Assembly (NCBI GenBank): GCA_029936875.1 | Contig: JAPYRS010000008.1 | Span: 1 to 41,522 of the forward strand | From: Alphaproteobacteria bacterium | GTDB lineage: Bacteria > Pseudomonadota > Alphaproteobacteria > SHVP01 | Length of the DNA stretch: 41,522 bases | Reading direction: 5' to 3' | Part shown: one piece after another, positions 1 through 41,522 of the stretch | Layout: every line of letters begins with the position of its first letter | How positions within the stretch are numbered: position 1 is the first letter of the stretch | Made by a program: the position numbers and the translations under genes | Notes under the pieces: generated by a model | What the model saw: only the letters and a program-made list of their open reading frames with translations | Databases searched by the model: none | What the model was told of the DNA's origin: nothing

Positions 1-458
1 GACGAAACACCGTCTGGTAACGCGATCGATTCCAATTCCAGTTCTTCCATCGGTTGGTCGCCGAGGATGATCGCGCCGTCCGCCATCAGCGGCACAAGCA
101 GCGGCACCAAAAATCTTGCCAGCGCTTCTGACGCCGCCTTGTCGCCGGTGCCGATATCACAATGGGCGAGGGCAGCCCGGCCCGGCAGTATTTCTCCGGC
201 GCGCGGCAGCGTTTGGTCAAATGTGCCGACCAAGGTGTGATCGACGTCGGGGATGCAGTCTGGGTGAGCCACAATCTCGCGGTCGAATACGAAAATTTCG
301 CGGCCGGGCAGTATCGTTCGGAGATGATCGAAGGTGCGGCCGTTACCTAGGCCAAGTTCCAGCACCGGTCCCGGCACATCGGTAAGCAGGTTTGCGGCCT
401 GATCAAGACAGGCGCGCTGTGCAGTAAGACGGCGAATGACGCTATCGAGACGGCTCAT
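1..458 (-). CDS. Class I SAM-dependent methyltransferase, partial (runs off left edge)
   Basis: Not in the ORF track; translated by hand from ATG at 458-456 on the minus strand: MSRLDSVIRRLTAQRACLDQAANLLTDVPGPVLELGLGNGRTFDHLRTILPGREIFVFDRE... The VLELGLGNGRTFDHL segment looks like SAM-binding motif I. Open to the window edge. Confidence 0.75.
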   Translation of the reverse strand, partial: MSRLDSVIRRLTAQRACLDQAANLLTDVPGPVLELGLGNGRTFDHLRTILPGREIFVFDREIVAHPDCIPDVDHTLVGTFDQTLPRAGEILPGRAALAHCDIGTGDKAASEALARFLVPLLVPLMADGAIILGDQPMEELELESIALPDGVS

Positions 459-527
459 GTATCTAATTCAGAGAGGTTGGTTGGCGGGGGTACTGCCACG
501 GCACGGCCTATTGGCCGCTGGCCGCAA

Positions 528-983
528 TTAGCCGCCAGCGCGACCGAGCGCCCGGCTTAACTGCCCGGTTGTCCGCTGCAGGTCGGTCGCGAGTTTCCGC
601 ATGATCTCGACCGCCATCTGCGGAAATTCTGTGACCATCCGGAAAAACAGATCCTTGGAGATGCGCAGCGCCGTCACTTCGGAAACAGCCCGCACCGTCG
701 CCGTCCGCGGCACATCACAAAGGATGGCGATTTCGCCGACGACATCGTTCTGGCCGACCTGGGTCACCGTTTTTGGTCCGTCATCGGTTTGAATCATGAC
801 ATCGGCGGTGCCACCAATAATGATGTAGGCCGCATCACCCATATCGCCTTCGACGCAAAGATCCTGGCCCGCCTGAAAGACCAGCCGTTCGGAGGTAAAG
901 GCGAGAAGCTTCAGTTTCGACGGTTCAATATTCTTGAACAGTGGAATGTTGCGGAGCAGCTCAACTTCTTCGTTCAGACTCAC
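528..983 (-). CDS. Cyclic nucleotide-binding domain protein (Crp/CNBD fold, no visible DNA-binding domain)
   Basis: 151 aa with a phosphate-binding-cassette-like motif VGEIAILCDVPRTATVRAVSEVTALRI. Too short for a C-terminal HTH. Confidence 0.85.
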   Translation of the reverse strand: MSLNEEVELLRNIPLFKNIEPSKLKLLAFTSERLVFQAGQDLCVEGDMGDAAYIIIGGTADVMIQTDDGPKTVTQVGQNDVVGEIAILCDVPRTATVRAVSEVTALRISKDLFFRMVTEFPQMAVEIMRKLATDLQRTTGQLSRALGRAGG

Positions 984-995
984 GGTCTCTATCCT

Positions 996-3653
996 CTACG
1001 ACGCCGCGTGGGCATCAATTAGTTGCGGCAAGGCTTTGCCGCTCTCTTTGAGTTGGGCATAGGTGCCCTGTTCTGCAATCTCGCCACCGGACATGACGAT
1101 CACATGATCGAAACTCTTCGCAAGTTCCGGGTGTTGCAAGGCCCAAATCACGCTGCGGCCGGCATATTCATCAAGAATGTTTTTCATGATGGCGGCTTCA
1201 ACAGAAGCATCGAGCGCCGCCGTCGCTTCTGACAGGATCAGGACATCAGGCCGCTTGATGATGGAGCGCGCCAGCACAAGTTTCTGCCGCTGTGCCGTTG
1301 TGAGACGGGCGCCGCCAACGCCGACATCAAAGCCAAAGCCAACCTCGACCACGATATCGTAAAGGTTTTCTTCTTGAATCACGTCGGAGATCAGTGAACC
1401 AATGCTGGCAGCGGCTTCTGCCTGTCCGTAGGCGATTTTGCCGAACAGAATATTGTCCTGAAGGTTCGCCGCCGAGATGTAATTATCGGATTGGTAAAAC
1501 TCGACCGAGGCCCGCAAATCGTCCGGCATTTCGAGGCTGAACATCGCGCGCGCCTGGAGGATTCGCGCCTGAAAACTTTCGTCGATAAGGCCAAGCCGAT
1601 GCCGCGCAGGAATAATCAGGAACGGTAGCGCCAAAAGTTGCGCCCGGTCTTCCTCGCTGAGCTGATCAAGATTGTCACGGTCTGAGCGGTTCAGAATTGC
1701 CTGATATTCCGGCAGATACTCGGACGAGATGAAACTGAACTGCTGGAAGAATTCGTGATCGGCCGGAAGGTCGGCAAACAATTCAACCATTGTCGCGGCA
1801 ACCTGATGGCCCATCTGCACAAAGTCATGGGTGAGATTTGATTTCTCAAGAATCGAAAGCACGTAGGGGTGCTCGGATATCTTGTCCATGTCAAAGGCGT
1901 CGCCGACGGTATTTCCGAACACCAGGTTTTCGGCAACGGTAGCATTCGCGTTGTATTTATCGCGGTCGAATGTTTCGATCAGGTCGGCCATGCCGGGGCC
2001 TTTGGCATGCTCGCGTAGCGCCGTCCGCGCGCGCAAAATCGCCTCGGCAACTTCCGGCTTGTCGACCGGATCAATCGCGCCGCGCAATCCAAATTGATAA
2101 ACCTCTTCGTCGAGGCCGACCATTTTTAAGACACGCAGTCCTTCCCGGGTTAGCGATTCGGGGCCGTCTGCGCCGGCCGCGTCATAGTCAATCCATTGAG
2201 CAAAATAATCGTCCTCTGAATTACCAGAGGCTTTGGCTTCCGAAGCGCGCGCCTTGTGCTGTTTTACAAGTTTCTCGTCCGGATTGTCGCTGATCGGCCG
2301 ATGCTTCAAGCCATAAAACAGATTGTCGCCAAGCGATCCCGAAAACACGTGCCCACCTTGGCCAATATACGACATGCGACGCCCGGTAATCGCTTCGGGG
2401 AAACTTGAAATGTCATTACCGCCAATCGAGATGCGGCCCTTGTTGGGATCGAGCAGGCGCGCCAATAACATGGCGATACTTTCGCGGCCGGAACCGCCGC
2501 CGCCGACAATGGCAATACTTTTGTCGAGCTCGAGAGTCGCGTTAACGCCGTCAACAACCGCGACATCCTGATCGTCGAGCATGGTCAGGTTTGAGAGCGA
2601 CATTTCGCCGGTGAGCGGTGCAATCGTATCCGGTTCTTTCATCTGGTAATCGGCGTCGCGCATGCCGGCCGGCTGGAACTGCACGATCACCTGTTCATAT
2701 TTGATGCGGCTATCTTCCATCATCTGGTAGTAGCGGAGAAGTTCTTTCCACGGCGCCGCCAAATCTTTGTGAGCGGCAATCGCCGCCATCAACGTGCCGA
2801 TATCAAGACCGCCGGTGATGACCAGGTAGCCGCCGAGCGAATAGAAAAAAAACGGGCCGAGTTGCTGAATAAAGTTGTTGATGAACTTGATGACAAATTT
2901 CTTGCGGTAAATCTGGTAGCGCACATCAAAGATGTCACCGAGACGATTGCCAAAATCGGAGCGTTCCCGATTTGACGTATCGTGGACATGGACTTCCTGT
3001 GCGCCCTGTACCGACTCGCCGATCCGTTCCGACAATTTGCGGACCAGACGAACCCGCTCTTTGCCAAGTTTGTTCACCTTCGACTGCAATTTTGGGATGA
3101 TGTAGACCTGCAGCGGATAGAGCGAGACCGCCGCCGCCGCCATGATCGGATTCTGCACAAACAGAAACGCGAGAATTACGAGCAGCTGGCCGCCCTGGAA
3201 CGCAGGCAGTGAATAGGCGTCGCCGACAAATCCACCGAGCGGCTCAACCTCCTGGGTGATCATCGGAATGATCTCGCCCTGCGACATATTGCGGAAGGTT
3301 GGCAGCGGAAAACGCAGGACGCGCGCAAATAAGTCATAGCGAAGGCGCCGCAGCATGCGCTCGCCGGTCAGGCCCTTGTAGACGTTGATGTAGTATTTGA
3401 AGCCCTGGTTGATGATGACCAGGATCAAAAATCCAATGCAAAGCGTCAGCAAATACTGAATATGGCCGAACTCAACGCCAAACAATTCGACCGGAAAACG
3501 CTCTGGTGACGCTATAATAGCGTTATTAATGATGTTTTTAGGTAATTCGTAGAATAAGTATAGAAATGGGAAAGAAGCAGCAGAGACAATCATCAGCCAT
3601 ACTTGCTGGCGCGCACTATAGCGCAAGATATACTTAAATACGCTCTTTTCCAT
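996..3653 (-). CDS. ABC exporter-type fusion protein (TMD + NBD) with an expanded, degenerate NBD
   Basis: 885 aa. N-terminal multi-helix ABC exporter TMD; NBD-like C-terminus with Walker A-like GGGGSGRES, signature-like LTTAQRQKLVLARSI, Walker B-like DVLILSEATAALD and H-loop-like WALQHPE. Confidence 0.85.
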   Translation of the reverse strand: MEKSVFKYILRYSARQQVWLMIVSAASFPFLYLFYELPKNIINNAIIASPERFPVELFGVEFGHIQYLLTLCIGFLILVIINQGFKYYINVYKGLTGERMLRRLRYDLFARVLRFPLPTFRNMSQGEIIPMITQEVEPLGGFVGDAYSLPAFQGGQLLVILAFLFVQNPIMAAAAVSLYPLQVYIIPKLQSKVNKLGKERVRLVRKLSERIGESVQGAQEVHVHDTSNRERSDFGNRLGDIFDVRYQIYRKKFVIKFINNFIQQLGPFFFYSLGGYLVITGGLDIGTLMAAIAAHKDLAAPWKELLRYYQMMEDSRIKYEQVIVQFQPAGMRDADYQMKEPDTIAPLTGEMSLSNLTMLDDQDVAVVDGVNATLELDKSIAIVGGGGSGRESIAMLLARLLDPNKGRISIGGNDISSFPEAITGRRMSYIGQGGHVFSGSLGDNLFYGLKHRPISDNPDEKLVKQHKARASEAKASGNSEDDYFAQWIDYDAAGADGPESLTREGLRVLKMVGLDEEVYQFGLRGAIDPVDKPEVAEAILRARTALREHAKGPGMADLIETFDRDKYNANATVAENLVFGNTVGDAFDMDKISEHPYVLSILEKSNLTHDFVQMGHQVAATMVELFADLPADHEFFQQFSFISSEYLPEYQAILNRSDRDNLDQLSEEDRAQLLALPFLIIPARHRLGLIDESFQARILQARAMFSLEMPDDLRASVEFYQSDNYISAANLQDNILFGKIAYGQAEAAASIGSLISDVIQEENLYDIVVEVGFGFDVGVGGARLTTAQRQKLVLARSIIKRPDVLILSEATAALDASVEAAIMKNILDEYAGRSVIWALQHPELAKSFDHVIVMSGGEIAEQGTYAQLKESGKALPQLIDAHAAS

Positions 3654-3789
3654 TACTTGGTACCAGTTGACCTCGTCACCGCGAAGCGCTGGATCGCGCG
3701 CCGTGGGACCGTGAATCTATCGCTATATAGTGGCAGGACAACCAAAAAGTGGCTTTCTGCTAAAATTCCTCTATGGCATAGTTCGCCCC

Positions 3790-5058
3790 ATGTCGGACAA
3801 AGAGATAAAAAACGCCGAGGGGAGCCGGAAAAACAGCGGTTCCCGGGTCCTGATCTACAGCCATGACACAATGGGGCTCGGCCATTTGCGCCGCTGCCGG
3901 GCAATCGCCCACGCGCTGGTCGAGCGCTACAACAACCTCAGCGTCCTGATTTTGTCAGGATCGCCGATTATTGGCAGTTTTGACTTCCGCGCCCGCGTCG
4001 ATTTCGTTCGCATTCCGGGGGTGATCAAACTCCGGAACGGCGAATATACGGCGCTCAACCTTCATATCGATCTCGAAAAAACTTTGTCGATGCGGTCCAG
4101 CATCATCAAGCATACGGCGCTTATTTTCGATCCGGACGTTTTCATCGTCGACAAGGAGCCACTTGGCCTCCGCGGCGAAGTTGAAGAAACACTGGAGATG
4201 CTGAAAGAGCGCGGCACCCATCTAGTTCTCGGGCTTCGCGATGTGATGGATTCGCCGACGCTGCTTGTGCCCGAATGGAAACGCAAGAAAGTGCTGCCGG
4301 CACTGAGGCGCCTTTACGATTCGATCTGGATTTACGGGCTGCCGCAAATTTGCGAGCCGATGCAGGACATCGCCCTGCCCAAGGGCGTCCAGAAAAAAGT
4401 TACCTACACCGGATATCTGCGCCGCCACGTGCCGAAAGCCACTGTCGCTACCCGCCTCCCTGAAATTACGCAAAAACCCTACATTCTTGTCACCACCGGC
4501 GGTGGCGGCGACGGCGAAGACCTGATCGAGTGGGTGCTGCGCGCCTACGAAACCGATCCACTGTTGCCCTATCCCGCGCTGTTTGTGCTCGGCCCATTCA
4601 TGGCGCCGGAACTTCAGGCCGATTTTCAACGGCGCGCGGCGAAACTAAAACGCGTGCAGGCGATTACTTTCGACACCAACATGGAAGTTCTCGAACAGGG
4701 CGCCGCCGGCATTGTTGCGATGGGCGGTTACAATACGTTTTGCGAAGTCCTGTCGATGGATCGGCGGGCCATCATCGTGCCTCGCACCGCGCCGCGACTT
4801 GAGCAATACATTCGGGCGTCTCGCGCTCAAAGCCTTGGCCTGGTGCAGATGCTGGAAAGTGACGGCGGCATGGACCCGCAAGTGATGGCCGACGCGCTTC
4901 GTGCGTTGCCGCGCCAGAAACGTCCGTCCGAAATTATCGTGCCGGGTCTTCTTGAGGGTCTCGAAAACGTCAACCGGCTGATCCAGCCCTTGATCGAAAA
5001 ACCCACCAGAGCCGAAACGCCCGTCGCCGGCGAGGATACCTTTCGCCGCCAAGCCTGA
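3790..5058 (+). CDS. Glycosyltransferase, GT28/MurG-like
   Basis: SRVLIYSHDTMGLGHLRRCRAIAHAL N-terminus, VTTGGGGDGEDL and VAMGGYNTFCEVLSMDRRAIIVPR C-terminal nucleotide-sugar-binding features. Start chosen at ATG 3790; the ORF track extends to 3730. Confidence 0.8.
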   Translation: MSDKEIKNAEGSRKNSGSRVLIYSHDTMGLGHLRRCRAIAHALVERYNNLSVLILSGSPIIGSFDFRARVDFVRIPGVIKLRNGEYTALNLHIDLEKTLSMRSSIIKHTALIFDPDVFIVDKEPLGLRGEVEETLEMLKERGTHLVLGLRDVMDSPTLLVPEWKRKKVLPALRRLYDSIWIYGLPQICEPMQDIALPKGVQKKVTYTGYLRRHVPKATVATRLPEITQKPYILVTTGGGGDGEDLIEWVLRAYETDPLLPYPALFVLGPFMAPELQADFQRRAAKLKRVQAITFDTNMEVLEQGAAGIVAMGGYNTFCEVLSMDRRAIIVPRTAPRLEQYIRASRAQSLGLVQMLESDGGMDPQVMADALRALPRQKRPSEIIVPGLLEGLENVNRLIQPLIEKPTRAETPVAGEDTFRRQA

Positions 5059-5066
5059 GGCCGGCA

Positions 5067-6365
5067 ATGTCGACAAGCGAGGGGTCGCATAGCTTGAAAG
5101 CGCCGGGCCTGAATTCGCCGGGCCTCAAGTCAATTGGCGTCGCTTTTGTGCTGAAGGGTTACCCCCGGCTTTCGGAAACATTTATCGCGCAAGAGATTCT
5201 TGCGCTGGAACAGCGCGGCCTCGACATACTGATTGTGAGTTTGCGAAAGCCAACCGACGGCGCGGTTCATCCGGTTCACCGTGAAATAGATGCGCGCGTC
5301 TTATATGTCCCGGAATATCTTTACAGGGAACCTCTGCGGGTCTGGCGCGCTTATCGCGCGGTTCGCAGGTGGCCGACCTATCGGGCGGTGCGGCGTCAGT
5401 GGTTGCGAGACCTGCGGCGTGACTTCACACCGAACCGCGTCCGCCGGTTCGGCCAGGCATTGGTTTTGGCATTTGAGCTCGACAATAAATATGAGCGCCT
5501 GCACGCGCATTTTCTCCATACGCCGGGAAGTGTTGCCCGTTGTGCGGCCGGCTTGCGGCAGCTACCGATGACCATCTCCGCCCATGCCAAAGATATCTGG
5601 ACGATTCCTGAATGGGAGAAACGGGAAAAGATCGCCGCCGCCGAATGGCTGGTCACCTGCAGCGCGATCAATCGGGATCACCTCGCGGGATTGGGCGACG
5701 CTGGCAAGATCGAACTTGTCTACCACGGCCTTGATTTCCAGCGCTTTCCGGCCGCGCCTGATCGCCCACAACGCGACGGCATAAACGCCGATGACCCGAT
5801 AAATATTTTGTCGGTTGGACGTGCCGTCGAAAAAAAGGGCATCGACGATGTTCTCAAGGCGCTTTCGAAATTACCGAATGACATTCATTGGCGCTTTGTT
5901 CATGTCGGCGGTGGAGAGCTTTTGGGCTCCCTGAAAAACCAGGCGGAAGGTCTCGGCATTTCAGACCGGGTGACCTGGCGGGGTGCATTGCCACAGGAAG
6001 CGGTGATCGAGGAATACCGGCGCGCGGATCTTTTTGTTCTGGCGAGCCGGATTGCACAAAGCGGCGACCGCGACGGTCTACCCAATGTGTTGATGGAGGC
6101 GCAGAGCCAGTCGCTTGCCTGTATCGCGACCAACGTCTCGGCGATTCCGGAATTGATCACGCACAACGAGACCGGTGTTCTTGTGCCGCCGTCGGACGGC
6201 CACGCGCTTGCCAATGCGATAACGGAAATGATTCTCGACCCTGACTTGCGCGCGCGCTTTGGTGCGGCCGGAAATGATCGGGTGCGGGCAGAATTTTCGA
6301 TGACCGCCGGAATCGACCAACTGGCGGATCGGTTCGGCCTCAGTGCCCGCGCCGCCGCCGAATAA
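5067..6365 (+). CDS. Glycosyltransferase family 4 (group 1)
   Basis: 432 aa; GVAFVLKGYPRLSETFIAQEILALEQRG N-terminus, ILSVGRAVEKKGIDDVLKAL, LFVLASRIAQSGDRDGLPNVLMEAQSQSLACIATNVSAIPELI. Confidence 0.88.
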   Translation: MSTSEGSHSLKAPGLNSPGLKSIGVAFVLKGYPRLSETFIAQEILALEQRGLDILIVSLRKPTDGAVHPVHREIDARVLYVPEYLYREPLRVWRAYRAVRRWPTYRAVRRQWLRDLRRDFTPNRVRRFGQALVLAFELDNKYERLHAHFLHTPGSVARCAAGLRQLPMTISAHAKDIWTIPEWEKREKIAAAEWLVTCSAINRDHLAGLGDAGKIELVYHGLDFQRFPAAPDRPQRDGINADDPINILSVGRAVEKKGIDDVLKALSKLPNDIHWRFVHVGGGELLGSLKNQAEGLGISDRVTWRGALPQEAVIEEYRRADLFVLASRIAQSGDRDGLPNVLMEAQSQSLACIATNVSAIPELITHNETGVLVPPSDGHALANAITEMILDPDLRARFGAAGNDRVRAEFSMTAGIDQLADRFGLSARAAAE

Positions 6366-6370
6366 CGCTC

Positions 6371-7534
6371 GTGCAGATCGCCTTTTACGCGCCCTTAAAG
6401 GCGCCGTCCCATCAAACGCCCTCCGGTGACCGGCGGGTCGGGCGATTGTTGATCAAAGCCTTATCTGAGGCCGGGCATCAGGTTGAAGTCGCCTCCGAGA
6501 TGCGAAGTTTCTGTCGCACGCCCGTTGGCAATTGTTTCGTTGATCGAAAACATGAGGCGGAATTGGAAGCCGCGCGCCTGATCGCCGAATACAAGAGCAA
6601 TGCCCGGTCCCGACCCGATATCTGGTTCACCTATCATGTTTATTACAAAGCGCCCGACTGGATAGGACCGGCGGTGGCTGCCGCGGTCGGCATTCCCTAT
6701 GTCATCGTGGAGGCGAGCCACGCGCCGAAGCGTAGCCTCGGCCCGTGGGCGGTGGGGCACCAGGCGGCGGAGCAAGCGATTCAGGCCGCCGACTTGATCG
6801 TCAACCTGACCCGGGCTGACATGGCTTGCGTTGCGCCAGTCGCAAAACCGGACGCGATGTTTTACCTCGCGCCGTTTCTCGATCCGGCACCGTTTCAATT
6901 GGCGCAACAGAACCGCGAGTCCCATCGGCGAGCGCTTGCCAGCTCCGAGTCGCTCGATCCCCGACAACCGTGGCTGCTCGCGGTCGCCATGATGCGGCCC
7001 GGACCAAAAACAGAATCCTATTTGCTGCTGGCCGATTCGCTTGGAAAAATTGCCGACCGGAAGTGGCAATTGGTGATCGTTGGTGACGGCGAATGCCGTG
7101 CACAAATTGAAAACGCATTTCAGAAATTTAAAACAGGCAAGATCACATTTCTCGGCGAACAAACGCCGGATGATTTGCCGGGCATTTATGCCGCCGCTGA
7201 TCTTTACGTCTGGCCATCGATCCACGAGGCCTACGGCATGGCACTTTTGGAAGCGGCCGCTGCCGGGACACCTGTGATCGCCGCCGATACGCGCGGTGTC
7301 CCCGATGTTGTTGAAAGCGGCGTCACCGGGACTCTGGTCGTGCTGAATGACGCGGCCGCGTTTGCAGGTGCGGTGGCGGAACTTCTCGATGACCATTCAA
7401 AACGGGCAGCGATGGGCGTCGCGGCGATGGACAAAGTCGCCGGAGAACATTCTCTTGCCCATGCGGCAGGCGAACTTGAACAAATGCTGGCATCTGTTGT
7501 TGTGCGCTTTGCCACCAATAAGGCGGCGGAATAA
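6371..7534 (+). CDS. Glycosyltransferase family 4 (group 1)
   Basis: 387 aa; LVIVGDGECRAQIE, ITFLGEQTPDDLPGIYAAADLYVWPSIHEAYGMALLEAAAAGTPVIAADTRGVPDVV. Probable GTG start. Confidence 0.87.
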   Translation: MQIAFYAPLKAPSHQTPSGDRRVGRLLIKALSEAGHQVEVASEMRSFCRTPVGNCFVDRKHEAELEAARLIAEYKSNARSRPDIWFTYHVYYKAPDWIGPAVAAAVGIPYVIVEASHAPKRSLGPWAVGHQAAEQAIQAADLIVNLTRADMACVAPVAKPDAMFYLAPFLDPAPFQLAQQNRESHRRALASSESLDPRQPWLLAVAMMRPGPKTESYLLLADSLGKIADRKWQLVIVGDGECRAQIENAFQKFKTGKITFLGEQTPDDLPGIYAAADLYVWPSIHEAYGMALLEAAAAGTPVIAADTRGVPDVVESGVTGTLVVLNDAAAFAGAVAELLDDHSKRAAMGVAAMDKVAGEHSLAHAAGELEQMLASVVVRFATNKAAE

Positions 7535-8127
7535 TGCGGCTCGCGCTGATCCGCCACGGCCCAACCGAATGGAACGCGGCAAAACGCATTCAGGGCCGAA
7601 CCGACATTGCGCTATCGGACGCGGGTCGCCTGGAAACCGGAACATGGACCGCACCGGCAGATTTTGAGAACGCGCGTCTGATATCAAGCCCGCTTTCACG
7701 CGCTGTCGAGACTGCGGAGATTCTGTTTGGCCGAACGCCGGAGATTGAGGCCCGCCTGATCGAAACCGACTGGGGCAATTGGGAGGGCATGACTCTCATC
7801 GCCTTGCGCGATGACCTTGGCCCGGTAATGGCCGCCAATGAGGCTCAGGGCCTTGATTTTCGCCCCGAAGGCGGCGAAAGCCCGCGTGATGTGCAGGACC
7901 GGCTTAGGCCTTGGCTGAGTGAGATCGGCGCCGGTGACGGCGCGGTTGTTGCGATCACCCACCGCGGCGTGATGCGGAGCGTGATATCGCTGGCGCTCAA
8001 CTGGGACATGAAAGCTGACGCGCCCTCAAAACTTGAACACGCGTCGGCGCAATTCTTTTTTGTTGATGGCGACGGCACGGTCTCGGTCGACGCGCTAAAT
8101 CAGTCTCTCTTAAGGCGCGCCGGGTGA
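7534..8127 (+). CDS. Histidine phosphatase family protein (phosphoglycerate mutase-like)
   Basis: LIRHGPTEWNAAKRIQGRTDIALSDAGR (RHG motif), second His in VAITHRGVMRSV. Start overlaps the preceding stop. Confidence 0.9.
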   Translation: MRLALIRHGPTEWNAAKRIQGRTDIALSDAGRLETGTWTAPADFENARLISSPLSRAVETAEILFGRTPEIEARLIETDWGNWEGMTLIALRDDLGPVMAANEAQGLDFRPEGGESPRDVQDRLRPWLSEIGAGDGAVVAITHRGVMRSVISLALNWDMKADAPSKLEHASAQFFFVDGDGTVSVDALNQSLLRRAG

Positions 8128-8140
8128 TACGAATAAGACC

Positions 8141-9313
8141 ATGAGCAATCGGCGCATTCTTTTTTACGTTCAGCACCTGCTCGGCATTGGCCATTTGAAA
8201 CGGGCGGCGACGCTGTGCCGGGCGATGTCGGCAGCCGGCATGGACGTGACGCTGATTTCCGGCGGCGGCAATGTGCCGGGTCTTAACATCGGCGGTGCCG
8301 ATTTTATTCAGCTACCGCCAACGCGGGCGACCGATCTCTATTTTAAAAAACTGGTTGATGAAAACGACCAACCAATCGACGACGATTGGAAGGCGCGGCG
8401 GCGCGAGCAACTGCTTGAGGCGCGGAGCGAGTTTGATCCGCATGTATTGATGATCGAACTGTTTCCGTTTGGGCGGCGGCAAATGCGATTCGAACTCGAC
8501 CCGCTGCTGGACGCGGCAATCGTGGCCAATCATCGCCCGGTGATCGTTTCGTCGGTGCGCGATATTTTGGTGGCGCAGGAAAAAGCCGAACGGAACGACG
8601 AGATGCTGGCACGGGTCGAAAAATACTTCGACCACATTTTGGTTCACGGCGACGCGGATTTTATTGCGCTCGACAAAACATTTTCGCACGCCGCGCAAAT
8701 CAAAGAGAAGATTTACTACACCGGTTACGTCGTTGACCGAACCGCGCGGGTGAGCCCCGACCGGGAAAGTGGCCGGGACGAAGTCATTGTCTCGGCAGGT
8801 GGCGGCGCGGTTGGGCTCGAGTTCTTAAAGTTTTCAATTGCGGCGCGGGAAATATCAACGCTGGCGGATCGAACCTGGCGCATTCTGGTTGGCTACAATC
8901 TGCCACAGGAATATTTCGATCAACTTGTCGCGCTCGCGGCACACGCCGGGGGCGGCGTCATCGTCGAACGGGCGCGGGCCGATTTTCCGGTCCTGCTGCG
9001 GAACTGTGCGCTGTCGCTGAGCCAAGGCGGCTACAATACGATGATGGAAACACTGGAGGCTGGCGCTCACGCGGTGATCGTCCCCTACGCGGGCGGGATT
9101 GAGACCGAGCAGACTCTGCGCGCCCGCGGCATCGGCGAGCGGGGCGGCATCACCATACTGGATGAAGCGGATCTGGCCCCGGACAGCATTGGCGCCGCAA
9201 TCGCGACCGCCATCGCCACGCCGCCAGCGCACGTGACCAAACTCGATACCGACGGCGATACCGTCACGGTCGATCTCGTCGCCGGTTGGGCCGGGAGCAG
9301 GGCATGGGACTGA
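8141..9313 (+). CDS. Glycosyltransferase, GT28/MurG-like, paralogous to the product of 3790..5058
   Basis: RRILFYVQHLLGIGHLKRAATLCRAM, IYYTGYVV, LSQGGYNTMMETLEAGAHAVIVPYAGGIETEQTLRARG; matching motifs in the same order as the protein at 3790..5058. Confidence 0.8.
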   Translation: MSNRRILFYVQHLLGIGHLKRAATLCRAMSAAGMDVTLISGGGNVPGLNIGGADFIQLPPTRATDLYFKKLVDENDQPIDDDWKARRREQLLEARSEFDPHVLMIELFPFGRRQMRFELDPLLDAAIVANHRPVIVSSVRDILVAQEKAERNDEMLARVEKYFDHILVHGDADFIALDKTFSHAAQIKEKIYYTGYVVDRTARVSPDRESGRDEVIVSAGGGAVGLEFLKFSIAAREISTLADRTWRILVGYNLPQEYFDQLVALAAHAGGGVIVERARADFPVLLRNCALSLSQGGYNTMMETLEAGAHAVIVPYAGGIETEQTLRARGIGERGGITILDEADLAPDSIGAAIATAIATPPAHVTKLDTDGDTVTVDLVAGWAGSRAWD

Positions 9314-9362
9314 TGCGATCTGAATCTATCGGCCGCACATTTTTTCGGAGAGGCGTTCGTAA

Positions 9363-10133
9363 ATGACTGACGCCGGTGATCCCTGGCTTGGTTTAGAGCG
9401 CGAACTCGACCTTTGGGCGGATGCTGGCAATGTCGCGCCGTTCTGGTGGCGGGACGATGACGCTGTGGTGCCAAGTGACCGGCTCGATCGCCTGCTTAGC
9501 CTTGCCGCGCATCAACAGACACCGCTTTGTCTCGCCGTGGTTCCGGAACCGGCAACCGAAGCGCTGCAATCCCGACTGCAAGAGGTGGCCGATGTTCGGG
9601 TCGCGGTACACGGCTGGGGACACGTCAATCACGCCCCGGACGGCGAGAAAAAGGCTGAATTCGGGCCTCACCGGCCCTTACGTGTCATGACAGAAGAAGC
9701 CGCGCAGGGTCTTCAGCGAATATCGGCGCTGTTTGGCGGCCAGGCGATTGCCACGTTTGTTCCACCCTGGAACCGAATCGATACGAATCTGATCGCGCCG
9801 CTCGGCGAGATTGGCTTTACTGGTGTATCCGGCCACCGCAGCAGGAAAACCACGGCCTCTGTGACCGACGTCACAGCCGCCGATATTCATGTCGATATCG
9901 TCGATTGGGGAGAAAGTCGCGCATTCGTCGGCGAAGAACCGGCATTGCGGACGATTTATGTTCAATTGGCCGAGGCCCGGGAAGCCGAAATCGAATTGCC
10001 GGCGACCGGACTGCTGACGCACCACCTGGTGATGGACGATGCGGCGTTTGATTTCACCGCGCGGCTGCTGGAAAAAATTCATGCCCACCGGGGCGCAACA
10101 TGGTTAACGCCTAAGGCCGTATTCTCGAGATGA
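9363..10133 (+). CDS. Polysaccharide deacetylase-like (NodB-type carbohydrate esterase) protein
   Basis: WWRDDDAVVPSDRLDRLLSLA (DD motif), VAVHGWGHVNHAP (HxxxxxH-type metal motif region), FVPPWNRI. Confidence 0.8.
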   Translation: MTDAGDPWLGLERELDLWADAGNVAPFWWRDDDAVVPSDRLDRLLSLAAHQQTPLCLAVVPEPATEALQSRLQEVADVRVAVHGWGHVNHAPDGEKKAEFGPHRPLRVMTEEAAQGLQRISALFGGQAIATFVPPWNRIDTNLIAPLGEIGFTGVSGHRSRKTTASVTDVTAADIHVDIVDWGESRAFVGEEPALRTIYVQLAEAREAEIELPATGLLTHHLVMDDAAFDFTARLLEKIHAHRGATWLTPKAVFSR

Positions 10134-10636
10134 TGACGCGCCACCAATATTCGCGGCGGCAATTCATATGGGACGAAACGAAAGCCGTGATCGGATTGAT
10201 TCTCACCGGAGGGCCGTTATTCTTCGCCGATATTCAAGGGGTTGTCTTTGCCATTCTTGCGGTGCTGACCGTACTGTTTGTCGGTTATGCCGCGCAGACG
10301 GCGCTGCGCCATCTCACGGTGATTGAAGTCTCGGATGACGGTATCGCGGCGGTCGGGGCCCGGCCTGCCAATATACCCTGGGATCGTTTGCGCGGGATTC
10401 GGCTGCGTTATTATTCAACCCGGCGCGACCGCGAACAAGGCTGGATGCACCTGGTGGTCAAAGGAGATGGGACAACAATCCGGATTGAATCGGCGATCGA
10501 TAGTTTCACGGCAATTGTGAGCCGGGTGACACTTGAGGCCGAACAGCACGGTGTTGAACTTGGCGCCTCGACCCGCATAAATCTGGACGCCATTGGGGTG
10601 GCAAACGGCGGCGTTACAAATACCGCCACAAAATGA
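10130..10636 (+). CDS. Hypothetical membrane protein (two predicted TM segments, C-terminal soluble part)
   Basis: 168 aa; hydrophobic stretches AVIGLILTGGPLFFADIQ and VVFAILAVLTVLFVGYAAQ. ATGA overlap with the upstream deacetylase gene. Confidence 0.65.
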   Translation: MMTRHQYSRRQFIWDETKAVIGLILTGGPLFFADIQGVVFAILAVLTVLFVGYAAQTALRHLTVIEVSDDGIAAVGARPANIPWDRLRGIRLRYYSTRRDREQGWMHLVVKGDGTTIRIESAIDSFTAIVSRVTLEAEQHGVELGASTRINLDAIGVANGGVTNTATK

Positions 10637-10702
10637 TATTCAATAATCAAAACAAGAGACGAGACACAGGGACGGCGTATTCAGGATGAGTAGCACTTAG
10701 CG

Positions 10703-12592
10703 ATGGGCAACACTCTTCTGGTTCGAAACCTCAAGATCGAGTTCGACGCGCCCGAGGGCCGCATCGAGGCGGTGCGGGGTGTTTCATTCCGGGTTCCGGC
10801 CCGGAAGACTGTCGCCATCGTCGGCGAATCAGGATCGGGCAAATCGGTGATCAGCCAGGCGATCATGGGGATCCTGCCCAAGGCCGGACGGATCACCGCC
10901 GGCGAAATTATTTTCTTCGATCCAGAGAAACCGCAGTCGTTTGTCGATATCGTTAAGTTGCCGCCGGAAAGCAAAGAAATGCGAGCGCTCCACGGTGGGC
11001 GGATCTCAATCATCTTTCAGGAGCCGATGACGTCGCTGTCGCCGCTTCATACGATTGGCAACCAGATCACGGAAGCCTTTCACCTCCATACCCAGGCGAC
11101 CAAGGCCGAAGGCCTCGACGCGATGGAAGAGGTATTTCGCCTGATCGGATTTCCGAATCCGAAAGAGGCGGGCTTCTCCTATCCGTTTGAACTTTCCGGC
11201 GGGTTGCGGCAACGGGCGATGATCGCGATGGCGCTGATATGCCAGCCGGCGGTTCTGATCGCTGATGAGCCGACGACCGCGCTCGACGTCACCATTCAGG
11301 CGCAGATTCTCCAACTGATGAAGGATCTGCAAAGCGAACTCAACATGGCGCTGCTGATGATCACGCACGATCTCGGCGTCGTCGCCAACATGGCCGACGA
11401 GATTGTCGTCATGTACCACGGCGAGGTGATGGAACAGGGGACGCTCGACCATATTTTTCGGGACCCGCAACATCCCTACCTAAAAGCACTTCTAAATGCG
11501 GTGCCGCGGTTCGACATGAAAGAGGGCGAACGCCTGATCCCGATCCGGGAGATCAAGGCGACACCGGGCGGCATGCTTTCGAAACAGGACTACGACCCCA
11601 GCACGATCGACCGGCGGAAACCTCTACTGGCTGTCACCAACCTCAGCAAATCGTTTGAGACGCGGAAGCGCTCGCTGCTGGGCGGCAGTCCGGGCGGTTC
11701 GGTCAAAGCATTGGACAACGTCAGTTTTGAAGTGCGGCGCGGCGAATGCCTCGGGCTGGTCGGTGAATCCGGCTGCGGCAAGACCACCACCAGCAAGATA
11801 TTGATGAAAGCGCTTTCCGCAGACAGCGGTAGCATTATCTTCAATGACCGCGGTCGCGAAATGGATGTCCTGCATATGGCGAAGGGCGAACTCCCGTTAT
11901 TTCGCCGCCGCGTCCAGTACATTTTTCAGGACCCGTTCGGATCTCTCAATCCGCGCATGACCGTTTTCGATATCGTCAGTGAGCCACTGATCATTCACAA
12001 GGTCGGCACAGCCGAAGAGCGCCAGCAAATGGTGCGTGAACTGATGACGTTGGTCGGACTGGATGTCCGCCATCTGCGCCGCTACCCCCATAGTTTTTCT
12101 GGCGGCCAGCGCCAACGCATCGGTATCGCCCGCGCTCTCGCCTTAAAGCCCGACCTCTTGATTTGCGACGAACCGGTCTCTGCACTCGACGTCTCAATCC
12201 AGGCGCAAATTCTGAACCTGCTGAAAGACCTGCAGGAAAAACTCGGCCTCACCTACCTGTTTATTTCGCACAACCTCGCGGTGATTGATTACATCTCTGA
12301 TCGGATCGCCGTGATGTGTGCGGGGCGCATTGTTGAACTCGCGCCGCGGAAGATATTTTTTGAGCGGTCGATTCACCCCTACACAAAGGCGTTGCTGGCG
12401 GCGGTGCCGGAACCTAATCCGGATGCCCGTCTCGACCTTCGGGCGCTGATGGATGGGCACGCCTCGGATCCGACAAAATGGCCAGAACCCTTCACCTTGA
12501 ACGGCTCTGGACCCTCAAATATGGTGGACATGGGCGAAGGTCACTTCGTCCGGGCCTCGGGCGTTACCGCGGCACGGGAGTTACTAAAATGA
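10703..12592 (+). CDS. Dipeptide/oligopeptide-type ABC transporter ATP-binding protein, two fused NBDs
   Basis: 629 aa; Walker A GESGSGKS and GESGCGKTT, signatures [15 protein letters not shown] and [15 protein letters not shown], Walker [12 protein letters not shown] and [11 protein letters not shown]. Confidence 0.93.
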
Positions 12593-14556
12593 TCAGTTTT
12601 GGGCAGCGCGCCACATTGGCGGTACCCAAATGGTCGGCGTTACGCAGATGGACGGCGCTTCGCCTTACGGCAAACGCCGCGTTTGTTGCCGTCATCGGTA
12701 TCGGTTTTGCTGCACCTGCTGCCGCCGTCGAGCTGGTCGAGACACCGTTCTTTCAGGAAAAGGTAGCGGCCGGCGAATTGCCAAGCGTCGATAAGCGCGT
12801 GCCGTCCAACCCCAGCATCGTAAGCTTAAGCGGCGACAAACAGATTGGCCGACACGGCGGCGAAATGCGGATGCTGATCGGGCGACCACGCGATGTTCGG
12901 CTGTTGGTGGTTTACGGCTATGCGCGGCTGATCGCTTACGACGAAGATTTCAATCTGGTGCCGGACATTCTTCAAGACCTCGAAGTCGAAGACGGCCGGA
13001 TCTTCACGCTGCATCTGCGGCCCGGTCACAAGTGGTCGGATGGATCACCGTTTACGTCCGAGGATTTCCGCTATTGGTGGGACGACGTTGCCAACAACCC
13101 GGAATTGAGCCCGTCCGGCCCGCCGGTCGACCTGCGAGTCGATGGCGAGCTGCCGCTGTTTGAAGTCCTTGATGAAACGACGGTGCGTTTCACCTGGGCC
13201 AGTGCAAATCCATTTTTCCTGCCGCGGCTTGCCGGCGCCTCACCATTATTCATTTATCGCCCGTCCAAATACCTGAGGGGCTTCCACATCACCTACACCA
13301 GTGAAGCCGAACTTGAAGAAAAGATTGGCAATTCACGGAACTGGGCATCGCAGCATAATCGCCAGGACAATATGTACCGGTTCGATAATCCGAAACTGCC
13401 GACGCTGCAGCCGTGGGTCAATACGACAAGCCCCCCGGCGACAAGATTTATCGGCGTGCGTAATCCGTATTTTCACCGGGTCGATACCGAAGGACGCCAA
13501 CTTCCCTATATCGACAAATACATTTTGATTCAGGCGGCGGCCGCGCTAATCCCGGCGAAGGCGGGTGCCGGTGAAGTTGACCTTCAGGCGCGGAGCCTTG
13601 CGTTCAGCGATTTCACCTTTCTTCGCGAAGCGCAGGAGCGGAACAATTTCAAGACGCTGCTGTGGCGGGAGGCCAAGGGCAGCCACATTGCGCTGTTCCC
13701 GAACCTCAATATCAACGATGAAGTCTGGCGCGGCATTATGCGGGACGTGCGTTTCCGGCGGGCACTTTCATTGTCGATTGACCGCGACCTCGTCAATGAG
13801 GCGCTTTATTTCGGTCTCGCGATTTCCGGCAACAACACCGTGCTTCCTGAAAGCAGCCTCTACCGCGAAGAGTTCATGACCAAGTGGACCGAATACGATC
13901 CCGACGCGGCCAACGCGCTGTTGGATGAGATGGGTCTGACCGAGCGCAACAAGGATGACATTCGGTTACTGCCGGACGGGCGGCCCATGAACATCATTGT
14001 CGAAACCGCCGGTGAATCGACCGAACAAACCGATATTCTCGAACTGGTCAAAGACGATTGGGACGCGATCGGCATCAAGCTGTTCTCGAAACCGACGCAG
14101 CGGGAGATTTTTCGCAATCGGATATTTGCCGGTGAGACCATGGTTGCCGTCTGGACCGGATTCGAGAACGGCATCCCGACACCCGATTTCAACCCGGCCG
14201 AACTCGCACCGACATCGCAACACAGCTATCAGTGGCCGAAGTGGGGCCAATATTACGAGACCTCTGGCCGTTCGGGCGAGACACCCGACATGCCGGCAGC
14301 AATCGAATTGCAAAACCTCCACAAACAATGGCTCAACGCCGATTCGACCGAAGGACGTGAAGCGGCGTGGCTGAAAATGCTTGAGATCCATGCCAACGAA
14401 ATGTTCACCATCGGCATTGTTACCGGCGTGATGCAGCCTATCGTCGTCAAAGCGACACTGCGCAACATTCCGGAAGAAGGAATTTTCAACTGGGAGCCGG
14501 GCGCCCAACTTGGCATCTATCGTCCCGATACATTTTGGTTCGACGACGCAAGTTGA
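12589..14556 (+). CDS. ABC transporter substrate-binding protein, family 5 (peptide/nickel type)
   Basis: Signal-peptide-like N-terminus after ATG 12589 (...LTANAAFVAVIGIGFAAPAAAVE), FTLHLRPGHKWSDGSPFTSEDFRYWWDDV, VRFRRALSLSIDRDLVNEAL. ATGA overlap with the ATPase stop; the ORF track start at 12478 is too early. Confidence 0.9.
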   Translation: MISFGQRATLAVPKWSALRRWTALRLTANAAFVAVIGIGFAAPAAAVELVETPFFQEKVAAGELPSVDKRVPSNPSIVSLSGDKQIGRHGGEMRMLIGRPRDVRLLVVYGYARLIAYDEDFNLVPDILQDLEVEDGRIFTLHLRPGHKWSDGSPFTSEDFRYWWDDVANNPELSPSGPPVDLRVDGELPLFEVLDETTVRFTWASANPFFLPRLAGASPLFIYRPSKYLRGFHITYTSEAELEEKIGNSRNWASQHNRQDNMYRFDNPKLPTLQPWVNTTSPPATRFIGVRNPYFHRVDTEGRQLPYIDKYILIQAAAALIPAKAGAGEVDLQARSLAFSDFTFLREAQERNNFKTLLWREAKGSHIALFPNLNINDEVWRGIMRDVRFRRALSLSIDRDLVNEALYFGLAISGNNTVLPESSLYREEFMTKWTEYDPDAANALLDEMGLTERNKDDIRLLPDGRPMNIIVETAGESTEQTDILELVKDDWDAIGIKLFSKPTQREIFRNRIFAGETMVAVWTGFENGIPTPDFNPAELAPTSQHSYQWPKWGQYYETSGRSGETPDMPAAIELQNLHKQWLNADSTEGREAAWLKMLEIHANEMFTIGIVTGVMQPIVVKATLRNIPEEGIFNWEPGAQLGIYRPDTFWFDDAS

Positions 14557-14580
14557 TCGGGGAGCGACCGGCACCACAGC

Positions 14581-15606
14581 ATGTTTAATTACCTGATCCA
14601 ACGCATCCTGATCATGATCCCAACGTTGTTGGTGATCTCGATCCTGATTTTCATCATCATTCAGTTGCCGCCGGGAGATTTCCTATCGAACCAGCTGGCG
14701 GAACTGCGTGCACAGGGCGACACGGCGGCGATTGAAAAAATCGACTTTCTCCGCGCCCAGTATGGCCTCGACCGGCCGATGGTCGAACAGTATGTCATCT
14801 GGCTCGGCGTCTGGCCGGGACCGGATGGAATTTCCGGGCTGTTGCAGGGCGACTTCGGCCATTCATTTGAGTTTGATCTTCCGGTTGCCGACATCATCGG
14901 CGACCGGGTCTGGCTCTCGTTCATCGTCTCGTTTGCGACAATTATTTTTACCTGGCTGGTTTCCTTTCCGATCGGTATTTATTCGGCAACCCACCAGTAC
15001 AGCTGGGGCGATCATACGCTGACCTTTGTTGGCTTTATCGGCCTGGCCACGCCCAACTTTTTGCTCGCCCTGGTGATGCTTTATTTTGCCAATGTCTGGT
15101 TTGGTACCGAGATCGGCGGCCTGATGGCCGAGGAATATCTCGATCAACCGTGGTCGTTTGGCAAGTTGGGATCGATACTGGAACATCTCTGGGTGCCCGT
15201 CGTCGTGATCGGGACTTCCGGCACCGCCGGCATGATCCGCCGTCTTCGCGCCAATCTTCTCGATGAACTGCACAAACAGTATGTCGTGACCGGACGCGCC
15301 AAGGGCCTCGGTTCGTTCAAGCTGCTGGTCAAATATCCGCTGCGGATGGCGCTCAACCCGTTCATCGCCGACATCGGCAATTTGCTGCCGCAGGTTATTT
15401 CCGGCGCGGCCATCGTTTCGGTCGTGCTGTCGCTGCCGACCACCGGGCCGATGCTTTTACAGGCGCTTCAGAGCCAGGATCAATACCTTGCCGGATCGTT
15501 CCTGATGGCGCTCGCAATGCTTACCGTGATTGGCATGTTCCTAAGCGATGTCGCGCTCGCCATGCTTGATCCGCGCATTCGTTTGGGCGCGAGTGGCACA
15601 CGATGA
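14581..15606 (+). CDS. ABC transporter permease (DppB/YejB type)
   Basis: 341 aa; MFNYLIQRILIMIPTLLVISILIFIIIQLPPGD N-terminus, ...RARANLLDELHKQYVVTGRAKGLG EAA-loop region. Confidence 0.92.
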   Translation: MFNYLIQRILIMIPTLLVISILIFIIIQLPPGDFLSNQLAELRAQGDTAAIEKIDFLRAQYGLDRPMVEQYVIWLGVWPGPDGISGLLQGDFGHSFEFDLPVADIIGDRVWLSFIVSFATIIFTWLVSFPIGIYSATHQYSWGDHTLTFVGFIGLATPNFLLALVMLYFANVWFGTEIGGLMAEEYLDQPWSFGKLGSILEHLWVPVVVIGTSGTAGMIRRLRANLLDELHKQYVVTGRAKGLGSFKLLVKYPLRMALNPFIADIGNLLPQVISGAAIVSVVLSLPTTGPMLLQALQSQDQYLAGSFLMALAMLTVIGMFLSDVALAMLDPRIRLGASGTR

Positions 15607-16793
15607 CCGACCGTCCATCAGATTCGCCAACAGATCGCAGCGAGCAGCCGCTGGAGCATTACGTCAGCACTGCGCCTTTTGATCCGTACACCGTTGAGAC
15701 CATGACGCCCGAGCAGGAGCGTTTTTTCATGGCCTCGCAGTGGAAATTGATGTGGTGGAAATTGTTGCGCCACCGCCTTGCCGTGGTTTCCGGTTTGTTT
15801 CTGCTGTTCATGTATGGATCGATTTTGGTCAGCGAAGCGCTGGCGCCCTACGAACTCAGCACCCGCGACCGGCGCCATATCTTCGCGCCGCCGCAAGGCA
15901 TTCATCTGTTCCATGAAGGCAGGTTGGTCGGGCCGTTTGTTTACGGGTACGACCGCACGCTCAATCTCGAGACGCTCAAGCGCATATACACGCCGAACAT
16001 GGACAAGGTGCAAAAGCTGCGCTTTTTCTGCCTCGGCGATGAGTACGAATTCTGGGGCATGCTGGAAGGGCGCTTTCACATCGTTTGCCCGGCCAAGGGC
16101 GGTACATTATTTCTGTTCGGCACCGACAGATTAGGGCGCGACGTATTTTCGCGCATTGTTTACGGCACCCGAATATCACTGACCGTTGGGTTATTCGGCA
16201 TCACCATCAGCTTCCTGCTCGGCATCGTGCTCGGTGGCCTCGCCGGCTATTACGGCGGTTGGACCGATTCGATTGTGCAACGGATGATCGAAATCATTCG
16301 CTCGTTCCCGGAGCTGCCACTGTGGATGGCGCTATCGGCGGCCCTGCCTGTCACCTGGAGTCCGATTCTGATTTATTTCGGAATCACCATCATTCTCGGT
16401 TTGATCGATTGGACCGGCCTTGCCCGAGCGGTGCGATCGAAGTTGCTCGCCCTTCGTGAAGAAGACTTCGCCACCGCCGCCGTGCTAATGGGCGCGTCAC
16501 CGGGTCGCGTTATCGGCCGCCATCTGCTGCCGAGTTTCATGAGCCATCTGATTGCATCGGCGACACTTTCAATTCCGTCGATGATCCTCGGCGAAACGGC
16601 CTTATCATTCCTTGGGCTGGGGCTTCGGCCCCCAATCACAAGCTGGGGTGTGTTGCTGAACGAGGCGCAAAATATCAATGCCGTTGCGCTGCATCCGTGG
16701 CTTATGATTCCGGTAATCCCGGTGATTCTGACGGTGCTCGCGCTGAACTTCTTCGGCGATGGATTGCGCGACGCGGCCGACCCCTACAAGTAA
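15603..16793 (+). CDS. ABC transporter permease (DppC/YejE type) with extended periplasmic insert
   Basis: 396 aa; LFGTDRLGRDVFSRIVYGTRISLTVGLFG and FATAAVLMGASPGRVIGRHLLPS are typical of DppC-family permeases. ATGA overlap with the upstream permease. Confidence 0.92.
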   Translation: MTDRPSDSPTDRSEQPLEHYVSTAPFDPYTVETMTPEQERFFMASQWKLMWWKLLRHRLAVVSGLFLLFMYGSILVSEALAPYELSTRDRRHIFAPPQGIHLFHEGRLVGPFVYGYDRTLNLETLKRIYTPNMDKVQKLRFFCLGDEYEFWGMLEGRFHIVCPAKGGTLFLFGTDRLGRDVFSRIVYGTRISLTVGLFGITISFLLGIVLGGLAGYYGGWTDSIVQRMIEIIRSFPELPLWMALSAALPVTWSPILIYFGITIILGLIDWTGLARAVRSKLLALREEDFATAAVLMGASPGRVIGRHLLPSFMSHLIASATLSIPSMILGETALSFLGLGLRPPITSWGVLLNEAQNINAVALHPWLMIPVIPVILTVLALNFFGDGLRDAADPYK

Positions 16794-16843
16794 CCGCAAC
16801 GCCTGAAAACTGGTCAGTCGCGATGCCACCGCGCGATGCTTTG

Positions 16844-17692
16844 TTACCGAACTTTCTGCAACCAGATACTGGTCTCGAACGCACCGTCGACAAGTGGCAA
16901 GCGGTTGACGACACTTTCCTTGATCGCACTTTTCAGCGCCGTTACCGCGTAGGCGCTTGAAAAAAAGATTTCGTACCCGCCGCCCTGCAAAAGTGCTGCG
17001 ACCGCCAATTGTTCGTTGTAGCCGCGCCAGGCCCATAGCTCTGGGTAGTCTTCCGGCAGCAGCACGTCATGGACATGGATCCAAACGCCCGGCGGCAGCA
17101 CTGGGAGCACCCGATTGAACAGATAATCGACGTCGGTTCCGGGCATCAGAATATGGCTTGAATCAATGAACAGTAGGTCGCCAGGTTCGAGCGCCGAAAA
17201 CGTTGCTGCGCCTGCCTTCTGGACCGGTTTTGCAACGTGATTGATGGGCAAATCCGCGATATCGGCGCGCGGGCTCGGATCAATCGAGGTGATCTCTGTA
17301 CCGGTTTTGCCGTCGGCAACCGCCTGAACCATGAACCGGGTCGAATGGCCGCTGCCGATTTCGATGATGCGCTTTGGCGCGAGGTGGCGAACCGTCGCAT
17401 AGAGCGCGGCACCATCAAGACGGGGAAACCAATCCTGTTCCCAACGCGGCGCTGGCGGCGGGGCATTGCCAATTTTCTTAAGATCAGGGGCAAACGATTC
17501 GATGATGCCGAGAAAGTCGCGCATGCTCGGTTCGGCATCCCGAAACAATGGGCCGAGTGTGTCGTAGCGGCCGCGTGTCGCATCGGCGAGATCGGTATGC
17601 TGGTGGGGAATAAAAAATCCCGGCGGCGCTTTACCCAGATGTGACGAGAGGCCGAGAAGCGACGAGAGGCCTGCGCGAAGAGTACGGCGCAT
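16844..17692 (-). CDS. Class I SAM-dependent methyltransferase
   Basis: 282 aa; APKRIIEIGSGHSTRFMVQAVAD (motif I), ITSIDPSPRADI, GDLLFIDSSHI, VLPPGVWIHVHDVLLPEDYP. Confidence 0.82.
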   Translation of the reverse strand: MRRTLRAGLSSLLGLSSHLGKAPPGFFIPHQHTDLADATRGRYDTLGPLFRDAEPSMRDFLGIIESFAPDLKKIGNAPPPAPRWEQDWFPRLDGAALYATVRHLAPKRIIEIGSGHSTRFMVQAVADGKTGTEITSIDPSPRADIADLPINHVAKPVQKAGAATFSALEPGDLLFIDSSHILMPGTDVDYLFNRVLPVLPPGVWIHVHDVLLPEDYPELWAWRGYNEQLAVAALLQGGGYEIFFSSAYAVTALKSAIKESVVNRLPLVDGAFETSIWLQKVR

Positions 17693-17756
17693 CAGATTAT
17701 CGCTGGCGAAGCATTATTGAATTGAAATCACAGAAGGCCGACCGAACATCGCGAGG

Positions 17757-18644
17757 TTAGGCGCGGCTCGGTTCCAAAATTCCCGGCCTCAACACCATGC
17801 CTTCCTGCGCGACGACGGAACCCGGTAGAATTTTTGCGACCTGTTCTGCGATCCCGTCCATGAATTCGTCGTTGTGGTCAGGGTCATGATGGAAAACAAC
17901 GTACTGACGGACGTTGGCTTCTTCGCAAAGCCGCGCCCCTTCCTGCCAGGTCGAATGGCCCCACCCGATCCGCGCCTGATATTCATCGTCGGTGTACATG
18001 CCGTCGTAAACGACGATGTCGGCGCCTTCAATCAGTTTCAAAATATTTTCATCGGGATTGTCGGGCCGGTGTTCGGTGTCGGTGAGATAACAAATTGACT
18101 TGCCGCCAAATTCGATGCGGTAGCCGGTGGCGCCGTTGGGATGATTGAGCGGCGCGGTCTTGACCACGACATCGTCGTAGGGATGGAGCGTTTCGCCAGC
18201 ATGAAAATCACGGAATATTACGACCGACTGAAATATCTCCAGCGGCACCGGAAACAGTGGCGCCATCATCATCTCCGACAGGACATAGCGAATATCGTGC
18301 TCCGGCAACAAATGTCCGGCGTAGATTTGAAATTTGTTTTCAGGGACAAAGGCCGGCCGGAAAAACGGCATACCGCAGATATGGTCGAAGTGGGTGTGGG
18401 TTAGAAAGAGATGCGCGTCGACCGAATTTTCGCTCAACAGTTTATTGCCGAGGTAGCGGATTCCGGTCCCAGCATCAAATATCAGCAGGCGGTTTCCACA
18501 CCGAATTTCCAATGTCGACGTATTGCCGCCGTAGCGCACAATATCGGGCGCTGCGCAGGCAACGCTTCCCCGGACCCCCCAGAACCGTACAAAAAAATCT
18601 TTGTCTCCAGGCAAGTCGTCTCCTCCGCCCTCAGTTGCCACCAT
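17757..18644 (-). CDS. MBL-fold metallo-hydrolase (PDE/RNase Z-like)
   Basis: 295 aa; RFWGVRGSVACAAPDIVRYGGNTSTLEI, LFLTHTHFDHICGMPFF (HxHxDH), ICYLTDTEHRP, VVFHHDPDH. Confidence 0.88.
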   Translation of the reverse strand: MVATEGGGDDLPGDKDFFVRFWGVRGSVACAAPDIVRYGGNTSTLEIRCGNRLLIFDAGTGIRYLGNKLLSENSVDAHLFLTHTHFDHICGMPFFRPAFVPENKFQIYAGHLLPEHDIRYVLSEMMMAPLFPVPLEIFQSVVIFRDFHAGETLHPYDDVVVKTAPLNHPNGATGYRIEFGGKSICYLTDTEHRPDNPDENILKLIEGADIVVYDGMYTDDEYQARIGWGHSTWQEGARLCEEANVRQYVVFHHDPDHNDEFMDGIAEQVAKILPGSVVAQEGMVLRPGILEPSRA

Positions 18645-18737
18645 TCTTGCTCAGCCGCGCCGCAATGGCAAAGCCTAACCCATTCGATACATGGGAATTT
18701 TTGGCGTGGATATAAAGGCGGAACCTGAATTTTAGGA

Positions 18738-19430
18738 TTAGACGTTGAGGCTATACCCGCCTGGTTCCGTCACCAGAAGAATGGCGTTGGACGGGTCATT
18801 CTCGATTTTCTGCCGCAAACGGTAAATGTGGGTCTCCAGCGTGTGGGTGGTCACGCCCGCGTTGTAACCCCAGACCTCGGACAGCAGGACGTCCCGGCCA
18901 ATAGCCTTATTTCCCGCACGGCATAAATATTTGAGAATCGCGGTTTCTTTTTCGGTCAGTCGAACCTTGGTTTTCTTCTCATCGTCCAGCAAAAGCATCT
19001 TGGAACTTGGTTTGAACGTGTAGGGGCCGATGCCAAAGGTCGCGTCTTCGCTTTGCTCGTGCTGGCGGAGCTGCGCGCGAATGTGGGCCAGCAACACGTT
19101 GAGGCGGAACGGCTTTGTAATGTAATCGTTGGCACCAGAATCGAGACCAAGGATGGTATCTGCATCGCTGTCGGCGCCGGTCAGCATGATGATTGGTGTA
19201 TTAACATTCGCCCGGCGCATGAGCCGGCAAACCTCGCGGCCATCAATGTCGGGCAAGCCGACGTCGAGTAGGATCAGGTCGAAGTTATTTTGCTTCACCG
19301 ATTCGATCGAAGCCTGACCGGTTTCCTCTTCGACGATTTCAAATTCTTCATGCAACGTAAGCTGCTCGGAAAGCGAAGTGCGCAGCGCTTCATCATCATC
19401 GACAAGCAGAATTCGTTTCGCAAAAGACAT
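18738..19430 (-). CDS. OmpR/PhoB-type response regulator, no adjacent histidine kinase
   Basis: 230 aa; receiver ILLVDDDEALR, phospho-acceptor LILLDVGLPDIDG, ITKPFRLNVLLAHIRA; winged-helix LTEKETAILKYLCRAG, VTTHTLETHIYRLRQKIE. Confidence 0.95.
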   Translation of the reverse strand: MSFAKRILLVDDDEALRTSLSEQLTLHEEFEIVEEETGQASIESVKQNNFDLILLDVGLPDIDGREVCRLMRRANVNTPIIMLTGADSDADTILGLDSGANDYITKPFRLNVLLAHIRAQLRQHEQSEDATFGIGPYTFKPSSKMLLLDDEKKTKVRLTEKETAILKYLCRAGNKAIGRDVLLSEVWGYNAGVTTHTLETHIYRLRQKIENDPSNAILLVTEPGGYSLNV

Positions 19431-19530
19431 TCAACACCCCTTCAGGACTAATTCGGCGCCAGTCTAACGACGCGCCAAGCGTCACGCAAAACAGGAACTT
19501 GTTATCGAACGCCAGTCTTGATTGCCGGGA

Positions 19531-20492
19531 TTAAAGCCCCATTTGGCGTTTCGCGGCTTGGGCCAGCGGCGTTTTCGGGTCCAGAAACTGCTCGATGATC
19601 GAATAATGGTTCAATCCCGGTGCCTCGATTAACTCATGCGGTACCTCGTTTTGCGCCAATTTTTCGACGAGATCTGCGGCCTGGCGGTGGTATTCCTCTG
19701 ATTCGTCGCCGCCGTAAGCAACCACGAGCGGGGCCGCGCCCGTCGGCGGATGCAAAACCGGGCTGTTTCGGGCGGCCGTCTCTGTATCCATCTTGAGCGC
19801 ATCATTCAGATAAGTGAGCCGAATCGGCTCGAGGGCATAAAGGCCGCTGAGGGCCACGCCGCCTTTTACCAGGTCGCCCGGCGTTCCTTCTACAAATCGC
19901 TTCCAATCGGTCGCCAGTACCATCGACGTCAGGTGGCCCCGGCACTATGGCCAGAGACAAAAATTCGCTTGGGATCGCCGCCAAAGGTGGCCGCGTTTGA
20001 ACCGAGCCAAACCATCGCGACGCGGCACTGACGGAGAATTTCATCCATCGTTACCGACGGCGCGAGAGAATAATTGATCACCGCAACATGCGCGCCGAGC
20101 GGGACTAGGCCGGCGGCGACAAATCGAAAATCGTCTTTCAGCCGCGACTGCCAATAGCCGCCGTGAATAAAGACGTGGATCGGCGCACCCGGCTGGCCAC
20201 AGAGAAAGAGATCGAGAGTTTCGTCACGGTGCGGCCCATATGAAATGTCGAGCTGCGTCTCGAACTCGGCGACGACATCTTCATTGGCCTTCGTCCAGCG
20301 ATCGAAATATTGATCGTGATCGGCGACTCGGTCGCGATTGTTGTACTGCGCGTCGAGTGCGGCACGGGTGTACTGGCGGAATACGAGGGGTTCAGTTATT
20401 TGGCCTCGCTGGCCGAAGATCAGGGGACGGTCCTTTGGCAAAGTTTTCGGGGGTCCGGCGGGTGAGACAATTCCAATAGCCGGACTCGACAA
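19531..20492 (-). pseudogene. Alpha/beta hydrolase (esterase/kynurenine-formamidase-like), split by an apparent 1-nt frameshift
   Basis: ORF 20492..19929 ends ...FVSGHSAGAT* and ORF 19923..19531 begins MVLATDWKRFVEG. One extra base after the GHSAGA nucleophile elbow joins them as GHSAGA-HLTSMVLATDW. HGGYW oxyanion-hole-type motif upstream. Could be an assembly or sequencing error. Confidence 0.8.
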
Positions 20493-20575
20493 CCGCTTCT
20501 ACTTGCCCCGGCTACGGCCAAGCCTTATGTCAAACCAGAATAGTGTTCTAAACTGCGATCTAACGCCATTTACCG

Positions 20576-21694
20576 ATGCCCAAAACCGAAGCAAACCGAA
20601 ACCCTGTGGTCGGAACGCCGGCCGCAATTCGTGCTGTGAGCCGCGCGGTTGGTGATCTTCGCCGTGGCTTGCCGGTCGGTGTCACGGCGGACGGAAACGC
20701 CTGCCTCGCGGTCGCCGCTGAGCTATTGGACGAGGCAAATTGGGACTGGCTGCGGGCGATTGGTGAACCACAAATCGCGCTGACGGCACACAGGGCGCGC
20801 GTGCTCAATATTCCGCCGACCGGAACGGACGCCGTCATCATCCGAATTTCGCCGGACGCCGCGCTTTCAAACATCAGGGCCTTGGCAGACCCGACCGATG
20901 ACCTGGACCATCCCCTGATGGGTCCGTTTCAGGTGGTCGCCAGCGATGCCGGTGACCCCGCCGCCGCTGGATTACAACTCTGTAAACACGCTCAACTTTT
21001 GCCGGCGGTCGTTTTTGTCTCGATCTCGAATGAGCAATCTCAAAGAGATTCAGAATGGTTGTGGATCGAAGGCGAGTTGATTCATGGATACGGAGAAGCA
21101 GCGGCGGCAACGCTGCGGCAAGTGAGCCAGGCGCGCGTGCCGCTTGCCGGAGCCGAAAATACGCAGATCGTCGCCTTCCGTCCTTCCGACGGATCGATTG
21201 AACATGTTGCGATCATCGTCGGCGAACCGGTTCGAAAGGACCCCGTCTTGGTGCGACTGCATTCATCGTGTTTTACCGGCGACTTACTATCGAGCCTCAG
21301 ATGCGATTGCGGCGAACAGTTACGCGGCGCCATCGAGATGATGTCCGAGCAAGGCAGCGGGGTGCTGATCTACCTTTCGCAGGAAGGGCGCGGCATCGGT
21401 CTGATCAACAAACTGCGCGCCTACAAACTTCAGGATCAGGGCTTCGATACGTTTGACGCGAACCAGCGCCTTGGTTTCGAAAGCGACGAACGTTTGTTTG
21501 CCCCGGCGGCAGAAATTCTTCAGCAGCTTGGCATCAAACGGATCCGTCTTCTGACCAACAATCCGGATAAGGTTGCGGGCCTGACCGACCACGGAATTGA
21601 AGTGATAGAGCGCGTGCCACACGCCTTCCCGCCCAATAATCACAATGAACGGTATCTCGCGACTAAAGGAAGCCGCGGCGGACACCTGCTTTAG
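20576..21694 (+). CDS. ribA: GTP cyclohydrolase II
   Basis: 372 aa; VRLHSSCFTGDLLSSLRCDCGEQLRGAI (Zn-binding Cys set), YLSQEGRGIGLINKLRAYKLQDQGFDTFDANQRLGF, LTNNPDKVAGL. Confidence 0.93.
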   Translation: MPKTEANRNPVVGTPAAIRAVSRAVGDLRRGLPVGVTADGNACLAVAAELLDEANWDWLRAIGEPQIALTAHRARVLNIPPTGTDAVIIRISPDAALSNIRALADPTDDLDHPLMGPFQVVASDAGDPAAAGLQLCKHAQLLPAVVFVSISNEQSQRDSEWLWIEGELIHGYGEAAAATLRQVSQARVPLAGAENTQIVAFRPSDGSIEHVAIIVGEPVRKDPVLVRLHSSCFTGDLLSSLRCDCGEQLRGAIEMMSEQGSGVLIYLSQEGRGIGLINKLRAYKLQDQGFDTFDANQRLGFESDERLFAPAAEILQQLGIKRIRLLTNNPDKVAGLTDHGIEVIERVPHAFPPNNHNERYLATKGSRGGHLL

Positions 21695-21873
21695 CGCCAT
21701 TCCAGCCGCGCCGATTGACTCGCGGAATCGCGATTTCGCCCGAAAAGTGAAGCAAACCGGGCATTTCCTGCCGCTTCAGCGACATCCTCACGCCGAAATC
21801 CATCGTAAGTCATTGAAATAAAATCATCTTTATCTGGCGCGTCCCTTGCTTTGGGATAGTTGGAGAATTTGCC

Positions 21874-22260
21874 ATGTCGATTGATGCCCCCTCAGCGGCG
21901 CAAGCCGCGCTGCCCGATTATTCCTACGATCCGGAACCTTCCGAGATCGGAAAGGAATCGCGTGCGGGCAGGCCAGGCGCGGGCAAGTCTGGCGCGGGCA
22001 AACTTTGGGGTAAAGACGGATTTACCTTTGGTGATTTTGTCGACCTGATCAATCCACTGCAACACATACCAGTGGTTTCAAACATTTACCGGGCGATCAC
22101 CGGGGACAAGCTTGATGCCGGCGCGCGCCTTCTCGGCGGCGGGCTGTTTGGCGGCCCGATTGGCTTCATCGCAGCCACCGCCAACACAGCCATCGAAAGG
22201 GCCACCGGGAAAGATCTCGGCGGTCACCCGCACGGTCAATATTGCGATGGCGGAAAGTAA
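21874..22260 (+). CDS. Hypothetical protein
   Basis: 128 aa; DLINPLQHIPVVSNIYRAITGDKLDAGARLLGGGLFGGPIGFIAATANTAIERATGKD. In the same direction as the next two ORFs. Confidence 0.6.
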   Translation: MSIDAPSAAQAALPDYSYDPEPSEIGKESRAGRPGAGKSGAGKLWGKDGFTFGDFVDLINPLQHIPVVSNIYRAITGDKLDAGARLLGGGLFGGPIGFIAATANTAIERATGKDLGGHPHGQYCDGGK

Positions 22261-22741
22261 CCTGCTTGAAGGCGGTGATCAGACGGCGGTGCCGTTTCCG
22301 TCTCGGGCGATTTCAATATTACCAACGCCAACCGAGGCGCCGGTGCTTGCGGCGACCCCGGTTGTTCAGACCGCCGCCCTTTCCGCGGAACGGAGCGTTG
22401 AGCCGAATCCGGTGGCCAGACCGTTGTTTGCGGTTCCCCTGCCGGCGCAATTCTCGGGTCCGTCAAAACGTGATGATCTGGCGCTTGCCGAATTTGGAAT
22501 GAAGCCGATTGAAGGCCCGGTTCAGGCCTTGATGTCGAAACGGGCCGAAGATCTTTCCGCGCAGGAACTGGTTCAGATCCTCGCGCGCTATCAGCTCCGC
22601 AATAATCCGATCCCGCAGACCGGTCCGGCCCTCGCAGGTCAACAGGCTGCAAAAATTGAAGTCGGCATGCCGACCTCGGTCAAGGCTTCCGGATTTCGTC
22701 TCGAAGAATATGAGATTCCCACTCCTGAAATGAAGGACTAA
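22247..22741 (+). CDS. Hypothetical protein, low complexity N-terminal half
   Basis: Start ATG at 22247 inside the longer ORF 22112..22741; MAESNLLEGGDQTAVPFPSRAISILPTPTEAPVL... Overlaps the previous ORF by 14 nt. Confidence 0.5.
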   Translation: MAESNLLEGGDQTAVPFPSRAISILPTPTEAPVLAATPVVQTAALSAERSVEPNPVARPLFAVPLPAQFSGPSKRDDLALAEFGMKPIEGPVQALMSKRAEDLSAQELVQILARYQLRNNPIPQTGPALAGQQAAKIEVGMPTSVKASGFRLEEYEIPTPEMKD

Positions 22742-22746
22742 ACTTC

Positions 22747-23319
22747 ATGCTTTCCATCACAGTTCCCGCGGGTGTTCCCGCCCTGCCCATTGTTAGCCCG
22801 GAGTCTTCGGTGCCGCATGCAAATATCATTTCGGTGGCAAAGGACGGCACGCTGAAGTGGCGCGGCAAAACATTTCGCTGCGCGACCGGCGGCGGCGGTC
22901 TGAAACTGACCAAGCGCGAAGGGGATGGGGCGACGCCGATCGGCTGTTTTTCGCTGCGGCGTGTTTTGTATCGGCCCGATCGTGTTGAAGTGCCGGAATC
23001 ACTGCTTGGCGTTGAGCCGATTTACGAGAATGACGGGTGGTGCGACGCGCCCAAGGGCCCGGCCTACAACCAACCGGTCTCGCTCCCTCACGCGGCCAGC
23101 GCCGAAGCCTTGTGGCGGGATGACAATGCCTACGACATCATTGTTGTACTCGGCCACAACGATGACCCGGTCGTCGAAAACTGCGGCAGCGCAATTTTCC
23201 TGCACGTGGCGAACGCCGACTTTGCACCGACAGAGGGATGCATCGCCGTCAGCCGCGACGACCTGATCGAAATTCTAAAGGACTGCGATCCGGCAACACA
23301 GATGTACGTACTCGACTAA
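22747..23319 (+). CDS. L,D-transpeptidase (YkuD-type) family protein
   Basis: 190 aa; KREGDGATPIGCFSLRRVLYRPDR, VVLGHNDDPVVENCGSAIFLHVANADFAPTEGCIAVSRDDLIEIL (His ... GC catalytic motif). Confidence 0.87.
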   Translation: MLSITVPAGVPALPIVSPESSVPHANIISVAKDGTLKWRGKTFRCATGGGGLKLTKREGDGATPIGCFSLRRVLYRPDRVEVPESLLGVEPIYENDGWCDAPKGPAYNQPVSLPHAASAEALWRDDNAYDIIVVLGHNDDPVVENCGSAIFLHVANADFAPTEGCIAVSRDDLIEILKDCDPATQMYVLD

Positions 23320-23332
23320 TCCCAGTTCGAGA

Positions 23333-24010
23333 CTAAGTAGCGACCTGACGCGGACCGAATATCGCGCTGCCGATTCGAACTTCGGTGGCGCCGAATTCGA
23401 TCGCAATTTCAAAATCGTGGCTCATGCCCATGCTGAGTTTGTCGAGGCCATTGCGGTCGGCGATCTTTTTCAGCAACGCGAAATGAAGTGACGGCTCTTC
23501 GTCGGCCGGCGGGATGCACATCAACCCTGTGATGGGGAGTTGACATTCGTCGCGGCAGAACTGAATGAAATCATCGGCGGCGCCGGGCAGGACACCGGCC
23601 TTTTGCGGCTCCTCACCGGTATTGATTTGCACATAACACCGGACCGTCCGGGATTGCGCGGCAAATTCCTTTGCGAGCGAGCGGGCGAGTTTCTCTCGAT
23701 CCACCGTCTCGATGACATCGAACAGAGCGACGACATCCTTCACCTTGTTGGTCTGCAAGGGCCCGATCAGGTGCAGTTCAATGTCGTGAAATTCCGTCCG
23801 TAATTCTGGCCATTTTGATTTCGCTTCCTGAATTCGGTTTTCGCCGAACCGGCGTTGACCCGCTTTGAGGGCCGCTCGAATCGTTTCAGCGCCGTGGGTC
23901 TTGCTGACCGCAACGAGGTTCGTCTGACCAGTTCGACCGGCACGCTTTGCTGCGGCCCGGATCAAATCCTGCACCGTAGCCAAATTCGATTCGAGTTGCG
24001 ATCCAGGCAT
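23333..24010 (-). CDS. YggS/PLPBP family pyridoxal phosphate homeostasis protein
   Basis: 225 aa; LVAVSKTHGAETIRAALKAGQRRFGENRIQEAKSKW, HLIGPLQTNKVKDVVALFDVIETVDREKLA, LSMGMSHDFEIAIEFGATEVRIGSAIFG. Confidence 0.95.
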   Translation of the reverse strand: MPGSQLESNLATVQDLIRAAAKRAGRTGQTNLVAVSKTHGAETIRAALKAGQRRFGENRIQEAKSKWPELRTEFHDIELHLIGPLQTNKVKDVVALFDVIETVDREKLARSLAKEFAAQSRTVRCYVQINTGEEPQKAGVLPGAADDFIQFCRDECQLPITGLMCIPPADEEPSLHFALLKKIADRNGLDKLSMGMSHDFEIAIEFGATEVRIGSAIFGPRQVAT

Positions 24011-24014
24011 TTGA

Positions 24015-24683
24015 TTGTTGGGCTTTTCCGACCGGCAGTTGACGTGGCATGGTCATTGGTCCGACGAACAGACGGAGATTGTGTTGGCGGCGACCCTATC
24101 AGAGGCGGCTCAACGCCTCAATTCGCAGAAGCCCGGCAATGGATGGCCCGCGCTGGTGATGGTGACCGACGCCGCCCGTCTGCCGGACCCTGTTGCTGCT
24201 GCGGCTCAAATGCCGCGCGGCAGTGCGGTTTTGTTACGGGATTATCAGCATCCGGATCGGGTCGCGCTGGCCCAGTCATTGCGGCAGGTTTGCCGTGCGC
24301 GGGGGCTAGAATTTTGGGTTGCCGGAGACGTTGGCCTGGCGCTACTGGTCGCCGCCGACGGTATCCATTTTCCGGAACAGCAAGTGAGGCATAGTGGTGC
24401 CTGGCGGCGGCCAAAACCGAATATGCGGATGACCGCTGCGGTGCATTCAAAACCGGCATTGGTCCGTGCCGCAGCCGCTTGCGTTGACGCTGTATTTCTG
24501 AGCCCGGTGTTCGAGACTGCGAGCCACCCGGGTGCGCGCACGTTAGGCGCGGTTCGGTTCGCGGGCCTGGTTCGGGAAAGCCGCTTGCCGGTTTATGCGT
24601 TAGGCGGCATCACGACGGGTTCGGCGCGGCGCCTATACCAAAGTGGCGCCGTCGGCCTTGCCGCCATCAGCGCGTTTCGCTGA
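24015..24683 (+). CDS. Thiamine phosphate synthase-like (ThiE/TenI family) protein
   Basis: 222 aa; AADGIHFPEQQV, AVFLSPVFETASHPGARTLGAVRFAGLVRESRLPVYALGGITTGSARRLYQSGAVGLAAISAF. Start codon uncertain. Confidence 0.82.
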   Translation: MLGFSDRQLTWHGHWSDEQTEIVLAATLSEAAQRLNSQKPGNGWPALVMVTDAARLPDPVAAAAQMPRGSAVLLRDYQHPDRVALAQSLRQVCRARGLEFWVAGDVGLALLVAADGIHFPEQQVRHSGAWRRPKPNMRMTAAVHSKPALVRAAAACVDAVFLSPVFETASHPGARTLGAVRFAGLVRESRLPVYALGGITTGSARRLYQSGAVGLAAISAFR

Positions 24684-24704
24684 TCAGGGTTCAAGCGCCG
24701 GCAC

Positions 24705-24735
24705 AAAAAAAGAGGGCGGACCGAAGTCCGCCCTC
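24705..24735 (-). terminator. Rho-independent terminator downstream of the porin gene
   Basis: Perfect 10-bp stem gagggcggac / gtccgccctc around a 4-nt cgaa loop (24712-24735), flanked at 24705-24711 by seven As on the plus strand, i.e. a T7 tract after the hairpin on the minus strand. Confidence 0.9.
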
Positions 24736-24760
24736 CCCATCCACAAAAGGATTTGTAGAT

Positions 24761-25915
24761 TTAGAATCCGACGCGAGTTGCAACAAACACGTTCGTCGCT
24801 GTGTTTTCTGCGCTCTGCACGTTGTCATCATCCTGGATGTCCCACAACCGAACGCCGGCGGAAACCGTTACGCCAGGACCGATGGTCCGTTTGGCGGTGG
24901 CGCCCCAGACGCTGGACTTATCCTGCTTGAGAGCGGTCGAGTTGAGATCGTCTTTCTCACGAACCGCATAACCAGCACCAAACAACCACGGACCCATCGA
25001 GTAGCTGATCGCTACACGATAGCTGATGTCATCACCAGTCCGGAGTGTCTGAACGGAGTTGTTGACCTCAGCTGCATTGTACGTGCCGCCAATGGCGATC
25101 GAACCAAAGGCGATCTGCGCGCCAACGTTCCACCAAGTCTGGTCATCAAGGAAATCGGCAGCCTGAGCGACACGTTCCTGAGAACCGTTGGCATACAGGA
25201 AAGAACCCTTGAAACTTACGTCGCCAAAGTTGCCGACATAACCAAGACCGACTTCAATAACTTCTGAAATCTGACCACTCGTCGCCACGTTGGTGATCGT
25301 ATCAACGGCACCACCACCGCTGACCCCAGTTCCACTATCTAAACCTGGTTCCGGCTCGTAAGAAACACCGATCTGGAAGCCATTAAAGCGAGGCGTGTAG
25401 TACGAAATCTTCGGCGAATCGCTGCTCCGGCCAACCGGATAGATGAACGCACCGGTATCGCCGCCGCCACTGTTGACGTAGATGAATTCAGCCGCACCGA
25501 TGATGTGGTTGTAATCAACTGCCGGGCCGAGGGTCAGCATCTTCGAAGCTGCACCGTCGCGTCCGCCAAGTTCGATCGTGCCCCAGGCATCGCTGGAGAA
25601 ACGAAGGAAGTTTTCATCGATCTCATCGCCCGAAGACTGCGCTTCGAGTTCGACAACAACCGAGACCTTAACGCCGTTATCAAGCGTCGTAGAACCTTTG
25701 AAGTGAATTTCGCCAGACTGCGCGAGCGAATGATTGCGATCGTTAAGGCCAGGCTCGGCAACGCCACCAACGGTGCCGTCGTCTTCAGAAACATAGCCAA
25801 AGGCCATAGCCATATTGCCGCTCATGCCGAGGCTGATGGGATCCGCTGCCATTGCGCCAGTGGACATAAGTCCGGCGGCAACAAGGGCCGAGGTCCCCAG
25901 GAGTACTTTTTTCAT
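24761..25915 (-). CDS. Outer-membrane porin (alphaproteobacterial general porin type)
   Basis: 384 aa; signal peptide MKKVLLGTSALVAAGLMSTGAMAAD, alternating beta-strand pattern, C-terminal ...TNVFVATRVGF ending in Phe. Confidence 0.92.
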   Translation of the reverse strand: MKKVLLGTSALVAAGLMSTGAMAADPISLGMSGNMAMAFGYVSEDDGTVGGVAEPGLNDRNHSLAQSGEIHFKGSTTLDNGVKVSVVVELEAQSSGDEIDENFLRFSSDAWGTIELGGRDGAASKMLTLGPAVDYNHIIGAAEFIYVNSGGGDTGAFIYPVGRSSDSPKISYYTPRFNGFQIGVSYEPEPGLDSGTGVSGGGAVDTITNVATSGQISEVIEVGLGYVGNFGDVSFKGSFLYANGSQERVAQAADFLDDQTWWNVGAQIAFGSIAIGGTYNAAEVNNSVQTLRTGDDISYRVAISYSMGPWLFGAGYAVREKDDLNSTALKQDKSSVWGATAKRTIGPGVTVSAGVRLWDIQDDDNVQSAENTATNVFVATRVGF

Positions 25916-25964
25916 TCCAAAACCCTCTCAATTGCGCGAATTCAAGATGAATCCGCGTCGTTAT

Positions 25965-25989
25965 GTACTTGATGTACTTGTCGTACTTG
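25965..25989. repeat. Three tandem GTACTTG units with 9-bp period upstream of the porin
   Basis: GTACTTG at 25965-25971, 25974-25980 and 25983-25989 (minus strand CAAGTAC x3), 50-75 bp upstream of the porin ATG. Confidence 0.85.
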
Positions 25990-26094
25990 GACCGAGCAAT
26001 AAAGCCAAGTAAACCAAGGCGGGTCAAGCTGTTGTCCCCCCATATGTGTCAATTTCCGCGCACTGTTGCGCAGACGCCACAACGCACAAAATGC

Positions 26095-27969
26095 TTATAT
26101 TTCCGCCTCTTCCAGTGCTTTCTTAAGGGGCTCAAGGTGCGCCTGGTAGCGCGTGTGGCGGGCGACCGAGCGGGTATATATCGGCTCGCGCACCTGATCA
26201 TGACTGGCGGTTTGAATAAATCGGCGGTTTTCATAGAATTTCAGGCAATTGGGGTCCCAATCGAGACCGCAGAAGTCGACGATTCGACGCGCCCAGGTCT
26301 CCGCATCCGCGACGACCTCTTCGTAGGGTATTTCAAGCATTGGAGGGGACAGAACTGCCTCCCAATGCCGCATAAGGCCGAGATAGGCGCCGTAATGCCG
26401 CCCCAAACCGGCCAAATCGCGGCTGTAGGGGTGGCGTTCACCAAAATTCTGGAAAAAGCAGGATAAACAGGTGTCGAGCGGGTCGCGGCGACAATGGAGC
26501 ACCGCCGCATCCGGAAAAAGCAGCCGGATGAGCCATAAATGCTCGAAATTGTGGGGCAATTTATCGGTGACCCGGGCCGCTTCAGTGTCTATCTGGTCGA
26601 GCGCCGACAAATACCTGTGCGCCGCATCATTGAGGGTTTCCTGATCCAAATTGGCTGCGACAGAGGCAATATCGGTGTCGCACCCAAGTTTGGTTGGCAT
26701 CGCACCCAAAACATCAGGCAGGGCATACAATTCACCCCCACCGGCGACATCCCGGTGACTGGCGAGGATTTGTTCGATCAGTGTCGTCCCGGAGCGTGGC
26801 ATGCCGACAATAAAAATGGGGCGCTGAGACCCGGCGTCGGCGCGAGACAGGCTGTCCATACGGGCCGGATCGAAAAGGTCGATCAGGTTTTGGAACCGAT
26901 CGAGTGCGGCCCCAATATCGAATTTGGTGACGTACATGCCGTTCGCTTTTTCGAAATGAGCGAAGGCATCGTCATAATTCCCGGCCTGATCGTGAAGGTT
27001 CGCCGCTGAGTAGTGCAGGAGCTGGCGCTGATTATGGCGAAGTGAAGGGGCCGGAATCGCCGCCTCAATATTCGCAATGGCGAACTCGACTTCTCCGATC
27101 CCTTTCGCAAGTTGGCCAAATATTGAAAGCGCGTTGACGACCGGGGGACGTTTCTCGAGCAGCGGACGAACCAGCGCGGCGGCCTCTTCATTGTCGCCCG
27201 ATTCGCGGCGAACGGCAGCAATGCCGGATATCGCCTCGACATACTCAGGACTGGAAGTGAGAACTTTATCGTAAATACTTTCCGCCTCGGCAAATTGGCC
27301 CTGAAAGCGAAGGCAATGACCGATATTGGACGTGATTTCGTTTTCGAAAGCGCCGCCACCGATTTCAAGCGCACGCTGATATTTTTCGATTGCATCGCCA
27401 AATCGCTCGAGACTATGAAGCGCCATGCCCCATCCCCGGAAAACTTTCATTTCCTTAGGCATGGTATTCGCCGCTTTCGAATAGCCTTTAAGCGCGTCAT
27501 TCATGTGGCCGGCCTGGGAGCGGGCGTTGGCATAATTGAACCAGGCCATTCCATTCGAGGGATTGCTGTCGGCAATTTGTGCGAACAATGACGCCGCCTC
27601 ATCAAGCTGACCCATTTCGCCACGTGCAATGGCCAACTGAAATGCCGCCACGACATCAGTGGGGGCCTGGCCGAGCACGGATTCAAAGGCGTTGGCCGCA
27701 CCTTCAAAATCCTTCAAATCGCGCAGCGCAAAACCAAGGTTTCTCTCAATCTCAATGTTCGCGGCATCCAGTTTGAGTGCTTTTCTAAGGTTATCTGCGG
27801 CGTCGTTTGCATTGCCGGACTTAAACAGAACCACACCCAAAAGATGAAGCGCATCGACGTGGTCAGGATTTGTCTTGAGTACGGTCTCGCAATCGCTTAT
27901 GGCGGCGTCCAATTCGCCGCCCTGAAATTGTTCGACGGCTCGGGAGATCAGGACTTCTGGTGAGGTCAT
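26095..27969 (-). CDS. TPR-repeat protein with C-terminal sulfotransferase domain
   Basis: 624 aa; repeated TPR units (e.g. DHVDALHLLGVVLFKSGNANDAADNLRKALKLDA), then RPIFIVGMPRSGTTLIEQILASHRDVAGGGE (PAPS-binding 5' loop) and VLHCRRDPLDTCLSCFFQNF. Confidence 0.93.
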   Translation of the reverse strand: MTSPEVLISRAVEQFQGGELDAAISDCETVLKTNPDHVDALHLLGVVLFKSGNANDAADNLRKALKLDAANIEIERNLGFALRDLKDFEGAANAFESVLGQAPTDVVAAFQLAIARGEMGQLDEAASLFAQIADSNPSNGMAWFNYANARSQAGHMNDALKGYSKAANTMPKEMKVFRGWGMALHSLERFGDAIEKYQRALEIGGGAFENEITSNIGHCLRFQGQFAEAESIYDKVLTSSPEYVEAISGIAAVRRESGDNEEAAALVRPLLEKRPPVVNALSIFGQLAKGIGEVEFAIANIEAAIPAPSLRHNQRQLLHYSAANLHDQAGNYDDAFAHFEKANGMYVTKFDIGAALDRFQNLIDLFDPARMDSLSRADAGSQRPIFIVGMPRSGTTLIEQILASHRDVAGGGELYALPDVLGAMPTKLGCDTDIASVAANLDQETLNDAAHRYLSALDQIDTEAARVTDKLPHNFEHLWLIRLLFPDAAVLHCRRDPLDTCLSCFFQNFGERHPYSRDLAGLGRHYGAYLGLMRHWEAVLSPPMLEIPYEEVVADAETWARRIVDFCGLDWDPNCLKFYENRRFIQTASHDQVREPIYTRSVARHTRYQAHLEPLKKALEEAEI

Positions 27970-28079
27970 AGGTTTTACAACGCCTTGGGCATAATCGGGT
28001 CGAACCGTCGCCTAGCACAAAATGACGTTGTGGGGCAGAGGCAGAACCGCAGTACTTGTTGGGCTGGGATATCAGCCCC

Positions 28080-28676
28080 ATGTTGGATATTATACAGATC
28101 ATGTTCGGAAAACTGGCACCTTTGGCGCATTTGAAGCCAATCACGCGCGCGCTTGGATTGAGCATATTGGCGCTGCTCGTTGTTTCGGCGTGTGGCGGCC
28201 TTCAGCGTGATGCCGACCCGATGGAAAAGGTCGCCGAATACGTGTACGTCCCGCAAAAGGAATTTGAGGGCGCGAAACAGGGCAGCATTTTTGGCCGTGA
28301 AGGAATTCAATTATTTGGCGGCGGCAACGACTTTGACGAAAGCGGCGGCGGCGGCATCGGCGTCAACAGCTTCCTATGGCGTGCTTCACTCGACACGGTT
28401 TCGTTCATGCCGCTTGCTTCTGCCGATCCATTTGGCGGCGTCATCATCACCGAGTGGTTCGCCCCGCCCGAAACGCCGAACGAGCGCTTCAAGATGCAGG
28501 TATACATTCTTGATCGTCGGCTCCGCGCCGACGGTATCAGGGTCACCCTGTTTCGCCAGACCCGTGGCAACACAGGCTGGATATCCGCGACGGCCAATCC
28601 TGATTCGATCACGCAACTCGAAAACGCCATCCTGACGCGCGCCCGGCAACTTCGGATCAACTCGACCGTCCAGTAA
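28080..28676 (+). CDS. DUF3576-type lipoprotein
   Basis: Lipobox-like ALLVVSACGG near the N-terminus; GGGIGVNSFLWRASLDTVSFMPLASADPFGGVIITEWF. ATG at 28080 preferred over 28056. Sits directly upstream of leuS. Confidence 0.85.
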   Translation: MLDIIQIMFGKLAPLAHLKPITRALGLSILALLVVSACGGLQRDADPMEKVAEYVYVPQKEFEGAKQGSIFGREGIQLFGGGNDFDESGGGGIGVNSFLWRASLDTVSFMPLASADPFGGVIITEWFAPPETPNERFKMQVYILDRRLRADGIRVTLFRQTRGNTGWISATANPDSITQLENAILTRARQLRINSTVQ

Positions 28677-28804
28677 CCGATCGCGCTTCGCCGGCGCCGA
28701 TCCGATTGAGTCCTTGCGCACAAGCGTGAGGGCGCTAAAACTCATCTCTAAATCCAACGCCAATATCGCGCGCCGCCTATCATTGCAGCCGGTCGCGCCA
28801 ACGA

Positions 28805-31393
28805 ATGTCTGTAGAATTTATGGCCCGGTACAACGCCAAGGAATCTGAAACCCGATGGCAAAAAGCATGGGACAATGCCGGCGCCTTTGCAGCCACGCCT
28901 GATTCCAGCAAGCCGAAATACTACGTCCTCGAAATGTTTCCCTATCCGTCGGGCCGCATTCACATGGGCCATGTCCGGAATTATACGCTCGGCGATGTCG
29001 TCGCCCGTTACAAACGCGCGCAAGGTTTCAATGTGCTCCACCCGATGGGCTGGGACGCATTTGGATTGCCGGCGGAAAATGCCGCCCGGGACCAAAATGT
29101 TCACCCGGCGGAATGGACCTATGCCAACATCGACAACATGCGGGCCGAGCTGAAGACGATGGGCCTGTCGCTCGATTGGGCGCGTGAGATCGCCACCTGT
29201 CACCCAGAGTATTACCGTCATCAACAGCAACTGTTTCTGGAACTGCATGAAGCGGGTCTCGCCTACCGGAAAGAGAGCCAGGTCAATTGGGATCCGGTGG
29301 ACCACACCGTGCTTGCGAACGAGCAGGTTATCGATGGCCGCGGCTGGCGCTCGAATGCCGTCGTAGAGAAGCGGACGCTGAACCAATGGTTCTTCCGGAT
29401 CACCGAATTTGCCGATGATCTATTGGAAACGTTGGAGACCCTCGACCGCTGGCCCGACCGGGTCCGGCTGATGCAGGAGAACTGGATCAACCGGTCTGAG
29501 GGCATGAACATCGCTTTTGACCTGGTCGACCGGTCTGATCAGCTTGAAATCTTCACGACTCGCCACGACACGCTTTTCGGAGCGAGTTTTTGCGCGCTTT
29601 CGCCGGATCACCCGCTGGCCACGGAAATCGCCGCGAGCAACGAAGGCGCCGCTGCCTTTATCGCTGAATGTGCGCAGATGAGCACCAGCGAGGCCGATAT
29701 CGAACGGGCCGAAAAACGGGGTTATGACACCGGTATTCGTGTCCAGCACCCGCTCCGGGAAGGTATCGAGCTGCCGGTCTATATCGCCAACTTCGTTTTG
29801 ATGGAGTACGGCACCGGGGCGATTTTTGGCTGCCCGGCCCATGACAAACGGGATCTCGAATTCGCCCGCAAATACGATCTCTCCGTAATACCTGTGGTTG
29901 CACCAGATGACGCCGATCCGGCAACGTTTTCGATCGGTGACGAGCCCTATCTCGGACCTGGCCGGATGGTGAATTCCGACTTTCTCGACGGCCTTTCGGT
30001 CGACGATGCCAAGGAATCGGTGGCGCTCCGGCTTGAGGGCGAGAGCCGGGGCGAGCGGAAAATTCAGTTCCGCCTGCGCGACTGGGGCGTATCGCGGCAA
30101 CGCTACTGGGGCTGCCCGATCCCAATGATTCATTGCCCGGATTGCGGCATCGTGCCGGTGCCCAAAGAAAACCTGCCGGTGATTTTGCCGGACGACGTCA
30201 CGTTCGATATTCCCGGCAATCCGCTTGAACGTCATGACAACTGGAACAATGTCGCCTGTCCCAAGTGCGGTGCGGACGCGAAACGGGAAACCGACACCCT
30301 CGACACCTTTGTTGATTCGAGCTGGTACTTTGCCCGTTTCTGCAGCGCCCGCGCCGACGAGCCGGTGACAAAGTCCGACGTCGATTACTGGCTGCCGGTT
30401 GATCAATATATTGGTGGCATCGAACACGCGATTTTGCATCTGCTCTATTCCCGATTTTTTATGCGGGCGATGAAACAAAGCGGCCATGTCGACGTGAAGG
30501 AGCCGTTCGCCGGATTGTTCACGCAAGGCATGGTCTGCCACGAGACCTACCGCGACGCCGACGGCAAATGGCTCTATCCAACTGAGATTCGTTTCGAGGA
30601 CGACGGCGCTGCATTTGAGTTGGACGGCGGCGGCAGGGTCACGATCGGGCGATCCGAATCGATGAGCAAATCGAAAAAGAATGTGGTCGACCCGGGTTCG
30701 ATTATTGGTCACTACGGCGCCGACACCGCGCGCTGGTTCATGTTGTCTGATAGTCCGCCCGGTCGAGATCTCGAATGGACCGAGCAGGGCGTTCAAGGGG
30801 CGTGGCGGTTCCTGAATCGTCTATGGCGGATCGTTACGGAAGTTGCCGGCGACATTGCCGCCAAGGGATCGCCGAAGCCCGACATTGACGCCGACAAAAA
30901 TGCCGACTGCATCTTAATCCTGCGTGAGCGTCATAAGACAATTTCCGGCGTCACCTCCGATATCGAAAGACTTCATTTCAATCGGGCTGTCGCGCGGATT
31001 CGCGAGTTCACGAATCTATTTGAAGAGTTTGATGCCGACGGCGAGGCCGCCGCTTGGGTGCGACGGGAGGCACTGGAGACGATTGTGATTTTGGTCGCGC
31101 CGATGATGCCGCACATTGCCGAGGAGTTATGGCGCTATCTCGGCCACGATGAGATGGTTGTTTTTCAGCCGTGGCCGAAATTTGATTCAGGCCTAGCGGC
31201 TGATGAATCGGTGACCATCGCGGTCCAGGTGGCAGGAAAACTGCGGGCGACAATCGAAGTTGGACTTGATACGGCTTCTGACATTGTCGAAGAAATAGCG
31301 TTGGCCGATCAGAATGTTTTGCGTGCAATTGGGGAGAAGACGGTTCGCAAAGTGATCGTTGTTCCAAACCGGATTGTGAATGTTGTGCTCTAG
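28805..31393 (+). CDS. leuS: Leucyl-tRNA synthetase
   Basis: 862 aa; [28 protein letters not shown] (HIGH region), [12 protein letters not shown] (KMSKS region), editing-domain segments. Confidence 0.98.
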
Positions 31394-31919
31394 CGGCATT
31401 AGGTTCCTGAAAAGGGCGGCGCCATTACTTGCCCTCATGGCGGCGCTGGCAGCTTGCGGGTTTCAACCGCTTTACGGCCGCATCGCCGATAGCGAACGCG
31501 GGTTAAAACATCTGGCGGCGATCGAAGTGTTGCCGCTGCCGGAGCGGCTCGGGCAAATTCTTTACAATGAATTGCGGGATCGTTTGACGCCAAGAGGCGT
31601 TCCCCGAAGCCCGGCCTACAAATTGTCGTTGGCGGTTTCACTCTCGAGAGTGGGCCTTTCGGTTGAGCGGGACGAAAGCGCGACGCGTATCAACCTGACG
31701 GTTCGGGTACACTATGTTCTGACAAACACCGAAACCGGCAAGACGCTTACCGACGGAACCGCACGTACCGTTGCCGCGTTTAACGTCGTGCAATCAGAGT
31801 TTGCCAATATCGCCGCCGAGAAGGATGCCGAAGCACGCGCCGCACGTGATATCAGCAACGAAATTCGGACCCGTCTCGGCGTTTATTTTTCCCAGGTTGC
31901 CAACCCCGGGCCTCGTTAA
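31380..31919 (+). CDS. lptE: LPS assembly lipoprotein LptE
   Basis: 179 aa; lipobox [17 protein letters not shown]; located between leuS and holA as in many proteobacteria. Confidence 0.9.
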
Positions 31920-32081
31920 GCCGGTGCCGCAAGATATTCAATACAAGCCACCGGTGGAAATTAAGGCGGCGGATCCTTTTCAAAAATGTTTCCGCTGTTT
32001 TGCGCCGCCATATTTCTTTTGTGGGGAGCAGGTGGCGCTCGAAACTTTTGATGTTAGCGTCGTCCGCCGGGGAATGAGCGC

Positions 32082-33104
32082 GTGAAAATTACCGCGCGCC
32101 AGATCGATGGGTTTCTTCGAAATCCGCCGGCCGAGTTGCGCGGGGTTTTGTTTTACGGACCCGACGTCGGTCTGGTTCGCGAACGGAGCCAAATTTTTTC
32201 TGCGTTATTTGTTGAGGACCCAAAAGACCCGTTTCGTCATGTTGATCTTGAGGGCAAAGATATCGTTAAAGACCCGGCACGACTTGCCGATGAATCCGCG
32301 GCGATCGCGTTTGGCGGCGGGCGGCGGGTAATTCTCCTGCGCGACGGCAAGGACGATCTCGCAGAGGCGGTTGGTGATCATCTCGAATCCGGCCTCGGCG
32401 ACGCGATGGTCATTACCATCGCTGGGGACCTTGCACCGCGTTCGGCGTTGAGGCGAACCTTTGAAGGTGCCGACTTTGGTGCGGCCGTACCCTGTTACGC
32501 CGACGAAAACGAATCGCTTTCGCAACTTGCGATCAGCGTGTTGCGAGAAGCCGGGCTCGAAATCGAACGGGACGCCCTCAGCCGGTTGGTTTTTCAATTA
32601 GGGGTTGATCGGCGCGTCTCGCGGCAAGAGGTCACCAAGCTCGCCTTGTTCAAGGGCAACGGGCCCGGGACCATTACCATCGCCGACGTTGATGAAGTGA
32701 TTGGTGATGCCGCCGCGCACAGTCTCGATGACATCGCCCTTGCGACAGCGTCTGGATCCCTGGCGACGCTGGATACCTGCCTAGCCAGATCGTTTCGGGA
32801 AGGCAACGAAAGTATTGCCGTGCTTCGCGCCGTGTCCCGGCATTTCCAGAAACTGCATCTTGCTGGTGGTTATCGGGATCACGGCATGGACGAAACATCG
32901 GCCATGAAAAAGCTTCGGCCGCCGGTGTTTTTTAAACGAACGTCGGCTTTTTCACGGCAAATGCGGCAATGGCGGGGAGCGCGGCTGGAGCGCGCCATGA
33001 CCATTATTTCGGATGCGGAACGAGAGTGCAAGATGACCGGCGCTCCAACCGACGAAATTTGCAGCCGGGCTTTATTTCAGGTCGCGCGAGCAGCACAAAG
33101 GTAG
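32082..33104 (+). CDS. holA: DNA polymerase III subunit delta
   Basis: 340 aa; GVLFYGPDVGLVRERSQIFSALFVEDPKDPF, VLRAVSRHFQKLHLAGGYRDHGMDETSAMKKLRPPVFFKRTSAF. Confidence 0.93.
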   Translation: MKITARQIDGFLRNPPAELRGVLFYGPDVGLVRERSQIFSALFVEDPKDPFRHVDLEGKDIVKDPARLADESAAIAFGGGRRVILLRDGKDDLAEAVGDHLESGLGDAMVITIAGDLAPRSALRRTFEGADFGAAVPCYADENESLSQLAISVLREAGLEIERDALSRLVFQLGVDRRVSRQEVTKLALFKGNGPGTITIADVDEVIGDAAAHSLDDIALATASGSLATLDTCLARSFREGNESIAVLRAVSRHFQKLHLAGGYRDHGMDETSAMKKLRPPVFFKRTSAFSRQMRQWRGARLERAMTIISDAERECKMTGAPTDEICSRALFQVARAAQR

Positions 33105-33150
33105 GGATTTCAGCCGTATTTCGGTGTCGTTTCGAGACCGGAACGAAATT

Positions 33151-34050
33151 CTATTCGTCGCCAGATCCAACGTTGTGAATCAGGCGGCGGCATAAATCAT
33201 CGAGCTGTTCAAGGGCGGTATATTTGATTTTGATCCAGCCGGCCTTTTCGCCGCGGTGATGAATTTCTACCGGCAAACCGACGGCATGGCTTAAGTCAAA
33301 CTCGAGTGCGGCGGTATCCGGGTCTTTTTCCGGTTTTTGACCCGGAGCGTGTTTTCGCTGCCGGGCGATCTTTTCGACAGCGCGAACGGTGAGGTCGGTT
33401 TTCAAAATTTGTTTCGCTACCGCAACAGGATCTTCCACAGATAGAAGCGCCCGACCATGTCCGGCCGTGAGACGTCCGTCGGCAAGCATCTCGCGGGCTT
33501 CCTCCGGAAGGTTGAGCAGGCGAAGCGTGTTGGCGATATGGCTGCGGCTCCGGCCGACGAGCCTGCCGAGGTTTTCCTGGGTGTGTTCAAACTGGTCGAT
33601 CAGGCGGCGGTAGCCTTCTGCCTCTTCGATCGGTGACAGGTCCTGGCGCTGGACGTTTTCGACGATCGCAACTTCGAGCGATTGTGAGTCGGTCAGATCC
33701 TTGATGATGACCGAAACTTGCGTCAGCTGCGCTGCTTGGGCGGCCCGCCAGCGGCGTTCGCCGGCGATGATTTCATAACACTCGTCGGCGTCGGTGCCGG
33801 TGCTGCGAACCAGAATGGGTTGCAAGATTCCGTGTTCGCGAATCGACTGAACCAGGCTGTCGAGGGCGTCTGCATCAAACCGATGGCGCGGCTGGAATTG
33901 TCCCGGCGACAAATATTCGATCGGTACGTCGCGAGCGGCGCGCATGCGATCGAGCGTCGAATAATTTTCTTCCTGATCGCCCAGCAGGGCAGACAGGCCC
34001 CGGCCCAAACCTTTGCGCCCACCGTCTTCGGCCATCGATACCTCCGTCAT
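33151..34050 (-). CDS. parB: Chromosome partitioning protein ParB
   Basis: 299 aa; GRKGLGRGLSALLGD, GILQPILVRSTG...YEIIAGERRWRAAQAA, IVENVQRQDLSPIEEAEGYRRLIDQF. Confidence 0.97.
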   Translation of the reverse strand: MTEVSMAEDGGRKGLGRGLSALLGDQEENYSTLDRMRAARDVPIEYLSPGQFQPRHRFDADALDSLVQSIREHGILQPILVRSTGTDADECYEIIAGERRWRAAQAAQLTQVSVIIKDLTDSQSLEVAIVENVQRQDLSPIEEAEGYRRLIDQFEHTQENLGRLVGRSRSHIANTLRLLNLPEEAREMLADGRLTAGHGRALLSVEDPVAVAKQILKTDLTVRAVEKIARQRKHAPGQKPEKDPDTAALEFDLSHAVGLPVEIHHRGEKAGWIKIKYTALEQLDDLCRRLIHNVGSGDE

Positions 34051-34856
34051 GCTGCGAGCGCCGCCTGCTCTCGCACCAGAAATTCACGGGCGAGCGCCAT
34101 GTAAGCAAGGCTTCCCGCGCAGCGATGGTCATAGACCAATGCCGGTTTGCCATGCGATGGCGCCTCTGAAACCCGCACGTTTCTTGGAATTACCGTCTTG
34201 AACACTTTGTCGCCGAGAACGCCGCGGGCATCGGCGGCGACCTGTTCAGACAATTTATTGCGCTTGTCGAACATGGTCAGGACGACGCCTTCGAGCTCAA
34301 GCTCGGGGTTGTAGCTTTTCTTGATTCGTTCAACCGTTTTGAGCAACTGGCTCAAACCCTCAAGCGCAAAAAACTCGCATTGAAGCGGAACGATCAGCGC
34401 GTCGGCGGCGGTCAACGCATTCAGCGTGAGCAGGCCGAGCGCCGGCGGACAATCGATCAGAACATAATCGTGCGGATCATTCTGGTAGCCGGCAAGTGCG
34501 TCGCGAAGGCGATAGCCGCGACGATCTATGTCGATCAGCTCAAGTTCCGCGCCGAGCAGATCGACCGTTGATGGAATTACGTCAAGGCCCGGGATCCGCG
34601 ATGCCTCGACCGCTTCGCCGACCGAAGCCGCGCCGAGGATGACATCATAGGAATTCGGCGTCCGCCGCGCCTTGTCGATTCCAAGACCTGTCGAGGCATT
34701 ACCCTGCGGATCGAGATCGATAACAAGAACCCTGCGTCCGACCGCGGCAAGTGCGGTGGCGAGATTAATTGTCGTCGTGGTTTTGCCGACCCCGCCTTTT
34801 TGGTTCGATACCGAAAAGACCCTCCGCTTTGGTGCATTAATTTCTAAATCAGACAT
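34047..34856 (-). CDS. parA: Chromosome partitioning ATPase ParA (Soj)
   Basis: 269 aa; SNQKGGVGKTTTTINLATALAAVGRRVLVIDLDPQGNASTGLGI; 4-nt overlap with parB. Confidence 0.97.
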   Translation of the reverse strand: MSDLEINAPKRRVFSVSNQKGGVGKTTTTINLATALAAVGRRVLVIDLDPQGNASTGLGIDKARRTPNSYDVILGAASVGEAVEASRIPGLDVIPSTVDLLGAELELIDIDRRGYRLRDALAGYQNDPHDYVLIDCPPALGLLTLNALTAADALIVPLQCEFFALEGLSQLLKTVERIKKSYNPELELEGVVLTMFDKRNKLSEQVAADARGVLGDKVFKTVIPRNVRVSEAPSHGKPALVYDHRCAGSLAYMALAREFLVREQAALAA

Positions 34857-35469
34857 CGCCCATTACCTCCACCCTCAGTACGCAACTTCCCGGCTCACTG
34901 ATACTTTCGGTTCGATGCGTCTTTAGTCTCCAATATTTACCCGCATCGGTCAATTCGGGATCAATATTTTGAGATTTGAGGAAAAGGCAAATGCCATTTT
35001 GGGCAAGATGCGGTCGCGAATGAGATATTAATTTAGGCAACGGGGCGATGGCGCGGGCGGTAATTACGTCGGCCGAGATCGGGTCCAGGTCCTCGACCCG
35101 GGCGTTATGAATTTCAACGTCAAGTTCGGCAAGCCGAGCGGCCTCCTGCAGGAATGCGCATTTTTTCGCGCTCGATTCGACCAGGTGCTGCGTACCGACG
35201 CCCATTGCCGCCGTGATCAACCCCGGAAAACCAGCGCCTGAACCAATATCGAGCCACGTCTTCGCCGCTGGTGGCGCCAATGGCATGAGCTGAGCCGAGT
35301 CGAGAACGTGGCGGCGCCACGGGTCGCGGAGGGAGGATTTCCCAACCAGGTTGATGCGTTGCTGCCAGACCAAAAGCAGATCGAGGATCACCGAAATACG
35401 TTCGACGACCTGATCGCTGACGCCGGTCGTGGCTTGAAATTCCGATGACGTCATCGGCGGTAATTCCAT
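34849..35469 (-). CDS. rsmG: 16S rRNA (guanine527-N7)-methyltransferase
   Basis: WRRHVLDSAQLMPLAPPAAKTWLDIGSGAGFPGLITAAMG; start placed at ATG 35469. The ORF-track GTG start at 35493 falls inside a parS-like site. Confidence 0.92.
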   Translation of the reverse strand: MELPPMTSSEFQATTGVSDQVVERISVILDLLLVWQQRINLVGKSSLRDPWRRHVLDSAQLMPLAPPAAKTWLDIGSGAGFPGLITAAMGVGTQHLVESSAKKCAFLQEAARLAELDVEIHNARVEDLDPISADVITARAIAPLPKLISHSRPHLAQNGICLFLKSQNIDPELTDAGKYWRLKTHRTESISEPGSCVLRVEVMGDV

Positions 35470-35485
35470 GTTTTGGATCCGCCCC

Positions 35486-35501
35486 TGTTTCACGTGAAAC
35501 G
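35486..35501. promoter_or_regulatory. parS-like site 1 (tgtttcacgtgaaacg)
   Basis: 15 of 16 bases match the recalled consensus TGTTTCACGTGAAACA; lies between mnmG and rsmG. Confidence 0.88.
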
Positions 35502-35504
35502 TTA

Positions 35505-37442
35505 TTACGTCTGGGCCGCGGTTTTCTGAGGTTTTTGGCCAGCGTTTTTATTGGTGCTTGCCCCGGATCTCGTGCTGCCATTTCGGACATGGCCGAGCAA
35601 CGCGGTCAACGCCGCCGGCGTTACGCCTGAAATGCGGGCGGCTGCGGCAAGGCTATGCGGGCGATGCGATTCAAGTTTACTGCGCACTTCGTTGGAAAGT
35701 CCGCCGACCTCACTGAAATCGAGGTCGTCGGGCAGCAGCAAATTCTCATCGCGCCGGAAGGCAGCTATGTCGGCTGCCTGCCGTCCCAGGTACCCGGCGT
35801 AATGGGCATCGCATTTCAAGGTCTCGGCGACAGCTAATTCAACACCTTGCAATTCCGGCCATAATTCCGCGAGGTCTGCGATAGCGACGTCGGCATAGCT
35901 CAGTACCTCCACGGCACTGCGGCGGCGGCCATCGGCGCTGGCTTTTATTCCAACAGATTTCAGTTGGTCCGGGGTCGCCGTCAGGTCCCGCATCATTGCC
36001 GTCGTCTGATTGATTTTCGCGAGGCGCTCCGCAAACCAGGTGGCGCGCTCGGCGCCGACACAGCCGACCCCTACACCGATGGGGGTGAGCCGCCGGTCGG
36101 CATTATCGGCCCGCAACGACAGCCGAAATTCGGCCCTGGACGTGAACATGCGATAGGGCTCGCTGATTCCTTTGGTGACGAGATCATCAATAAGGACACC
36201 AATGTAACCGTCAGCCCGGTCGAGAATTACAGGCCGGCTGCGGCCGAGGGCGGCGTTGAGCCCGGCCATCAGCCCCTGGGCGGCGGCCTCTTCATAACCG
36301 GTCGTGCCATTGATCTGCCCGGCGAGGTAGAGACCCGGGAGCCGGCGCGTCTCGAGCGTCGGGTCGAGCTCGCGCGGATCGACATGGTCGTATTCGATCG
36401 CGTATCCCGGCTTGATGATCCTGGCTTCTTCAAGGCCCGGAATGGTGCGCAGAAATTCGCGCTGCACGTCTTCCGGCATCGACGTCGAAATGCCGTTCGG
36501 ATAGACGGTGGTGTCGTCGAGACCCTCCGGCTCGAGAAATATCTGGTGGCTGGTCCGATCGGCAAAACGGACGACTTTATCCTCAATAGAAGGACAGTAT
36601 CGAGGGCCTTTACTGTCGATTTGGCCCGAATACATGGGCGATCGGTACAGATTGGCCCGAAGGATGTCGTGTCCGGCCTCATTTGTGCCTGTTATATGAC
36701 AGAGAATCTGTCTTATTTTAACCTCAGTTGTTAAGTTACTGAAGAAAAACGGCGATTCATCCCCATTTTGGGTGCTAGTTTTGTACCATTTTATGGTATT
36801 TCCGTCGATTCTGGGTGGTGTACCGGTTTTCAGCCTCCCGAGCTGGAATCCAGCGTTCTCAAGCGTTGCGGACAGGCCGTGGGACGCGTCCTCACCGATG
36901 CGGCCGGCTGGGATCTGCTTCTCACCGATGTGGATCAGGCCCCTTAAGAAGGTCCCGGTGGTCAGGACAACGGCGGCGGTTTTAATTACAACCTGGCCGG
37001 AAAGAATTACGCCGCTGACGAGGCCGGCGTTAAATTCAATGTCATCGACTTCGGCTGCGCAAATCTGCAGATTGACCTGTCGCGCTAACTGGCCCTGAAT
37101 TGACGCCTTGTAAAGCTTGCGATCCGCCTGCGCCCGGGGGCCCCGAACGGCGGGGCCTTTCCTGCGATTCAGTAGTCTGAATTGAATGCCGGCATCATCT
37201 GCGGCGCGGCCCATGATCCCGTCAAGGGCATCGATTTCCCGGACAATGTGGCCTTTTCCGATACCGCCAATGGCCGGATTGCACGACATTTCGCCGATTG
37301 TCTCAAGGCGGTGGGTGACCAGCAGCGTATTGGCGCCGGTTCGCGCAGCCGCCGCGGCCGCCTCACAACCAGCATGGCCACCGCCGACAACGATGACATC
37401 GAAAGTTTTTTCACTGGCCTGTTCGGGGGAAATCGAGTTCAT
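35505..37442 (-). CDS. mnmG: tRNA uridine-5-carboxymethylaminomethyl modification enzyme MnmG
   Basis: 645 aa; [55 protein letters not shown]. Confidence 0.98.
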
Positions 37443-37528
37443 GGCGGCGGCAATCTAGGCCTCACTCTGAAACAAGTCAAAGCCGGGGAACAAGTCAAAG
37501 CCATGGATCATGGCAGTTCCTTCTGTGC

Positions 37529-37544
37529 TGTTTCACGTGAAACA
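37529..37544. promoter_or_regulatory. parS site 2 (tgtttcacgtgaaaca)
   Basis: Perfect 16-bp palindrome matching TGTTTCACGTGAAACA, between mnmE and mnmG. Confidence 0.93.
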
Positions 37545-37599
37545 CGGGTAATTTCGTAAGCTGGCCCTCATGCCGAGGTGGCCGTATCGCACCGACAGC

Positions 37600-38949
37600 C
37601 TACTTCCCGATACAGAATTCCGCGAAAATCCGGTCGAGCAGATCTTCAACATCAACGGCGCCGGTTATTCGCCCAAGGCTTCGGACGGCGAGGCGGAGAT
37701 CCTCCGCCAGCACCTCACCCTCGACAGACGCCGCACGATTGAGCGCCTCCACGCAATCTTCAAGCGCCGAGCGATGGCGCGTTCTCGTCAACGCCGGCGT
37801 GGCGGCAGCACCGGAAAATGATTCTTCCGCGGCGCCCGTAATCCCAGCCAGCAGATCGTCAATACCAGTGCCCTGCACCGCTGAAACCGCGACAGTGCCG
37901 GAATCGAGAGCCGCGGTTTGCTTGGGCGCGGCGAGATCGACCTTATTGAGGACGGTGATCACGGCCCCAGGGGCCCCTGATTTCTCGACGATGCCCAGCG
38001 TTTCCGGGTCGCGCTTCGGCCATAGGCTCGCGTCAAATACCGCAAGCGTGAGGTCCGCTTTGGCGGCCCGGTCACGTGCGCGCCTGACGCCCTCTTCTTC
38101 CACTTCACTTTCCGCGACTCGAAGCCCAGCGGTATCGGCGAATGTCACGGGGTAACCACCAAGATCGAGATGCACCTCGATGACGTCCCGCGTCGTGCCG
38201 GCGGTTTCGGAAACAATTGCAGCCTCTCGACCTGCGAGGCAATTGAGCAGCGTCGACTTGCCGACGTTGGGCGCACCGACGATGGCGACGTAAAATCCGT
38301 CCCGGAGGCGTTCACCCCGCGACCCATCATCAAGGTGTTGCGCAATCTCAGTGGAAATCGCGTTGATGTCGAAATGGAAATTGGCGTCCAGATCTTCCGG
38401 TAATTCTTCGTCGGGGAAATCGAGCGTGGCCTCGGCATGGGCGAGCAATACTACGAGGCGATCGATCCACATCCGATACAAATTTCCGAGCTTGCCATCG
38501 AGTTGCCGCACAGCCTGGCGCCGCTGCGCCTTGGTTTCTGCATCAATCAGATCGGCGACCGCTTCGGCCTGGGTAAGATCGAATTTTCCATGTTCAAAGG
38601 CACGTCGAGTGAATTCGCCGGGTTCAGCCAAACGGAGACCGTCCAATCTAGCGAGCGAACCGATAACGGCAGCAATAACCCCACTCCCACCATGGAGATG
38701 TAGCTCGGCGACGTCCTCTCCCGTGGCGCTGTCCGGCGCCGCAAAAAAAAGCGTAAGACATTGGTCGATTTGTTCGCCTGATTTGGGATCCCTCAGCCAG
38801 CAATAATTCGCCGTCCGAATTGGCGCGGCCGAACCACCAAAAGTTTCCAACGCAAATTTTGCGTTTGGCCCGGAGATGCGAACAATCGCAATCCCAGCGC
38901 GGCCGACGCCGGTCGACAGCGCAAAAATCGTATCGGAATCGGAAGGAAT
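37600..38949 (-). CDS. mnmE: tRNA modification GTPase MnmE (start probably non-canonical ATT)
   Basis: GAPNVGKSTLLNCLAGREAAIVSETAGTTRDVIEV G domain and C-terminal FCIGK. The conserved N-terminus SDTIFALSTGVGRAGIAIVRISGPNA is encoded upstream of the ORF-track start (TTG at 38850). Confidence 0.93.
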   Translation of the reverse strand: MPSDSDTIFALSTGVGRAGIAIVRISGPNAKFALETFGGSAAPIRTANYCWLRDPKSGEQIDQCLTLFFAAPDSATGEDVAELHLHGGSGVIAAVIGSLARLDGLRLAEPGEFTRRAFEHGKFDLTQAEAVADLIDAETKAQRRQAVRQLDGKLGNLYRMWIDRLVVLLAHAEATLDFPDEELPEDLDANFHFDINAISTEIAQHLDDGSRGERLRDGFYVAIVGAPNVGKSTLLNCLAGREAAIVSETAGTTRDVIEVHLDLGGYPVTFADTAGLRVAESEVEEEGVRRARDRAAKADLTLAVFDASLWPKRDPETLGIVEKSGAPGAVITVLNKVDLAAPKQTAALDSGTVAVSAVQGTGIDDLLAGITGAAEESFSGAAATPALTRTRHRSALEDCVEALNRAASVEGEVLAEDLRLAVRSLGRITGAVDVEDLLDRIFAEFCIGK

Positions 38950-38950
38950 G

Positions 38951-39334
38951 TCAGTCGTCTGCCGCCCCCGCCATTAGATCTTCCGGGCGGCGAAACTCCG
39001 GCTGCAACATCAACCGCTTCACCCGGCCGCCTTCGACCAAATGTGTCTGCAGAATCTCATCGACATCGGCCTCATTCTTATAGGTGTACCAGACGCCCTC
39101 CGGGTAGATCACCATCGTTGGTCCGAGTTCGCACCGATCAAGGCAGAGCGACTGGTTGATCCGGGTCGTGCGAAGTTTCAATTCTTTGGCGCGTGTCTTC
39201 ATATAGTCGCGTAAGCCCATCGACCCCTTCGCCTTGCAACAGCCGCGGATATGGCCGTCTTCGCGCTCATTCACACAACAGAAGACATGGCGCGAATAAT
39301 AAGGTTCAGGCGTCTCGGCATTTTCACTCATCAC
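38951..39334 (-). CDS. Thioredoxin-like [2Fe-2S] ferredoxin domain protein
   Basis: 127 aa; YYSRHVFCCVNEREDGHIRGCCKAKGS, TTRINQSLCLDRCELGPTMVIYPEGVWY; cysteine spacing typical of the (2Fe-2S) thioredoxin-like fold. Confidence 0.85.
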   Translation of the reverse strand: MMSENAETPEPYYSRHVFCCVNEREDGHIRGCCKAKGSMGLRDYMKTRAKELKLRTTRINQSLCLDRCELGPTMVIYPEGVWYTYKNEADVDEILQTHLVEGGRVKRLMLQPEFRRPEDLMAGAADD

Positions 39335-39379
39335 TACAAATCCATTCTATTTTTTTTCGCCCGTTTATCTTTGATCACT

Positions 39380-39613
39380 CTATTTGTCGTCCTTGGCCTT
39401 TTGCCAAAACGATTGCATCATCTGTTGCCAGTTGTCGGCGCCAAAGGGCATCCACATCTTCATCAACGCCTCTGGTTCGAGATCGGCGATGCCTGCCTGA
39501 ACACGATCCTTCACCTGCTCCAGCATTTCCTTTTGAATCGCAGACACATCCGGCATTCCAAAAAACGAACGCGCCTCTTCCGGCGTGCATTCAATGTTCA
39601 CAGAAATCTTCAT
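39380..39613 (-). CDS. Small conserved protein (DUF6489-like)
   Basis: 77 aa; MKISVNIECTPEEARSFFGMPDVSAIQKEMLEQVKDRVQ...ALMKMWMPFGADNWQQMMQSFWQKAK. Confidence 0.8.
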   Translation of the reverse strand: MKISVNIECTPEEARSFFGMPDVSAIQKEMLEQVKDRVQAGIADLEPEALMKMWMPFGADNWQQMMQSFWQKAKDDK

Positions 39614-39786
39614 CGTGCCCTCCCTTCAACCCCTCTTTATATCGCGGAACGTCGCATGCGCGCGAGAGCCGCAAGAAAATCAGGCGCGAGGCCCTGATGA
39701 AATAACCGCAACCCGGAGGGTCCAATGCGCGGTGGCAGCGTGGTAGATTCCGTCCGCAAATAATTCGTGCAGCCACCGAGTATTAA

Positions 39787-41522
39787 ATGACAAACGACCT
39801 CGCCAAAGAAACCAGCCCTTATCTTCTTCAGCACAAAGACAACCCCGTCGAGTGGATGGCCTGGGGCACGGACGCACTCGCCCGCGCGAAGGCGGAAGAC
39901 AAACCAATTTTGTTGAGCGTCGGCTACGCTGCGTGTCATTGGTGCCACGTCATGGCGCACGAAAGTTTCGAGACACCGCACATCGCCGAACAGATGAACA
40001 AAGATTTCATCAACATCAAAGTTGACCGCGAAGAACGTCCCGACATTGATTCGATATATCAGTCGGCGCTGCAAAAACTTGGTGAGCAGGGCGGCTGGCC
40101 GCTGACAATGTTTTTGACACCGGACGGCGAACCCTATTGGGGCGGCACATATTTTCCGCCGACGTCAAAGTTTGGGCGGCCGGGTTTCGATCAGGTTCTG
40201 AAACAGATGGCAAACGTCTACCGCAGCCAACGCGACAATGTTGTGTCCAACAAAAACGCGATCCTCGACGCGCTGCGCGCCGATGAAAACAAAGCGACCG
40301 CCAATGCTGACGCGCACCTGTCGGGGGAACTACTCGACCGCATGGCGGAACGTCTCATTGATCATGTTGATGCCGTGCACGGCGGCATGGCCGGCGCGCC
40401 GAAGTTTCCAATCCCGCCGCTGTTTCAGTTTTTTTGGCGGGCGTATTTGCGAACCGGCGACGCGAAGTTCCGCGACGGCGTCATCCTTACGCTTGATCGT
40501 ATGTGCCAGGGCGGCATCTACGACCATGTCGGCGGCGGCTTTGCGCGTTATTCCACCGACGAACAATGGCTCGCGCCGCATTTCGAAAAAATGCTCTACG
40601 ACAACGCCTTACTGGTCGAATTGATGGCGACGGTTTGGCCGGAAATAAAAAATCCGCTCTATGAAGTGCGCACCCGAGAGACCCTCGACTGGAACTTGCG
40701 CGAAATGATTGCTGACGGCGGCGCCTTTGCCGCTGCATGGGACGCCGATTCTGAAGGCGTTGAGGGAAAATTTTACGTCTGGTCGGAATCCGAAATTGAT
40801 TCAATTCTTGGATCAGATTCAGAAGTTTTCAAAGCCGCCTACAACGTCTCGGCAAATGGCAATTGGGAAGACAGCAACATTCTCAATCGTACGGCCCTGC
40901 CCGCACTTTGCGATGCTGCACATGAGCAAAAACTTTCCGCGTGTCGCGCAAAACTTTTTGACGTTCGGAAAAAACGCGTGGCCCCCCTATGGGACGACAA
41001 AGTCCTCGCCGATTGGAACGGGTTGATGATCGCCGCAATGGTCTTGGCCGGTCGCACGTTTTCAGAAACGGCATGGGTTGATGCTGCAAAAACCGCATTC
41101 AATTTTATTGCAGACAACATGAGTGACGGCGACCGGCTGTTTCACAGTTACCGATTGGGCCAGGCGCGTCACGCCGGCATGCTCGATGATTACGCCAACA
41201 TGGCGCGAGCCGCGTTGCTGCTGTTTGAAGTTACCGGCGACGAATCATTCGTTCGCCGCGCTGCCGCCTGGACCGATGTCCTGAACAATCAGTTCGCCGA
41301 TCCCGAGCGCGGCGGTTTTTGCCAAACCGCGGCCGACGGCGAGGCGCTGATCATCCGCGTCCGCAGCGCCCACGACATGACGACGCCGTCCGGCAACGGA
41401 ACCATGGTCGAGGTGCTGGCACGGCTTTACCATCACACCGGGATCGAAGCCTACCGAGCCCAGGCCGAAGACCTAGTACGGGCATTTTCTGGCGAGGTTG
41501 AACAGAACTTCTTCCCGCTGAC
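39787..41522 (+). CDS. Thioredoxin domain-containing protein (DUF255/YyaL/Spermatogenesis-associated protein 20-like), partial at right edge
   Basis: Not in the ORF track; hand translation from ATG 39787: [62 protein letters not shown]... (CHWC motif). Open to the window edge. Confidence 0.93.

Follow-up and report, generated by a model that had tools for sequence, protein, structure and literature searches.

Degenerate ATPase motifs, a triplicated element and a cyclic-nucleotide-binding partner in a family of ABC exporter-like proteins of Alphaproteobacteria

The window, meaning the whole 41,522-nt stretch of DNA that was analysed, encodes an ABC exporter-like protein (here the pseudo-ABC protein) in which the ATPase motifs are degenerate. 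The Lys, Asp and Gly positions of these motifs are normally needed for ATP binding and hydrolysis. The locus raises the question of whether the loss belongs to one gene or to a family, and of what such a protein might do. Searches of the openly accessible literature for degenerate exporters with a cyclic-nucleotide-binding (CNB) domain, for exporters lacking a nucleotide-binding domain (NBD) and for Sinorhizobium meliloti locus tags found no description of the family. Its members are usually annotated as ‘ABC transporter ATP-binding protein’, which would be wrong in many genomes if ATP is not used. If our reading is true, they would also offer a natural test of a long-standing question, namely whether the membrane domains of ABC exporters can carry substrates across when no ATP is hydrolysed.

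Domain layout and catalytic motifs of the window protein

The Pfam models PF00664 (ABC_membrane; residues 65-292, 76.4 bits) and PF00005 (ABC_tran; residues 368-465, 51.9 bits) both match above cut-off, the latter over the first half of the NBD only. The transmembrane domain (TMD) and NBD are fused in one chain, the architecture of an ABC exporter with a type IV TMD fold. The second NBD half (residues 711-880) can be aligned to exporters such as HlyB and P-gp, and in a phmmer alignment residues 360-454 correspond to P-gp 403-497 and residues 755-872 to P-gp 500-620. An AlphaFold2 model built from 77 family members (mean pLDDT 89.2, pTM 0.84) resembles the MsbA, TmrAB, TM287/288 and P-gp structures in the PDB, at 12-15% identity. 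Type IV exporters of the MsbA/Sav1866/TM287-288 kind share the TMD and NBD fold and the domain order, and gave the top structural and sequence matches. The window protein misses the MsbA NCBIfam equivalog cut-off (193 bits against 602), and it differs from MsbA-type exporters in lacking the catalytic set, in having a CNB partner and in the roughly 300 residues that a triplicated NBD element adds. Positions of all features are given in Table 1.

Table 1. Features of the window, with positions in nucleotides and residue numbers of the pseudo-ABC protein
Feature	Position	Strand	Remarks
Methyltransf_17 (SAM methyltransferase) gene	3..458	(-)	PF12692; third operon gene, cut by window edge
CNB-domain protein gene	528..983	(-)	151 aa; 12 bp downstream of pseudo-ABC; PF00027 only
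Phosphate-binding cassette of CNB protein, VVGEIAILCDVPRTATVRA	687..743	(-)	CNB alignment
Pseudo-ABC exporter gene	996..3653	(-)	885 aa, ATG start; TMD and degenerate NBD with insert
H-loop region, IWALQHP	1128..1148	(-)	residues 836-842; Q840 at H-loop position
Degenerate Walker B and D-loop, VLILSEATAALD	1209..1244	(-)	residues 804-815
Degenerate signature, LTTAQRQ	1284..1304	(-)	residues 784-790
Repeat 3, NYISAANLQDNILFGK	1338..1505	(-)	residues 717-772; runs on into C-terminal NBD half; hhalign, secondary structure as repeat 2
About 300 extra residues within NBD relative to canonical exporters	1392..2291	(-)	residues 455-754; phmmer alignment, gap between P-gp 497 and 500
Repeat 2, YNANATVAENLVFGN	1776..1979	(-)	residues 559-626; hhalign to repeat 3
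Repeat 1, Q-loop/ENLxFG/helical element	2085..2378	(-)	residues 426-523; matches canonical Q-loop segment; hhalign to repeats 2 and 3
Degenerate Walker A, GGGGSGRES	2478..2504	(-)	residues 384-392; family pattern G-x-x-[GSA]-x-G-[KR]-[ED]
Exporter-type TMD	2649..3653	(-)	residues 1-335; PF00664; best conserved large block of family
Divergent cluster: glycosyltransferases (3730, 5067, 6371, 8141), histidine phosphatase (7534), unassigned ORF 9363	3730..10133	(+)	Pfam
Peptide/dipeptide-type ABC importer: two-NBD ATPase, SBP_bac_5, two permeases	10703..16793	(+)	ORFs, Pfam

The canonical Walker A motif GxxGxGK[ST] is absent from the window protein, GGGGSGRES standing in its place with Arg for the Lys, and LSGGQ is replaced by LTTAQ (residues 784-788). 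Walker B reads LILSEA (residues 805-810), in which S808 occupies the position of the Asp and E809 that of the catalytic Glu, and the D-loop Asp is present at residue 815. All of these were read correctly in the earlier note, which went astray at the H-loop: it had the His as retained, but alignment with P-gp puts the canonical His on Q840, and H841 is the next residue, where P-gp has Arg. Normal Walker A and B motifs are seen in most of the genome's other ABC exporters.

Loss of the catalytic set across the family

A first database scan recovered 20 full-length orthologs (50-66% identity). A search across the class then found strong matches in 148 of 387 Alphaproteobacterial genomes (~38%) and in 92 of 264 genera, carriers including nitrogen-fixing Rhizobium and Sinorhizobium. 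Within a phylum sample of 398 genomes, full-length members were confined to Alphaproteobacteria, and the single match outside the class was a protein without an NBD. The family set comprises 113 distinct Alphaproteobacterial members of 32-66% identity, the counts referring to the genomes sampled.

The catalytic core was scored as seven residues (K, S/T, D, E, H and the signature S and G) and is complete in 0 of the 113 members. At position 390, that of the Walker A Lys, 54/113 have Lys and 50/113 have Arg, leaving a basic residue in 104/113. The adjoining Mg-binding position, 391, holds Ser or Thr in 8/113 and Glu or Asp in 89/113. Signature glycines are found at 786 in 13/113 and at 787 in 11/113, while the Walker B Asp is kept in 14/113, the catalytic Glu in 62/113 and the H-loop His (position 840) in 33/113. 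The median member has 4 or 5 of 11 canonical features, and in some members the P-loop is shorter by two residues. Lys, Ser/Thr, Asp and Glu are all kept together in three of the 113 (L099, L146 and L147). Judged by these residues, the catalytic ATPase set is gone in every member.

Two other features are conserved in their place: [KR][ED] at 390-391, and two acidic residues at 360-361, a site near the A-loop by motif register. Among 77 sequences, 34 columns are invariant; these lie in the TMD, in the insert and at a few NBD positions, and Walker A contributes just one of them, G389. Mean conservation in the family alignment is 0.68 for the TMD against 0.43-0.55 across most of the NBD, with peaks in the TMD, in the two downstream ENLxFG repeats and in the signature helix.

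The earlier note had offered a pseudo-ATPase exporter as one reading, and an alignment of orthologs as a way to see whether the substitutions are conserved. The loss of catalysis did prove family-wide, as no ortholog has intact motifs, yet the particular substitutions are mostly not conserved: Lys and Arg at 390 have changed at least 14 times on a 111-member tree, and there is drift at the Walker B and signature positions as well.

Triplicated element, CNB partner and gene neighbourhood

The earlier note overlooked the roughly 300 extra NBD residues with their triplication, the CNB partner and the NBD-less relatives of the TMD. Family sub-alignments were compared with hhalign, the E-values being those of one-to-one comparisons. 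Repeats 2 and 3 matched with a probability of 97.6% (E 1.5e-11), repeats 1 and 2 with 74% and repeats 1 and 3 with 58%; controls using the TMD and the N-terminal NBD gave probabilities of ~0. Repeats 2 and 3 have a common strand-helix-strand-helix order in the AlphaFold2 model. The profiles of repeats 1 and 3 both match the same Q-loop-to-helical stretch in canonical exporters of the window's genome; therefore a copy of one canonical segment stands on either side of the extra residues, with a third copy between. The insert presumably arose by tandem duplication of the Q-loop/helical element, followed by divergence.

The insert is conserved even where the catalytic motifs have been erased. Methylobacterium-type variants (L172:7473-10025, L173:5635-8589, L174:6295-8895 and L177:6453-9296) have a diverged TMD and an unrecognisable signature and Walker B, and they keep the insert well, including ENILFG, FADLPDDHPLF and ETRHRFGLID.

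A CNB-type domain is adjacent or just downstream, or fused, in 112 of the 113 members, one of them at 615 bp; L116 is the one member without it. A CNB gene within 200 bp on the same strand accompanies 97/113 members, one of these calls resting on an over-extended ORF. In 14/113 members, all of one clade in the tree, the CNB domain is fused to the C-terminus of the pseudo-ABC protein. The phosphate-binding cassette contains the Glu and Arg that mark a CNB domain predicted to bind cyclic nucleotides, and its conservation is near complete in the 106 aligned CNB sequences (G83 106/106, E84 103/106, R93 106/106, A95 105/106). The most divergent lineages have fused CNB domains, which lie outside this alignment and deviate from the cassette, and retention of the CNB domain is weaker there. 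We considered whether the CNB gene might encode a Crp/Fnr transcription factor and rejected this, the 151-aa product having PF00027 alone and no C-terminal helix-turn-helix. As far as sequence can tell, the central result is this contrast between a preserved CNB cassette and a drifting ATP site. It gives the ‘altered nucleotide use’ of the earlier note a concrete form, a conserved CNB partner or fused domain that its reader had not seen.

The window CNB gene matches TIGR03896. A CNB-type domain is likewise fused or co-encoded in HetC of Nostoc and in the NHLM/TIGR03896 exporters. HetC has an essential ATPase residue, a peptidase domain and an N-terminal CNB domain, whereas the pseudo-ABC protein has a predicted dead ATPase and, where fused, a C-terminal CNB domain. 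Control of HetC is exerted through its CNB-type domain, which has ppGpp as ligand and is essential in vivo (PMC10986499); CNB domains therefore need not bind cyclic nucleotides.

Neighbours were counted as homologs of the window proteins, because longest-ORF calls gave antisense ORFs in GC-rich loci. Among 82 long loci, homologs of the glycosyltransferases occur in 54-66%, of the histidine phosphatase in 59% and of the SAM methyltransferase in 38 (46%). The peptide-type importer of the window recurs, with the order kept, beside the pseudo-ABC gene in Rhizobium and S. meliloti; Rhizobium pRLG202 keeps together the importer, three glycosyltransferases, the pseudo-ABC gene and the CNB gene. On S. 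meliloti pSymB the cluster further includes a methyltransferase, and upstream of the pseudo-ABC cluster lie a class III (adenylate/guanylate) cyclase-domain protein (L188:744-2093) and a polysaccharide lyase. The window's genome encodes ten class III cyclase domains. Alphaproteobacterial genomes frequently encode many cyclases with few known cyclic-nucleotide targets, and an invariant CNB partner would tie cyclic-nucleotide signalling directly to the cell envelope.

A membrane domain possibly independent of ATP: relatives, proposed mechanism and alternatives

The closest relatives of the pseudo-ABC TMD, with up to 44% identity to it, carry no NBD. One group consists of stand-alone TMDs of ~400 aa, 40-44% identical (L186:5773-7077, L187:5758-6996, L169:5540-6781, L170:5531-6730 and L171:1-1149); in the two annotated records, from Phaeobacter and Ruegeria, these lie in copper-resistance clusters with multicopper oxidase, copper resistance B, cupredoxin and TolC. 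A second NBD-less family of 278-337 aa (L164:5862-6869, L165:2690-3703, L166:5953-6789, L167:5910-6854 and L168:6045-6986) is found in genomes that have a pseudo-ABC gene as well; UvrA, pirin and LysR genes are among its neighbours checked. Around the NBD-less relatives, none of the neighbours checked was recognised as a transporter NBD gene; an ABC-like ORF adjoining one of them was considered as its NBD and rejected, being UvrA. A further tree unites the pseudo-ABC proteins and their NBD-less relatives in a supported clade that excludes the canonical exporters, with the 400-aa group sister to pseudo-ABC; its root is unsure because the canonical branches are long. This clade fits an early uncoupling from ATP, without proving it.

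On balance we lean towards an exporter-fold family with a dead ATPase, in which a ligand at the CNB subunit has taken over control from ATP at the NBD, and substrate movement is driven by a gradient or by synthesis. More tentatively, the protein may be a second-messenger-gated flippase, secondary transporter or channel that does not use ATP, its NBD turned by the triplication from an engine into a coupling platform. In the reading that we favour, the membrane domain would form a homodimer like that of MsbA/Sav1866, and the repeat-enlarged pseudo-NBD would serve as a docking and coupling module. Adjacency and fusion suggest a contact between the CNB domain and the pseudo-NBD. On binding its ligand (cAMP, cGMP or another nucleotide), the CNB subunit would switch the membrane domain between states. 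The substrate is probably a surface glycan or glycolipid, most likely that of the neighbouring glycosyltransferases, and its movement would draw on the substrate's own gradient, on synthesis or on a proton gradient; ATP hydrolysis at the pseudo-NBD would not be the driving force. We infer ATP independence, the ligand, the substrate and transport itself. Weak nucleotide binding by the pseudo-NBD is possible, because the P-loop-like glycine loop and the basic residue at 390 (104/113) persist.

A precedent for movement without an NBD is provided by MsbA-MD and LmrA-MD, exporter TMDs that transport with the proton gradient (PMC4979069); in NBD-less MsbA this gradient drives ethidium transport (PMC4979069). 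These are laboratory truncations, whereas pseudo-ABC is a natural family with a predicted non-functional NBD and natural NBD-less sister families.

Of the alternatives, the one that survives best, though we consider it unlikely, dispenses with transport altogether: the TMD dimer would sit in the membrane as a scaffold or sensor and regulate surface-polysaccharide enzymes by way of the CNB subunit, in the manner of SUR. In CFTR (ABCC7) and SUR the ABC fold serves gating or regulation rather than pumping; both bind ATP and retain much of the site, and their relation to the pseudo-ABC sequence is at the level of the superfamily only. The lost ATP site, the CNB partner and the glycosyltransferase neighbours in 54-66% of long loci would all suit a regulatory scaffold. 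The TMD, however, is better conserved than any other large domain, and this extends to polar residues within predicted helices that a mere scaffold would not need, and NBD-less relatives retain the same TMD in copper-resistance clusters.

The pseudo-ABC protein could instead belong to a heterodimeric exporter as its degenerate half, with the ATP-competent half encoded at another place in the genome; we rank this next and also judge it improbable. Heterodimers of this kind, in which one site is degenerate, are common (PMC7756269), and TM287/288, TAP, Pdr5 and ABCG5/G8 likewise lose the catalytic Glu, the signature Gly or the Walker A Lys, the last changed to Cys in Pdr5 and to Arg in ABCG5/G8 (PMC7756269). 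Several canonical exporters are present in the window's genome, and one of them could pair with pseudo-ABC in trans. Yet in heterodimers one site stays competent and the degenerate one is conserved among orthologs, with half of the motifs usable (PMC7756269), whereas pseudo-ABC appears to encode no competent site, and its Walker A and signature are both lost and drift freely. No second exporter half was found among the recurrent neighbour families at these loci (CNB, methyltransferase, glycosyltransferases, phosphatase).

Less credible again is that ATP is bound unhydrolysed as a structural glue, making the protein a non-hydrolysing ATP sensor. The invariant G389 in 77 sequences and the basic residue at 390 in 104/113 would be expected of such a site, but the Mg-ligand Ser/Thr is kept in 8/113 and acidic in 89, an acid pair sits at 360/361 near the A-loop by motif register, and some members have two P-loop residues deleted. 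Lastly, a local pseudogene, sequencing error, chance or ordinary decay, for which only the motif losses themselves and a split S. meliloti 1021 copy speak, can be dismissed almost entirely because 0/113 orthologs retain intact motifs, and these intact, constrained members (32-66% identity) lie in a conserved operon and share invariant sites beyond the catalytic motifs.

The copy on pSymB of S. meliloti 1021 (L185:13685-16436) consists of two overlapping ORFs, and that of strain R28 (L188) is intact; the split may be the reason why the model strain has no reported phenotype. S. meliloti MsbA2 (SMb21191) was considered as an ortholog and rejected, since the homolog lies at 842-844 kb of pSymB and the MsbA2 operon elsewhere, near 938 kb (PMC3687685). 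One genome carries two diverged paralogs (L150:5658-8327 and L142:5792-8395), the former without even the P-loop glycine pattern, and each is accompanied by a downstream CNB gene of its own.
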